Of a stretch of DNA of 64,000 bases, positions 1-64,000 are shown one piece after another. The stretch is from Clostridia bacterium (lineage in GTDB: Bacteria > Bacillota > Clostridia > Lutisporales > Lutisporaceae): NCBI GenBank assembly GCA_035628995.1, contig DASPIR010000034.1, forward strand, positions 124,001 to 188,000. The letters run 5' to 3'. Both the position numbers and the translations under genes were made by a program. A model generated the notes under the pieces. That model had not been told where the DNA came from and searched no databases. It saw only the letters and a program-made list of their open reading frames with translations. Every line of letters begins with the position of its first letter. The first letter of the stretch is position 1.

Positions 1-1
1 C

Positions 2-1102
2 TGGGTAGACAAAAAAACCAAGAGAGTACTAGAACCCAATGTACTTGCCCATTCCATATGTGCCATGACTGCTCTTATACCTGTCATACAAAAGGGAGAA
101 ATACAGCTGGATAATAAGGATTTAATTGCTTACTGCCTTGGTGTAAGCTCAATAAAGCAAGCTCGTTTTCTTGTTGATTTTCTTAAGCTGGGGGACTTCT
201 ATTATTCAGGAGAGGATACGGGTGATAATGCATATGGGGAATATAAGATTGTCATCAATAATGAAAATCCTGATATCAGAACACAGTTTTATGCTGCTGA
301 AGCCCTGTCCTCTGCAGTAAGACTGATTAGCGATAACGAGCAATATTCCAGGGAGCCGTTATCCAAGCTTGAAAAGGGATTGGAGATACTTCCGGTAATA
401 TGTGAAAATGTAATTGAAAACATCAATGATATCAGTTCAAGGGATTTGTCCCTAATATGCTTAAGTCTCCTGTCCACACTGAAGCACACTGTTCTGTATA
501 AGGAAATTGCATATAACACCGTTAATGCAATAGGCATTGAGCTATGTGAGCGCCTTGCACATACCGGTGATATTTCCAGAAATATATCCGACGACAGCTC
601 AAGCTCCTTTGTTACCTTATGCAACTGCATGAACTGTTTGATTAAGCTTTATGAGGTCAATTGCATAAGTATATATGAGGCTTCCTACTCAAAGCTCTAT
701 GATAGAATTGACTCCTATTGGGATAGAAGCGGCGGACTCTTTATCACCTCGAGCAAAAGCAAGCAAAAATATAGCTTCAAGGACATATCGGCTGTCCTGG
801 CCGCAATTCGAGCCCTTCGCAGCTGCCTTACCGAGCCTGATCTGTATATGCATGTGGATAGGCAGTTGTCCTCCTTTTATAGCTCAGCAATTATCAGCAG
901 CAAGCTATTCAATAATCAGTTCTATCCTATATTGCAGGATGGCAAGCTGGAGCTTCACAATTTAGGTTCCTCAGTAAAAGATATTGCACCCGTTTTTATG
1001 GAGGGTTTTGAGGTTAAGGTAAATAAAAAGAAGTACTATTGTGAGCCGGGGGTTTTTGAAGCAGAAGAAATACTTCTTGGCTGCAGGTATCTGCTGTATT
1101 GA
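2..1102 (+). CDS. Hypothetical protein, 5'-truncated by window edge
   Basis: The reading frame is open from base 2, so the first in-frame ATG (position 65) is probably internal and the true start lies before the window. About 367 residues are visible. The visible part is mostly alpha-helical, with no signal peptide, membrane segment or catalytic motif I recognise. A Trp-rich stretch followed by GGLF near residue 240 loosely recalls alpha/alpha-toroid proteins, but this is only an impression. It is the only plus-strand gene in the first 17 kb, and its last 67 bases overlap the convergent gene at 1036-1704. I do not recognise the family. Confidence 0.7.
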   Translation, partial: WVDKKTKRVLEPNVLAHSICAMTALIPVIQKGEIQLDNKDLIAYCLGVSSIKQARFLVDFLKLGDFYYSGEDTGDNAYGEYKIVINNENPDIRTQFYAAEALSSAVRLISDNEQYSREPLSKLEKGLEILPVICENVIENINDISSRDLSLICLSLLSTLKHTVLYKEIAYNTVNAIGIELCERLAHTGDISRNISDDSSSSFVTLCNCMNCLIKLYEVNCISIYEASYSKLYDRIDSYWDRSGGLFITSSKSKQKYSFKDISAVLAAIRALRSCLTEPDLYMHVDRQLSSFYSSAIISSKLFNNQFYPILQDGKLELHNLGSSVKDIAPVFMEGFEVKVNKKKYYCEPGVFEAEEILLGCRYLLY

Positions 1103-1704
1103 GTCTCAATAATCCGGTTCCCTGGCTTGAAGAATTCCTGCCATTCCTTATAGCTCATTATCTGGTGGTCTGAGATTATATAAAGACATTCAATATCTTC
1201 CGGAGGGATTTTGTGCATTACGAGCAATTCTGCATCATATCCCTCCCTTTTATCATATCTAACATTTAAATTATCCCTATAGCTCAGGGAATTTTCCCAA
1301 TATTCCTCAACAAATGCCCTTCCATTAACCCTCATATATTCCCGTATATCGCCAAACCCCTCCAAATTTTGAAGAATATATGGCTCATATATGAAATTAG
1401 CCAAATTCTCATTGCAAATCCAACATCTATCCTTCTGTATCTTGACTTTAAGCACAGCACTATGGGAATGCCATTTATGCCCTTTTTTGAAACAGATACT
1501 TGCAAATATTGCTTTCTTTCTCTCTACCCATCCGGGTATAGCTGCAGGCTTGTAATAATCCAAATATGAATGGAAATCATAATATTTGCTGTCATATGTA
1601 GGCTTGTCATCATACTTAATGCCTTCAGCCAGAGTTTTTCCCAAATCTACAATATTGACTACATGATATGCATAACCTTGCTCAGAACAATCCTCAAGCA
1701 TCAT
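1036..1704 (-). CDS. Hypothetical protein (possible ART-like N-terminus)
   Basis: A 222-residue soluble protein with no signal peptide. The start is ATG at 1704, preceded by GGGGGAGC at good spacing. The N-terminus reads YHVVNIVDLGKTLAEGI, which resembles the Y-H-x-T...I...G-(I/L) opening of ADP-ribosyltransferase-fold proteins such as DarT or RNA 2'-phosphotransferase. The rest is rich in Tyr, Trp and His and has one C-x2-C pair (CWIC). The resemblance is weak, no catalytic Glu can be assigned, and the function is unknown. The 3' end overlaps the convergent plus-strand gene by 67 bases, so the two transcripts would be antisense there. Confidence 0.7.
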   Translation of the reverse strand: MMLEDCSEQGYAYHVVNIVDLGKTLAEGIKYDDKPTYDSKYYDFHSYLDYYKPAAIPGWVERKKAIFASICFKKGHKWHSHSAVLKVKIQKDRCWICNENLANFIYEPYILQNLEGFGDIREYMRVNGRAFVEEYWENSLSYRDNLNVRYDKREGYDAELLVMHKIPPEDIECLYIISDHQIMSYKEWQEFFKPGNRIIETQYSRYLQPRSISSASKTPGSQ

Positions 1705-1845
1705 TGTTCATGCTCCCCCGATCCAATTGCTGTTATAGCTTCAACACTTAATCTGTTACATTAGTTTTGACGAATTTGAGAAAATTATAATATTCCCCGG
1801 GCAATATTCGACAGCATACGTTTGAGAGCTTGTAGAAATATATTA

Positions 1846-3501
1846 TTAAAACTTGGCAATATAAGCAGTATATAGAAAGTATACAAAGATATTGTGTATC
1901 AGAATGAACAATGCAAGCTCCGGAAAGCTGTTCAGATAGGTTTTGCTCCTTCTGTACAAACGCACAATAATATACGATAAAGCTGCTGTAATCAGCAGTA
2001 TTGCTATTGGTGACAGCCAATACTTCAGTATGTCCGGCATAAATGGCACTGCCAACGGATTTCTATATATTCTGGCGATACTGAAATACATAAGAAAAGT
2101 TTCTGCCAGAACCCCTATCCTGAAAGTGAGCAAAGGGTTATTGAAAAAGAACTTCCATTCGAAGAAGTCTACAGCAATAGGCCACAGCAGTATAAAAGAC
2201 ACTGTAATCAGATTTATAAAAATGATTAGAAATGAGAATACATATGCCCCAACAGTATCCATTACAGAGAGTTTGATATCGCTCACTGCAGTGCCATTAA
2301 TATTTGACTTGTACTCTTCAGCTGTCGAGGTAAGGTTTACAATATATCTTGATCCGCCTTTGGTCTGCAGAAAGGAAGCCACATATTGGCCTTCAAGCTT
2401 GTTTATTGTAGTGAATGAATTCCACTGTCCCGTGTTTGAAGCAGTCTTTTTATATATTATATTCCCATCATCTATTGCCATGTAGAGAAGCTCAGTGCCT
2501 TCCCTTCTTATAGATGTTCTTATGGGTGTTGTTATTATCACACTTAGCTTATCCGAATCTTCATCAAGACACTTGAGAGAGGAAATGTACGTCTCCTTCT
2601 CATCAGCGCCACCATCAAGCTTAAGCCTCTCAAATGTGAGCTTTTCAACTTTATTTGAAGCTTTTGGCACTCGTCCCATATATGTCTTGGCTACCATACC
2701 CTGGCTGCTGGATTTGCCTAGTTCATAAAATACGTATATGTCCTTATCGTCAAAACCCAGCTCCAGATTATTTATGGAATTGGAGCCCTCCCTTGTAGTA
2801 GTTAAGTTTTCTATTATGACCGGTTCAACTCTTTCAGCAAGGCTGACCGCTGATGGATAATAGCTGAACAGCCTGAATTTATAGTCAGTAGGACTTATTC
2901 TCGCGACACCTGCAACGTGTATACTGCCTTTGCTGTCTCTGGCAGCGTTAATTTTAGTAATATCATAAACTGGAGCCTCTGCCATAGATTTTACCAATCC
3001 ATCATCGGAAAAGCCATATAATGCTATTGAGTTCTCAGAGGCAGCTGCAATTGTTAAATCTCCGCTAGTCCCAACCAGCTGAAAATCAAGTATCCCAGAC
3101 AGCAGCTTCTTTTTGTCCGGTTCGTTATTTTTCAGATCAGCATAGAACAAATCATAATTTTCCGTCCAGAAAAGCTTATCTGCTCCCATCTGATATTTTA
3201 CAAGCCTGGCAGGAATATAACCATTGATATTAATAGCCTTCGTATCTACGATAGACCCCTTTATATCAACTTGGATCCTCTGAAAGCCTTTCTCGTCTGC
3301 AAAGACAGCAATGGTATTTGTACCTTCCGTATATATGCTTGGAGTCTTCTTGAAATCAGTAATGCCAAGGGCTATATTCCTGCCCCACATATCCGATGGA
3401 GGTGCAACTCTTTCCTTCAAATACATTCCACTGTGAAAGCATACAATGGATAATATAACTACCACAAATAACAGTAATGCCGTATACTTATGTCTTTTCA
3501 A
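1846..3501 (-). CDS. Membrane-anchored protein with large extracytoplasmic domain
   Basis: A 551-residue protein starting with a Lys/Arg-flanked hydrophobic segment (residues about 6-27) that fits a signal anchor. About 370 residues follow with a beta-rich, repeated-strand appearance, as in propeller-like extracytoplasmic domains. The C-terminal 150 residues hold about four hydrophobic segments. No enzyme motif is visible. It stands alone: about 140 empty bases separate it from the gene downstream, and about 200 bases including the opp terminator lie upstream. Function is unknown; a sensing or envelope role is only a guess from topology. Confidence 0.75.
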   Translation of the reverse strand: MKRHKYTALLLFVVVILSIVCFHSGMYLKERVAPPSDMWGRNIALGITDFKKTPSIYTEGTNTIAVFADEKGFQRIQVDIKGSIVDTKAININGYIPARLVKYQMGADKLFWTENYDLFYADLKNNEPDKKKLLSGILDFQLVGTSGDLTIAAASENSIALYGFSDDGLVKSMAEAPVYDITKINAARDSKGSIHVAGVARISPTDYKFRLFSYYPSAVSLAERVEPVIIENLTTTREGSNSINNLELGFDDKDIYVFYELGKSSSQGMVAKTYMGRVPKASNKVEKLTFERLKLDGGADEKETYISSLKCLDEDSDKLSVIITTPIRTSIRREGTELLYMAIDDGNIIYKKTASNTGQWNSFTTINKLEGQYVASFLQTKGGSRYIVNLTSTAEEYKSNINGTAVSDIKLSVMDTVGAYVFSFLIIFINLITVSFILLWPIAVDFFEWKFFFNNPLLTFRIGVLAETFLMYFSIARIYRNPLAVPFMPDILKYWLSPIAILLITAALSYIIVRLYRRSKTYLNSFPELALFILIHNIFVYFLYTAYIAKF

Positions 3502-3664
3502 TCATTTAACCCCCATTCAAATTATACAAACAAAAATTATATTAAATATTTAGAATTATTTGGATTTTATATGTATATTTTACAGAAAGACTATGCAGAT
3601 TTCTATAACCTAATGTGAAAAATAGATGAAATAACTATTAAATATGCTTCACTAAAAAGAAAAA

Positions 3665-3690
3665 AACAGCTTAGTTTTCACTAAACTGTT
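3665..3690 (-). terminator. Intrinsic terminator of the opp operon
   Basis: On the minus strand the arms AACAGTTTAGT and ACTAAGCTGTT (one mismatch) close on a GAAA loop. A T-rich run (TTTTTTCTTTTT) follows at 3654-3666. It lies 12 bases past the oppF stop codon. Confidence 0.8.
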
Positions 3691-3701
3691 TTCGAAATTC
3701 A

Positions 3702-4661
3702 TTATACTATATGGCAAGCTACGAAATGATCCGGAGCAATCTCTCTTAGAGCCGGCATCTGTTGGTGGCAGATGTCCTTCACATATCTGCATCTTCCTTT
3801 GAATCTGCAGCCCGGTGACGGATTTATAGGACTTGGAACATCACCTTCAAGTAATATTCTCTGCCTGTTCTTCTCTATATTCGGGTCCGGAATCGGTATA
3901 GCTGACAAAAGTGCCTGTGTATACGGATGCGTTGGTTTATCATAAAGCTCTATGCTCGAAGCCAGCTCAACCATTGTACCCAGATACATAACAGCTACTC
4001 TGTCTGATATGTGCTTAACCATACTAAGGTCATGGGCTATGAAAAGGTATGTCAGATTCATTTCCTGCTGCAGCTTTATAAGCAGATTAACAACCTGAGC
4101 TTGTATAGAAACGTCCAAAGCTGATATTGGCTCGTCACATACTATGAACTTAGGCTCTATAGCAAGAGCTCTGGCTATACCTATTCTCTGTCTCTGTCCG
4201 CCGCTGAACTCATGAGGGAATCTGCTTGCATGCTCTCTGTTAAGTCCAACAGTCTCCAGAAGGAAATATATTCTCTCCATTCTCTCTTTTCCAGCCATAA
4301 TGGCATGTATGTCAATACCTTCACCGACTATGTCACCTACTGTCATACGTGGGTTTAATGATGCGTATGGATCCTGGAAAATCATCTGGGTGCTCTTTGT
4401 AAATTCCTTATGCTCTTGCCTGGACATCTTGTGAACATCCTTGCCATTATATAATACTTCCCCTGCTGTTGCATCATAAAGCCTTATCATTGTTCTGCCT
4501 GTAGTTGACTTTCCGCAGCCGGACTCTCCAACAAGGCCAAGTGTTTCACCCTCATATATATAGAAGGATAAATCATCTACTGCTTTAAGAATATTGCCTC
4601 CGCCAACGTTGAAATATTTTTTTAAATGATTAACTTCAATAAGCTTTTTATCTTTATTCAT
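3702..4661 (-). CDS. oppF: Oligopeptide ABC transporter ATP-binding protein OppF
   Basis: A cytoplasmic ABC ATPase of 319 residues that would power peptide import with OppD. Walker A is GESGCGKST (about residue 44), the signature is FSGGQRQR, and Walker B ends in FIVCDEPISALD, followed by the H-loop in IAHDLSMV. The C-terminal extension with spaced cysteines (CRFKGRCRY...C) is typical of OppD/DppD-OppF/DppF subunits, where it can bind an Fe-S cluster. The start lies one base after the oppD stop, so translation is probably coupled. It is the last gene of the operon and is followed by a strong hairpin terminator. Confidence 0.95.
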   Translation of the reverse strand: MNKDKKLIEVNHLKKYFNVGGGNILKAVDDLSFYIYEGETLGLVGESGCGKSTTGRTMIRLYDATAGEVLYNGKDVHKMSRQEHKEFTKSTQMIFQDPYASLNPRMTVGDIVGEGIDIHAIMAGKERMERIYFLLETVGLNREHASRFPHEFSGGQRQRIGIARALAIEPKFIVCDEPISALDVSIQAQVVNLLIKLQQEMNLTYLFIAHDLSMVKHISDRVAVMYLGTMVELASSIELYDKPTHPYTQALLSAIPIPDPNIEKNRQRILLEGDVPSPINPSPGCRFKGRCRYVKDICHQQMPALREIAPDHFVACHIV

Positions 4662-4662
4662 C

Positions 4663-5679
4663 TTATTTTACGCCTCCAATTCCTACCGGTCGTTCAACTT
4701 TAGGAGCATTGGGATGAGACAACCAACAAGCTGAGTGATGTCCATCTGCGACCTGCAAAAACTCTGGCTGCATTTCCTTACAGATAGACATGCAGTATTC
4801 ACACCTTGCTGCAAATCCGCACCCAACTGGCGGAGCGAACAAGTCTGGTGGTGTGCCATCTATTGGCATAAGATTTTCCTTCTGCTTAGCGTCAAGTCTT
4901 GGAACAGATTTTAATAAGCCCCAAGTATAAGGATGGTGCGGTCTGTAGAATATATCATCAAGGGTGCCGCTTTCAATGATTTTACCCGCATACATTACTA
5001 ATATTCTCTGAGCCATGTCAGCAACAACTCCCAAGTCATGGGTAATAAGTATTATTGCTGTATTAAGCTCTTTCTGGAGATCCTGCATAAGGTCTATAAT
5101 CTGCGCCTGTATAGTAACGTCAAGGGCTGTTGTAGGCTCGTCAGCTATTAGAAGCTTAGGATTACATGCAAGAGCTATAGCTATCATGGCCCTCTGCCTC
5201 ATACCGCCGCTGAACTCATGAGGATACTGCTTCATTCTTCTCTCTGCATTCGGTATATTAACAAGCTTAAGCATTTTCAGTGCTTCTTCGTTTGCCTGCG
5301 ATTTGCTTAAATGTCTATGCTTTATTAGACCTTCCATTATCTGTTTACCAATTGACATAGTCGGATTCAGAGAGGTCATTGGGTCCTGAAATATCATACC
5401 GATTTCAGAGCCTCTTATTACCTGCATCTCTCTTTCAGAGAGCTTCAATATTTCTTTGTCGTTAAACATTATGCTCCCATTTTTAACCCTGCCTGGAGGT
5501 GAGGGAATAAGTCTCATAATAGACTGAGCAGTAACGCTCTTTCCACAGCCAGATTCTCCAACTATAGCAATGGCTTCTCCCTTGTCAAGGTGGAAAGAAA
5601 CTCCTCTAACCGCTTTGACTTCTCCTGCATAGGTATCAAAGGAAACTTCCAAATCTTTTAATTCTAATAATCTATCCAT
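4663..5679 (-). CDS. oppD: Oligopeptide ABC transporter ATP-binding protein OppD
   Basis: An ABC ATPase of 338 residues, partner of OppF. Walker A is GESGCGKSVT (about residue 41), the signature is FSGGMRQR, Walker B is LLIADEPTTALD, and the H-loop lies in ILITHDLGVV. The C-terminal oligopeptide-transporter domain carries the Cys motif CGFAARCEYC...C. The gene starts 14 bases after the oppC stop with AGAGGTGAGG in front. The substrate class (di- versus oligopeptide) cannot be settled from the ATPase. Confidence 0.95.
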   Translation of the reverse strand: MDRLLELKDLEVSFDTYAGEVKAVRGVSFHLDKGEAIAIVGESGCGKSVTAQSIMRLIPSPPGRVKNGSIMFNDKEILKLSEREMQVIRGSEIGMIFQDPMTSLNPTMSIGKQIMEGLIKHRHLSKSQANEEALKMLKLVNIPNAERRMKQYPHEFSGGMRQRAMIAIALACNPKLLIADEPTTALDVTIQAQIIDLMQDLQKELNTAIILITHDLGVVADMAQRILVMYAGKIIESGTLDDIFYRPHHPYTWGLLKSVPRLDAKQKENLMPIDGTPPDLFAPPVGCGFAARCEYCMSICKEMQPEFLQVADGHHSACWLSHPNAPKVERPVGIGGVK

Positions 5680-5692
5680 TTCTTCCTCACCT

Positions 5693-6610
5693 CTACTTTC
5701 TCAATCTTGGGTCAAGGGCATCTCGAAGACCATCACCCAGCATGTTGAAGGACAATATGGCCAAACTTATGGCTGCTGACGGGAATAGAAGCATGTGCGG
5801 CTGAGCAATGATTGCCCTCTGCCCTGTGGCTGCCAAAGTACCCCAGCTTGCGAGAGGCTGTGGAACACCCATACCAATAAAGCTTAGAAAGGCTTCGAAG
5901 AATATACAACCTGGTATAGCAAAAGTCAGTCTAACAATAATCGGCCCTATAACATTTGGTATCAGATGCTTTCCTATAAGTCTTGAAGGGCTCGCACCCA
6001 GTGTTTTCGCTGCTAAAACAAATTCCTGCTCCTTGATCTGCAGTATCTGCCCTCTGACTATTCGAGCCATAGGCAGCCAGTGCAAGGCGGAAATCGCTAA
6101 AATAACTGTCAGTAACCCCGGCCCCATAACCATTATAAGAAGTATCATTATGACAACTTCCGGTATACTCCACAGTATGTCAACTATACGCATCATCATG
6201 TTATCCACCTGTCCGCCTTTGAAACCGGAAATCCCACCATATATCGTACCTAAAACCAATTCAATAAGAGCACCGACCAATCCTATAAGGAGTGAAATCC
6301 TTGCTCCTATCCAGACTCTTACAAACAAGTCACGGCCTAATTCATCTGTTCCAAACAAATGCCCTTGTACCCCAGGCTTTCCATTTGTAAGCATAAGATT
6401 CTGCTCAGAAAATGAGTAAGCTGAAACCATAGGCTGGAAAATCGCCATTAATATAATTAAAGTGAGTATTATAATTGCGGCTATAGCGGAAGGATTCTTC
6501 TTAAGTCTTCTCCATGCATCCTGAAAATATGTCAAGCTTGGTCTTACTATAGCCTGTGCAGTACTTAAGTCCTTGCCTACAACCGTAAATTGTTCTCTTT
6601 GCAATTCCAT
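5693..6610 (-). CDS. oppC: Oligopeptide ABC transporter permease OppC
   Basis: An inner-membrane permease of the OppC/DppC type. I place the start at ATG 6610 (305 residues) because a near-perfect AAAGGAGGGG site lies 8-10 bases upstream, just after the oppB stop. A longer reading back to TTG 6649 would run through oppB and this ribosome site. One N-terminal membrane helix (about residues 38-60 of the 305) is followed by an extracytoplasmic stretch and five more helices. The EAA-type cytoplasmic loop is seen around AAKTLGASPSRLIGKHLIPN. It would pair with OppB to form the channel. Confidence 0.93.
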   Translation of the reverse strand: MELQREQFTVVGKDLSTAQAIVRPSLTYFQDAWRRLKKNPSAIAAIIILTLIILMAIFQPMVSAYSFSEQNLMLTNGKPGVQGHLFGTDELGRDLFVRVWIGARISLLIGLVGALIELVLGTIYGGISGFKGGQVDNMMMRIVDILWSIPEVVIMILLIMVMGPGLLTVILAISALHWLPMARIVRGQILQIKEQEFVLAAKTLGASPSRLIGKHLIPNVIGPIIVRLTFAIPGCIFFEAFLSFIGMGVPQPLASWGTLAATGQRAIIAQPHMLLFPSAAISLAILSFNMLGDGLRDALDPRLRK

Positions 6611-6629
6611 TTCAAATTCCCCTCCTTTA

Positions 6630-7559
6630 CTATTTACTTGAGCCATCAAGTCTGATTCTTGGGTCTATAAGTCCGTATAAAATATCAATTAGAAGATTTA
6701 TAAATACCATTAATGTGCCCACAAAGGCTGTTATGCCTGTTATTAAGGAGTAATCCTGAGTATTTATGCTCTGTACATAGAACTTACCAATACCAGGTAT
6801 TGCGAATATTGTCTCTACAACAAATGAACCTGCTAAAATAGCGGCAACAAATGGACCAAGTACTGTGATAACAGGAAGAATTGCGTTCCTGATTTCATGG
6901 CTCCAAATAATTTTCAGCTGTGAAAGCCCCTTTGCCTTTGCGGTCTTAATATAATCCTGTCCAATTACGTCAAGCATCTGAGATCTCATAAATCTTGCAA
7001 TCTGTGCAATCATACCTAACGAAAGCGCAAATGTCGGCATTAATGTGTGCGCAAAGGACTTATATTGTGCAACGGGCAAGATCTTTAACTTAACCCCCAA
7101 GTAGTATTGTAGAACAGCAGCTACAACGAAGGCCGGTATAGAAACACCTACAACGGCAACCAATATTGAGAACCGATCCCACCCTTTATTGTGGTTAAGT
7201 GCCGCAACAATGCCTAGCAATATTCCTACTGTAAAGCCAAATATTATTGCTCTAGCACCAAGGTCTGCTGTATATGGTAAACCTTCCTTTATGATAGTGT
7301 TAACTGTCCTGTCCTTCCTTTGGAAGGACGTACCCAAATCACCCTGTACGAAATTCTTCATATAAATTCCATACTGTATAACCAATGGTTTGTCGAGTCC
7401 ATAACGTGCTCTGAGCTGCTCTTTTAGCTCTGGTATAACCCTTTTCTCATTCATGAAGGGGTCTCCAGGAATTGCCTGCATCATAAACCAGGTAAGGCTT
7501 ACTACTACCCATATTGTTACTAGAGCAGCAGCAATACGTTTCAAAATATATTTGAACAT
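6630..7559 (-). CDS. oppB: Oligopeptide ABC transporter permease OppB
   Basis: An inner-membrane permease of the OppB/DppB type with six predicted helices. The EAA loop is around KTAKAKGLSQLKIIWSHEIRN. I prefer ATG 7559 (309 residues, MFKYILKR, a typical family start). An AAAGGTGGTG site stands about 12 bases before it. The alternative TTG at 7568 leaves only three bases from that site, so the choice is not certain. The gene follows oppA after a strong intercistronic hairpin, the usual arrangement when binding protein is made in excess over permease. Confidence 0.93.
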   Translation of the reverse strand: MFKYILKRIAAALVTIWVVVSLTWFMMQAIPGDPFMNEKRVIPELKEQLRARYGLDKPLVIQYGIYMKNFVQGDLGTSFQRKDRTVNTIIKEGLPYTADLGARAIIFGFTVGILLGIVAALNHNKGWDRFSILVAVVGVSIPAFVVAAVLQYYLGVKLKILPVAQYKSFAHTLMPTFALSLGMIAQIARFMRSQMLDVIGQDYIKTAKAKGLSQLKIIWSHEIRNAILPVITVLGPFVAAILAGSFVVETIFAIPGIGKFYVQSINTQDYSLITGITAFVGTLMVFINLLIDILYGLIDPRIRLDGSSK

Positions 7560-7593
7560 CTCTTCCAAACACCACCTTTACATTTTTTCAAGT

Positions 7594-7624
7594 AAGAAGG
7601 TATATGCTAAGCATATACCTTCTT
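7594..7624 (-). other. oppA-oppB intercistronic hairpin
   Basis: Perfect 14-bp inverted repeat (AAGAAGGTATATGC / GCATATACCTTCTT) with a 3-base loop between oppA and oppB. No T-run follows on the minus strand, so it is not a classical terminator. Such hairpins are known to protect the upstream binding-protein mRNA or limit read-through. Confidence 0.75.
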
Positions 7625-7644
7625 GAAATCAATCTGTTATTATT

Positions 7645-9297
7645 TTATTTTGCCTTTCCTTCTATCCATGCATATATGAACTGGATGTCAGGTGAGAAGC
7701 CGTCTCTCTCAAAGCCTTTTACATATTCTCTTACAGCGTAGTTTCTGTATCTCCAGTAGATTGGACCTACTGGCATATCTTCCATAAGTATGTCTTCCGC
7801 CTGTCTCATCAGAGCAAACTTCTTTGCCTTGTCTGGCTCAGCTTTTGCGTCTTTGATAAGCTTATCATACACTGGATTGCTGTATGCTGGGTCATTGTTT
7901 CCACCGCCTGTTACATACAGGTCAAGGTCTGTCATTGGGTCTGGATAGTCCGGGCCCCAACCAGCAAGGGATATTTCGTAGTCATGCTTCTGCTGTCTGT
8001 CTATTCTTACAGCTGATGGAACTGCTTCTATCACTATTTCTACACCAAGGTTCTTCTTCCACATTTCCTGGAAGGCTTGTGCATATGTCTGTGCAGTTGC
8101 TTGATCATTGCACATAAACTTCAGCTTTGGAATTGCTGTAATTCCAAGTTCTTTCATACCTTGTGCAAGGAGAACCTTTGCACCATCAACGTCGTTATCC
8201 TTGAAGTATCCTGGCTTAGCTGCTCTCCATGGAGTCTTGCCATCAGCATCAGGAATAAGGTCAGGTTGTACGTATGCAGTTGCTGGTACCCATGGCTGTC
8301 TTGCAACGTTGTCTATAAAGCTCTGTCTGTCAATAGCAAATGTTAAAGCTTTTCTTATGTTCTTATTCTTAAGTACCGGATGTGTTGTGTTGAAGTCAAA
8401 GAACCATACTGAACCGTCAGCATACTTTTTAACTTCACCCTTTGTAAGTGCTGCCTTTTGGTCAGCATCAAGAGATATTGTATGATCAAGTTCACCTGAT
8501 TCATACATGTTGAACATTGTTGAATCTTCAGTTATCATAAGGCCAGTAACCTTATCAAGCTTTATAGCAGCTACATCCCAGTATTCTGGATTCTTTACGT
8601 ATACCATTTCTGCTTCATGCTGCCATGATTCAATTTTGAATGGTCCGTTTGTGAGGAAGAATTCTGCCTCTGTATTGAACTTAGCGCCAACCTTCTCAGC
8701 AAATGCCTGCTGTACAGGAGCATATGTCGGGAAAGATACGAGATAATCAAAATAAGTTACAGGCTGTTTAAGTGTGTACTCGATTGTCTTTTCGTCGATA
8801 ACCTTTATACCAACCTGATCAGCTGTTCCTTTGCCTGAGCTATACTCTTCTGCACCAACGATATCATACAAGAAGTATGTGTAGTCTCTTGGAGTCTTTG
8901 GATCCAAAGCTCTCATTGCGCCGTATTTGAAATCAGCTGCAACAACTGGAGTTCCATCAGACCACTTCGCATCTCTCAAATGGAAAGTCCATACTGTTCC
9001 GTCTGCGTTCTGTTCAAACTTTTCAGCGATACCAGGCTTAACCTTACCCTGGCCAGCGCTCCTTGTCAAACCTTCCATAACCCAGTTGTATATCTGGATT
9101 TCACCAGTTGATGACATTCCCTGCCAGTCCAATGTGCTGTTTTCCTGGAATATGTCGATTGTGAGTTCCTGTGGTTCCTTTGGCTGCTCAGTTGCTGTAG
9201 TTGGAGCAGGAGTCGCAGGAGCTTTCGGTCCGCAAGCTGATAATGCTACGCTCAAAATCATCAGCATTGCAAGTACGAGTATTAAAGACTTTTTCAT
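7645..9297 (-). CDS. oppA: Oligopeptide-binding lipoprotein OppA (SBP family 5)
   Basis: Extracytoplasmic solute-binding protein of 550 residues, the usual length for family 5 (OppA/DppA/MppA). A lipoprotein signal peptide ends in a lipobox with the lipidated Cys at residue 22 (LSAC), followed by an Ala/Pro/Thr-rich linker. Family landmarks include VWTFHLRDAKWSDGTP (about residue 105) and the ALTFAIDRQSFID stretch. ATG 9297 has GGGGGATG upstream. It is first in the operon; a sigma-A-like promoter lies about 190 bases upstream. Confidence 0.95.
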   Translation of the reverse strand: MKKSLILVLAMLMILSVALSACGPKAPATPAPTTATEQPKEPQELTIDIFQENSTLDWQGMSSTGEIQIYNWVMEGLTRSAGQGKVKPGIAEKFEQNADGTVWTFHLRDAKWSDGTPVVAADFKYGAMRALDPKTPRDYTYFLYDIVGAEEYSSGKGTADQVGIKVIDEKTIEYTLKQPVTYFDYLVSFPTYAPVQQAFAEKVGAKFNTEAEFFLTNGPFKIESWQHEAEMVYVKNPEYWDVAAIKLDKVTGLMITEDSTMFNMYESGELDHTISLDADQKAALTKGEVKKYADGSVWFFDFNTTHPVLKNKNIRKALTFAIDRQSFIDNVARQPWVPATAYVQPDLIPDADGKTPWRAAKPGYFKDNDVDGAKVLLAQGMKELGITAIPKLKFMCNDQATAQTYAQAFQEMWKKNLGVEIVIEAVPSAVRIDRQQKHDYEISLAGWGPDYPDPMTDLDLYVTGGGNNDPAYSNPVYDKLIKDAKAEPDKAKKFALMRQAEDILMEDMPVGPIYWRYRNYAVREYVKGFERDGFSPDIQFIYAWIEGKAK

Positions 9298-9431
9298 TAA
9301 TTCATCCCCCTTATTTTTGGTTTAGGCGTTTATGTAAATTTTTCGCCTCTCAAAATTTAGTACCTAATAAGTTTACAGGTATAAAGGAAGTCAGCAATGT
9401 AAACATTTTATATGCATAACATGTTAACTCT

Positions 9432-9458
9432 GTGCCATATCCTACAACGATATGGCAC
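9432..9458 (-). promoter_or_regulatory. Hairpin in the oppA leader
   Basis: Perfect 9-bp stem GTGCCATAT / ATATGGCAC with a 9-base loop, inside the predicted 5' UTR of oppA. No T-run follows, so it may stabilise the mRNA or act as a regulator target. No known riboswitch class is recognised. Confidence 0.5.
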
Positions 9459-9490
9459 TATTCCTGTAGCACCTTATCAAGTATAGTATA

Positions 9491-9519
9491 ATATTACATT
9501 AACTGTAGAATTTTTTCAA
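9491..9519 (-). promoter_or_regulatory. Predicted sigma-A promoter of oppABCDF
   Basis: On the minus strand TTGAAA, a 17-base spacer, then TAATAT. The -35 side sits in the imperfect palindrome AATTTT-N6-AAAATT (about 9509-9526), a CodY-box-like arrangement with about four mismatches, so CodY control is possible but unproven. Confidence 0.65.
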
Positions 9520-9883
9520 GAAAATTAATATATGAAAAACTCTCAATAATATTCAAATTTCAAAGACCAGAACTGGCGCAATGCCTGCCGCTTTTCAACC
9601 CAACTGAGTTAAAAAAATAGCAAGCGTTCAAATTCTATAATAATCAAATATAGTAATGAACCCAAGCCAACCAATTTGCTGTTTATGCCACGGCTGTCCC
9701 AGATTCAGATTGCTGTTTTAATTATGCATTGAATTTGATGAACCGATTAAGACTTGCTAATTTATATGCATTCGACATGTAGCTAAATTAAATATACCAA
9801 AGGTTTGTGAATTTTCTGTGAACTTTTGTTGTTTTTTCTATGAACTTACAATGAATAAATATTTTGAAAACAGCAGGAAAATA
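9520..9883. other. Non-coding spacer between opp and gat operons
   Basis: AT-rich sequence between the oppA promoter and the gatB terminator. I find no gene, RNA family or clear repeat in it; the short open frames lack ribosome sites. Confidence 0.5.
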
Positions 9884-9922
9884 AATAATCCTCATGAACT
9901 TGAAGAATTCATGAGGATTATT
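9884..9922 (-). terminator. Intrinsic terminator after gatB
   Basis: Perfect 15-bp arms AATAATCCTCATGAA / TTCATGAGGATTATT with a 9-base loop, just after the gatB stop. The T-run on the minus strand (TATTTTCC) is modest. Confidence 0.75.
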
Positions 9923-9928
9923 GCTGAT

Positions 9929-11365
9929 TTATATACTATCAATTATATCCTTAATTATTTTACTTATAATCTGCGGGTTTCCCTTGCCTTTAGAGGCTTT
10001 CATGGTTTGTCCGACCAGGAAGCCCATTGCCCTGTCCTTACCCTCTTTATAGTCCTTCACAGATTTAGGATTCTCTTCTATTATCTGTCTGACAATTCCA
10101 AAAATTGCATCCTTATCGTTAATCTGCTCCAGTCCCATCTCTTTCACAAGCACCTTCGGCTCTTTCCCGCTCTCAAACATAGCCTCGAAGACTTGCTTTG
10201 CTGCTGTGCCGCTTATTGTCGAATCCTCTACCAGCTTTAACAGTTCAGCAAGATAAGCCGGAGGGAATTTTACATGCTCTATATCCAGTTTCTTGTCATT
10301 CAATAATCTCAATAGTTCTCCCATAACCCAATTACTGACCGGCTTTGGATTGTTGTATTCCGCAAGGCACTCCTCATAAAATTCTGCAAGGGCCTTTGAT
10401 GCGGTTATTACCATAGCATCATAAGCCGGAAGTCCGTATTCTTTAATGAACCTCTTTTCCTTTTCATGAGGCAGTTCCGGTATGGTTGCCCTTATCTTTT
10501 CTATCAAGTCCATATCAACAACTAAAGGGGTCAAATCCGGCTCAGGAAAATATCTGTAATCATGAGCAAGCTCTTTGTTTCTCATGGATATGGATATATT
10601 TTTATCATCATCCCATCTTCTGGTCTCCTGCATAACCCTCTCGCCTTTATCCAGCAATCCCGCTTGCCTGTTCTGCTCATATTCAAGCGCCATCTGAAGG
10701 GCTTTAATCGAATTCATATTCTTTATCTCAGCTTTTATACCGAGCTTAGTTTCTCCAACAGGTCTCAGGGATATATTTGCGTCGCACCTTAAGGAGCCCT
10801 CCTGCATCTTGCAGTCAGATACTTCGAGATATTCCAGGATGCTTTTCAGCTTTTCCAAATAAAGCCTTCCTTCTTCAGGAGTTCTCACATCAGGCTCAGA
10901 TACTATTTCTATCAATGGTACGCCTGCCCTGTTGTAATCTACAAGGGAATAATCTCCGCCATTCTCTGCGTGGACCAGCTTTCCTGCGTCTTCTTCAATA
11001 TGTATCCTGTTTATTCGGATTTTCTTTGTTTCACCCTTCAGTTCGATTTCTATGTACCCATTGCTGCATAAGGGGAGATCATACTGAGATATCTGAAACG
11101 CCTTGGGCAGGTCAGGATAGAAATAGTTCTTTCTGTCCATTTTACTGAACTCAGCTACCCGGCAGTTGGTTGCGAGTCCAACCTTTATAGCGAATTCCAC
11201 CACTTTCCCATTCAGAACCGGAAGCGCTCCTGGCAAACCCAGGCAAACCGGACAGCAGTGCGTGTTAGCGTCACCACCGAATTCATTCTTACAGCCGCAG
11301 AATATTTTTGTATTTGTCAAAAGCTCGGCATGAACTTCAAGCCCTATTACAGTCTCATATCTCAT
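9929..11365 (-). CDS. gatB: Asp-tRNA(Asn)/Glu-tRNA(Gln) amidotransferase subunit B
   Basis: GatB binds misacylated Glu-tRNA(Gln) or Asp-tRNA(Asn) and activates it for amidation. 478 residues, normal for the family. The N-terminus [13 protein letters not shown] and the zinc-type cysteines (FCGC...CCPVC) are family hallmarks. The central RLEEDAGK-like stretch appears here as [11 protein letters not shown], and the C-terminal helical YqeY-like domain is complete. The start overlaps the gatA stop by four bases (ATGA), so translation is coupled. It is the last gene of pcrA-ligA-gatCAB. Confidence 0.97.
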
Positions 11366-12837
11366 CTTCGCACCTCATTCAATATAGCCGGCTTGTTTTC
11401 ATTAAAGCGGGTGTTCTTCTCATAGGTATAGGCAACTTGAAGAATGCTCTTCTCATCAAGCGGTTTTCCTATTATCTGCATACCCACCGGCAACCCGTCT
11501 AACCTGCCGCAGGATATGGATATGGCGGTATTCCCGGCTATATTTACAGGGACTGTACAAATATCTGACATATACATGGAAAGGGGATCACTGGTTTTTT
11601 CCCCTAGCTTAAAAGCAGTATTAGGAGCAGTGGGCGAGATTATTACATCATATCTTTCAAAAGCCTTGTCAAAATCCTGCTTGATAAGCGTCCTCACCTG
11701 CAGTGCTTTCATATAATATTCATCATAGTAGCCTGAGCTTAAAGCAAACGTTCCAAGCATTATCCTTCTCTTCACCTCTGCACCGAAGCCCTTGCTCCTT
11801 GTCTTTACATATAGGTCTGCCAAAGCATCAAATTCCTCTGCCCTGGAACCATATCTAACCCCATCATACCTGCCCAGATTGGAGCTTGCCTCTGCAGATG
11901 CAGCAATATAGTAAACCGGCAGTGCATAGCGGGAATAAGGAAGTGACATTTCCTCCACATTCGCACCAAGACCTTCCAGGACCTTTACCTGGTCAAGCAC
12001 AATTTTCTTTATACCAATATCTATTCCATCTCCGAAATACTCTTTGGGAATCCCTATCTTAAAGCCTTTCACATCATTTACAAGGGCACTCTTATAATCA
12101 TACTTCGGCACATCCAGCGAGGTGGAATCCTTTGGATCATAGCCTGCTATGCAGTTCATCACCAGGGCACAGTCTTCAACATCCCGGGTTATAGGCCCAA
12201 TCTGATCGAAAGAAGATGCAAATGCCACCAGCCCATATCTGGATACCAAGCCATAGGTGGGCTTCATTCCCACAACACCGCATAATGCAGCTGGCTGTCT
12301 TATGGAGCCTCCAGTATCCGAACCCAGCGAAAAATAAGCTTCTCCTGCAGCTACAGCAGCCGCGGAGCCGCCGCTGGAGCCTCCCGGTACTCTTTCTATA
12401 TCCCATGGGTTTTTTGTAACCTTAACAGAAGAATTCTCTGTTGATGAACCCATCGCAAATTCATCCATGTTGGCCTTCCCCACCATTATGCTGCCGACCT
12501 TTAAAAGTCTGCTGTATACCTCAGCATTGTATGGCGGTTCAAAGCCCTTCAATATTTTAGATGCGCAGGTAGTTTCCACACCTTCGGTGCATATGTTGTC
12601 CTTTAATGCCATTGGAATCCCTGCAAGATCCGGGAGCGTCTCCCCCCCGCTTATGACTTTATCTATTATTTCAGCATCTTTATATGCTTTCTCTCTTGTC
12701 AGGGTAATATATGAACTGACCTTAGCCTCTACTCCATCTATTCTGCTGTATGTATTATCCAGCACCTCTTTGGCGCTTACTTCTTTTCTTCTCAGCATAT
12801 CCCTTATTTCATGAGCAGTAAGTTCATAAAGCTTCAA
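11362..12837 (-). CDS. gatA: Asp-tRNA(Asn)/Glu-tRNA(Gln) amidotransferase subunit A
   Basis: Amidase-signature enzyme that releases ammonia from glutamine for the GatB site. 491 residues, full length. The Ser-cisSer-Lys catalytic system is visible: Lys in MALKDNIC, the serines in [15 protein letters not shown], and the downstream [12 protein letters not shown] segment. Its separation from gatC by about 130 bases is wider than usual because two heptamer repeat arrays lie in the gap. Loss of this operon would remove Gln-tRNA and/or Asn-tRNA formation in an organism without GlnRS or AsnRS. Confidence 0.97.
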
Positions 12838-12860
12838 ATGTCACACTTCCTTTGTAATTT

Positions 12861-12891
12861 TGCCTCGTGCTGCGTGCCTCGTGCCACGTGC
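12861..12891. repeat. Heptamer array 1 (CACGNRG units)
   Basis: Four 7-base units read on the minus strand as CACGTGG, CACGAGG, CACGCAG, CACGAGG in the gatC-gatA spacer. Same family as the array at 17308-17338. Confidence 0.75.
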
Positions 12892-12926
12892 ATTCAGAAA
12901 GTCCTTCGAAGATTCTCTCCAGTATA

Positions 12927-12956
12927 CGCGCAACTCGAAACGCGTAACGCGAAACC
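12927..12956. repeat. Heptamer array 2 (CNCGNAA units)
   Basis: Four 7-base units on the plus strand: CGCGCAA, CTCGAAA, CGCGTAA, CGCGAAA, then CC. Matches the reverse complement of the array at 24939-24970. Confidence 0.75.
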
Positions 12957-12968
12957 AAAATTCATTGC

Positions 12969-13253
12969 CTACTCTATTATTCTCGGTACTTTAAAGCAGC
13001 CGTCCTGGGTTGTTGGCGCATTCATCAGCACATCATCCCTATCTATTGACTGCCTTACTTCATCTTCCCTCAATACATTAATAACAGGCATTACATGGTA
13101 TGTGGGCTTAACACCCTCAGTATCAAGCTCATTCAACTGGTTTATGTATTCCAATATCACGTTCAGCTGCTCTGTATACTTCTCCTTCTCATCCTCTGAG
13201 AATTCAAGTCTGGACAAAGCAGCAACATATTCAACGTCCTTTTTGGTTATCAT
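12969..13253 (-). CDS. gatC: Asp-tRNA(Asn)/Glu-tRNA(Gln) amidotransferase subunit C
   Basis: Small subunit that wraps around and stabilises GatA. 94 residues, the usual length. The N-terminus ITKKDVEYVAALSRLEFSED and the C-terminal LREDEV...A/P segment are typical. ATG 13253 follows AGGATGGTG. It sits downstream of ligA, with a REP-like palindrome and a short hairpin between them, so part of its expression may come from its own promoter. Confidence 0.95.
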   Translation of the reverse strand: MITKKDVEYVAALSRLEFSEDEKEKYTEQLNVILEYINQLNELDTEGVKPTYHVMPVINVLREDEVRQSIDRDDVLMNAPTTQDGCFKVPRIIE

Positions 13254-13273
13254 AAACTTTCACCATCCTAACT

Positions 13274-13291
13274 AAAAACCCATAGGTTTTT
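13274..13291 (-). terminator. Short hairpin between ligA and gatC
   Basis: AAAAACC / GGTTTTT with a 4-base loop. On the minus strand the 3' arm ends in TTTTT, so it could be a weak terminator or attenuator between ligA and gatC. Confidence 0.4.
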
Positions 13292-13294
13292 AAC

Positions 13295-13317
13295 GGGCGA
13301 ACACTGTTCGCCCCTAC
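13295..13317 (-). repeat. REP-like palindrome, copy 1
   Basis: On the minus strand GTAG followed by GGGCGAACA-G-TGTTCGCCC (9-bp arms). It begins 30 bases after the ligA stop. Confidence 0.8.
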
Positions 13318-13328
13318 GTCCCCATTAT

Positions 13329-13344
13329 CTACGTACCTCGAACC
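13329..13344 (-). repeat. Heptamer fragment next to ligA stop
   Basis: On the minus strand GGTTCGAGGTACGTAG, i.e. units TTCGAGG and TACGTAG, nearly the same as the first two units of the array at 31862-31891. Confidence 0.5.
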
Positions 13345-13346
13345 AA

Positions 13347-17289
<3,943 letters not shown>

Positions 17290-17307
17290 TGGTACCTCCA
17301 GTATTTT

Positions 17308-17338
17308 TGCCTCGTGCTCCGTGCCACGTGCCCCGTGC
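17308..17338. repeat. Heptamer array 3 (CACGNRG units)
   Basis: On the minus strand CACGGGG, CACGTGG, CACGGAG, CACGAGG upstream of pcrA. Same units as array 1 but in a different order, with the variable positions shuffled. Confidence 0.75.
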
Positions 17339-17480
17339 TTCAGGCTTAGAGTCAGGGCTTATGTTTAACTCTTACTATAAATACTATTATAAAGCATCAT
17401 TCCCATAATTAGAATAAAAAAAATATTGAACGCACAAAGTATTCCTTTTAAGTATAGTGCGAATTCGATAACAATCAAGG

Positions 17481-17533
17481 AAATCTTTTGCGAAGTTTGA
17501 ATGAAAAGTAAACTGTTTTTTCGCAAAAGATTT
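17481..17533. repeat. 14-bp inverted repeat upstream of the small gene pair
   Basis: AAATCTTTTGCGAA (17481-17494) and its exact reverse complement TTCGCAAAAGATTT (17520-17533), 25 bases apart. It lies about 110 bases before the gene at 17642. It could be an operator or a large RNA stem. The rest of 17339-17641 shows no gene I can support. Confidence 0.6.
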
Positions 17534-17641
17534 AGTATTTGAAAACTCATCAAATTTTTGAATTATAGATATATAGTTTCTTTGAAATATGTTTGAATAC
17601 AAATCTGAAAACAGCAAAAAATAAAGATGAGGTGAGATGCG

Positions 17642-17827
17642 ATGTCGCCAAGAATTGATGAAGAGATAAACGTTTTGACTCCTGCTGCAGAAGAGCCTAT
17701 TACAGACTTTGAAATTGTAATGGCAAAAATTGATCATGATGCTCATAAGAGGTTTAAGGGAGTGGAAAATGCGGCTTTAAAAAATAAAGATGTGAAAAAG
17801 CAGGGTCCGGACGAGGTGGAACCATGA
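17642..17827 (+). CDS. Small hypothetical protein
   Basis: A 61-residue acidic, hydrophilic protein without membrane segment or cysteine. ATG 17642 is preceded by GAGGTGAGATGCG. Its stop codon overlaps the start of the next small gene (ATGA), and both have good ribosome sites, which argues that they are a real translation-coupled pair. It runs against the direction of its neighbours. I do not recognise the family. Confidence 0.6.
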   Translation: MSPRIDEEINVLTPAAEEPITDFEIVMAKIDHDAHKRFKGVENAALKNKDVKKQGPDEVEP

Positions 17828-18006
17828 GGATAATTGATGATACCTATAATGGGAAAAAATATCCCATTATAGAGAGAGAATACAATGCTTATTATTTCCC
17901 GGACAATTTTAACCCCGACAATGAAGAAGACCAGTCGGAAGGGCTTGTTGACTCTTATTTGAACCATCATATGATTAAAGTCTATAACAGGGCTGATCCA
18001 AAATGA
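17824..18006 (+). CDS. Small hypothetical protein, coupled to the previous gene
   Basis: A 60-residue acidic protein rich in Asn, Asp and Tyr. ATG 17824 lies inside the stop of the upstream gene and has GAGGTGG five bases before it. No membrane segment and no known motif. It ends five bases before a REP-like palindrome, which lies between it and the convergent ferredoxin-like gene and could serve as a shared transcription barrier. Function unknown. Confidence 0.6.
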   Translation: MRIIDDTYNGKKYPIIEREYNAYYFPDNFNPDNEEDQSEGLVDSYLNHHMIKVYNRADPK

Positions 18007-18010
18007 AAAA

Positions 18011-18033
18011 GGGCGAACAATGTTCGCCCCTAC
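18011..18033 (-). repeat. REP-like palindrome, copy 2
   Basis: On the minus strand GTAG followed by GGGCGAACA-T-TGTTCGCCC. The TAG of GTAG (18030-18032) is the stop codon of the ferredoxin-like gene. Confidence 0.8.
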
Positions 18034-18794
18034 AGTTTATCAGCTTCTCCGTTGATTCCTATTCTGATTTTGTTAAGTGGAATGTTCTTACCTGACATTT
18101 GAAGTGCCGCTTCTGCTGCTCTTACAATGCCGCCGCAGCATGGAACCTCCATGAATGCCACAGTTACGCTGTTTATGTTGTTATTCTTTAATATTCCTGT
18201 AAGCTTCTCGGTGTAATATCCTATATCATCAAGCTTAGGACAACCTACTACAACCTTTTTGCCCTTTAATAAGTCCAAATGGTAGTTGGGATATGCAAAG
18301 GGCACACAGTCAGCTGTAATCAGGAGATCGGAATTTTCAAAGTATGGAGCTCTCTCAGGCACAAGCATAAGCTGTACAGGCCACTGAGTCAGCTGCGGCT
18401 TGATTCTTACTTCTATATCATCTGAGGATACAGCTGCTGTCTTTGCAGCATTATTCTGCCTGTTGATTTCCATAGCTCTGCTTCCTGGGCATCCGCCACC
18501 ACCATGCTGATGATGTCCGTGACCTTCATTCTGATGACATGAGTGACTTTCCTCTTTGTGAAGATGTACATGTACGGCAGCTTCATCAAATTCCTCCGCG
18601 TCTCTTTTAGTTATTGTAATTGCACCTTGAGGACATTCTCCCAGACATGCTCCGAGACCATCACAAAGATTTTCTGCTAAAAGCTTTGCCTTTCCGTCGA
18701 TTATCTTTATAGCACCTTCAGCACAGTTAGGCACGCAAAGTCCACAACCGTTGCATTTATCTTCATTAATGTTAACAATTTTTCTTAATGCCAT
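18030..18794 (-). CDS. 4Fe-4S binding protein with His-rich linker and C-terminal CCGG domain
   Basis: A 254-residue protein. The N-terminal 60 residues form a ferredoxin domain: first site CNGCGLCVPNC, second site CDGLGACLGEC, where a Leu replaces one expected Cys. Residues about 75-105 are rich in His with CPGSRAM. The C-terminal 130 residues carry cysteines in ITADCVPFA, VVVGCPKLDD and VPCCGGIVRA, suggesting a second metal or cluster site. I start at ATG 18794 with GGAGGG upstream; the earlier ATG 18809 overlaps that ribosome site. The role is probably redox, but no pathway is assignable. The stop codon is supplied by the REP-like element. Confidence 0.85.
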   Translation of the reverse strand: MALRKIVNINEDKCNGCGLCVPNCAEGAIKIIDGKAKLLAENLCDGLGACLGECPQGAITITKRDAEEFDEAAVHVHLHKEESHSCHQNEGHGHHQHGGGGCPGSRAMEINRQNNAAKTAAVSSDDIEVRIKPQLTQWPVQLMLVPERAPYFENSDLLITADCVPFAYPNYHLDLLKGKKVVVGCPKLDDIGYYTEKLTGILKNNNINSVTVAFMEVPCCGGIVRAAEAALQMSGKNIPLNKIRIGINGEADKL

Positions 18795-18831
18795 TTTATT
18801 TCCCTCCATATTTAGTTCATCTTTTAAGTTT

Positions 18832-18874
18832 ATTATACTAGTATTAGTTCCTATTGAATGTGATTTATATCACT
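18832..18874 (-). promoter_or_regulatory. Promoter with Crp/Fnr-like site at about -41.5
   Basis: A TATAAT -10 on the minus strand (18832-18837) and the symmetric TGTGAT-TTAT-ATCACT (18859-18874). With a start site near 18825 the centre of symmetry falls at about -41.5, the class II activator position of Crp/Fnr-family regulators. The -35 hexamer itself is poor, which fits an activated promoter. Confidence 0.55.
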
Positions 18875-18902
18875 GATGAGGGTTAATTTAATCACAGCAA
18901 GT

Positions 18903-18930
18903 AAGATTCTTCACTGCACTCAGAATGACA
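18903..18930. repeat. Dispersed intergenic repeat of the TTCTTC...CAGAATGACA type
   Basis: AAGATTCTTC, then ACTGCACT, then CAGAATGACA. I recall this pattern as a short repeat common in spacers of many bacterial genomes. There is only one copy here, so the call rests on memory of the motif. Confidence 0.4.
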
Positions 18931-18953
18931 AATAATGCAACTATGCAAAAAAA

Positions 18954-18975
18954 TAAAGTCCCTTTCGAAACTTTA
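18954..18975 (-). terminator. Probable terminator of the pur operon
   Basis: Six-bp stem TAAAGT / ACTTTA overlapping the purD stop codon, followed on the minus strand by a run of seven T. The stem is short. Confidence 0.5.
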
Positions 18976-20232
18976 CTTCTTACCTATATCACTTCTATAG
19001 TGGGCTTTTTCAAATTGTATGCCTCTGACTGCTTTGTACGCTTTTTCTCTTGCCAGCTCATAGCTTTTTTCCAGCGCACTTACAACAAGCACACGACCGC
19101 CTGCAGTGAGAGTCTTTTCGGAAGCTTTTTTTGTTCCTGCATGAAATACTGTAACACCGCTATTTTCAGCAGCTTTATCAAGCCCTCTTATTTCAAAGCC
19201 TTTTTCGTAATGCTCTGGATATCCTCCCGAGGCCATTACTACACAGACAGCCTGTTCCTCTTCCCATTCAATCTCTTGTGTTTCAAGTCTTTCATCAATT
19301 ACTGAATTCATTATCTCAACCAGGTCAGTCTTGAGCCTAAGCAGTACAACCTCTGTCTCAGGATCCCCGAACCGTGCGTTATATTCCAGCAGCTTGGGGC
19401 CGTCCTTCGTAAGCATCAGCCCAAAGTATAAAACCCCTTTGTAATAAATGCCCTCCGCTCTGAGTGCATCTACAGTCCTCTTAATAATATCCCTCGCCGT
19501 AACTTCAGCTGTCTTATCATCATAGTAAAATGCGGGGGATACCGCACCCATTCCACCTGTATTAAGCCCTGCATCATTGTCCAAAGCCCTTTTGTAATCC
19601 TGTGCACTAACCATGGGTACTGCGATTTTGCTATCAACAAAAGCCAATATTGAAGCTTCCCTGCCGGAAAGAAACTCTTCAACAACAATCCTGCAGCCTG
19701 CCTCACCAAACTTTTTAACCGTAAGCATATCATCGATAGCGGCAAAGGCTTCCTCCCTGCTCTGGGCTATTATTACACCCTTTCCTGCCGCAAGTCCGTC
19801 TGCTTTAATAACCACTGGATAGCCAAAGCCGTCTATCTCCTGCTTGGCCTTTTCAGGGTCATAGAATATCTTATATGCAGCAGTGGGTATTTTGTTTCTT
19901 ATCATGAAATCCTTTGAAAATGCCTTGCTGCTCTCAAGCATTGCGCCCTTCATGCACGGCCCGAATATCCTGAGTCCATTTCTTTCAAAGCTATCAACTA
20001 TGCCAAGACTCAAAGGTGCTTCCGGTCCTACTATAGTAAGGTCAATTCTGTTGTCTCCGGCAAAGCTCAAAAGCCCGTCCAAGTCATCAGCCTCTATGTT
20101 CACACATTCAGCAAGCTTGCCAATCCCGCCATTTCCGGGCGCGCAGTATATTTTATCAACCAGCCTGCTTTGAGCGACCTTCCAAATAATAGCATGCTCT
20201 CTTCCGCCGCTTCCGATTACCAGTACTTTCAT
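18973..20232 (-). CDS. purD: Phosphoribosylamine-glycine ligase PurD
   Basis: GAR synthetase, step 2 of purine synthesis, joining glycine to phosphoribosylamine with ATP. 419 residues, full length. The N-terminus MKVLVIGSGGREHAI is diagnostic, and the ATP-grasp segment includes VIKADGLAAGKGVI. The C-terminal landmarks GDPETEVVL and VCVVMASGGYP are present. It is the last gene of the pur operon, 13 bases after purH, and overlaps the predicted terminator. Confidence 0.97.
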   Translation of the reverse strand: MKVLVIGSGGREHAIIWKVAQSRLVDKIYCAPGNGGIGKLAECVNIEADDLDGLLSFAGDNRIDLTIVGPEAPLSLGIVDSFERNGLRIFGPCMKGAMLESSKAFSKDFMIRNKIPTAAYKIFYDPEKAKQEIDGFGYPVVIKADGLAAGKGVIIAQSREEAFAAIDDMLTVKKFGEAGCRIVVEEFLSGREASILAFVDSKIAVPMVSAQDYKRALDNDAGLNTGGMGAVSPAFYYDDKTAEVTARDIIKRTVDALRAEGIYYKGVLYFGLMLTKDGPKLLEYNARFGDPETEVVLLRLKTDLVEIMNSVIDERLETQEIEWEEEQAVCVVMASGGYPEHYEKGFEIRGLDKAAENSGVTVFHAGTKKASEKTLTAGGRVLVVSALEKSYELAREKAYKAVRGIQFEKAHYRSDIGKK

Positions 20233-20245
20233 AGAACCACCGCCT

Positions 20246-21787
20246 TTAGTGTTTGAAGTGTCTCATTCCTGTAAAAATCATTGAAATGTTATTCTTATTG
20301 CATTCATCTATGGACTCTTGGTCTCTAACCGACCCTCCAGGCTGAATAATTGCCGATATTCCTGCATTTGCAGCTGCTGTGACAACATCTCCAAAAGGAA
20401 AGAATGCATCAGAAGCTATAACGGCACCCTTAGCCTTTTCTCCAGACCGCTCAAGGCTCATATTGGCTGACCAGATCCTGTTTGTCTGGCCAGGCCCTAT
20501 CCCAAGGGTCCTTCCATCTTTAGCCACTACAATTGCATTAGACTTAACATGCTTCACAACCTTCCATGCAAAAAGCATGTCCTGCATTTCTTTCTCAGTA
20601 GGCTTCTTATCCGTGACATTCTTTATATCAGCCATGTCAAAATCCTGCCAGTCTGCATCCTGAATAAGCAGTCCACCGCTAACCTTCTTAACGTCAATAT
20701 CCGTTACTGATTTGCGGCATATATCTTCAAGCTGCATTATTCGTATATTCTTCTTGCTCATCAGAATATTCAGAGCCTTCTCTGAATAAGCTGGAGCTAT
20801 CACTATCTCCACAAATATCTTGCTTATCTCCGACGCAGTAATCGCACCCACTTCCCTGTTCAAGGCTATTATACCACCGAATATGGAAATCGGATCTCCC
20901 TCATAAGCTTTGGTATAAGCCTCATACAAGCTGTTTCCGACTCCTACACCGCAGGGATTGGCATGCTTCACTGCAACTGCTGCAGGCTCTTCAAATTCCT
21001 TCAAGGTCTCCAATGCTGCATTTGCATCACTTATATTATTAAAGGAGAGCTCCTTGCCATGAAGCTGTACTGCTGTGGCAATGCTCCCGCTTACTGCTTT
21101 CATTTCCTTATAATATGCCGCAGCCTGGTGTGGGTTTTCTCCGTATCTCAGCTCCTGCACCTTTTCAAAGGTCATGGTCACAGTTTCCGGATACTTGGGC
21201 AATCCGGCCTTCTCCCACAGATAATTGCCAATCAGCGTATCATAGCTTGCCGTATGTGAAAAAACCTTGGCAGCAAGCTCAAATCTTGTTGCTTCAGTTG
21301 TATTTCCCCCGTTATTAATTTCTTCAAGCACCTTCTGATAATCAGAAGGATTCACAACCACAGTTACATATTTGTAGTTCTTGGCTGCTGCCCGAAGCAT
21401 TGATGGACCTCCGATATCAATGTTCTCTATAGCTTCAGAAAGCTCTGCCTCTTCTTTCTCTATAGTCTTTCTGAAGGGATATAGATTGACAACCACTAAG
21501 TCTATAATTTCAATACCAAGCTCGCGGAGCTTGCTCATATGTACCTCATTGTCTCTTACTGCAAGAAGCCCGCCATGGATATTGGGGTGCAATGTCTTTA
21601 CCCGTCCATCAAGGCACTCTGGGTAACCTGTGATTTCAGATATTCCAATAACCTTTATACCCGCTTCTTCGAGGGCTTTTGCAGTACCCCCGGTTGAAAT
21701 TATTTCAACTCCGAGCTTCACAAGCCCCTTGGCAAAATCGATTATTCCGGTTTTGTCCGAAACACTTATAATCGCTCTCTTTATCAT
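20246..21787 (-). CDS. purH: Bifunctional AICAR transformylase/IMP cyclohydrolase PurH
   Basis: Catalyses the last two steps to IMP. I start at ATG 21787 (513 residues, [14 protein letters not shown]). The upstream GTG at 21808 lies inside the ribosome site GAGGTG. The N-terminal MGS-like cyclohydrolase domain is residues 1-195; the transformylase domain follows, with KHANPCGVG and the C-terminal AFFPFGD and SVRDQ segments. It follows purN closely, with its ribosome site at the purN end. Confidence 0.97.
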
Positions 21788-21794
21788 ATCAGTC

Positions 21795-22412
21795 TCACAC
21801 CTCTTCACTTACTACTTTGACTTTTCGTCCCTCTATGCGGAGTCTTCCTTCACAGAATAACCTCACCGCTTCGGTCAGTATCCTGTGCTCCACCTCCAGC
21901 ACTCTTGCATCTAATGTCTCTGCTGTATCCTCTGCAAATACAGGCACTGACTCCTGAAGTATAATTGGACCGCTGTCCGTACCTTCATCTACAAAATGAA
22001 CGGTTGCTCCAGAAACTTTTACGCCATACTCCACAGCCGCTTTATGAACCTTTTCCCCATAGAAGCCTTTGCCGCAAAAAGCTGGTATCAATGAGGGATG
22101 TATGTTTATGATCCGCCCCTCATAAGCTCTTACAAGTTCCCTGTCCAGTATTGTAAGGTAGCCTGCAAGGATAACCAGCTCAGTATTCATATTCTGAAGC
22201 TCATCCATGAGCCTTTCAGCACAATTCTTTCTATCAATGTAAACAGCTTTAATGCCGAATTTCTTCGCCCTTTCCAAGGCATAAGCATTTTCCCGGTCTG
22301 AAATAACAACTGCTATTTCTCCGTTAATATTGCCGGCTGATACAGCATCTATGATTGTTTGCAGGTTGGTTCCGCCCCCTGATACAAGGACTGCTATCCT
22401 TACCTTCTGCAA
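21795..22412 (-). CDS. purN: Phosphoribosylglycinamide formyltransferase PurN
   Basis: Transfers formyl from 10-formyl-THF to GAR (step 3). 205 residues. The N-terminal [11 protein letters not shown] phosphate-binding loop is present, the catalytic motif appears as [11 protein letters not shown], and [13 protein letters not shown] carries the active-site Asp. The start is TTG 22412 with GGGGG nine bases before it, overlapping the purM end by 13 bases. There is no sign of the formate-dependent PurT. Confidence 0.96.
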
Positions 22413-23440
22413 AATTCTATTCCCCCTTCGCCTTTAGCGACGCTCCCGATGATGCAGGCTTTTTCCCCCAGTTTATTCAGGGTCTCCAGAATATCCTCCA
22501 CAGAGACCTTTCCTACTGCCAGTACAAGTCCTATACCCATATTGAAGGTATTGAACATTTCTTTCTCCTCGATATTACCGAGCTTCTGCATTAGCTTGAA
22601 CACAGGAGGTATATCCCAGCTCCCATGCTCAATGACAGCTTTAAGACCGGCGGGTATGGTACGTGGAATGTTCTCTATGAAGCCACCTCCGGTAATATGA
22701 GCTATTCCGTTTATTTTATGCTTTGCTATCAATGCCTGCACAGTCTTGACATATATCTTTGTGGGCTTTAGCAGTTCTTCACCTAATGTACACTCCAGCT
22801 CATCGAACCTGGTGCTGATATCAAAATTGTTTATTCCAAAGAAGAGCTTTCTCACAAGGGAAAAGCCATTGCTGTGTATACCGCTGGAAGCAATGCCGAT
22901 CAATATGTCCTCTGCCTTCACCCCTGAGCCGTTTATTACATTGTCCTTATCCACTATTCCTACTGCAAAACCGGCAAGATCATATTCCCCATCCTTATAA
23001 AAACCCGGCATCTCTGCGGTTTCTCCTCCAATTAGAGCACAGCCCGCTTCAACACAGCCGTCACATACACCCTTGACTATGTCAGCTGCCACTTTGGGTT
23101 CCAGCTTGCCAGTCCCTATATAATCCAGAAAAAACTGAGGCTTCGCTCCATGGCAAGCCACATCGTTGACACACATTGCTACACAGTCAATACCTATAGT
23201 GTCATGCTTTCCAGTCATAAAAGCAATCTGAAGCTTGGTCCCTACGCCATCTGTCCCCGAAACCAGTATAGGGTTCTTATAGTTATCTTTGGCTATCTCA
23301 AAGAAACCTCCGAAGCTGCCCAGTTCCCCAAGCACTCCGGGTATCATTGTTCGTTTCGTGTGCTCCTTCATTAGTTTCACTGTTTCATAGCCTGCCTCAA
23401 CATCTACTCCCGATGCTTTGTATGTCAATTTTTCGCCCAT
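22400..23440 (-). CDS. purM: Phosphoribosylformylglycinamidine cyclo-ligase PurM
   Basis: AIR synthetase, step 5, closing the imidazole ring with ATP. 346 residues, normal. Conserved stretches visible include [29 protein letters not shown] and [16 protein letters not shown] 23440 follows GAGGTG. It sits between purF and purN, the standard Firmicute order. Confidence 0.97.
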
Positions 23441-23470
23441 TGGTTTTCACACCTCTACTTCAAAATTTCT

Positions 23471-24892
23471 TTATATTCCTCCGCAAGAATTCTTGCAATG
23501 CTCAGCAGGTACCTCCATAGGATATTTACCGCAGAAGCATGCTGTACAGAAACCTTCTCCAGTACTGCCCAGCGATTGGAGGAGACCTTCATAGCTTAGA
23601 TAACCCAAGCTGTCAGCTCCGATTTTATTCTTAATGGCCTCTATTATACTTGTAGCTCCTACCAGTTGCTTTCTATCTGGTGTATCTATGCCAAAATAAC
23701 AGGAGTGTGTGATTACAGGGGAGCTTACCCTTACATGGACTTCCTTCGCTCCTGCTGCCTTGAGCGCCTGCACTATCTTCTTGCTGGTCGTGCCTCTTAC
23801 TATGCTGTCATCAACCATTATAACACGCTTTCCTTCAATATTTGCCTTCAAGGGATTCAGCTTCATCGATACTCCGATTTCCCTAGTCACCTGTGATGGC
23901 TGTATAAAGGTCCTGCCAATATATCTATTCTTTATCAAGCCAACTGCATATGGGATTCCTGACTGCTGTGAGTAGCCTATTGCTGCGGGGGTACCTGAGT
24001 CAGGCACGCAGATAACTACATCTGCTTCTGCTGGCTGCTCCTTCGCAAGAATTCTCCCAGCTGCTTCTCTGGCCTGATATACGCTGATACCGTCCATAAC
24101 GCTGTCAGGTCTTGCAAAGTAAATATACTCAAAGGCGCAGGTAGCTTGCTTTTCAACCGTTCCACACTGTATGCTCCTTATACCGTTCTCTTCTATAATA
24201 ACGATTTCTCCAGGTTTAACATCCCTTATGAAGCTTGCTCCAATAGTATCAAGAGCACAGGTTTCGGAAGCCAGCACATAACCGTTCCCTGTCCTGCCTA
24301 TGACCAAAGGTCTCAAACCATGCTTGTCTCTTACGCCGATAAGCTTGTCGTTGGTCATTATTACTAGTGCATAGGAGCCTTTTATAATTTCCATAGTATC
24401 CAGGATGGCATCCTCGATGCCGTCCTTGTAATTCCTGGCTATAAGGCTTGTAATAACCTCACTGTCTATGGTGGTGGTAAAAATCATGCCCTGGTCCTCC
24501 AGCTCCTCTCTTACAGAAGCTGCATTTACCAAGTTCCCATTGTGGGCTACCGCAATGTTTCCCTTTTTGAATTTGACCAAAAGAGGCTGTGCATTTGTAA
24601 CGAAGCTTTCTCCAGTTGTGGAATACCTTACATGGCCTATACTTATATCACCCTTCAACAGGTTCAATATTTTGTCATCAAAAACCTCCGATACAAGACC
24701 CATTTCCTTGTAGCAGGTTATCATTCCGTCCCTGTTCACAGCTATCCCGGCGCTTTCCTGGCCTCTGTGCTGCAAAGCCATAAGTCCGTAATAGGTAAGG
24801 CTTTCAATCTCCATGTTTCCTTTGTCGTATATACCTATAATCCCGCACTCTTCCTTGAGTTTGTCCTCTTTCTCAAATATATCGTTATACAT
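23471..24892 (-). CDS. purF: Amidophosphoribosyltransferase PurF
   Basis: Commits PRPP to purine synthesis using glutamine. 473 residues. A 15-residue propeptide precedes the nucleophile Cys16 (CGIIGIYD), as in the Bacillus-type enzyme that is processed and holds a [4Fe-4S] cluster. The C-terminal CTACFCG pair and an upstream Cys fit that cluster. The PRPP loop is VIMVDDSIVRGTT. ATG 24892 has AGGAGATAAGAC upstream. The purC-purF spacer before it carries heptamer arrays and a REP-like element, so an internal promoter or mRNA boundary is possible there. Confidence 0.97.
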   Translation of the reverse strand: MYNDIFEKEDKLKEECGIIGIYDKGNMEIESLTYYGLMALQHRGQESAGIAVNRDGMITCYKEMGLVSEVFDDKILNLLKGDISIGHVRYSTTGESFVTNAQPLLVKFKKGNIAVAHNGNLVNAASVREELEDQGMIFTTTIDSEVITSLIARNYKDGIEDAILDTMEIIKGSYALVIMTNDKLIGVRDKHGLRPLVIGRTGNGYVLASETCALDTIGASFIRDVKPGEIVIIEENGIRSIQCGTVEKQATCAFEYIYFARPDSVMDGISVYQAREAAGRILAKEQPAEADVVICVPDSGTPAAIGYSQQSGIPYAVGLIKNRYIGRTFIQPSQVTREIGVSMKLNPLKANIEGKRVIMVDDSIVRGTTSKKIVQALKAAGAKEVHVRVSSPVITHSCYFGIDTPDRKQLVGATSIIEAIKNKIGADSLGYLSYEGLLQSLGSTGEGFCTACFCGKYPMEVPAEHCKNSCGGI

Positions 24893-24938
24893 GTCTTATC
24901 TCCTATATAATTAGTCTTGTGTAGGTTCTCTGGAGCAT

Positions 24939-24970
24939 GGTTTCGCGTTGCGAGTTTCGAGTTTCGAGCG
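24939..24970. repeat. Heptamer array 4 (CNCGNAA units)
   Basis: On the minus strand CTCGAAA, CTCGAAA, CTCGCAA, CGCGAAA, CC in the purC-purF spacer. Same units as array 2, opposite strand. Confidence 0.8.
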
Positions 24971-24998
24971 ATTTAAGCAATGTCTTTGAAGCCTGTAC

Positions 24999-25022
24999 GG
25001 GCGATTCATGAATCGCCCCTAC
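24999..25022 (-). repeat. REP-like palindrome, copy 3
   Basis: On the minus strand GTAG followed by a perfect 20-base palindrome with arms GGGCGATTCA / TGAATCGCCC. It begins 32 bases after the purC stop. Confidence 0.8.
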
Positions 25023-25046
25023 CCCCCGTAACCCCGTAACCTCGCA
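25023..25046 (-). repeat. Short direct repeats beside REP copy 3
   Basis: On the minus strand TGCGAGG, then TTACGGGG twice, then the GTAG of the REP copy. One heptamer unit is followed by an 8-base period. Confidence 0.5.
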
Positions 25047-25053
25047 CCTGTGT

Positions 25054-25758
25054 TTAACTCAGTCTCTTTACTACTTCCATGTAGCCCTCTTCGACCTTGC
25101 CCAAATCTCTTCTGAAACGGTCCTTGTCAAGCTTTTCATGTGTTGTTGCGTCCCACAGCCTGCAAGTATCCGGAGATATCTCGTCTGCAAGTATTATCTT
25201 TCCCTCAGGTGTCTTCCCGAATTCAAGCTTGAAATCCACAAGTATGATTCCTCTTGAAAGCATATATTCGATTAATATCTCATTTATCCTTAGCGCCTGT
25301 CTGGTAATCTCCGCAACCTCCTGCTCCGTCGCAATGCCCATTGCTTTTATATGATAATCGTTTATCATAGGGTCTCCAAGAGCATCGTCCTTATAACAGA
25401 ATTCCAGCACTGTGGTATTAAGCTTCAGCCCTTCCTCAAGTCCCAACCTCTTTGAAAGAGAGCCGGCGGCATAATTTCTGACCAGCACTTCCAAAGGAAC
25501 GATTTTAACCCTTTTCACAAGCACTTCCCTGTCATTCATCTTTTCAACCTGGTGAGTTTCAATACCCTTTTCTTCAAGGATATTGAAGAGCTTTGCAGAT
25601 ATCTCATTATTCATGACACCCTTATTTACTATTGTGCCTTTTTTAAGCCCGTTGAATGCTGTAGCATCATCCTTGTACTCAACTATATAGAATTTTTCAT
25701 CGTCTGTCTTGAAAACCTTTTTTGCCTTACCCTCATAAATCATATCCAACTTTTTCAT
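25054..25758 (-). CDS. purC: SAICAR synthase PurC
   Basis: Joins aspartate to CAIR with ATP (step 7). 234 residues, normal for the short bacterial form. The N-terminal YEGKAKKVF is diagnostic, followed by [11 protein letters not shown] and FKLEFGK; the C-terminal [13 protein letters not shown] is present. The start overlaps the purE stop (TAATG), so translation is coupled. Confidence 0.97.
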
Positions 25759-26261
25759 TAGAATACCTCCCTTTTTATCTTCTCATCCTTGCTTATTACA
25801 TCCTGCTTCATTTTTTCTTTGTGCGCTTTAAGCTTCTCCCTTAAGAAGTCGTATTTAACTGATAAAATCTGTACTGCAAGGAGTCCTGCGTTCTCTGCAC
25901 CATCCACTGCGACAGTCGCCACAGGAATTCCTGAGGGCATCTGAACAATAGAGAGCAGAGAATCCAGTCCATCCATAGTTGATGATTTAATAGGTATTCC
26001 TATAACCGGAAGTGTTGTGAATGCCGCTAATACTCCGGGGAGATGAGCTGCTTTGCCCGCCGCCGCAATTATAACTTCGAAACCATTGCCTTCTGCGTTT
26101 TTTGCATATTCTGCAGCTCTATCCGGTGTTCTGTGTGCTGACATTATACTTACCTCAAAATCAACTTCAAAAGCCTTAAGAACCTCCGCTGCCTTCCTTA
26201 CTACCGGCAGATCCGAGTCACTGCCCATTATTACCGCAACCTTTGGCTTCCCAAAAGACAT
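25758..26261 (-). CDS. purE: N5-CAIR mutase PurE
   Basis: Moves the carboxylate on carboxyaminoimidazole ribotide (step 6). I start at ATG 26261 (167 residues, [17 protein letters not shown]) because AGAGGAGAG stands six bases before it; two earlier starts lie within or too close to that site. Conserved [10 protein letters not shown]-type motif appears as [11 protein letters not shown], followed by [12 protein letters not shown] and the late [12 protein letters not shown]. No purK is present in the window, so either a class II PurE uses CO2 directly or purK is elsewhere. Confidence 0.95.
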
Positions 26262-26294
26262 ATGCATCTCTCCTCTCATTTTTTTATCAAATAT

Positions 26295-29200
26295 CTAAAA
26301 GCTGAAGTATTCCACCCCAGCTGCAAATATCTTCTGATCCTTATCTCCGGGGATATTCTTTGCTATATTTTCTCCAGTTCTTTCCGAATGTCCCATCTTT
26401 CCGAAAATCCTTCCATCGGGGCTTGTTATTCCTTCAATAGCCTCTATCGAGCCATTTGGATTGAATATCCCGTCATAAGCAGGATTGTCTATGGGATCCA
26501 CATATTGTGTAGCAATCTGGCCATTTTTTATAAGTTCCGCTGCAGCAGCCCTGCCTGCCACAAATCTGCCTTCGCCATGGGACACTGCTATTGTGTGTAT
26601 GTCTCCCGCCTTTGACCTGCTGAACCAGGGAGAGAGTGTTGATACCACCTTAGTCCTCACCATGCAGGATACATGTCTTCCAATTTTATTGAAGGTAAGT
26701 GTCGGGGAACATTCATCCATATCCCTGATTTCGCCGTATGGCAATAGTCCAAGCTTTATTAGCGCCTGAAAACCGTTGCAAATCCCCAGGACCAATCCAT
26801 CTCTTTCATTCAGAAGCTTCATTACCGCTTCCTTCACTTCAGGATTCCTAAATACTGTGGCTATGAATTTTCCTGAGCCGTCCGGTTCATCTCCGGCGCT
26901 GAAACCTCCAGGCAGTGCAATTATTTGAGTGTTGTTAATTGCTTTTACCATTTCTTTTATAGAAGCTTCGATGTCTGAAGGTTTAATATTCCTGAATACT
27001 AATTGCTCCGTGATGCCTCCTGCTTTTTCAAAAGCTTTGGCTGTATCATATTCGCAGTTGGTGCCCGGAAATACCGGTATGAATACTCTCGGTTTGGCAA
27101 TCTTTACAGAAGATTTGACAATTTCTGCACCTTTATAATATATATTCTGCGGTTTGTCTTCCACTTCCTTCACACTTGTGGGGAATACCTTCTCCAGAGG
27201 AGACTTCCAGGCTCTCAAAGCTGATTCAAGCTCTAGTACCATTCCATTAATATTTATCGTTTTAATACTATGAGTATGGCCGACTATCTCATAAGGTAAA
27301 TCTCCAAATAAGCTGTCCAGGTCATGTGTCGACTCAAGCTCTAGAATAATTGAGCCATAATCCGGGACGAAGAGCTTTTTTTCATCATAGCCCTCCTGGA
27401 AAATGAAACCCAACATATTGCCAAAACACATTTTGCTGACTGCTGCTGCTATGCCTCCGAATCTGATAGTTCCTGTAGAAAGCACCAAGCCTTTCCTTAT
27501 CAGCTCATATACTTTTGAGTTTATTCTATGGAGTTTTTCAAATTCCGGCAAATCCTCAGAATCCCTGTCTGCCCTTAGAAGCACCACTGTACTTCCAGCC
27601 TTTTTAAATTCCTGGGATACTATCTTGTCTGCCTCCGCTACATCAACCGCAAAAGCTACTAAGGTAGGAGGCACATTTATGTCTTTAAATGTCCCGGACA
27701 TACTGTCCTTTCCGCCTATAGCGGGAATTCCAAGCATCATCTGCGCATAAAAGGCACCCAGAAGCGCGCTCATTGGCTTGCCCCATTTCTCCGGGTCTTT
27801 GCCAAGCTTCTCGAAGTATTCCTGCAGCGTAAGCCTTGTTTTACTGTAATCTCCACCAAGTGCTGCAATCTTGGCAACCGCCTCCACCACTGCATAAACC
27901 GCTCCATGGAAAGGACTCCATTTTGCCAGCTTTGGATTGTAGCCGTAGGTCATTAATGTTGCAGTATTGGTTTCCCCTGAAATCAACGGCAGCTTCATCG
28001 CCAGCCCTTCACTCGGGGTCTCCTGATACTTGCCTCCAAAGGGCATTAATATTGTTCCGCTGCCTATTGTACTGTCAAACCTTTCAGCAAGTCCCTTCTG
28101 ACTGCATATATTGAGATCCCCCAAGCTCTCCAGCCACGTTTCCTTAAGGCTGGTCTCCTGCTTTCCGCTCATATGCAGCTTTTCAAAGAAATTCTCGCTG
28201 GATGGTGATTTGACTAGCACCTGTGTACTCTGTCTGACACCGTTGGTATTCAAAAAGTCACGGCTTATATCAACTATTGTCTGTCCCCGCCACTGCATCT
28301 TCAGTCTATTATCCGATGTAACCCTTGCCACAACTACTGCCTCAAGATTTTCCCCTGCAGCATAAGCGATGAGCTTCTGTGCATCTTCTGCAGTGACCAA
28401 AACTGCCATCCTCTCCTGTGATTCTGATATGGCCAGCTCTGTACCGTCAAGCCCTTCATACTTCTTGGGTACAACATCAAGGTCTATAAAAAGTCCGTCA
28501 GCCAGCTCGCCAATCGCAACTGATATGCCGCCTGCTCCGAAATCATTGCACTTTTTTATTAATCTGCTGACCGCGGGATTTCTGAACAGCCTCTGTATTT
28601 TTCTTTCAGTGGGTGCATTGCCCTTCTGCACTTCCGCACCGCAGCTCTCTATTGATTCCTCGGTATGCTCCTTTGATGAGCCTGTCGCTCCTCCGCAGCC
28701 GTCTCTTCCGGTTCTTCCTCCAAGGAGTATTATTAAGTCACCCTCTATCGGCGCCTTCCTAATTACGCTGCTTTTGGGAGCTGCACCTATAACAGCGCCG
28801 ATCTCCATTCTTTTTGCGACAAAATCCTCATCATATATTTCTGTAACCTGTCCTGTTGCAAGGCCTATCTGATTGCCATATGAGCTGTAGCCTGCCGCTG
28901 CACCTGTTGTAATCTTCCTCTGAGGAAGCTTGCCGGGCAGTGTCTCAGCTACACTTGTTCTTGGGTCAGCGCTTCCTGTCACTCTCATAGCTCCATACAC
29001 ATAGGACCTTCCAGAAAGCGGATCTCTTATGGCTCCACCCAGACATGTGGCTGCTCCGCCAAAAGGCTCTATCTCTGTAGGATGGTTGTGTGTTTCATTC
29101 TTGAACATCACAAGCCATTCCTCCTGCTTCCCGTCTATATCTGCATTTACAGTAATACTGCAGGCGTTGATTTCGTCAGAAACCTCCAAGTCCCGGAGAA

Positions 29201-30071
29201 GTCCCTTCTTTTTCAGCTCCTTCATCCCAATTACTGCTAAATCCATTAGATTAATGTCTCTTTTTGACTCTCCATATACATATTCTCTTGCTTCCAGATA
29301 TCTTTTCAGAGCCCCTTCAATGGCTTCCGAATATTTACCCTTTTCTATTTCTATGTTTTCAATAGCTGTATGAAAGGTTGTATGGCGGCAATGATCCGAC
29401 CAGTATGTGTCTATAACTCTTAACTCGGTTATAGTAGGATTTCTTTTTTCTGTTTCCTTGAAGTATTCCTGACAAAACTTCAAATCTTCAAAATTCATTG
29501 CAAAACCCATGTTATCCATCAACTTGGCCAGTTCCGTGTCTGTATACCGTATAAATAACCTTACTTCTTTCACATTCTCAGGCATCACCTGTAATGCTTC
29601 CAGACTTTCAGGCTTTTCAAGAGCTGCCTCCCTGGATTCAAGTGGATTGATGCAGTAATTCTTTATTTTTTCAAATTCGTTATCAGAAATATTGCCTGAA
29701 AGTACGATTAGTTTTGCTGTTCTTACTGTCGGCCTTTCCTTTTGTGTCAATATCTGAAGGCATTGCGCCGCAGAATCAGCTCTCTGGTCATATTGTCCCG
29801 GAAGGTACTCTATTGCGAACAATCTATCATTATTATCAATATCAATATTTTCATCAAAGGAATTATCTACGGCTGGCTCTGAAAAAATAGTGTTTTTTGC
29901 TGACGTGTATTCCATATCGGTGATTCCTGAAGTGTCATAACGGTTGATTATTCTAAGATTTGCAAGGCTCTTTATCCCAAGGTTTTCTCTAATATTACTG
30001 AGCAGGTCCTTTGCAGAAATGGCATAATCACTTTTTTTCTCAACATATATCCTTTTCACATTGCCGTACAT
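26295..30071 (-). CDS. purL: Single-chain FGAM synthase PurL (synthase plus glutaminase)
   Basis: Makes FGAM from FGAR, glutamine and ATP (step 4). 1258 residues from ATG 30071, with GAGGTG seven bases before. It is the large type that fuses PurS-like, PurL and PurQ parts. The synthase half has the ATP-grasp-like GGAATCLGG and LATGQVTEIYDEDF stretches. The C-terminal class I glutaminase begins at about residue 1000 with FIPVFPGTNCEYD, the nucleophile Cys is in LGICNGFQAL, and the final His/Glu lie near SHGEGRF. No separate purS or purQ is seen. First gene of the pur operon. Confidence 0.97.
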   Translation of the reverse strand: MYGNVKRIYVEKKSDYAISAKDLLSNIRENLGIKSLANLRIINRYDTSGITDMEYTSAKNTIFSEPAVDNSFDENIDIDNNDRLFAIEYLPGQYDQRADSAAQCLQILTQKERPTVRTAKLIVLSGNISDNEFEKIKNYCINPLESREAALEKPESLEALQVMPENVKEVRLFIRYTDTELAKLMDNMGFAMNFEDLKFCQEYFKETEKRNPTITELRVIDTYWSDHCRHTTFHTAIENIEIEKGKYSEAIEGALKRYLEAREYVYGESKRDINLMDLAVIGMKELKKKGLLRDLEVSDEINACSITVNADIDGKQEEWLVMFKNETHNHPTEIEPFGGAATCLGGAIRDPLSGRSYVYGAMRVTGSADPRTSVAETLPGKLPQRKITTGAAAGYSSYGNQIGLATGQVTEIYDEDFVAKRMEIGAVIGAAPKSSVIRKAPIEGDLIILLGGRTGRDGCGGATGSSKEHTEESIESCGAEVQKGNAPTERKIQRLFRNPAVSRLIKKCNDFGAGGISVAIGELADGLFIDLDVVPKKYEGLDGTELAISESQERMAVLVTAEDAQKLIAYAAGENLEAVVVARVTSDNRLKMQWRGQTIVDISRDFLNTNGVRQSTQVLVKSPSSENFFEKLHMSGKQETSLKETWLESLGDLNICSQKGLAERFDSTIGSGTILMPFGGKYQETPSEGLAMKLPLISGETNTATLMTYGYNPKLAKWSPFHGAVYAVVEAVAKIAALGGDYSKTRLTLQEYFEKLGKDPEKWGKPMSALLGAFYAQMMLGIPAIGGKDSMSGTFKDINVPPTLVAFAVDVAEADKIVSQEFKKAGSTVVLLRADRDSEDLPEFEKLHRINSKVYELIRKGLVLSTGTIRFGGIAAAVSKMCFGNMLGFIFQEGYDEKKLFVPDYGSIILELESTHDLDSLFGDLPYEIVGHTHSIKTININGMVLELESALRAWKSPLEKVFPTSVKEVEDKPQNIYYKGAEIVKSSVKIAKPRVFIPVFPGTNCEYDTAKAFEKAGGITEQLVFRNIKPSDIEASIKEMVKAINNTQIIALPGGFSAGDEPDGSGKFIATVFRNPEVKEAVMKLLNERDGLVLGICNGFQALIKLGLLPYGEIRDMDECSPTLTFNKIGRHVSCMVRTKVVSTLSPWFSRSKAGDIHTIAVSHGEGRFVAGRAAAAELIKNGQIATQYVDPIDNPAYDGIFNPNGSIEAIEGITSPDGRIFGKMGHSERTGENIAKNIPGDKDQKIFAAGVEYFSF

Positions 30072-30223
30072 CAAATTTCACCTCACTTATACTAATATCT
30101 CTTTAATGTTCCGCACTTATTCCTTTTCACATTCTGTTTGCCACTTTACAATTAGATTTTAGCATAGTAAAATTAATAAAAATAATTAATATTATTAATA
30201 CTAATGATAAGGAGGACTTATAT
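30072..30223. promoter_or_regulatory. Divergent promoter region purL / LysR gene
   Basis: For purL an extended -10 is visible on the minus strand (TATGCTAAAAT, near 30160-30170). The repeat ATTAAT-ATT-ATTAAT (about 30189-30203) lies in front of the LysR-type gene and could be its operator. No purine riboswitch fold is seen in front of purL. Confidence 0.45.
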
Positions 30224-31117
30224 ATGGATATAAACTTTGAACTCTATAAGGTTTTCTATTATGTATCAAAATCTCTTAGCTTTTCAGAGGCATCAGAAGA
30301 GCTTTTTATCACACAATCAGCAGTGAGCCAGTCTATAAAGCTTCTAGAGGAAAAGCTCAAATGCCAGCTCTTTTTCAGGAGCACCAAGAGAGTCAAGCAC
30401 ACCAGAGAAGGAGCTGTTCTTTTTGAAAATATTGAGCAGGCCTTTAATTTCATAAAGTCCGGTGAAAGAACCCTAGAGGAAATGAACTCCCTGGGTCAGG
30501 GTGAAATCAGGATAGGTGCCAGCGATACTATCTGCAAGTACTATCTTATGCCTTATATTAAGAGCTTCAACCATGCTTATCCTAATATAAAGATTCACCT
30601 TACAAACAGGACATCGCCCAAGTGCATTGAGCTTCTGAGAAAAGGCAGCGTAGACTTAAGCGTGATAAACATTCCGGATAAATGCAGCTATAGCAAAATC
30701 TTAGTAAAAAGCACCAGAAGTGTAAGGGATGTATTTATTGCCAATGACAATTTCAAGGAATTAAAGGGTCGAAAAGTATCATTAAAGGAATTGGAAAAAT
30801 ACCCCCTTCTTGTATTGGAAAAGAATACTACAACCAGAGAATTTTTTGATAACCTGATGGAGAAACATGAAGTATCCATAAAACCGGAAATTGAGCTTGG
30901 CAGTGTGGATATACTAATGGAAATGGCCAAAATAGGACTTGGAATAGCCTTTGTGCCTGATGAATGTGTAAATAAGGAGCTATCAAAGGATGAAGTATTC
31001 GTGCTGGACATAAAAGAAGAAATCCCCGATAGAAATCTGGGATTCCTTATACATTCAAATATACCGCTGCCCCTTGCAGCGTCAAAATTTGTGGAGCTGC
31101 TGGAAGTTAAGAACTAG
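30224..31117 (+). CDS. LysR-family transcriptional regulator
   Basis: A 297-residue LTTR. The winged helix-turn-helix is at residues 1-62 (SFSEASEELFITQSAVSQSI). The periplasmic-binding-like effector domain runs from about residue 88, with FVPDECV near the end. ATG 30224 has AAGGAGG nine bases before it. It is transcribed away from purL, and LTTRs often control the divergent neighbour, but no evidence here links it to purines. Its 3' end overlaps the convergent alaX stop by four bases. Confidence 0.93.
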   Translation: MDINFELYKVFYYVSKSLSFSEASEELFITQSAVSQSIKLLEEKLKCQLFFRSTKRVKHTREGAVLFENIEQAFNFIKSGERTLEEMNSLGQGEIRIGASDTICKYYLMPYIKSFNHAYPNIKIHLTNRTSPKCIELLRKGSVDLSVINIPDKCSYSKILVKSTRSVRDVFIANDNFKELKGRKVSLKELEKYPLLVLEKNTTTREFFDNLMEKHEVSIKPEIELGSVDILMEMAKIGLGIAFVPDECVNKELSKDEVFVLDIKEEIPDRNLGFLIHSNIPLPLAASKFVELLEVKN

Positions 31118-31830
31118 TCCTCCAGCTCCACATAGATTCTCTTATTGATTTTACCCTTGCTCTTATGATCTACAATTCTCATGACTCCAACTTCTCTGGT
31201 ATTAGCCACGTGTGTGCCGCCATCAGCTTGTAAATCCAGCCCGCTGATTTCTACAGTCCTTATATGGCTGATTCCTTCAGGCAGAAGGTTTATTTTTGTG
31301 CGTATCAGGTCAGGTATATGGAAGGCGTCTTCCCTGGGCAGTATCTTAACCAGCACATCCCTTGCAGCTTTCACTTCCTGGTTCACCTTTTCCTCTATCT
31401 CTTTAATAAGGCTTGCCTCAAGACTTTCAAACTCGAAGTCCATCCTGCCGGCCAAAGGTTCCATATTCCCGCCTGTGACCTGGGCGTTATAATCTCTCCA
31501 GACCACCCCGCATAAAATATGCATAGCAGTATGAGTACGCATAAGCTTGAATCTGTATTCCCAATCCAACTGTCCTTTTACTTCAGTACCGGCAGCAGGA
31601 AGCTTGCCTTCTATGCAGTGCAGGATTCGGCCCTCCTGCTTCTTCACCTTGCTGACTCTATAGGTTTTGCTGCCTGAGTAAAGGTAGCCTGTGTCATTAA
31701 GCTGCCCCCCTCCCCCAGGGTAAAAGGCCGTCCTGTCCAGGATCACAGCATTCTCCTCATTGTCGGTCTCAACTACTTCTGCATCGAATTCCTTGAGATA
31801 GCTGTCTGTCTGAAATAGAAGTTCAGTCAT
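31114..31830 (-). CDS. Alanyl-tRNA editing protein (AlaX type)
   Basis: Stand-alone editing domain that deacylates Ser-tRNA(Ala) or Gly-tRNA(Ala). I start at ATG 31830 (238 residues, MTELLFQTDSY) with GGAGGG seven bases before it. The N-terminal FYPGGGGQLNDTG segment is the AlaRS-like entry. Zinc motif 1 is present as HTAMH. Motif 2 reads DGGTHVANT, where the usual Cys of C-x3-H is Asp; I recall this in some AlaX proteins, and it may alter the metal site. Confidence 0.9.
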   Translation of the reverse strand: MTELLFQTDSYLKEFDAEVVETDNEENAVILDRTAFYPGGGGQLNDTGYLYSGSKTYRVSKVKKQEGRILHCIEGKLPAAGTEVKGQLDWEYRFKLMRTHTAMHILCGVVWRDYNAQVTGGNMEPLAGRMDFEFESLEASLIKEIEEKVNQEVKAARDVLVKILPREDAFHIPDLIRTKINLLPEGISHIRTVEISGLDLQADGGTHVANTREVGVMRIVDHKSKGKINKRIYVELED

Positions 31831-31861
31831 TTCGAATCCCTCCATCATTGGTATTATTTCT

Positions 31862-31891
31862 GGTTCGAGGTACGTGGTCCGAGGCTCGAGG
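31862..31891. repeat. Heptamer array 5 (NNCGNGG units)
   Basis: On the plus strand TTCGAGG, TACGTGG, TCCGAGG, CTCGAGG. Next to it (31900-31935) are 9-base periods of AACACTGAA and CACGGAATA type. Confidence 0.75.
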
Positions 31892-31959
31892 GGAACGGGT
31901 AACACTGAAAACACTGAATTCCACGGAATACACGGCGGTATTTAATAAACTAAATTTGT

Positions 31960-33000
31960 TTATGTAAATTTATAGCTATACAACTCTCTAAGCTCGCCCT
32001 TCAGCAGGTATTGCACATTTTTCAGCTCTGTTACATCCTTTGCGCCCAAGAGCAGCATCATTACCTTAATTCCGTTTATAAGCTCCTCCATATACTTCTC
32101 TGCGGCTTCATAGCCCTTTTCAATCAGTATTCGCAGTACTGCTCCTCCTAAAGCCACCATGTCTGCATCCATGCAAAGAGCTTTAATTATCTCCTCAGAC
32201 TTTGAGATACCTCCAGAGCAAATCACAAACAAATCACTATTGGCTTTTCTGCACTCCAGAAGACTAAGTGCTGTAGGTATTCCCCAGTTCTCCATCAAAG
32301 AGCAGTCTCTCTCTATATTACGCGAGCTCTCGATGTTCACAAAATTAGTCCCTCCCCTGCCGCTTATGTCTATATACTTTACCCCTGCAGCATAAAGCTT
32401 CCCGGCAGTTTCAAAGGACATTCCGAAGCCAGTTTCTTTAACTATAACTGGAACCTCGGACAGCGCCGCTATTTGCTTTATATTATCCAATGCACCTCTG
32501 AAGCTGCGATCACCTTCAGTCATGCACATCTCCTGCACAACATTCAAGTGAAGCTGTACAGCATCGGCCTCAATCATGTCTATTGCTTTATAGGTATCCT
32601 CAATACTTAGATTTGCACTTAGGTTTGCAATTACAATTCCATCCCTGTTTATCTCTCTAACCTTCTTAAAGGTATCAGCCGCTTCGGAATTGTCAAAAGC
32701 TATAGTCTGGGAACCCACTGCAATCGGGATGTTAAATTTCACTGCAAGGCGTGCCAGCTTCCTGTTAATCTCACCGGAGTACTCCGTTCCCCCGGTCATT
32801 GCATTTATCATCAGTGGACTATCGATGTATTTGTTCAGGAATACATATTCTGTGCTAATTTCCTCGAAATCAACATTGGGAAGCGAGTTATTCTGCAGTA
32901 CTACATCTTCAAAACCATTGTTTCCGGTCGGGTTATTTGAAAGGAAATACTTCAGGTGTTCATTCTTACGCTTCTCACGGATCTTTTCCATGTTGTCCAT
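31960..33000 (-). CDS. fni: Type 2 isopentenyl-diphosphate delta-isomerase
   Basis: FMN-dependent enzyme interconverting IPP and DMAPP for isoprenoids. 346 residues, normal. Family marks: RKNEHLKYF near the N-terminus, INAMTGG, the VGSQ motif, QLHLNVVQE, VKETGFG, DISGRGGTNFVNIE and the late ALGGAVLR phosphate site. ATG 33000 is preceded by GGGGGTGGTGCAGA. It stands between alaX and the mcp terminator, apparently as its own unit. Confidence 0.95.
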   Translation of the reverse strand: MDNMEKIREKRKNEHLKYFLSNNPTGNNGFEDVVLQNNSLPNVDFEEISTEYVFLNKYIDSPLMINAMTGGTEYSGEINRKLARLAVKFNIPIAVGSQTIAFDNSEAADTFKKVREINRDGIVIANLSANLSIEDTYKAIDMIEADAVQLHLNVVQEMCMTEGDRSFRGALDNIKQIAALSEVPVIVKETGFGMSFETAGKLYAAGVKYIDISGRGGTNFVNIESSRNIERDCSLMENWGIPTALSLLECRKANSDLFVICSGGISKSEEIIKALCMDADMVALGGAVLRILIEKGYEAAEKYMEELINGIKVMMLLLGAKDVTELKNVQYLLKGELRELYSYKFT

Positions 33001-33108
33001 TCTGCACCACCCCCTATAAATGCTAATATTTACCTTTACTACTTTAGTTATACATATTTTATTATAGGTTTATGCATATGGCAAGAATTATTAGAGGTAG
33101 TGGAGTTT

Positions 33109-33141
33109 AAAAGAGCAAGTGGTTTCACCACTTGCTCTTTT
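33109..33141 (-). terminator. Intrinsic terminator of the chemotaxis receptor gene
   Basis: Perfect 15-bp arms AAAAGAGCAAGTGGT / ACCACTTGCTCTTTT on a 3-base loop, 44 bases past the stop, ending in TTTT on the minus strand. Confidence 0.85.
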
Positions 33142-33184
33142 ACTTCTTATCTTATATTTTTCATATCTCGATCTACCAATAGTG

Positions 33185-35362
33185 CTACAGCTTGAATTTG
33201 CTGATTATTCCTTCCAAGCTGACTACTATGGAGCTTAATTCATCTGAGGTACCAGATATGTCCTCCATTGCTGTCGTCTGATTCTCCAAGGAAGCGGAAA
33301 CCTCCTCTGAAGCTGCTGCAGTAGTCTGGCAAATGGATGATATCTCCTCTATCAAGCTGACCACAGAATTCTTATTTTGATCGATTTTATCTATGCTGTC
33401 AGCCAGACTGCTTATCTGCTCAACAGTATTCTTAATTGCCTGTCCTATGATGCCAAAGGAAGTGCTCACATGCTCCAAGGCCTTGTTCGACTCATTGATG
33501 GTTGCTGTAGTATTGTCAGTTCCTTCCTTAGCAATGTCTATGTCCGCTTGTAGTGTATTGATTATCTCTTCTATCTCCTTGGCTGATTTCGAGGTTTGCT
33601 CTGCAAGCTTTCGCACCTCATCAGCAACTACGGCAAAGCCTCTGCCTTGCTCTCCGGCTCTCGCAGCTTCTATCGCTGCATTGAGCGCAAGCATGTTCGT
33701 TTGCTCTGCAATTCCCTTGATCACATTGATAATTCGGCTTATGCTTTCTGACTTCTCAGATAACTGATTTACACTTACCGCAATTGTAGCTGCGGCTTTA
33801 TTATTCTCCTCAAAGCTCTGTTCCAATATCTGTATCGAGCCTTCTGCATTTTCCCGTGCTGTATCTGTTTTGTAAATATTCTCTTTCACTGAACTGGTAC
33901 TTGCAACGGAGCTCTCAATTTCAGCGGCCAGCGACCCAAGCTCCAGGGAACCTGTCTGCGATACTTGTGCCTGAGTGGAAGCCCCTTGTGCCATATCTTC
34001 AGCTGCTTTCGCCACCTCATTTATGGACTCTGAAGCCAAACCTGAAGAAGAGACAATTGTCTTCGTAAACTCCGAGGTCTTAGCTGCATTGCTTTTTATA
34101 TCCTCTATCATTTCTCTCAGACTCTTTCTCATGTCTATAACAGCCCTTGCCATTGCACCTGTCTCATCTTTATTCTTAAGCAGCTTGTCATAATTTCCTT
34201 CACTGGTCAAATCAAAGTCGGCTGTCTTGTTTATCAATTTAGTAATCTGCGAAATAGGCTTTGAAATCATGCTTCCTACAAATAACGCAATTATAATGGC
34301 CGCTATTACACCAATACCTATCAACTCAACAGTAATGACAGTCAGCTTATTTATATCTCTTAGCACCTGGTCTTTGGGTACATCGATTGTCATTATGTAT
34401 CCATTGGATAAGTGAGTATAACCAAATATTTTCTTTATCCCTTGGTATGTGTATTCAGTCATACCAAGCTTATCCTTGGCTATCTCATCAGTCAAGAACT
34501 TTAAAGCTCCATTTTCCTCTGTTGCCAGGTTGCTGGTCTCCTGCCCGCTAGCCTGCTCACTGGCCTGCGTTACTGCATCAGCGCTCTGCCGTCCGGCAGC
34601 TGCACCAGCATCCTCCCCCTGTTTGAAGGAAGGACGTATCAGAAAGTTATATTCTTTATCCAGCAATGCAAGCTGTCCTGTATCGTATACCGTAGTTTTG
34701 TTTATAATGCTAGAGATTTTATTAAAATTGATATCCATTCCCGCAACCCCGATAAGAGTCTTATCTGAGTATATTGGTACCACATAGGAAATCATCATAA
34801 TCTTCAATTCAGGGTCTTCATAGGGCTTAATCCACACAGGCCTGCCTGCTTTTATAGGCTCATAGTACCAACCAAAGTCTGCATTGTCTGGAGTAAATTC
34901 ACTGACAGTTCCTAATTCTTGTTTTTCAAATACGCCGCTGCTCTTAACATCAGCAAACCAGGCGCCATACAAGTTATCTGTCAACTCAGGATTAATGTAT
35001 ACATATGATCCCATGCCTCCATTAGCTGATTCCCCAAAGTTTCTAGTAATTTCCTCAAGTTCTGTCTGATGCTCTTTCATATAGTTAGGGTTGGTCTTCA
35101 GGCTTTCCAGGTCAAGCATTGCTTTTGCAGCGGTAGCCAATCCACTAACGGAGGATTCCAACTCCCCATAAATCACATTTAGCTCATTCGCCTTACTTTC
35201 AGCCATCAGCAGAAGCTTATCCTTAGCTTCAGCTTCTATGAATCCGCTGCTGCTTGAGATGCATATGCCGCCTACCAGCGCTGAGATTGCAATACAGCAA
35301 ACAACAATTGCAGAAACAATTTTACGTCCAATCCTATTGCCGCTCATTCCCTTGTTTTTCAC
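33185..35362 (-). CDS. Methyl-accepting chemotaxis protein with Cache sensor
   Basis: A 725-residue transmembrane chemoreceptor. Helix 1 spans about residues 14-36. The extracytoplasmic double-Cache region runs to about residue 335 and includes [19 protein letters not shown]; it carries an Ala/Gln/Ser-rich insert around residue 260. Helix 2 ([21 protein letters not shown]) leads into a HAMP domain (about 365-420). The signalling hairpin tip reads [21 protein letters not shown], the CheA/CheW contact. The ligand is unknown. A long leader with a terminator-like stem precedes the gene. Confidence 0.95.
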
Positions 35363-35425
35363 TTGTCATCCCCCCCTAATAATAAAAATTTATATGAGCC
35401 CGTATTCATTATTACATAAAAAAAA

Positions 35426-35477
35426 CACTTAAAAATTTCAAGCCCTCGGGTAAAAAGTCCGACGAATTAATTAAGTG
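35426..35477 (-). promoter_or_regulatory. Terminator-like structure in the mcp leader
   Basis: CACTTAA pairs with TTAAGTG across 38 bases that hold a smaller TCGG / CCGA hairpin. A run of eight T follows on the minus strand. It lies between the promoter and the gene, so it looks like an attenuator. No known riboswitch class is recognised. Confidence 0.5.
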
Positions 35478-35485
35478 ATTCCAAT

Positions 35486-35514
35486 AGTATAATGTGTGCA
35501 AAGTTTTTTGTTAA
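35486..35514 (-). promoter_or_regulatory. Predicted sigma-A promoter of the mcp gene
   Basis: On the minus strand TTAACA, 17 bases, then TATACT, placing transcription start just before the attenuator-like leader. Confidence 0.6.
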
Positions 35515-35612
35515 ATAGATAACTATATTCAATACTATTTTAACTGTAATATCCAATAATATCAATAATTATTTCACAAATTCCTGCATTATATTACATT
35601 ATTTGCATAAAA

Positions 35613-35654
35613 ATAACAGCAACTGGAATACTGTTGTATTACAGTTGCTGTTAT
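35613..35654 (-). terminator. Terminator after the displaced guaA tail
   Basis: 13-bp arms ATAACAGCAACTG / CAGTTGCTGTTAT followed by TTTTTAT on the minus strand. It sits nine bases after the stop of the guaA fragment, as expected if this was the original guaA terminator. Confidence 0.8.
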
Positions 35655-35663
35655 ACTAAGAAT

Positions 35664-35905
35664 TTACTCCCACTCTATCGTTGCAGGAGGTTTTGAGGTT
35701 ATATCATACACTATCCTGTTGACATGCTCCACTTCATTTACTATCCTGTTTGAAATCTTCTCAAGCACATCGTAGGGTATCCTCGCCCAATCTGCTGTCA
35801 TTGCATCAGAGCTTGTGACAGCACGGACTGCCACTGTATGGGAATATGTGCGTTCATCTCCCATTACGCCAACAGTTGTGATGTTGGGGAGGCGGTGAAA
35901 TAGTG
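35664..35905 (-). pseudogene. guaA: Displaced 3' fragment of guaA
   Basis: The last 66 codons (35664-35864) encode the same C-terminus as intact GuaA at 41720, with one Val/Ile difference, ending ...[11 protein letters not shown] identity is lower because of synonymous changes, except for a 44-base identical block (about 35716-35759). Homology continues upstream to about 35905 with a one-base deletion, then stops. There is no N-terminal or synthetase part, so it is not functional. It marks one edge of the island and is probably the former end of guaA, or an older copy carried by the element. Confidence 0.9.
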
Positions 35906-35907
35906 TA

Positions 35908-35922
35908 GGTTTTGATTTTTAA
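35908..35922 (+). repeat. Left terminal inverted repeat of the island
   Basis: GGTTTTGATTTTTAA, starting where guaA homology ends. The reverse complement of the right-end copy differs by one extra T. The core GGTTTTGAT recurs directly at 35932-35940. Confidence 0.55.
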
Positions 35923-36341
35923 GTAAGTGACGGTTTTGATGTGTCAACTTGTTAAGTCTCATTATATCTATTTTGTAGACTGAAGACAATCTAACCTCTG
36001 TAAAAATGTTCTTTATTAGCAGTTACAAGTGTTTAGCCATCAGCTTTTATGTTTTGTGTTTTCTACGCCCATTGCAAATAGCCACTTCCCAAGCCTATAT
36101 TCACAGATAAAATCATTCTTTTATTAAATCAGATTACCTCTAGCAGGCAATTCAAAACTTTTTTACTAGATTATTTTCTATAGAATACGTAATTCAGAAA
36201 CTTGCATGTCAGATACATTATTTTAAGTTTCTTTCGAGAAACTTACCCCTTTCAGTTTCTCTATACTCCTATTAACGAATACCATAATTCATGCTTTCCC
36301 ACTTTAAGTTCAAACCAGAATACACGATTAGAATAAGTATT
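35923..36341. other. Island spacer without recognisable gene
   Basis: About 420 AT-rich bases. All six frames are broken and no ribosome site is found. A small hairpin GAGAAACT / AGTTTCTC lies at 36236-36261 without a T-run. It may hold decayed element sequence. Confidence 0.5.
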
Positions 36342-36590
36342 CTATCTATGCTTTTTCAAATTACATAACCAAACAAATAACCAATATGTTTCATCTGGCT
36401 GCTTAGTAATCTTGATAGAAAATTCACCATGCTTTTTCGTTCCATCAATATAATAAGTGCCACTTTCATCTTCTCTCAATGTTACTGGTAAACTTGAGCT
36501 ATTGACCATTCCTAAATCATAAAAACTTGCTATTTCGTGTTCTATTGTTGAATAACTTAGGTTGTCTATTTTTTTGCTAAGATTCTCCAT
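36342..36590 (-). CDS. Small hypothetical protein of the island
   Basis: An 82-residue soluble protein with no cysteine pair or membrane segment; the C-terminal half looks beta-rich (TYYIDGTKKHGEFSIKI). ATG 36590 has GGGGGT six bases upstream. It is the last of the island's minus-strand genes. The family is not recognised. Confidence 0.6.
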   Translation of the reverse strand: MENLSKKIDNLSYSTIEHEIASFYDLGMVNSSSLPVTLREDESGTYYIDGTKKHGEFSIKITKQPDETYWLFVWLCNLKKHR

Positions 36591-36623
36591 ACAGATACCC
36601 CCTGATACAAAGAAAATATAATA

Positions 36624-36995
36624 TTATTTACTACTATTCTTTAATTGTTCTAGTTCACTATAGATATTTTCAGACATCGTTTTAGTATCGTACATATAGT
36701 CATTAACTTCAGTTGTTATTTCCTCTACATTTGGCACAATATCTCGCCAATTAGTTTCAGCATCACTAAATTCTTCTACAAAACTATATAAATCTTCTAC
36801 ACGACTACTAAAATCAGCCATTCTAATATCTAGGTCAAAGGATTCATCATAAATTTGTTTTATACTAGATTCATAATTACTAATTGTTAAGTTTTGTTCG
36901 TTAATTTGCGTTTTTAAGTTACTATTCTCCATAAAGAGATAGCCTGCTACTATTGCTAATACGATTGTGATTATATAAATGCCCTTATTTTTCAT
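36624..36995 (-). CDS. Membrane-anchored coiled-coil protein
   Basis: A 123-residue protein from ATG 36995, chosen for GAGGTG six bases upstream (an in-frame GTG at 37004 overlaps that site). One N-terminal hydrophobic helix (about residues 5-22) is followed by heptad-like sequence rich in Asn, Gln, Ser, Asp and Glu, so a signal anchor with an extracytoplasmic coiled coil is likely. It lies between two other small island genes. No family recognised. Confidence 0.65.
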   Translation of the reverse strand: MKNKGIYIITIVLAIVAGYLFMENSNLKTQINEQNLTISNYESSIKQIYDESFDLDIRMADFSSRVEDLYSFVEEFSDAETNWRDIVPNVEEITTEVNDYMYDTKTMSENIYSELEQLKNSSK

Positions 36996-37049
36996 ACTGA
37001 TCACCTCAAAATGTGAAATACATGGTTGTATACCTATAAGGCGGTTTAT

Positions 37050-37592
37050 TTATTCATTTGCAATAATTTTAATTGTATTTGTTTTATAATCTGCTTTAGC
37101 TAATACTTCATTTAAGACTAAACCACCAAAAGCATTTTTACCTCTGAATTTCATATATACTGTAATTCCATCTCCATCATCTTTATACCTTGTTTCAACA
37201 TGTTCAAAACTCTTTGGGTCATTCATATTATCTTTAATTAATTTCACTAAATCTTTATGACTGCCATCCCATGCACTAAATTGTCCTTCTATCCATGCTT
37301 GATAATTTAGTTTTTCTTGTTCTTCTGGAGATAATGTTGGAGTTGGTTCAGGAGTTGGAGTTGGAGTTGGAGTTGGTGTTACTTCTACAGTCTTTTCTTC
37401 AACCTTTGTTGAATTCGTGTTTTGAGCAGTATTACCTTCATTACTGCTTGACGAACCTAAAAATCCAATTACTAAGAAGAAACATATTACTCCTGCTAAG
37501 ATACCTAATGAAGTTTTCTGAGTCTTTCTTTTCACCAAAATCCCGACCATGATATACGGTACAAGAAGCCACCCTAAAATCTTTTTTACCAC
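37050..37592 (-). CDS. Membrane protein with Thr-Pro repeat linker
   Basis: A 180-residue protein starting with GTG 37592 behind AAAGGAGAG. Two hydrophobic segments (about residues 5-20 and 29-46) precede a linker of alternating Thr-Pro pairs (about residues 72-88). The C-terminal domain of about 85 residues begins near WIEGQFSAWDG and contains DPKSFEH and GGLVLNEVLAKADY. The TP linker suggests the C-terminal domain is held outside the membrane. Domains of this type occur in other Clostridia, but no function is known to me. Confidence 0.7.
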   Translation of the reverse strand: MVKKILGWLLVPYIMVGILVKRKTQKTSLGILAGVICFFLVIGFLGSSSSNEGNTAQNTNSTKVEEKTVEVTPTPTPTPTPEPTPTLSPEEQEKLNYQAWIEGQFSAWDGSHKDLVKLIKDNMNDPKSFEHVETRYKDDGDGITVYMKFRGKNAFGGLVLNEVLAKADYKTNTIKIIANE

Positions 37593-37706
37593 TTAGCATC
37601 TCTCCTTTGATTATCTATTTAAAACTGACCTATTAAATTGCATATATCTACTCTTTATATTCGACATTTTTATATGTATACCTTCTAAAATTTTCCATTG
37701 ATTATC

Positions 37707-37751
37707 AAATAAAAAGTTCATTTCATAAGTCTTATGACCTAAAAAACGAAC
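37707..37751. repeat. Island direct repeat, copy A
   Basis: CAAATAAAAAGTTCATTTC...CCTAAAAAACGAAC, similar over about 46 bases to copy B at 38728-38774, with one or two small gaps. The copies are about 1 kb apart, and the XRE-type gene begins between them. Confidence 0.5.
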
Positions 37752-37770
37752 TATCTGTAGCGCAGATATA

Positions 37771-38589
37771 CTAATCACAATATAGTTGCTTCTCCATCTT
37801 TTTGAAACCCTCAAAAATACCTCTATCACCAATTCTTGCCATCAATAACTTATCTCCAAAATCTTTCAACCGCTCGATATATGAATCACGCATTTCATCT
37901 ATTACCCCTGATTCAAGTATTTTCTTATATTGCTCATACTTTTGTAGCTTTAATTCCAATTTGGTTTTATCATCTATTGTATATACTGATGGGTATTTAA
38001 GATAATATTCTTTATAAAATTCAACAAACTGTTTAGCTTTATCATCAGAGATTTTATCATACAAAAACATTAATTGATTCATAACATAATCATTATTCTT
38101 TCCAATGTTGCCAAACATGCGTCCTAGAATATCACACAAATAATCCGTATCTATCAAATGCAAAACTAGAAGAAACTCACTCAAGTTTGATATTGGATAG
38201 GTTGATTGAATATACTCATAAAAAAGTATATTAGAATCAAATTCTTCCTTACATTTGCAATCATAATCTACATCATTAAGGTCACCTTGTTTATAACGCT
38301 TTCTTTTTATTTCTTCAGCTTCTCTCCAGTCTTGTTCCTCTATTGACTTTTGTACTTGCCCATTTAGAACTAAAATATCAAATAAATCAACATTAAAAAA
38401 TTTAGCCATTAAAACTAAATAATCAATAGATGGTCTTGCTTTATTATTACACCAATTTTCCACAGTTCGTTTAGTTACGCACATCGCTTCTGCGAAAGTC
38501 TTATGAGAAATATGTTGTGCTAATAAAGCTCGTATATTATCTGAAGTAGCTTCCCAATTTACTGCAAAGTAGTCATGCACATTTATCAT
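37771..38589 (-). CDS. XRE-type HTH regulator
   Basis: A 272-residue protein. A helix-turn-helix of the Cro/C1 type lies at about residues 15-75 (SHKTFAEAMCVTKRTVENW, then DYLVLMAKFFNVDLFDIL). The remaining 190 residues are alpha-helical without recognisable ligand or protease motif. ATG 38589 has AAAGGAGGATG upstream, an excellent ribosome site. Transcribed with the same polarity as the KAP gene, it is the likely local regulator of the island. Unlike phage repressors it has no C-terminal peptidase domain. Confidence 0.8.
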   Translation of the reverse strand: MINVHDYFAVNWEATSDNIRALLAQHISHKTFAEAMCVTKRTVENWCNNKARPSIDYLVLMAKFFNVDLFDILVLNGQVQKSIEEQDWREAEEIKRKRYKQGDLNDVDYDCKCKEEFDSNILFYEYIQSTYPISNLSEFLLVLHLIDTDYLCDILGRMFGNIGKNNDYVMNQLMFLYDKISDDKAKQFVEFYKEYYLKYPSVYTIDDKTKLELKLQKYEQYKKILESGVIDEMRDSYIERLKDFGDKLLMARIGDRGIFEGFKKMEKQLYCD

Positions 38590-38854
38590 TTAATCATCCT
38601 CCTTTGCTTAAAAGAATACCATCAGCAATTTGTATAAGCAAGGTAATTGAATTTCCTTTGAAGTATAATAATTTTTATATGTTTATATTCATACCCATTG
38701 CCCCCCAACGCTTACGCATGTATGTACCAAAATAAAAGTCCATCTCATAAGCCTATTCGACCTAAAAAATGAACCCTGCGTGGGAATAGTTGTGCTACCC
38801 CCTTTATCAAGCTTTATAAGTGTAAAGTACCTGAGAAGTACCCCTATTATGTCT
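38590..38854. other. Spacer between KAP gene and XRE gene, with direct repeat copy B
   Basis: Holds repeat copy B (38728-38774) and otherwise no open frame I can support. It would contain the promoter of the XRE gene. Confidence 0.45.
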
Positions 38855-40213
38855 TCATATTAAGTTAAAGTTATCGAGAAAATCTAATTGTCTAAATAAT
38901 TTGCACCCCTGTTTATCCCATAGATGATTCAAATCGTAGCTTGTATCAGGATATGTATCTTCTTTTCCAATTTTAGAGTTACCCTCTCGAATCTGTATAT
39001 CACTTGCCGTATTCCTATGTAGAAACTTATTCAGTGTCTCATGAAATATAGATTTAATCCATTCACTACTATAATATCCATCATCAACGATATTCACTTT
39101 ATTAGTCCTCAACACATCTAAAATATCACTTGCCGAGTAATCTTTAGAAACAAGTTTTTGGTACAGATTCTGCTCCTTCATTTTTACTACTACCAATAAC
39201 GCATAAAGTATCCCATTAGAAAGTAGGAATGTTTCTTTATAGTTTTCTTCACTATCATATAGTGGCGTTGTAGGTAAAAGAATATTTAAGTAGTAAAATA
39301 ATTTATCTAAGTCACGTAAACTAAAGTCATAAATCCTAACATATTCATCTAAAAAGAACCAAAACCATTTAGATTTTTTATTGTTTTCTAACCCAATTCT
39401 TTGTATCAACATCTCAGCATATTTCTTCTTATCAGGTAATGGTAACATGTAATCTATGTCAATAAATCTACGCAGATAACCTAAAGAATCCATGCCATTG
39501 CCGTACATGGTAGAAATTGAGTGAGATAACTGGCTCTTATCAAGCGATAAGACAAAAATGTAATTATCAATATTAAATAGATGCTTAATCCTTTCTAATG
39601 TCTCTACTGCAAATGAAGGTCTACACCTATCTAGCTCATCAATGAAAATAACTATTTTCTTTCCTTGCTCCTTTTGAAATTCTGTAAGTGCATTGCAAAA
39701 CTCCTCTTTCGCCTTTTTTTCTTCTCTTAACTTTCTAAATTCTAGTTCACCAAAAGAACCCACAAGTTCAGTCAATTGAGACTCATTATATTCTCCAAAT
39801 TCTACATCTTTTAAGTCTAATATGCCATGAGTTAAAATTTTTAGTGCAGTAGGAATTGCTTTTTTTAATAAGGGTTTACTAAATGTCTTTATCCTCTCGA
39901 AACCGCTACTTTCCTTTTTATTAAAATATTCTTCAAAAATACCCAAAATTGCAAGCAATGGGTCATTAAAGTCATCGTTATCCCAAGCATTATAGTATAA
40001 TGATATAAAGTTATCATTACTATCCAAACTGCATTTCCACATCTTAACAAATGTAGTCTTACCTGTTCCCCATGCGGAATCGATACTTAGGACTATACTA
40101 CCACTAGCTTTCTCAATGATTTTTGTAAGGTTATCTGCTATAACTTTTCTGTCTAGAATATCATTTTTAAAAGGTTCACTCGGTTCAATTTCAATAGTAT
40201 TATTTGAAAACAT
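38855..40213 (-). CDS. KAP-family P-loop NTPase
   Basis: A 452-residue STAND-like NTPase of the KAP class. Walker A is AWGTGKTT (residues 47-54). Walker B is VIFIDELDRCRP (188-199), with the Cys-Arg-Pro that marks KAP proteins. SLDKSQLSHSI and the LRRFIDIDY segment follow. The region between the Walker motifs has only short hydrophobic stretches, so this is probably the soluble kind. ATG 40213 has GAGGAGG six bases before it. Some KAP NTPases, such as PifA, exclude phages. Here it follows a membrane/coiled-coil gene on an island, so defence is a reasonable inference but not shown. Confidence 0.9.
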   Translation of the reverse strand: MFSNNTIEIEPSEPFKNDILDRKVIADNLTKIIEKASGSIVLSIDSAWGTGKTTFVKMWKCSLDSNDNFISLYYNAWDNDDFNDPLLAILGIFEEYFNKKESSGFERIKTFSKPLLKKAIPTALKILTHGILDLKDVEFGEYNESQLTELVGSFGELEFRKLREEKKAKEEFCNALTEFQKEQGKKIVIFIDELDRCRPSFAVETLERIKHLFNIDNYIFVLSLDKSQLSHSISTMYGNGMDSLGYLRRFIDIDYMLPLPDKKKYAEMLIQRIGLENNKKSKWFWFFLDEYVRIYDFSLRDLDKLFYYLNILLPTTPLYDSEENYKETFLLSNGILYALLVVVKMKEQNLYQKLVSKDYSASDILDVLRTNKVNIVDDGYYSSEWIKSIFHETLNKFLHRNTASDIQIREGNSKIGKEDTYPDTSYDLNHLWDKQGCKLFRQLDFLDNFNLI

Positions 40214-40303
40214 ATATATCCTCCTCATTCAAGAAATATAAAAAAAGTTCCTTTAATAATAATTCTATATTACCTAAATTTATCCTTTAATTGCCAAATA
40301 AAA

Positions 40304-40326
40304 AGCAGGTCATTAAGAAACCTGCT
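40304..40326 (-). terminator. Terminator between the membrane protein gene and the KAP gene
   Basis: AGCAGGT / ACCTGCT arms with a 9-base loop, then TTTTTAT on the minus strand. It suggests the upstream gene and the KAP gene are separate or attenuated units. Confidence 0.7.
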
Positions 40327-40398
40327 CTAGTTCAATAAAAATTACCCTTTTTTCATTAATTCAGTTCTTATAAAGTTGGAAGGTAGATTACAGAAACA

Positions 40399-40995
40399 CT
40401 AGATAACCCCAAGTATGCTTCTAAACTCTACCTCAAGTTTCTTTTTTAGTTGTGGAAGATTATAATTTAACATAAATTCAATTTGCTTAATTGATTCCTC
40501 ATCAAATGGCGGTAATCCGGCATTTGTTCTATGTGAATAATCAGGAATACCTGTTAATAAATAAACTGTTTCAATATCATCAATTATCTTACATATATCT
40601 TCATTAAAAACAATTTTATTTTCTTCTGCATATTGTAGCAAATCAACTTGAATACGTACTGCATCTTTTATCATATCAATAGCTTTCGGTGACAATTTTT
40701 TTAATTCATTAATAAAAGTTCTACACATACCCTCAGTTTTAACTATTTTTTTATAAAGTTCTTTAATAATAAATGCCCTATCTTCGTGCAATCTTGAAAA
40801 CTTTATTTCATTTTGCTTAGTTTGTATTAAGAGCTCAGCTTTATATTTCTCAACTTCTTTTTCCATACTTATTTTAAAACTCTCAATATTCCTGTCTAAA
40901 ACCTGAATAATTATTTTGTTTGCTAAGTAACCTATAAGAAATGCAACTGAGACTCCTGCAAAAGAATACTTTAATATTTCTTGAAGATATTCCAA
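40399..40995 (-). CDS. Membrane-anchored coiled-coil protein next to KAP NTPase
   Basis: About 198 residues. I choose TTG 40995 because AAGGAAGTGA, one mismatch from the ideal ribosome site, lies six bases before it; a GTG at 41004 overlaps that site. One hydrophobic helix (about residues 8-28) is followed by a Lys/Glu-rich coiled coil (about 30-75) and a helical C-terminal domain. The topology suggests the long part faces the cytoplasm. No family recognised. As the immediate upstream neighbour of the KAP NTPase it is a candidate partner. Confidence 0.7.
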   Translation of the reverse strand: MEYLQEILKYSFAGVSVAFLIGYLANKIIIQVLDRNIESFKISMEKEVEKYKAELLIQTKQNEIKFSRLHEDRAFIIKELYKKIVKTEGMCRTFINELKKLSPKAIDMIKDAVRIQVDLLQYAEENKIVFNEDICKIIDDIETVYLLTGIPDYSHRTNAGLPPFDEESIKQIEFMLNYNLPQLKKKLEVEFRSILGVI

Positions 40996-41004
40996 TAATA
41001 TCAC

Positions 41005-41215
41005 TTCCTTCTATTTCCATGTTAGCAAACATAAAAACGAAAAGCAATATCGTTAGCGATATTAGCAAAGCTGGCGACCGTTGCGCCAGTGTCATTCTAT
41101 TTTTTATCGGTTATTCATAATTTTCCCAGTGTGTAGGGACGGAAGTGCTATGTCCTATATATCTAAACCCAAATGCACAAAAACTGGTAAGTACCGCCCC
41201 CATCCATATTAAAAA
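41005..41215. other. Island spacer with small palindromes
   Basis: No gene. It holds the palindrome AATATCG-TTAG-CGATATT (about 41067-41084) and CTGGCG / CGCCAG. A GTAGGGAC...GTCC segment near 41134 resembles a REP element on the plus strand, but its arms pair poorly. Confidence 0.5.
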
Positions 41216-41239
41216 GAGAAGGGATTAAATACCCTTCTC
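41216..41239 (-). terminator. Terminator of the recombinase remnant
   Basis: GAGAAGGG / CCCTTCTC arms with an 8-base loop, then TTTTTAAT on the minus strand; it overlaps the end of the gene. Confidence 0.75.
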
Positions 41240-41581
41240 CTCTTCATATTGCTTCTTATATCTATAAAATGTCGGCTTCGTCAATCCTAATTGCTTCATA
41301 CATTCAAAAGGCTTCAACTCTTTTGATATTACTTTGTTATATTCTTTTTCAAAGGTTTTATAATCTATTGCTTTTGGTCTACCATATTTCTCCCATTCTC
41401 CACGCTCTTTCATTGCCTGTATACCTTCAGTTTGTCGCTTTTCTCTTTTTTGCATTTCTGCATGTGCAAATGTAGCATACATTTCAATCAACATATTGTT
41501 AATAGCCTCCATTATCATTGTTCCTGTACAATCTTCCATCTTAGTATAATCAACTAATGTTGTTGGTATTTCTATTATCAT
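41225..41581 (-). pseudogene. Truncated serine recombinase (resolvase family), C-terminal half
   Basis: 118 residues that match the second half of resolvase/invertase proteins: the long E helix (NMLIEMYATFAHAEMQKREK), the RQTEGIQAMKERG linker, GRPK, and a C-terminal HTH (LGLTKPTFYRYKKQY). The N-terminal catalytic domain with the active Ser and Arg residues is missing. Only 138 bases separate it from the guaA stop, so the missing part is deleted. An AGGAGT site precedes ATG 41581, so the DNA-binding half could still be made. Confidence 0.8.
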
Positions 41582-41615
41582 TGCTCTACTCCTAATGACT
41601 TATGCTGACATACAA

Positions 41616-41663
41616 AAGGCGGTTTCGAATGCCTAAAAAACAGGCGAAATTCAAAACCACCTT
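41616..41663 (-). terminator. Hairpin downstream of intact guaA
   Basis: On the minus strand AAGGTGGTTTTGAATTTCGCC pairs imperfectly with GGCATTCGAAACCGCCTT, ending in TTTTG. Probable terminator now serving guaA, different from the one beside the displaced tail. Confidence 0.6.
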
Positions 41664-41681
41664 GACTACTTATTTTTACTT

Positions 41682-41697
41682 TTAAAAATCAAAAACC
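41682..41697 (-). repeat. Right terminal inverted repeat of the island
   Basis: Plus strand TTAAAAATCAAAAACC, the inverse of the left copy with one extra base. It lies 22 bases from the guaA stop codon. Confidence 0.55.
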
Positions 41698-41719
41698 CAG
41701 TATTTCCAACCCCTAAACC

Positions 41720-43252
41720 CTACTCCCACTCAATCGTTGCCGGTGGTTTGGAGGTTATATCGTAAACTATTCTATTTACGTGCTCCACTTCATTTACTAT
41801 CCTGTTTGAAATCTTCTCAAGCACGTCATAAGGTATCCTCGCCCAGTCTGCCGTCATTGCGTCAGAGCTTGTAACCGCACGTATTGCCACTGTATGGGAA
41901 TATGTACGTTCATCACCCATTACGCCAACTGTTGTGATGTTTGGGAGGGCTGTGAAGTATTGCCATATGCTTCTTTCCAGTCCTGCTTTTTTAATCTCTT
42001 CTCTGAGAATCGCATCGCTTTCCTTTACTATATGGAGCTTTTCCTTTGTGATTTCACCCAGTACTCTTATTCCAAGACCAGGCCCAGGGAAGGGCTGTCT
42101 CCATACCAAATCCTCAGGTATTCCAAGCTCAAGGCCTACCAGCCTTACCTCATCCTTAAAGAGAGTGTTCAAAGGCTCTATTAGTTTGAACTGCATGTCT
42201 TCCGGAAGTCCACCCACATTATGGTGGGACTTTATTGTTGCGGCTGTTTTGGTTCCGCTCTCTATGATATCAGGGTATATTGTTCCTTGAACCAGGAAAT
42301 CAATATCCCCAAGCCTGTTAGCCTCTGCTTCGAAAACCCTGATAAACTCCTCGCCAATTATCTTTCTCTTACGCTCAGGATCGGAAACACCTTCAAGTTT
42401 GCCAAGGAATCTATCCTGTGCATTCACTCTGATAAGGTTCATGTCAAAGCGTTTCCTGAATATTTCCTCCACTTGGTCTCCTTCATTCTTTCGGAGCAAT
42501 CCATGGTCTACGAATATGCAGGTCAGCTGGTCGCCTATCGCCTTATGCACCAATACAGCCGCGACAGAAGAATCCACTCCGCCGCTCAATGCACAGATAA
42601 CCTTCTTGCCGCCTGCCAGCGCTTTTATCTGGGCTACTTTCTCTTCAATGAAATTCCCCATTGTCCAATCCCCAGACAGTTCACATACGCCATACAGGAA
42701 GTTTTTCAATATCTGCTTTCCATATTGTGTGTGCTCCACCTCAGGATGAAACTGAACTCCATAAAGCTTTTTTGCTTTATTGCCCATGGCCGCTACCGGA
42801 CATGTCTCTGTAGTTCCTGTAATATCAAAACCAGCTGGAGGTGTATCTACAAAACAGGTGTGGCTCATCCAGCAGACACTGTCCTGCGACACTTCCTTGA
42901 ATAATGCATCCTCTTTCAAGTTCACTTGTGTCTTGCCGTATTCCCGCTTTTCAGCTCTTGCTACTTTTCCGCCCATCATATGTGCCATCAACTGCGCTCC
43001 ATAGCAGATGCCTAGAACAGGCACTCCCAGTTCAAACAGCCCCGGATCGCACTTAGGGGATCCTTCATCATATACGCTTGCTGGCCCTCCGGTGAATATT
43101 ATACCCTTGGGGCTCTTCCTTTTTATTTCATCCAGGCTTATATCATAGGGCACTACCTCGCAGTATACATTAACTTCTCTTACCCTGCGGGCTATAAGCT
43201 GATTGTATTGACCCCCGAAGTCCAGTATCAATACCAATTCCTTGTTCGCCAT
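41720..43252 (-). CDS. guaA: GMP synthase (glutamine-hydrolysing) GuaA
   Basis: Converts XMP to GMP. I start at ATG 43252 (510 residues) with GGAGAG six bases before it. The class I glutaminase domain is residues 1-190 (nucleophile Cys in VLGICYGAQ, His-x-Glu in FHPEVEH). The PP-loop of the synthetase is [12 protein letters not shown], and the C-terminal dimer domain ends PPATIEWE. The 3' end is the integration site of the neighbouring island; the present last codons may derive from the element, since they differ synonymously from the displaced tail. Confidence 0.97.
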
Positions 43253-43295
43253 TTTACACTCTCCATTCAATTGCTTGTTAATTAGTTCGTACAGA

Positions 43296-44789
<1,494 letters not shown>

Positions 44790-44834
44790 TTAAATTAATT
44801 TATATCTCAAATATTTATCTGTGAAAATACAAAG

Positions 44835-44857
44835 CCGGCAACAGTGAAAATTGCCGG
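44835..44857 (-). terminator. Attenuator hairpin between guanine riboswitch and guaB
   Basis: CCGGCAA / TTGCCGG arms with a 9-base loop, followed by CTTTGTATTTTC on the minus strand. Its position just after the aptamer fits ligand-induced termination. Confidence 0.75.
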
Positions 44858-44867
44858 ACAACAAATT

Positions 44868-44941
44868 TCACTCATAGTAACATGATTAATGGTCATGTCG
44901 TAGAGACTTTCAGGCCATATCCCTGAAAATATATGAGTAGC
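44868..44941 (-). promoter_or_regulatory. Guanine riboswitch (purine aptamer) of guaB
   Basis: On the minus strand P1 is ACTCATA / TATGAGT. P2 carries GGGATATGGCCTG, then AAGTCTCTACG (J2/3), then P3 ACATG / CATGT. J3/1 reads TACTATGAG, with C at the position that pairs with the ligand, which specifies guanine rather than adenine. L2 (GATATGG) and L3 (ACC) can make the loop-loop contact. Confidence 0.92.
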
Positions 44942-44972
44942 ATACAGGTAATAAATTTTTGGTATTTTAAAT

Positions 44973-45001
44973 AGTATATTTAAAGCGACAGCCTTTGTCA
45001 A
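44973..45001 (-). promoter_or_regulatory. Sigma-A promoter of guaB
   Basis: Consensus TTGACA, a 17-base spacer, then TATACT on the minus strand, directly upstream of the riboswitch and just past the larC stop. Confidence 0.8.
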
Positions 45002-45006
45002 ATGGT

Positions 45007-46290
45007 TTATAAATTTGCAGAATTTACTGTAAGTTTATCTCTTACCTTGCTTATTGCCTCATTATATATATCAGCAATAGGCCTCCCGTACTGCAGGGAT
45101 GCGGCTTTGCAATCCTCGTATTCTGGAGAGTACTTTAGAATCACTCCCCCCAACTTACCTACCTTGCACCGTATAATGCCGAATTCAGTATCAGCTTCGA
45201 CTGTCTCCCTGTCAAGTATGCTCCGCTCCATATCCGACATGCGTACACCAAAGGTGCTGGTATGCTTCAATATGGCTTCGGCAATTCCTTCTTTTTTGTC
45301 TGGTTGGCATAAAACAGTGAGCTTTGTACCCGGTCTGTTCTTTTTCATGAATACAGGGGTAAAAAACACATCAAGGGCACCCTGGTCAAATAGCATTTCT
45401 ACTGCGCTGCCTAGCTGTTCAGCTGTCATATCGTCAATATTTGTCTCTATCTCTACGATTCTATCTGAAATTTTTTTTTTGGAACTAAAAAGCATCACCC
45501 TCAGTACATTGGGAATTTCATAAGTCTTCTTGCCTAAGCCATAGCCTATTTTTTCTACTTCAAGCTCTCCTACCATTCCAAACCCATCTGCAAGGCCCTT
45601 TGCTATTGCTGCTCCAGTTGGTGTAACCAGCTCAAAATTGATATCAGTATAATACACTGGAACATTCTTTAAAATCTCCAGTGTTGCAGGAGCCGGAAGC
45701 GGAAAAACCCCATGCTGGCATTTTACAAAGCCTTTAGACAAGGGCAGACTGGAAAACACTATCCTATCCACATTCAGATTGTCGATGCATATTGCAGTAC
45801 CTATGATATCCACTATCGAATCTACTGCGCCCACCTCGTGGAAATGCACTTCACCAGCCGGTTTTCCATGTATCTTCCCCTCAGCCTCGGCAACCAGTCT
45901 GAACATATCCGTACTAAGCTTCCTTACCCTCTCGCCAAGCTCACTGTCATTGATTATTCTCTCTATATCACCCATGTTTCTATGCACATGCTCAGTATTT
46001 TGCTTGTGCTCATGAGTGTGCGGATGCTCATGGTGATGGTGTTCGTGATTATGCTCATCATGATTATGATGTTCATTTTCCTCCTCATGATGTTCTTCAA
46101 GTATTACAGAAAAGTCCGTACCGGATATGCCATTCTTCAGCTTCTTTTCTATCTTTAACTCATAGCCTTCCACTTTAAGCTGGTTCAGCCCATCCAATAG
46201 CGCCTTCTCATCTGCTCCTATATCCAACAGTGCACCTACTGTCATATCTCCGCTTATTCCTGAAAAGCAGTCAAAATATAAAGTTCTCAT
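45007..46290 (-). CDS. larC: Nickel insertion protein LarC (nickel-pincer cofactor)
   Basis: CTP-dependent cyclometallase that inserts Ni into the pincer nucleotide cofactor of lactate racemase. 427 residues, with N- and C-terminal parts in one frame (some lactobacilli split it by a frameshift). The N-terminus reads YFDCFSGISGDM. A strikingly His-rich segment (residues 67-103, about 17 His) probably binds Ni. VHFHEVGAVDSIVDI is a family hallmark. The start overlaps the larB stop (ATGA). No larE or larA is in the window. Confidence 0.93.
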   Translation of the reverse strand: MRTLYFDCFSGISGDMTVGALLDIGADEKALLDGLNQLKVEGYELKIEKKLKNGISGTDFSVILEEHHEEENEHHNHDEHNHEHHHHEHPHTHEHKQNTEHVHRNMGDIERIINDSELGERVRKLSTDMFRLVAEAEGKIHGKPAGEVHFHEVGAVDSIVDIIGTAICIDNLNVDRIVFSSLPLSKGFVKCQHGVFPLPAPATLEILKNVPVYYTDINFELVTPTGAAIAKGLADGFGMVGELEVEKIGYGLGKKTYEIPNVLRVMLFSSKKKISDRIVEIETNIDDMTAEQLGSAVEMLFDQGALDVFFTPVFMKKNRPGTKLTVLCQPDKKEGIAEAILKHTSTFGVRMSDMERSILDRETVEADTEFGIIRCKVGKLGGVILKYSPEYEDCKAASLQYGRPIADIYNEAISKVRDKLTVNSANL

Positions 46291-47048
46291 CGTTTACCTC
46301 CATTTACTCCATTTATCATACTAGCAAGATAACCTGCTCCAAAACCATTATCAATATTTACTACCCCAATCCCGCTGGCACAGCTGTTTAACATTGTCAG
46401 AAGGGCAGACAACCCTCCAAAATTAGCGCCGTAACCGACACTGGTGGGAACTGCAACGACAGGGCAGCTTGAAAGCCCGCCTACCACACTGGCAAGGGCA
46501 CCTTCCATACCTGCCACAGCTATTATGACATTTGCCTCCAAAAGCTTGTCAGTATTCATTAGAAGCCTATGTATTCCCGCAACACCTACATCATAAAGTC
46601 TATCCACAGTATTTCCGAAGAATTCAGCTGTGATCGCTGCTTCTTCAGCGACAGGAATATCTGAAGTACCACCTGTAGCAATGAGAATCACACCTTGTGA
46701 CTTCTTTATCTCACTTCTTACTACAGTTATGCACCTTGCCCTCTCATGGTATACAGCATCAGATATTCTGGATTTTACTTCCTTAAAGGTGTCAACATCC
46801 GCTCTTGTGCCCAATACATTGCTATTATATTGAAGCATCTTCTCAAATATAATGGCAGTCTGCTCCGGAGTCTTGCCAGCACAGTAAATGACTTCACCCT
46901 GTCCTTTTCGGAGCTTTCTGTGATTGTCAATCTTAACAAAATCGAAATCTTCATAAGGCAGCTTGCGCAGTGCTTCAATGGCTTTCTCCACATCCACGGC
47001 TCCGCTTTTCACATTATTCAATAGTTCAGCCAGATATTTCTCATCCAT
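46287..47048 (-). CDS. larB: LarB, nicotinic acid adenine dinucleotide carboxylase/hydrolase
   Basis: Starts the nickel-pincer cofactor pathway by carboxylating NaAD and cleaving its phosphoanhydride. 253 residues. The C-terminal half is PurE-like (ATGGTSDIPVAEEAA, AGMEGALASVVGGL, PTSVGYGANFGG). The N-terminus shows the usual DHHR-like stretch as KIDNHRKLRKG. It precedes larC with a 4-base overlap. Although PurE-like, it is not a purine enzyme, and the true purE is at 25758. Confidence 0.93.
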   Translation of the reverse strand: MDEKYLAELLNNVKSGAVDVEKAIEALRKLPYEDFDFVKIDNHRKLRKGQGEVIYCAGKTPEQTAIIFEKMLQYNSNVLGTRADVDTFKEVKSRISDAVYHERARCITVVRSEIKKSQGVILIATGGTSDIPVAEEAAITAEFFGNTVDRLYDVGVAGIHRLLMNTDKLLEANVIIAVAGMEGALASVVGGLSSCPVVAVPTSVGYGANFGGLSALLTMLNSCASGIGVVNIDNGFGAGYLASMINGVNGGKR

Positions 47049-47088
47049 GATATTCCTCCAAATTACTACTATGTAGCTTTCAAATTTC

Positions 47089-47577
47089 TTAGAAGGCTCT
47101 CAGAACCTTGATATAGAATACTATTACTATAAGTCCTGCAAAAAAGACCTTTACTATACTTCCAAGAAGGTAGCCAATGAACATGGCAAAGCCGGAAGTA
47201 AAGGATTCTTTCATTTGCTTGCCGAAATAAAGCTCTCCCAATATCACACCAGCAAGCTGGCCGATTATCAGACCGGGAATGCTAAAAACCACAAGCCCCA
47301 GTATCCCGCCAAGAACACCACCAATGAGTCCTTGCTTGGATGCACCATACTTCTTAGCTGTCAGAACTCCCCCAATGTAATCCACCGCTGAAGATATTGC
47401 AGTCAGAACTGCGAAGAATATAAGATTCCCAATGGTTATAACCTGAAAGCCGGTACTCCATGCATAAATCAATGCTCCCACAAACACCAGGACAACACCG
47501 GGAAGTACTGGTAGAAAAACTCCCACAAGCCCAGTAAGCATTATCGCTGTACTTAGGATTAAAAATAGTAGATTCAA
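47089..47577 (-). CDS. DUF456-family membrane protein
   Basis: About 162 residues with four to five hydrophobic helices and a Gly-rich centre (GLIGGVLGGILGLVVFSIPG), typical of DUF456. I favour TTG 47577 because AGGTGA lies five bases before it. TTG 47592 and GTG 47586 are in-frame alternatives with weaker ribosome sites. Family function is unknown. It stands alone upstream of larB with a 40-base gap. Confidence 0.8.
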   Translation of the reverse strand: MNLLFLILSTAIMLTGLVGVFLPVLPGVVLVFVGALIYAWSTGFQVITIGNLIFFAVLTAISSAVDYIGGVLTAKKYGASKQGLIGGVLGGILGLVVFSIPGLIIGQLAGVILGELYFGKQMKESFTSGFAMFIGYLLGSIVKVFFAGLIVIVFYIKVLRAF

Positions 47578-47696
47578 GAGTTTCACCTGCAATTTCCATA
47601 TTATCGAAATTCTAGAGCCTTATTTTATTTATACTATACCATAATGACTATGGAATAATACATAGGTTTGTTACATCCTGCCAACCCACATGAAAA

Positions 47697-47717
47697 AAGC
47701 AAGAATTGCTCTTGCTT
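47697..47717 (-). terminator. Terminator of the cupin gene
   Basis: AAGCAAG / CTTGCTT arms with a 7-base loop and TTTTTTC following on the minus strand, 20 bases past the stop. Confidence 0.75.
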
Positions 47718-47736
47718 CTCAATATTTCAGCTCAAC

Positions 47737-48069
47737 TTATTTCCGTTTATATCTAGCACTCTCGTTAAAAAATGTAATGTCCGCATACCCCGCATAAATC
47801 CGGCCTGAGTGCTTCACCCCGCTAGGAATGAGGTATCTGTCACCCTTCTTATATACCTTTCGCACACCATCAATCACTAATTCAATCTTACCTTCCAGAA
47901 CAACCGCCCACTGACCTTCGTGTGAATGCTCAGGCAAGTCAATATCCCTATCAAATTCCATAAAAAGAATCTGATGGTTATCACTTTGGGATAAATATGC
48001 TGTCGCACCTTCGAAGGGAAGATCTGCCTTCCCTAAATCAAGTATTGGACCAGAAAAGATATTATCCAT
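47737..48069 (-). CDS. Small cupin-domain protein
   Basis: 110 residues from ATG 48069, with AGGAGTGAG upstream; an in-frame earlier start at 48102 lacks support. Single cupin: motif 1 LPEHSHEGQWAVVLEGKIEL, motif 2 GDRYLIPSGVKHSG. The His/Glu/His set for metal binding is visible. No fused domain. Such proteins bind small molecules or act as sugar or thiol enzymes; the substrate is unknown. It has its own terminator. Confidence 0.85.
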   Translation of the reverse strand: MDNIFSGPILDLGKADLPFEGATAYLSQSDNHQILFMEFDRDIDLPEHSHEGQWAVVLEGKIELVIDGVRKVYKKGDRYLIPSGVKHSGRIYAGYADITFFNESARYKRK

Positions 48070-48116
48070 ACAACTCACTCCTATACAAATAATCGAGTCC
48101 ACTTATGTATATAAAA

Positions 48117-48137
48117 AGGCTAATTTTCAATTAGCCT
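48117..48137 (-). terminator. Terminator of the coiled-coil gene
   Basis: AGGCTAA / TTAGCCT arms on a 7-base loop, then TTTTTATA on the minus strand, 12 bases past the stop at 48149. Confidence 0.75.
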
Positions 48138-48148
48138 CTGCAAATCAT

Positions 48149-48412
48149 CTATATGCTTTTTTTCTTACCGCCTTCTATGACCTGTATTTTAATATCGTGC
48201 TTGTCTATTTTCCCTTCTATTACGTCTAGTTTCACTTTCATAGTAGATATGTCTTTTCTCACTAGTGATACCTCATCTGACAAGATACCAACCTTTTTGT
48301 GAAACTCATCCTCTAATCTAATAATATGATTATTGGCGGATTTTACTTCTTTCTTTGTATCCTGAAGCTCTATATATACTTTTTCCAATAGGCCAAGTAC
48401 CTTATCATCCAA
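48149..48412 (-). CDS. Small coiled-coil protein
   Basis: 87 residues from TTG 48412, chosen because GGAGGTG stands six bases before it; the in-frame GTG at 48421 is part of that site. Nearly the whole chain is a Lys/Glu-rich coiled coil (about residues 10-75), and no membrane segment is seen. Proteins like this are common hypotheticals in Clostridia. It is flanked by terminators and so forms its own unit. Function unknown. Confidence 0.75.
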   Translation of the reverse strand: MDDKVLGLLEKVYIELQDTKKEVKSANNHIIRLEDEFHKKVGILSDEVSLVRKDISTMKVKLDVIEGKIDKHDIKIQVIEGGKKKSI

Positions 48413-48515
48413 AGAAATCACCTCCAGCTAATCATCATAGTTATTTTACCACATATTTGATAAAACTTGCTATACTTGGGTGCAGAAATCAAAGTTATAT
48501 AGTTATGTTAAACAC

Positions 48516-49067
48516 TTAGCTGTGTAAGCTATTTATCCACTCTTCCGTTGTCATTACTTTTGAGAACCTCATTGCTTGTGTTACCAGTATTGCTCTGTGA
48601 AGCTCTTCTGCTGTTACTGTTCCTGCATAGTTTGAAATCTGCAAAGTCCCTGTCGCATCGGATAAGAACTCAACAGAAAAGCCCAGGTGAACTGCCTGTC
48701 TTGCTGTAGTATCACAGCACATCTGGGTCATATATCCCGCAATAACTAATGTGTCGATATCCCTCTCTCTTAGCCATGCTTCCAAATCAGTTCCGGTAAA
48801 ACTGCCCGGCAGACTTTTTTCTATTAAATGATCATAGCTTTCTCCAGCTATCTGAGGATGAAGCTCCCATTCAGGTGTTCCTTTTCTGAAGGTTTTCGAA
48901 TTTTCCTGTGGTGCAGTGTGTTGGATTGCTATAACTGCTATATTGTTTGTATGTGCAGCCTTAATTGCCCTTTTAATATTGTCCAAACTGCCAAGGGGAT
49001 ATGTAACAGGCAATTGACCTGTAAAATATTCATTTTGCACATCTATTACTAATAACGCTCGTCTCAT
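48516..49067 (-). CDS. Cysteine hydrolase of the isochorismatase family
   Basis: 183 residues. Catalytic triad visible: Asp9 in VIDVQNEY, Lys about 84 in IEKSLPGSF, and Cys about 117 in [15 protein letters not shown]. The cis-peptide segment before the Cys is normal. Family members hydrolyse amides or vinyl ethers (nicotinamide, isochorismate, ureidoacrylate), and the sequence does not tell which. The flanking genes give no pathway clue. Confidence 0.9.
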
Positions 49068-49162
49068 CTAATTATCTCCTCACTTTTTATAAAATCTTTG
49101 ATATCCCTCATAGGCGGCTGAAACTGCTTCCTCCGAACAAAGCTGCTCCAGGTCGCCTCATC

Positions 49163-50110
49163 CTAGATATTAACTAATGCATTCAGGGAAAAATAATACA
49201 ATAATGATATTGCCAGGCTGGCTGCACTTATTAAAAGAAGTGCTTTAACAGGCCTTTTATTTGCATTTACAATCTTACTTTTTGCTAAATACCAACATAT
49301 AACTCCCGCCCCTGTAAAGCCTATTATATGCCTAATAAAGCCTTCAATAAAGAAGCCCAATAAATCATCCAGAGAAATTATTTCTATCGCATGATTAAAT
49401 CCCAGTACCATGAAAAAAATCAATGATGCTTGATATCCCCATTTTTTTTGCATAAGAACACCTATAGTCGCACACAGAAAAGCAATTGAATGAAGTACTC
49501 TCGAAAAATTAAAAGCTAAATAATAGAAGTCTCCCTTGTCAGCTAAAGCCAAACTGGAAAGGTTGTTAAATAGACTCGCAAAAGTGTAATAAGTGAAATT
49601 GCCACCAATATATATTTGAATCATAACTATTAAGTAAATAATAACCGGCTTCGATTTTATATAGGCCGCACAGCTTTTATAAAATCTATACATCTTATAC
49701 CTATAGCCTATCTTAAAATAAAACAGGACTCTCTTCCGTAATATTAGGACTGCTAAAAAAGCAAAAATAACAAGGCCAATTATGCTGCTGTAAAATCCAT
49801 AACTATTATAATTGAGTACAGTCTCGTAAATTGAATACAGTATTTTGGGCAAAAGTAAAATCATGCTAAGATACCATGCGAATTTAACCTTTCTTATTAT
49901 AGCAATGACTATTGATAAGTATAAAAACAATGAAAATAGTGCCTGGAATTTCAATACGGCAATTGATCCACTAGAGCTTAATACCACTGGCTGCAGCCAT
50001 ATATAAAAATATAGGCTTGCCGCTGCCAACAAGCAAAAAATACCTAACAATATAATAATCTCTAATGGTCTCTTAAATTTTATACTCTTCTTACTTTTCG
50101 TAATTTCCAA
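49163..50110 (-). CDS. Polytopic membrane protein
   Basis: 315 residues with about eight hydrophobic helices, starting with a short basic N-terminus (KSKKSIKFKRP). Charged loops are short, and no transporter or enzyme motif is seen. ATG 50110 has a weak ribosome site (GGGGTTG). It stands alone between the cysteine hydrolase and a decayed zinc-ribbon gene. Function unknown. Confidence 0.75.
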   Translation of the reverse strand: MEITKSKKSIKFKRPLEIIILLGIFCLLAAASLYFYIWLQPVVLSSSGSIAVLKFQALFSLFLYLSIVIAIIRKVKFAWYLSMILLLPKILYSIYETVLNYNSYGFYSSIIGLVIFAFLAVLILRKRVLFYFKIGYRYKMYRFYKSCAAYIKSKPVIIYLIVMIQIYIGGNFTYYTFASLFNNLSSLALADKGDFYYLAFNFSRVLHSIAFLCATIGVLMQKKWGYQASLIFFMVLGFNHAIEIISLDDLLGFFIEGFIRHIIGFTGAGVICWYLAKSKIVNANKRPVKALLLISAASLAISLLYYFSLNALVNI

Positions 50111-50136
50111 AAAAACAACCCCCTAAAATTATCAAC

Positions 50137-50304
50137 TTACCTGTACTCTTTTCCACAATTAAGGCAACTATTTCTATGAACACAGAGTACTTCACCACAG
50201 TGCCTACATTTCCACTTTTCGTTTTCATTTTTAATAAATTCATAAAACCCGTATTTGCTAATGTATGCTGAATTTTCGATTAAACTCAAGTGGTACTTTT
50301 CAAA
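50137..50304 (-). pseudogene. Zinc-ribbon gene remnant (DUF3795-like C-terminus)
   Basis: An open stretch of 55 codons after an in-frame TAG at 50305-50307. It encodes YGFYEFIKNENEKWKCRHCG and, after EVL, CVHRNSCLNCGKEYR, i.e. two knuckles (C-x2-C twice). From memory this matches the C-terminal end of DUF3795-type cysteine-rich proteins; the N-terminal Cys clusters are absent. There is no start codon with a ribosome site, so I read it as a 3' remnant. The rest of 50305-50507 shows nothing else. Confidence 0.55.
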
Positions 50305-50507
50305 CTAGTCCACTACAGTCCACGGCTTGTGTTATATATTCCAGACAATGCTTAGCACATTCTGTCTCCTAACGTATCATTGTCTATACAAGCTTGCATA
50401 AATCTCTAGGATTAAAATAAAAAAATAAGGAAATCTTGAGTTGTATCTGATTAAGTTGGAGATTATAAAGATCATAAAAATAAATTTATAAAGGTGTTGA
50501 TATAAGA

Positions 50508-50720
50508 ATGTCTGTAAATGCCGAGCTTAACGTAGATGGAATAAATGGTGGCAACAGCACATCCGTTACAAAAAGCCTGACTGATCTTGAAGGCGTTGAA
50601 AATGTTAGTTTAGACCTAGAATCTAATATAGTTATCGTAAAGTATGACGAAGTAAAGGTGAATTTAGTCGATATTAAACAGATACTCATGGAAAAAGGCT
50701 ATAGCGTAATTGAAATATAA
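50508..50720 (+). CDS. HMA-like small protein lacking the CxxC metal site
   Basis: 70 residues with the length and pattern of a heavy-metal-associated (CopZ-like) domain: hydrophobic first strand, GINGGNSTSVTKSLTDLEGV, then VSLDLESNIVIVKYDE and GYSVIEI. The usual GMTCxxC loop is here GINGGNS, so the two copper-binding Cys are gone. AAAGGTG precedes ATG 50508. It is a single plus-strand gene ended by a GC-rich hairpin. It may bind another ligand or be a relic; the coding frame is intact. Confidence 0.75.
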   Translation: MSVNAELNVDGINGGNSTSVTKSLTDLEGVENVSLDLESNIVIVKYDEVKVNLVDIKQILMEKGYSVIEI

Positions 50721-50732
50721 ACTATTTGTTAA

Positions 50733-50756
50733 GAGGCCACCACGGACGGTGGCCTC
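50733..50756 (+). terminator. Hairpin between the convergent HMA-like and MerR genes
   Basis: GAGGCCACC / GGTGGCCTC, a perfect 9-bp GC-rich stem with a 6-base loop. T-runs are poor on both strands, so it may be a weak bidirectional terminator. Confidence 0.6.
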
Positions 50757-50774
50757 TCAAACAATCAATTCACT

Positions 50775-51701
50775 TTACTTTTTATTTACAGGTTCTAATA
50801 GGTTTAAGTAGAAGTCATTACCTTCCCCTTTCGGCTCACCGCTTTTTATATGTTCCTCAAGGCAAGGGCGGTTCTCATCAACCTCATACTCATTACTGTC
50901 CTTTAGTAATCGCATCAGCATCTGCCATGAATCATATACTTCATTTATACTATTCAACGAAGCATATAAGCCCCCTGGCAGCCGTTTTTCCTTGAGATAT
51001 TCAGGCAACGTAATATGCTCTGGAACAGTGATGCAAGCTGCCCATCCGTATTCAGTACTGCCGGGGTTGAATGCGGTTGTATTAAACCCGAATATTCTGG
51101 CTGTACCCATCAGATTTTCCGCTTCTGCCCATCCCACCACTTTGCTTAAAGCTTCATCCTCCGGCGAAGCACTAATAACATTACAAACAGCTACTCTCAT
51201 GGCTGGCAAAGTAATGATGCGTAATGCACCCGATGTAATTGTGTCCTTTGTCATAATAATTTCCTCCCATTGATTTTTTAGAGATTTAGGGGAGTAAATT
51301 TGAACCGCCAGTGTCTGTTCCATGTTCACAATACAACGGGAAGTATCTTGCAAAGCTTGCATTGAATTAATAGCCGAAAGACATCTGCCAAGCATTTCTT
51401 TTCTCTGCGCAATTACTAAGTTTTCCTGGTTTAAGTTGCTTATCTGCTTCTCTATTACCTTTGCTGCTAGCTCCTTGCTGGCACTTTCAAGTATAATCTG
51501 CACAGCCTTGATTGGAATATCCAACTCTCTCAACAACAGCACAAGACGAATACGCTGCACTGCTTCATCATTGTAAATACGCCAACCAGATTGTGGATCA
51601 CGCATACTTTTAAAAAGCCCTTTTTCTTCCCAATGGCGAAGAGTACGACTTGTTAGTCCAAGCTTTGCGGATATCTCGTGAATAGGTTCATTATGGCTCA
51701 T
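50775..51701 (-). CDS. MerR-family regulator with GyrI-like effector domain
   Basis: 308 residues. The MerR winged helix is at residues 5-72 (EISAKLGLTSRTLRHWEEKG, then GWRIYNDEAVQRI). A dimerisation helix follows (about 75-115). From about residue 155 the chain looks like a GyrI/BmrR-type ligand-binding domain (RIITLPAMRVAVCNVISASP). This layout is typical of multidrug or small-molecule sensors. ATG 51701 has AAGGGAG upstream. No efflux gene is adjacent, so the target may be its own promoter. Confidence 0.9.
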   Translation of the reverse strand: MSHNEPIHEISAKLGLTSRTLRHWEEKGLFKSMRDPQSGWRIYNDEAVQRIRLVLLLRELDIPIKAVQIILESASKELAAKVIEKQISNLNQENLVIAQRKEMLGRCLSAINSMQALQDTSRCIVNMEQTLAVQIYSPKSLKNQWEEIIMTKDTITSGALRIITLPAMRVAVCNVISASPEDEALSKVVGWAEAENLMGTARIFGFNTTAFNPGSTEYGWAACITVPEHITLPEYLKEKRLPGGLYASLNSINEVYDSWQMLMRLLKDSNEYEVDENRPCLEEHIKSGEPKGEGNDFYLNLLEPVNKK

Positions 51702-51740
51702 TCAAACACTCCCTTTTTTTAATATGAAGCGCCTCATGGG

Positions 51741-51768
51741 AGTATAATATCATTTGACGCAACGTCAA
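51741..51768 (-). promoter_or_regulatory. Promoter and palindromic operator of the MerR gene
   Basis: On the minus strand TTGACG, 16 bases, then TATACT. The perfect palindrome TTGACG-N3-CGTCAA (51754-51768) covers the -35 box, fitting autorepression by a dimer. Confidence 0.6.
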
Positions 51769-51847
51769 TTGCAAGTATATTTACAAAAAGAACCGAAAGT
51801 GCAACTTTCAATATCTGTTTTGGTTACATTTTAAATCCTATGTTCTT

Positions 51848-52408
51848 TTACTCTATTGCTATGTCTTCTCTCAATATCGCATACAAGTCACTATCCTCAA
51901 ATCCTATATGACTGCGATATTTTTTACGCATTCTGCCCTCATACTTCATACCTGCATTTTTCATTACCTTACCGGAAGCAGGATTATTAACCGCATGATA
52001 TGCTTCAATCCTGTTAAAGCCCACTTCCATCAATCCAAATTTCAATACTGCTATTGCTGCTTCTGTGACAATTCCTTGCCCCCAATATTGTTTTCCCAGG
52101 CAATATGCAACTTCAGCGCACATGTCATATTCATTAGTGCATATTAGTGCGATATTACCAATAGGCATATCCTTACCTTTTAGTACAATAGCCCAATGGT
52201 AAGTGCTCAAGTCGCTATACCCTTCTATTCTGTTTCGAAGAACACTTTCTGTCTCGCCTATATCCTGGTGAGCGTTCCATCTCATATATTTAGCAACTTC
52301 TGCATCATTAGCCCAATTATTAAACATTGCCTCTGCATCATTCATTGTAAATCTGCGTAGTATCAATCTTTCACTTTCAAGCATTATTGTCCCTTTATGT
52401 TTTAGCAT
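51848..52408 (-). CDS. GNAT acetyltransferase (RimJ/RimL type)
   Basis: 186 residues with the N-terminal TERLxLR-type start seen here as ESERLILRRFTMNDAEAMF. The acetyl-CoA loop is GKQYWGQGIVTEA, followed by the GFNRIEAYHAVNNPASGKVM stretch typical of the family. ATG 52408 follows GGGAGATGG. It could acetylate a protein N-terminus or a small molecule. It is a single gene among accessory genes. Confidence 0.9.
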   Translation of the reverse strand: MLKHKGTIMLESERLILRRFTMNDAEAMFNNWANDAEVAKYMRWNAHQDIGETESVLRNRIEGYSDLSTYHWAIVLKGKDMPIGNIALICTNEYDMCAEVAYCLGKQYWGQGIVTEAAIAVLKFGLMEVGFNRIEAYHAVNNPASGKVMKNAGMKYEGRMRKKYRSHIGFEDSDLYAILREDIAIE

Positions 52409-52465
52409 AAAACCATCTCCCTAAAATTCAAGTTTATGATTGCATGATGGACGTGGGTAGCCTTA

Positions 52466-53410
52466 CTACGTGCTAAGCCCTTTAGGTCGACGCTTTTTTA
52501 TAACCTTTCTTCGAATGACATAAAATGATATCAAAAGAATACTGCCACCAACCACTAATGGTACAAATACTATTAAAAAATCAAGTTTATCATTAACTGC
52601 TCTCTTATATCTAAAATCACAGTACGACCCTTGTTCTGCTATAGTATTTGTGCGAACCAATCCTTCATCTAAAGCGTCACTATAAATAAAATCTAATTTG
52701 CACATATATGGGATAAGTTCATCTGCATTTTGCTCATGAAAATATTTAACTATCCCACATTCTGAATGATTGTAACCGTAATCAAATTTATCCCCATTAC
52801 CCTCAACAAACTCAGATACCCATGCTCCACTATATTCCCTTTTTTGTGACTCTTCTGCATTTTCCCTTAATTGCTGAATGTATTCTTTACTGAAAAACTT
52901 TCTTCCATTTAGACGTAAAAGCCATTTTGGATAGGCTGATATTGTATCCTCTGTCGCTTTACATATTATATTTCCAACTTCCTCGACTGATTTACCATGA
53001 TTCTTCATTACCCTATAAAACGCTAAGGCCATGGCGGGGTTTTCCAGATCTTCAGTCATGGGATTTGAATCTCCACCGATATAAGGTATCGCTGGAAGTA
53101 ACTCACGAAATTTAAGTGTAGTCTCATTTGCGATAGAATCTATCTCTTTATCTGAATAGTCTAGCTGCAATACTTTTCGAAAGGCTTTTTGATTCTCATC
53201 TAATTTTTTGATAAGCTTATCTTCTTTTGATATGTAATATGTACTACTAATCTTCCCTTGATTACCACAGCCACTGCATCCTGAACATCCCACGCCAGGG
53301 CATCCAATATTCTTTTTTGTAGACTTACTGAAAACATTTAAAATCATTAATGCAATTATTACTACCAAAACAACTATAGATGTTATTATTATGAATAACC
53401 TTTTATTCAT
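52466..53410 (-). CDS. Membrane protein with ATC-hydrolase-like domain
   Basis: 314 residues. Helix 1 (residues about 5-27) is followed by a Cys-rich stretch (CPGVGCSGCSGCG), then a soluble domain to about residue 275, then helix 2 (about 278-300) and a basic tail. The soluble part has the marks of the L-2-amino-thiazoline-4-carboxylate hydrolase family: HSECGIVKYF, then IPYMCKLDF and EQGSYCDFRYKR. Most family members are soluble, so the two flanking helices and the Cys cluster are unusual. Substrate unknown. Confidence 0.75.
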   Translation of the reverse strand: MNKRLFIIITSIVVLVVIIALMILNVFSKSTKKNIGCPGVGCSGCSGCGNQGKISSTYYISKEDKLIKKLDENQKAFRKVLQLDYSDKEIDSIANETTLKFRELLPAIPYIGGDSNPMTEDLENPAMALAFYRVMKNHGKSVEEVGNIICKATEDTISAYPKWLLRLNGRKFFSKEYIQQLRENAEESQKREYSGAWVSEFVEGNGDKFDYGYNHSECGIVKYFHEQNADELIPYMCKLDFIYSDALDEGLVRTNTIAEQGSYCDFRYKRAVNDKLDFLIVFVPLVVGGSILLISFYVIRRKVIKKRRPKGLST

Positions 53411-53468
53411 TGTTTTTACTCCTTTGCCAACTTTAAGCTGTGGATTCTATCAATCCCTTCTATTTCTA

Positions 53469-53900
53469 CTAAATGTTCTTAATGTTTATGCTCTTATTAC
53501 GATAATTCAAGTCAACTCGTTCTTCAAATCCTATCGAATACCAAAATGCATTTCCGATATCATTGTTTTTGAAAACAACAAGAGCAACTTTATTAATACC
53601 TTCTTTCTCTAATGCCTCAAGCGCCTTATCAACTAACGATTTCCCAATTCCATTTCCACGATATTTAATTTCAACAGCAGTATGGTATATATATCCTCGG
53701 CGTCCATCATGCCCGCTTAATATGACGCCTACGATTGTGTCATCAATTATTGCAACAAAATTGGTATTAGGATTTCTTTTTAAAAACTTTGCGATACCTT
53801 CTTTGGAGTCATCTAAACTCCGCATACCCATTCCTGCTGTATTTGTCCATAATTCATGTACTTTCTCATAGTCAGAAATAGCCATCATTCTTATTTCCAT
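53469..53900 (-). CDS. GNAT acetyltransferase
   Basis: 143 residues. Typical opening MEIRMMAISDYEKVHELW, acetyl-CoA loop VEIKYRGNGIGKSLVDKA and the late NNDIGNAFWYSIGFEER, which matches the YpeA-like group. Likely cytoplasmic with an unknown acceptor. It lies next to the ATC-hydrolase-like gene with a 58-base gap, but a link is not established. Confidence 0.9.
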   Translation of the reverse strand: MEIRMMAISDYEKVHELWTNTAGMGMRSLDDSKEGIAKFLKRNPNTNFVAIIDDTIVGVILSGHDGRRGYIYHTAVEIKYRGNGIGKSLVDKALEALEKEGINKVALVVFKNNDIGNAFWYSIGFEERVDLNYRNKSINIKNI

Positions 53901-54009
53901 TATTCTATCCCCTATCCTTGTGTCGTCAATATTTCTATATAGTTATCATTACAGTAAGTTTAATTATATATATTTCTATATTTATCATTATTTTCCTCTA
54001 AACCTCAAA

Positions 54010-54052
54010 AAAAACAGATAAGCAGGGGGTTCAATCTGACTTATCTGTTTTT
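54010..54052 (-). terminator. Terminator of the tup-moe-moa operon
   Basis: 13-bp arms AAAAACAGATAAG / CTTATCTGTTTTT, followed by a further T-run on the minus strand, about 50 bases past the MOSC gene. Confidence 0.85.
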
Positions 54053-54082
54053 GATAATTTTAATACTTTTTTCTTAGTCTGC

Positions 54083-54107
54083 GGAACGCATGCAATGCGT
54101 TCCCTAC
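54083..54107 (-). repeat. REP-like palindrome, copy 5
   Basis: Identical 25 bases to copy 4: GTAG then GGAACGCAT-TGC-ATGCGTTCC on the minus strand. The TAG (54104-54106) is the stop codon of the MOSC gene. Confidence 0.85.
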
Positions 54108-54541
54108 ATGATTATTTCGATTTCATCTCCGGCCTTAATAATTCCGTCCTTAAGCACCTTTGTAAATATGCCCTCGGTAGGCATTACACAACTGCCTATC
54201 TCTTGGAATATTGCACACTTGACATGGCACTCCTTGCCTATCTGTGTTACTTCGTGCAGTGTATCACCTATTTTGAGCCTGGTGCCTACAGGAAGCTTAT
54301 AAAGCTCAAGGCCTTCAGTGGTCAGGTTCTCGGCAAATTTGCCTGTGCATAGACCCTCAATGCCTAAGGCCTTCATTTTATTGATACTCTCGATGCCCAG
54401 CAAGCTTACCTGCCTATGCCAGTTTCCTGCATGGGCATCACCTACAAGACCATGATCAACCTTGAATTCTCCCTGCTCGATGGTTCTCTTTGGCACGCCC
54501 TTCTTCTCGCTTATATTTACAGCCACTATCTTGCCCTTCAT
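54104..54541 (-). CDS. MOSC-domain protein
   Basis: 145 residues, a stand-alone MOSC domain (MoCo sulfurase C-terminal type). DHGLVGDAHAGNWHRQVSLL is the standard opening, and the conserved Cys lies in IGKECHVKCAIF. MOSC proteins bind pterin cofactors or carry sulfur. As last gene after moaA in the tungstate/cofactor operon it probably acts in cofactor sulfuration or handling. The stop codon comes from the REP-like element. Confidence 0.92.
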   Translation of the reverse strand: MKGKIVAVNISEKKGVPKRTIEQGEFKVDHGLVGDAHAGNWHRQVSLLGIESINKMKALGIEGLCTGKFAENLTTEGLELYKLPVGTRLKIGDTLHEVTQIGKECHVKCAIFQEIGSCVMPTEGIFTKVLKDGIIKAGDEIEIIM

Positions 54542-54556
54542 ATATATCCCCCTTTT

Positions 54557-55537
54557 CTATCCACCTATTTTATACATGTCCCGCTCTATCGGTTTGTTGT
54601 ACAAATCATTTAGCGTATGATGCTTTGGTTTGGCTTGTATCGCTTCTGACACAGCCTCCTGCAGCGCTGCATATTTATTAGCAAGCTTTCCGTCCCTTAA
54701 AATTTCTCTCACATCGATTTCCTTGTCAGAGTGCAGACATGGCTTTAGCTTCCCATCTGCAGTAAGTCTTATCCTGTTGCAGTAGTCACAGAACTTATGG
54801 CTTATAGGATTGATGAGTCCAATCCTGCCCTTTGCTCCAGGCAGTTTATAGTACTTGGCGGGACTGCTTTTATCTGCTGCCTCTACAGGTTCCAGCTCCT
54901 TAAAGCTATCCAAGACAACCGAGTTTGGCAGATAATGCTCTGATGCCCAGCCTGCCGCCTGTCCTAAAGGCATGAGTTCTATGAATCTTACATCAATATT
55001 TTCATTAAGTGAAAGCTTTATAAAATCCCCTATTTCATTTTCATTAAAGCCTTTTACCAAAACGGTATTGACTTTTATAGGGATAAGTCCCACCTTTAAT
55101 GCCTCCTCGATACCTTCCAGGACAGCCTTAATATTTCCACCCCTTGTCATGTGCTCATATTTTTTCTCATCCATGGTATCAAGACTTATATTTATTCTTT
55201 TGAGCCCAGCTTCCCTTAAGTCATGGGCAAGCTTCTTAAGCAGCACTCCGTTGGTAGTCAGAGCTATATCTTTAATACTTTCAATAGCGGATATCTTTTC
55301 AATGAGACCTGTGAGACCCTTTCTAACCAAGGGCTCTCCTCCGGTAATCCTTATCTTGTCAGTGCCCATCCCTGCACATGCTTTTACTACTTGGAATATC
55401 TCCTCCAGGGTAAGTATTTCAACATGGTCTTTCTTCTCAATCCCTTCCTCAGGCATGCAGTAGCGGCATCTGAGGTTGCACCTGTCGGTGACGGATATTC
55501 TTAAATAATTGATGTTTCTGCCCAACCCATCCTTCAT
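54557..55537 (-). CDS. moaA: GTP 3',8-cyclase MoaA
   Basis: Radical SAM enzyme for the first step of molybdopterin synthesis. 326 residues from ATG 55537, with GGGTGAG seven bases before; the GTG at 55549 is part of that site. The SAM cluster is CNLRCRYC, and the GTP-side cluster uses the C-terminal cysteines in KFCDYCNRIRL and KPCLHSD. KIRITGGEPL is also present. MoaC, MoaD and MoaE are not in the window. Confidence 0.97.
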   Translation of the reverse strand: MKDGLGRNINYLRISVTDRCNLRCRYCMPEEGIEKKDHVEILTLEEIFQVVKACAGMGTDKIRITGGEPLVRKGLTGLIEKISAIESIKDIALTTNGVLLKKLAHDLREAGLKRINISLDTMDEKKYEHMTRGGNIKAVLEGIEEALKVGLIPIKVNTVLVKGFNENEIGDFIKLSLNENIDVRFIELMPLGQAAGWASEHYLPNSVVLDSFKELEPVEAADKSSPAKYYKLPGAKGRIGLINPISHKFCDYCNRIRLTADGKLKPCLHSDKEIDVREILRDGKLANKYAALQEAVSEAIQAKPKHHTLNDLYNKPIERDMYKIGG

Positions 55538-55574
55538 ACGTAATCTCACCCTTTACAATCGCATTTTATAAACT

Positions 55575-57497
55575 TCATATGAGTATTATATCTCCGATTC
55601 CTTCAGTTCCATAACCGCCTAGCTCCGACAGTATGTCCCTGAAGTCCTCTGCTTTAATTATATCGATAAATTGCTTAAACATGTCTAATTCCAAATATTT
55701 TTCCGGTATTGCAAAATCGTACTCTTCCTCCCCAATAGGAATGAAATCCAACCCCATGGCCTTCGCGGCTGAAAGTACTCCAACGCCGACATCAGCTGAA
55801 CCCGAACTGACTGAAGCAGCAACTGCCATATGAGTAGTCATCTCACGCTCGTAGCCATGTATCGAAGCTGGGTCTACGCCCTCTCTTTTCAGCATATAGT
55901 CAACAAGTATCCTGGTACCTGCGCCCTTCTGCCTGTTGACGAACTGCACATCCTCCCTGCTGAAATCCCTAAAACCAGTTATATTTTTTGGATTTCCCCC
56001 TTTGACCATCATTCCCTGTATCCTTCTGACTCCTTTGACAAGGGCAATCTTCATGTCTGGCAGAAGCTTTCTGATATAGCTTTCGTTATATATACCAGTT
56101 TGCTCATCCAAAAGATGTATAGGGGCCATATGAGCTTCGCCCTTGCGAAGCGCTATCAAGCCGCCCATGCTGCCCACGTGGGCGGAGGAAAGGCTTTTTG
56201 CGGAGTCCTTCCTGTGCATCAGGCTGCCTATCATATCCATTATCAAATCATGGCTGCCGATAGAAACAATTGTGTTCTTAATATCATCAATGTTCTTGGT
56301 CAGCTCTACCTGAACTATTTCTCCCGCTTCAATACCTTCGCTGTTCTGCGGAATTATCAATATCCCGTCTGCCCTAACTAAGGACATAGTAGCTCCCGCT
56401 CCCCTGTTCAAGGGTGTCGCAATTAATTTGCCATCAACCATTCCAAGCTTTATTCTTACATATTCCATATGCTTCAAGGATGAAACCATCCTTCGCGAAA
56501 GCACTGCTGACCTCTTGTTCTTCTGTGGCACTCCCTGTTTGAGATATCTTCTGACCAAAGGTTTTGCGAAGGTTTCAAAAACAAAATATGCGGATACCGG
56601 ATATCCGGGTATGCCTAGTACAGGCTTCCCTTCTATTATTCCAAGAATAGCAGGCTTCCCGGGTTTTGTCGCTATTCCATGCACTAATACTTCTCCAAGC
56701 TCAGCTATAAGCTTTACGGTAAAGTCTTCGCTGCCCGCAGAAGAACCCGCATTGATTATTACTATATCGTTCTCTTTCACTGCTTCTGAAATTGTACGCT
56801 TTAAAAGCTCATAATCATCTGGCACCGTCTTGAATCTTACAGGTTCGCCGCCATATTCCCTTACCAGCCCTTCAAACATCCTGGAGTTTGATTCTATTAT
56901 CTTCCCAAGCACGAGGGGTTCATCCGGTTCGATGATTTCTGTACCTGTAGGTATTATCCCGACTCTGGGCTTCTTTACTACCTCCAGTTCTGTAATACCT
57001 CCCGAGAGCATGGCTGCAATATCTACAGGCCTTATCTCATGGTTAGTTGGAATTATCATTTCATTTGCCACAATATCCTCCCCGATAGGCCTTATATCCT
57101 GCCAGGGGGCTGCAGACTTGATAATTTCAACAGTGTCACTGTCAATTTCAACAACATCTTCAATCATAATTACTGCATCATAAGGATCAGCTATGGGGTC
57201 TCCGGTGTCCACATAAATAAAGTCTATACCCTTTCGGAGTCTCATGGGCTTTGCCTCAGAGGCGCCAAAGGTTGATTTTGCAGTCACAGCTATCCCATCC
57301 ATTGCTGAAGCATTGAAATTAGGAGAAGATACCCTGGCAAACACCGAGTCTGCAGATACTCTTCCCTGGGAAGCCAACACCTGGAGCTTTTCTATATCTG
57401 CATTTCCCAGATATGCTTCCACTCGCTCCATTAAAAGCCTTTGTGCGGCATTGACATCCATATTTGAAAGGTATATGTTTCTTTCATGCTTGCTCAC
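55575..57497 (-). CDS. MoeA domain fused to periplasmic-binding-like domain
   Basis: 640 residues from GTG 57497, with GGAGAG eight bases before. Residues 1 to about 405 are a MoeA-type molybdopterin molybdenumtransferase (NFNASAMDGIAV, INAGSSAGSEDF, GKPAILGIIEGKPVLGIPGY). Residues about 420-640 are a PBP-like domain of the type found after MoeA (GSMGGLIALRKGEAHMAPIH, then RQKGAGTRIL). This fusion is known in Firmicutes and archaea; the extra domain may sense or hand over oxyanion or ligand. A second, normal moeA stands directly upstream. Confidence 0.93.
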   Translation of the reverse strand: MSKHERNIYLSNMDVNAAQRLLMERVEAYLGNADIEKLQVLASQGRVSADSVFARVSSPNFNASAMDGIAVTAKSTFGASEAKPMRLRKGIDFIYVDTGDPIADPYDAVIMIEDVVEIDSDTVEIIKSAAPWQDIRPIGEDIVANEMIIPTNHEIRPVDIAAMLSGGITELEVVKKPRVGIIPTGTEIIEPDEPLVLGKIIESNSRMFEGLVREYGGEPVRFKTVPDDYELLKRTISEAVKENDIVIINAGSSAGSEDFTVKLIAELGEVLVHGIATKPGKPAILGIIEGKPVLGIPGYPVSAYFVFETFAKPLVRRYLKQGVPQKNKRSAVLSRRMVSSLKHMEYVRIKLGMVDGKLIATPLNRGAGATMSLVRADGILIIPQNSEGIEAGEIVQVELTKNIDDIKNTIVSIGSHDLIMDMIGSLMHRKDSAKSLSSAHVGSMGGLIALRKGEAHMAPIHLLDEQTGIYNESYIRKLLPDMKIALVKGVRRIQGMMVKGGNPKNITGFRDFSREDVQFVNRQKGAGTRILVDYMLKREGVDPASIHGYEREMTTHMAVAASVSSGSADVGVGVLSAAKAMGLDFIPIGEEEYDFAIPEKYLELDMFKQFIDIIKAEDFRDILSELGGYGTEGIGDIILI

Positions 57498-57524
57498 CCG
57501 ACCCACTCTCCATTCTTCAATCTA

Positions 57525-58754
57525 TTATTTGAACAGCTCCACCTTTACGGTTTCACCTTTATTGATTCCTTCTTTATTTACCGGTATCCTTATATAGCCC
57601 TGAGCCATGGAAAGCTGCGAAATGGCCGCAGACTTCGCATATATGGGCTTTGCTGTAAAGCCATTCTCATTCTCTTCCAACTCAACCATCTGGTATGTCT
57701 CCTTGCCTGGCGAAGAATGGATATTTGAGCTGCACACAGCATTTATGAACAGGTTTTGCCTCGTTCTGCCCTGCAGCCCTTCTATGAGCTCTTCAACAAA
57801 TATCTTGAATATTATCACTGCGGAGACCGGATGTCCTGGAAGTCCAAAAACCGCAGTGTTTCTTACCTTCCCAATTATGGTGGGCTTCCCGGGCTTCACA
57901 GCCACACCATGTACAAATACTCCCGGTTCTCCAAAGGAGTCGATAACTTTTTCGGTATTGTCCTTCGCTCCAACCGAGCTGCCTCCTGATATTACAACAA
58001 TTTCATTGTTTTTTGATGCATCATCAACTGTGTTCCGTATAAGATCAAAGTCATCCTTGACCACAATAGTACTCGTTACCTCGCCGCCAGCTTCCTGGAC
58101 CATTGCTGCGAGGGTATAGGTGTTTATATCCCTTACCTGCCCTAATCTCACCAGTCCGAAGGGGTCAACTATTTCATCTCCTGTGGATACAACAGCCACT
58201 CTTGGACGCTTTGAAACTTTGACACGGCTTATTCCTGCTGCGCATAGCACTCCGATATCCTGGGATCTAATCACACGACCTTTAGGCAGAACTTTTCCAC
58301 CCAAGCTTACATCGTCACCCTTGAAGATAATATTCTCTCCTGGTGCTACCGGATTATGAGCGGAAAGCAAGCCGTCATCGATGCATTCAACATACTCAAT
58401 CATCAGCATCCCGTCGGCTCCCTCGGGTATCATGCCTCCCGTAGGCACATAGACACATTGGCCGGCACTAGGTTTAAGTGAAGTGGTTTCGCCCATTTCA
58501 ACCTTGCCGATAATGTTAAGAAACGCAGGCATACTTTCACTTGCACCAAAGGTATCCTTTGAGACCACTGCATAGCCGTCAACGGTAGACCTGTTGAAAT
58601 CCGGTATGTCAAGCTGTGAGAAAACATCCTCAAAGGCTGTTCTGCCCAAAGCTTTGATTATTTCTACTTCTTCATATCCTACAATAATATCTCCAAAATT
58701 ATTCTCCATCTTCTTTTTTACTTCATCTACTGTATCAACCATCAAAAGCTTCAT
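57525..58754 (-). CDS. moeA: Molybdopterin molybdenumtransferase MoeA
   Basis: Inserts Mo or W into adenylylated molybdopterin. 409 residues from ATG 58754, with AAGGTGG seven bases before it. Conserved DFNRSTVDGYAV, ISGGSSVGAKDN and GKPTIIGKVRNTAVFGLPGH are present, and the C-terminal domain IV is complete. Two MoeA-type enzymes in one tungstate operon suggest separate metals or steps. Confidence 0.95.
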   Translation of the reverse strand: MKLLMVDTVDEVKKKMENNFGDIIVGYEEVEIIKALGRTAFEDVFSQLDIPDFNRSTVDGYAVVSKDTFGASESMPAFLNIIGKVEMGETTSLKPSAGQCVYVPTGGMIPEGADGMLMIEYVECIDDGLLSAHNPVAPGENIIFKGDDVSLGGKVLPKGRVIRSQDIGVLCAAGISRVKVSKRPRVAVVSTGDEIVDPFGLVRLGQVRDINTYTLAAMVQEAGGEVTSTIVVKDDFDLIRNTVDDASKNNEIVVISGGSSVGAKDNTEKVIDSFGEPGVFVHGVAVKPGKPTIIGKVRNTAVFGLPGHPVSAVIIFKIFVEELIEGLQGRTRQNLFINAVCSSNIHSSPGKETYQMVELEENENGFTAKPIYAKSAAISQLSMAQGYIRIPVNKEGINKGETVKVELFK

Positions 58755-58775
58755 AGGCAGTCCACCTTTCATTCT

Positions 58776-59651
58776 TTACTTTATCGCATCTGGTATAAAC
58801 AGCTGCTGATCGTTCTTCTTATAATCTCCAATAATTTTCTGACCTTCCTCTGATGTGATGAAATCTATAAATGCCATTGCAGCTTTATTGTGGATGTTGG
58901 GGTACTTTTCCGGATTAACTGCAATCACTCCATATGGATTGAATAAGACCGGATCTCCTTCAACAACTATTTTCAAATCAACCTTATCCTGGAAAGCATA
59001 CCAAGTGCCACTGTCTGAAAGTGTATATGCCCCCATCTCACTTGCCATTGTCAGAGTATCTCCCATTCCCTGTCCTGCTTCCTTATACCATGCTTCTCCC
59101 TGAGGTTTCAAACCATATGCTCCCCAAATAGCAAGCTCCTTCTTGTGTGTCCCTGACTGGTCTCCTCTTGAGACAAATTTGGATTTGGACTCAGCTATCT
59201 TTTTCATGGCTGCTTCTGCATCCTTTTCCTTAGCTGCTCCTGCAGGGTCATCCTTTGGACCTACAACAAAGAAGAAATTATGCATTACATCCTTCCTGTT
59301 AATGCCGTAGCCACTAGCTACAAATTCATCCTCGGACTTTCTGGCGTGAACAAGCAGTACATCTGCATTTCCCAGCTTGCCCATTTCCAGAGCTTCACCT
59401 GTGCCCACTGCCACAACCTTTGTAGTCACACCATATTTCTTGTCAAAGGCAGGCACAAGCACATCCAAAAGACCGGTATCTCTTGTGCTTGTAGTTGTAG
59501 CAAGAGTCATCCCAGACTCAACCTCTACTTTGCTGTCATTTTGCACAGGTTCTTTGGCTGTGCAGCCGAAGGTTAAAACCGAAGCCGCAATAATCACCAG
59601 TACCAGCATAAGAATTGTGAACTTGCTTCTCTTATAATTATTATTAAACAT
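58776..59651 (-). CDS. tupA: Tungstate-binding lipoprotein TupA
   Basis: Extracytoplasmic binding protein of the tungstate ABC importer, 291 residues. The signal peptide ends in a lipobox with Cys30 (LTFGC). The mature N-terminus has the oxyanion loop LATTTSTRDTGLLDVL, and VSRGDQSGTHKKEL is the second family mark. Both are characteristic of TupA rather than ModA. It comes third in the operon after the permease and ATPase. Confidence 0.94.
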   Translation of the reverse strand: MFNNNYKRSKFTILMLVLVIIAASVLTFGCTAKEPVQNDSKVEVESGMTLATTTSTRDTGLLDVLVPAFDKKYGVTTKVVAVGTGEALEMGKLGNADVLLVHARKSEDEFVASGYGINRKDVMHNFFFVVGPKDDPAGAAKEKDAEAAMKKIAESKSKFVSRGDQSGTHKKELAIWGAYGLKPQGEAWYKEAGQGMGDTLTMASEMGAYTLSDSGTWYAFQDKVDLKIVVEGDPVLFNPYGVIAVNPEKYPNIHNKAAMAFIDFITSEEGQKIIGDYKKNDQQLFIPDAIK

Positions 59652-59662
59652 TTAAATCCTCC

Positions 59663-60391
59663 TCAATAAATCATTCTTCCTTCAATAAAATCCAGTGTTC
59701 TTACATCCTGTGGGCTGCCGAATATTTGAGCAGACTCGCCGCTTTCAATGACGTTTCCATTCAGCAGAAAAACCACATTGTCAGATAATCTCTTTGCTTG
59801 AAACATGTTGTGTGTAACTACTACTATTGATGTCTTGTACTCTATCTTTGCATGCAATATAAGCTTTTCAATCATCGCCACGTTCGCCGGGTCAAGGTTG
59901 GCTGTAGGTTCATCAAGCAAAAGCACCTTGGGTTTGTGTATGATAGCTCTTGCAAGTGAGAGTCTCTGAGCTTCCCCTCCGGAAAGGGTCAGAGCCCTTT
60001 GTTTCAGCTTATCCTCGAGTCCGATAAAGCTTGCCAGCTCCAATACCTTGCCCCTTATCTCATCTTTGTCCACTCCGCGGAGCTTCAAGCTGTAAGCCAT
60101 GTTCTCATATACAGATGTGTTGAAAACTATCGGTTTCTGGAATACCATGGACATTTGTCTTCTGGTTTCAATATCCGGCTCACTTTTCTGCTCTTTCCCA
60201 TCAAAAACAATTCTACCGCTTGTAGTTTTCTCCAGCCCGTTAAGTATGTATAGGAGTGTGCTCTTTCCTGCACCGCTGGGACCAATTATGCCTGTGATCT
60301 TACCTTCCTCCAGATTTAGCTCGTCTATATCCAGAACCTTCTTATTACTATATTCCTTTACAAGCTTAATTATGTTGAATATTTGTCCCAT
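59663..60391 (-). CDS. tupC: Tungstate ABC transporter ATP-binding protein TupC
   Basis: 242 residues. Walker A is GPSGAGKST (about residue 36), signature LSGGEAQRLS, Walker B VLLLDEPTANLD, H-loop in VVTHNM. The short C-terminus lacks the TOBE regulatory domain of many ModC proteins. The start overlaps the tupB stop by one base (TGATG). Confidence 0.94.
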   Translation of the reverse strand: MGQIFNIIKLVKEYSNKKVLDIDELNLEEGKITGIIGPSGAGKSTLLYILNGLEKTTSGRIVFDGKEQKSEPDIETRRQMSMVFQKPIVFNTSVYENMAYSLKLRGVDKDEIRGKVLELASFIGLEDKLKQRALTLSGGEAQRLSLARAIIHKPKVLLLDEPTANLDPANVAMIEKLILHAKIEYKTSIVVVTHNMFQAKRLSDNVVFLLNGNVIESGESAQIFGSPQDVRTLDFIEGRMIY

Positions 60392-61095
60392 CAGTCAGTC
60401 ATCCCCCTTCCGCTTCTGAGCAAATCCAATGCGCTGTTTATCAAAAGGGAGATAATGAGAAGAATCATGCCGAGGGCAAGAGCCAATTGGAACTCTCCCA
60501 TGCCCTTATGCAGTGCTATTGAGGTTGTCATTACCCTGGTCTGGAACCTGACATTTCCACCAACCATCATTACCGCACCTACCTCTGCAGTGAGACGTCC
60601 AAAGGCAGTAATAACAGCCGCACCTATTGCATATCTTGCTTCCTTGATAATAAGCCACACCAGCTGAAGGCGATTTGCCCCCAAACTCACCGCAGTCTTT
60701 TTTATCAAGGGGTCAATACCCTGAACCGCGACTATGGTAAGCCCTGCAACAATTGGTGTTGCCAGCAGCACTTGGGCTATTATCATGGCAGTAGGCGTGA
60801 AAAGCAGCCTCAAAGGTCCAAGGAGTCCTATCTGGTTTGAGAGCAGTATGTACACCACAAGCCCTATGACTACCGGAGGCATTCCCATAAAAGTGTTTAT
60901 TAGGTTTATCAATGCTGTTCTTCCCCAAAACCTATTGAGCCCCACTAAAGCCCCAAGGGGTAGTCCAATGATTACGCTGATTAAAGTCGCAACAACTGAT
61001 ATCCTGATGGACAGAAATATTATTCCATAAAGCTCAGGATCGAAGGACAGCATCAAAGATATTGCTTTGCTAAAGGCTTCAACGAAATACTCCAT
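60391..61095 (-). CDS. tupB: Tungstate ABC transporter permease TupB
   Basis: 234 residues from ATG 61095, with AAGGAG before it. An open frame reaching 61143 runs into the attenuator hairpin and is not used. Five to six membrane helices; the cytoplasmic EAA loop is TAVSLGANRLQLVWLIIKEA. It is the first gene behind the candidate Moco/Tuco riboswitch. Confidence 0.93.
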   Translation of the reverse strand: MEYFVEAFSKAISLMLSFDPELYGIIFLSIRISVVATLISVIIGLPLGALVGLNRFWGRTALINLINTFMGMPPVVIGLVVYILLSNQIGLLGPLRLLFTPTAMIIAQVLLATPIVAGLTIVAVQGIDPLIKKTAVSLGANRLQLVWLIIKEARYAIGAAVITAFGRLTAEVGAVMMVGGNVRFQTRVMTTSIALHKGMGEFQLALALGMILLIISLLINSALDLLRSGRGMTD

Positions 61096-61132
61096 ATTAT
61101 TTCTCCTTATAGTAGTGTCGCTATAACAAAAA

Positions 61133-61156
61133 AAACAATCCAAAAAAGGATTGTTT
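61133..61156 (-). terminator. Attenuator between the riboswitch and tupB
   Basis: AAACAATCC / GGATTGTTT arms with a 6-base loop, followed by a T-run of about eight on the minus strand, 37 bases before the tupB start. Confidence 0.8.
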
Positions 61157-61168
61157 CATAGCAACATT

Positions 61169-61299
61169 AACAAAACATTTTCCTTTCCTAACACGGGAGG
61201 CATAGGAATTTCTTCCTAAACCCTTATGGGACTTGCCCATCGGTCATAGCTTCATAGACAACCGTAGAAACGATGACTCGGAAAACTTATATTTTGTTT
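61169..61299 (-). promoter_or_regulatory. Candidate Moco/Tuco riboswitch upstream of tupB
   Basis: A structured leader of about 130 bases. P1 pairs AACAAAA with TTTTGTT and TTTTCC with GGAAAA. Inside is a stem AGGAA-GAAA... / TTCCT closed by a GNRA-type loop, followed by TGCCTCCCG. GATGGGCAAGTCCCATAAGGG also occurs. From memory the tetraloop stem, the GCCTCCC stretch and the position before tungstate genes fit the Moco RNA motif. A covariance search would settle it. Confidence 0.68.
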
Positions 61300-61300
61300 A

Positions 61301-61306
61301 ATTATA
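61301..61306 (-). promoter_or_regulatory. -10 box of the riboswitch-tup operon
   Basis: TATAAT on the minus strand, placing transcription start at about 61294, at the 5' side of the aptamer P1. The -35 is weak. Confidence 0.5.
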
Positions 61307-61357
61307 TACTATTTTTATTACTTTTGCATATCTTTTTCTATTATACTTTTGCATTTT

Positions 61358-62149
61358 TCACTCAGCGGATGCCGGAGTTTTCATGTATGCTACATAGTAG
61401 AACAATGGAACTATAAGTGCTCCGCCAATTATATTCCCTAATGTAACGGGCAGAAGATTATTCATCCAAATCTGTTCCCAGGTAATTGGCGCGCCTAAGA
61501 ACTTTCCTAGAGGTAAATAGTACATGTTCGCAACACTATGCTCGTATCCTGACAGTACAAAGAGCATAATCGGGAACCATATTGCAAATATCTTTCCTAT
61601 TACGTCTCTTGCCCCAGTTGCCATCCAAATTGCGAGAACAACCAGCATATTGCAAAGTATACCTCTTATAATTGCAGCTCCAAGAGCTATCTCAACCTTT
61701 TTTGCCGCTATTCCAACAGCAAGGTCAGCAGCCGGGGTTCCCGCTGCCATAAGTCCTGAGTTTGCAACGAAGAAGGCCAGTATGACTGAACCTATGAAGT
61801 TGGCAGTATATACATAGAACCAGTTTCTTATAATATCCGACCATTTGAATTTGCAATTAAAGCATCCCAAGGTCATAAGATTGTTGCCTGTAAAAAGCTC
61901 TGCACCGCAAATGGTGACAAGCATTAGTCCTATAGGGAAAACTCCGGCAAATGCAAACTTCTGCATGCCCGGATCAAGCTTTGTCAGCGACTGTCCTATT
62001 ATGATTGCTCCTTGTGCTCCAAAGCCTATGAATACGCCCGCGAATATACCCAGCACGAACATCTGCAAAATTGAAAGCTTTGCTTTCGCTGAACCCGAAT
62101 CAGATACTGCATGTGCAATTTCTTGTGGAGTAAGCATTCTCTTCTCCAT
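61358..62149 (-). CDS. Formate/nitrite transporter (FocA/NirC family)
   Basis: 263 residues, six membrane helices in the FNT fold. Family signatures: GFGAQGAIIIGQS-like first helix, GAELFTGNNLM and the late SGYEHSVANMYYLPLG with the gating His. ATG 62149 has GGAGGG nine bases before it. Next to fdhD and the molybdo/tungstopterin genes, formate is the likely substrate. Confidence 0.93.
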   Translation of the reverse strand: MEKRMLTPQEIAHAVSDSGSAKAKLSILQMFVLGIFAGVFIGFGAQGAIIIGQSLTKLDPGMQKFAFAGVFPIGLMLVTICGAELFTGNNLMTLGCFNCKFKWSDIIRNWFYVYTANFIGSVILAFFVANSGLMAAGTPAADLAVGIAAKKVEIALGAAIIRGILCNMLVVLAIWMATGARDVIGKIFAIWFPIMLFVLSGYEHSVANMYYLPLGKFLGAPITWEQIWMNNLLPVTLGNIIGGALIVPLFYYVAYMKTPASAE

Positions 62150-62238
62150 TCTAATAGACCCTCCGATCCAGACTTTGTGAAGAGATGTATGTAAGTCTGA
62201 AATTATTACATCAATTACTGTGAAGTGTGCGCAACTAC

Positions 62239-63021
62239 TTAAAATATAATTCTTCCCGGGTTACTATATACATTCATCCTATGTCCGCGGGCAAAGCCGA
62301 TTACCGTTATACCAAGCTGTTCTGCCAGCTCCACTGCCAAATCAGTAGGTGCTGACCTTGAAATAATAACCGGTATCCCGCCTTTAGCGGCCTTTATGAG
62401 CATTTCGGAAGACACCCTGCCGCTTGTAAGCACTATCTTATCAAACAGCTTGATATTCTTCAGGGAGGCTTCCCCTATTATCTTATCCATAGCATTATGA
62501 CGCCCTACGTCTTCATGGAACAATATAATGCCTGCATCAGCAGCAAGTGCCACGCTGTGAGCCCCGCCTGTACTATGGAATAGCTCTGATCTTCCATTAA
62601 ATTCTCTCATAAGCTCAAGTATTGCTTGAGCGCTGATCTCAATATCGCTTGATACTTTCTTGCAGTTTATGGAATCAACCGCATTATAAAAGGCAGAGCC
62701 CTTGCCGCAGCCGGTGGTCATTGTCCTCTTGCCGTGCAGGCTCTTTGCAATGATGCTGCTCTCAACTGTGCTGACCTCTATTATACCTTTTTCTTCATCT
62801 ATTCGAATTTTCTCTATATCATCCTTGCTTTTTATAACACTTTCAGAAAGGAGAAACCCCACAGCCAAGCAATCAAGGCTTGAAGGCGTACAAAGCAAGG
62901 TTATGAATTCCTCTCCATCCAGCATTATAGTCAGCGCATACTCTTTGACTACCATATCGACAGCCGATGATATCGTGCCGCTCTCATACTTTATTATTGA
63001 GATGTCTCTAGTCAAATCCAT
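62239..63021 (-). CDS. fdhD: Formate dehydrogenase accessory sulfurtransferase FdhD
   Basis: Transfers sulfur from a cysteine desulfurase to the Mo/W cofactor of formate dehydrogenase. 260 residues. Family marks: FLLSESVI, MTTGCGKGSAF, STGGAHSVALA, HEDVGRHNAMDKIIG and TSGRVSSEMLIKA. In the E. coli enzyme the loop is C-G-V-C; here it is CGKG, so only the first Cys remains. No formate dehydrogenase gene is in the window. Confidence 0.94.
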   Translation of the reverse strand: MDLTRDISIIKYESGTISSAVDMVVKEYALTIMLDGEEFITLLCTPSSLDCLAVGFLLSESVIKSKDDIEKIRIDEEKGIIEVSTVESSIIAKSLHGKRTMTTGCGKGSAFYNAVDSINCKKVSSDIEISAQAILELMREFNGRSELFHSTGGAHSVALAADAGIILFHEDVGRHNAMDKIIGEASLKNIKLFDKIVLTSGRVSSEMLIKAAKGGIPVIISRSAPTDLAVELAEQLGITVIGFARGHRMNVYSNPGRIIF

Positions 63022-63031
63022 AATACACCTC

Positions 63032-63640
63032 CTATGCCTTCAAAAACCGCTCCATCAGGCTTTGATAGTCCTTAATGGTATTCACATTTGTGAACATATC
63101 CCAGTCCGGACTGAACTCCCTTGCCGCAGCCTCACTGACGTAAAGCACATTAGAATCCTGCAGCAGCAAGTTAATTTGCTTATTGCCATTTTCAATGTTC
63201 TCTTCCAGCTTTTGAAGCAAGCTTTTGGAGTAAAAAGCGTTGAAGGGCTCTATCCATTCACCCAGTCTTGTTATAACTCCATCAATCTTTCCCTCATGCT
63301 GATTTATAAGCTCCATCATGTAGTTCAGGTATTTTATGTTTATAAAGGGCATATCACAGGCTACAATATAATTATGTACGCTGCAGGAGCTTTTTAACCC
63401 TACATGTATCCCTGCCAAGGGTCCGAAGTCCTTTATCTCGTCCTCTGCCAGCTTGTATCCGTATTTCACATACTCCTCAGGCCTGCTGGTGACTATAATA
63501 ATCTCATTGAAAACCTTTTCCAGCTTTTCTGTTATCATTTCAATTATATATTTGTCACGAAGCTTGAGAAATTGTTTGTCAAAGCCCATCCTGCTGCTTT
63601 TGCCTCCGGCAAGTATTATTGCAGTTTCCATATATGCCAT
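63032..63640 (-). CDS. mobA: Molybdenum cofactor guanylyltransferase MobA
   Basis: Adds GMP to the pterin to form the dinucleotide cofactor. 202 residues. The nucleotidyltransferase loop is AIILAGGKSSRMGFDKQFL, then EDEIKDFGPLAGIHVGL and the metal site ACDMPF; FNAFYSKSLL follows. ATG 63640 has GAGGT upstream. It is 11 bases upstream of fdhD, so the two are likely co-transcribed. Confidence 0.93.
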   Translation of the reverse strand: MAYMETAIILAGGKSSRMGFDKQFLKLRDKYIIEMITEKLEKVFNEIIIVTSRPEEYVKYGYKLAEDEIKDFGPLAGIHVGLKSSCSVHNYIVACDMPFINIKYLNYMMELINQHEGKIDGVITRLGEWIEPFNAFYSKSLLQKLEENIENGNKQINLLLQDSNVLYVSEAAAREFSPDWDMFTNVNTIKDYQSLMERFLKA

Positions 63641-63674
63641 ATTGGTACCTCAAAATTAGAGCTCTCGGCTCCTC

Positions 63675-64000
63675 TTATCTCAGTGTTTTTGCTGTCTCAC
63701 GAAGCTTTCTCTGTTCATCATCCTCTGGCTCTGGAAGCACAATATTATGAGACATTTTTTTGCCGTTTTTATCCACGCATACAAAGGTTACAAAGCCATC
63801 AACCAGTATATTATCACTATCGTGCTTACATACCTTGCCATATACAGTAAGACTTGTATTCCCAGCATATACCACTCTTGTCTTAAGGGTTATTATATCT
63901 CCCTTAGTAGCAGGCCCAGAAAATTTCATTCCATGTACCTTAACGCATACTATATTTTCTGGATTCCCGTGTAAGGTGGCCGCAGCCACGAAGTTTCCTT
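63675..64000 (-). CDS. Acyl-CoA thioesterase (hotdog fold), 5'-truncated by window edge
   Basis: The reading frame is open to the window end, so the N-terminal part with the catalytic region is outside. About 108 residues remain, with NFVAAATLHG, FSGPATKGDIITLKTRVVYAG and VDGFVTFVCVD, the second half of a YciA/BACH-type acyl-CoA hydrolase. It hydrolyses acyl-CoA esters; the chain length cannot be told. It ends 35 bases before mobA. Confidence 0.88.
   Translation of the reverse strand, partial: GNFVAAATLHGNPENIVCVKVHGMKFSGPATKGDIITLKTRVVYAGNTSLTVYGKVCKHDSDNILVDGFVTFVCVDKNGKKMSHNIVLPEPEDDEQRKLRETAKTLR

Follow-up and report, generated by a model that had tools for sequence, protein, structure and literature searches.

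A PDC-S20-type KAP NTPase on a guaA island of a Clostridia bacterium, a probable stand-alone defence candidate

The stretch of DNA analysed here (the window, 64,000 nucleotides from a Clostridia bacterium) carries a guaA island of about 5.8 kb (35893-41720), flanked by a 228-bp duplication of the 3' end of guaA. The two direct repeats (35665-35892 and 41721-41948) are 89% identical, and the G+C content between them is 28-31%, compared with about 43% outside the island. The initial annotation had placed a guaA island around three genes at 37771-40995, namely a transmembrane (TM)/coiled-coil protein, a KAP-class NTPase and an XRE-type regulator. The repeats and the base composition bear the island out and give it a larger extent, and open reading frames (ORFs) and profile matches confirm all three genes, with KAP in the middle. 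On the minus strand they are transcribed in the order CC (the coiled-coil protein, 40995-40399), KAP (40213-38855) and XRE (38589-37771). The features of the island are as follows.

35665-35892, minus strand: displaced original 3' end of guaA, a remnant with a 66-aa ORF, left island boundary (228-nt repeat; GMP_synt_C, E 3.7e-35)
36342-36590, minus strand: 82-aa island ORF of no family (no match in Pfam, PHROGs or NCBIfam; chance-level PADLOC match only)
36624-37004, minus strand: 126-aa membrane/coiled-coil ORF (DUF948-like, below the cut-off)
37050-37592, minus strand: 180-aa membrane-anchored protein with a TP-repeat linker and a C-terminal domain of phages (phrog_3403, E 3e-20)
37771-38589, minus strand: XRE/HTH_3 regulator, 272 aa (HTH_3, E 1.1e-9)
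38855-40213, minus strand: KAP P-loop NTPase, 452 aa, assigned to the PDC-S20 family (PF07693, 138.5 bits against a cut-off of 20, E 3.5e-40; PDLC04959, E 8.7e-110)
40302-40328, minus strand: terminator-like hairpin with a T tail, between the CC and KAP genes (terminator scan, folding)
40399-40995, minus strand: CC protein, 198 aa, with an N-terminal TM helix, a coiled coil and a helical C-terminus (ORF; relatives at 25-36% identity)
41225-41581, minus strand: C-terminal fragment of a serine recombinase of the DNA invertase family (phrog_125 from position 114 of 254, E 1.5e-13; PF00239 positions 107-145)
41721-41948, minus strand: island-borne replacement 3' end of guaA, right boundary (repeat; comparison with guaA of the genus)

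The KAP gene spans 38855-40228 in the ORF list, its likelier start being the ATG at 40213, 6 nt after an AGGAGG. The CC gene starts with TTG at 40995, a GTG at 41004 being also possible.

All five guaA sequences of the genus that were compared resemble the left copy of the repeat more than the right one (for example, 86.1 vs 83.7%). The left copy is therefore the original guaA end of the host, which now lies displaced at 35665-35892, while the functional gene ends with a 3' part brought in by the island. The island thus both split the gene and restored it. The sole trace of a recombinase on the island is the fragment at 41225-41581, which lacks the catalytic N-terminus, so the island looks either decayed or mobilised from outside.

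KAP is an intact P-loop NTPase. Its Walker A (GTGKTT) and Walker B (IFIDELDRCRP) motifs are readable in the protein, and the GxGKT and DELDRCRP positions are invariant or nearly so among homologues, in keeping with the initial description of both motifs as intact and of CRP as following Walker B. Residues 8-419 align to positions 4-416 of the 464 in PDLC04959, the PADLOC model of PDC-S20, and a match of this extent places KAP in that family. The suggestion that the system might be undescribed therefore does not hold for the NTPase: PADLOC already lists PDC-S20 as a putative defence candidate made up of one gene, not yet validated. PDCs are putative defence candidates, mostly of single genes, that were obtained by guilt-by-embedding, and most of them are unvalidated (PMC12988326). 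In the literature searched, neither the name PDC-S20 nor an experimentally validated member was found. No TM segment is evident in KAP by a crude hydropathy scan (no segment exceeds 1.55), and between Walker A and Walker B the highest mean hydropathy over 19 residues is 0.85. The C-terminal 100 residues contain no recognised effector domain and have no known fold assignment.

The likeness of KAP to known systems varies in extent. To PDC-S20 it is complete in what was compared: the profile matches at full length, the gene occurs alone, it is mobile and found in defence islands, and no tested feature differs. Tmn is a validated single-gene KAP NTPase defence with two unusual TM domains (PMC11846954). 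The island KAP, as a candidate, resembles it in being a KAP NTPase that acts alone, but has no TM domain by hydropathy. QatA is a KAP protein that forms hepta- or octamers and binds both ss and dsDNA (PMC13279940). KAP shares the NTPase domain (PADLOC QatA, E 5e-18) but with 68 bits stays below the cut-off of 600, and no qatB, qatC (QueC-like) or qatD (TatD) is present among the island ORFs. PifA of plasmid F also has the KAP domain (E 3.7e-21), but the island protein has 452 residues against about 720, and the rest of PifA is missing. An identification as PifA was rejected, as the profile matched over 22-262 of 720 only. By sequence, no relative of KAP was found among solved structures. The AlphaFold2 model of KAP (pLDDT 76) has as its best solved-structure match RdrA of RADAR (Z 18.2, rmsd 3.8, 269 residues, 18% identity). 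The next different protein, ORC2, follows at a moderate distance (Z 14.4), and the Foldseek TM-scores are low overall (0.37-0.46); the likeness is therefore taken to reflect a shared core fold, which may be the AAA/STAND core alone, and not membership in RADAR. KAP is also about half the length of RdrA, and no gene for the RdrB adenosine deaminase is found among the island ORFs.

Relatives of KAP are patchily distributed. Of 391 genomes of the class, 26 have them, as do 38 of 398 genomes of the phylum at a loose threshold, and they are also present among plasmid and phage records. Peptide-pattern scans with KAP alone gave no match in genome or viral contigs, whereas an alignment query recovered viral relatives: 305 stretches in IMG/VR encode them. 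Among the best 80 of these 305 loci, 46 have no same-strand gene within 60 bp of KAP, and the most widely shared neighbour families, which are opposite-strand or phage genes, reach 11 loci at most. The viral KAP genes occupy varied accessory positions. No obligatory partner emerges from these comparisons, there being no common neighbour family and neither CC nor XRE at the other KAP loci compared.

In bacterial genomes, the closest relatives of KAP lie in defence islands. The closest relative (G599, 53% identity) lies beside genes for McrBC-like DUF2357/PDDEXK_7 plus AAA_5 and for GmrSD_N; few deep forks of the KAP tree are resolved, and only the pairing with G599 was used. The next closest (G336, 46%) has DUF4062 and TmtA-like neighbours. 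A type I restriction-modification operon of G183 (L042, 5986-13736) holds its KAP gene between hsdS and hsdR, and the gaps are shorter than 25 bp.

Other arrangements were also seen. The genome under study has a second, divergent KAP gene (L041, contig C1, 3527-14547), with an integrase, a TIR/SEFIR protein and an HSP90-like ATPase protein nearby and a Cthe_2314-type HEPN gene 178 bp downstream; a gene readable as rplJ comes just before this second defence-like island. At L051 (6261-9235), a prophage head gene operon holds KAP between Mu F-like and capsid scaffold genes. At L040 (6316-8932), the DNA-invertase-like gene near KAP appears to be split, as if by an insertion, its two ORFs being separated by about 2 kb. 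At L177 (3292-5476, genome G762), the KAP start overlaps the end of a gene for an unrelated two-TM coiled-coil protein; this was the one case seen in which KAP clearly shares an operon with a membrane protein gene.

The CC protein belongs to a different and smaller group. Its relatives, at 25-36% identity, are found in Clostridia and on two plasmids, one cyanobacterial (Synechococcus) and one haloarchaeal (Haloferax), which makes CC a member of a real family, rare and widely scattered. Scans for CC returned one genome locus and one viral locus, both of the same sequence, and nothing further. One clostridial relative (G011) is in a prophage, directly before the terminase genes. Another (G439; L176, 1662-13301) shares its island with genes for an EcoRI-type methylase, a GmrSD-HNH nuclease and a Ser/Thr kinase, and with PDC-S46. 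A weak match in G177 (22%, 131 aa) was discarded as due to chance or to coiled-coil likeness: the protein is short, the sequence is HTH-like and its gene adjoins an SRP54-like gene. The structure model of CC is unusable (pLDDT 46), and a sequence comparison of CC with solved structures gave nothing meaningful.

The initial annotation had raised the possibility that KAP and CC form an undescribed two-gene abortive system, in which the NTPase would sense the phage and the membrane protein would execute the response. The two genes are adjacent on the same strand with a gap of 170 bp, both families are found in defence islands or prophages, and the unrelated protein that precedes KAP in G762 suggests that a membrane companion may be non-homologous. 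However, when conservation of the pair was checked, co-occurrence was found nowhere else among the genomes, plasmids and 80 viral loci, the outcome that the initial annotation had itself counted as telling against the pair. No KAP adjoins any of the CC relatives outside the genome under study (G011, G439 and the two plasmids), the genomes of the two clear bacterial relatives, G011 and G439, give no KAP match when searched, and none of the 80 viral KAP loci, nor any other KAP locus compared, contains CC. TM proteins are encoded upstream of viral KAP genes in 11 of 42 cases vs 111 of 630 background pairs, an enrichment that is not clear. A terminator-like hairpin separates the two genes. It is the sole site found by the terminator scan of the island (fold z -1.8), but 1.7 are expected in shuffles, and because the overall yield of the scan is no higher than that from shuffles, the hairpin alone is weak evidence. 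Since CC adjoins KAP nowhere else among the loci compared, it is probably an independent passenger, a neighbour and not a partner, and the two-gene system is improbable. CC may possibly have a defence role of its own. That it founds an unnamed mobile family of small membrane coiled-coil proteins, is in its own right a defence or exclusion protein not yet catalogued, and has here been recruited as the membrane effector of KAP is the least probable of the readings considered. Hardly better placed is a pairing of KAP with XRE, as a toxic NTPase under HTH control like the regulator-gated abortive modules: the XRE gene comes directly after KAP in the same orientation, but the gap is 265 bp and no XRE relative adjoins the other KAP genes compared.

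KAP might instead serve the element that carries it, in the maintenance, development or packaging of a prophage or island, with no role in defence. Many KAP genes are inside prophages, some of them in a head gene operon (L051) or near terminase (L043, L054), and KAP genes are found near recombinases. Other relatives, however, are in restriction operons and in defence islands without phage genes, and in phages KAP is patchy and variable in position, as accessory genes are. Carrier service is the strongest of the alternatives and still unlikely. We favour, with a probability of about 0.6, the reading that KAP is a stand-alone anti-phage or superinfection-exclusion protein of the PDC-S20 type, on a decayed mobile guaA island whose accessory genes are unrelated to one another and on which CC is a passenger. 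By analogy with RdrA and QatA, KAP would assemble into an ATP-driven ring. The ring would detect and engage phage nucleic acid or a phage complex, and ATP hydrolysis would drive the arrest of phage development. Both ring assembly and nucleic acid binding are borrowed here from distant KAP relatives.

The proposal of a defence function thus stands for KAP, which matches PDC-S20 and has relatives in prophages and in restriction and defence islands, and falls for the two-gene unit. The locus is an ordinary but sound defence candidate of a catalogued single-gene family. The claim of an undescribed two-gene system is closed by these results and the NTPase is placed in the PDC-S20 candidate family. 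CC stands for a small mobile family of membrane proteins that is not yet catalogued, one of whose members is in a restriction/defence island. For PDC-S20, the KAP gene inside a type I operon, the relatives in defence islands and the many prophage copies add strong embedding evidence, and the model of KAP offers a structural lead that may connect this family to the ring ATPase of RADAR.
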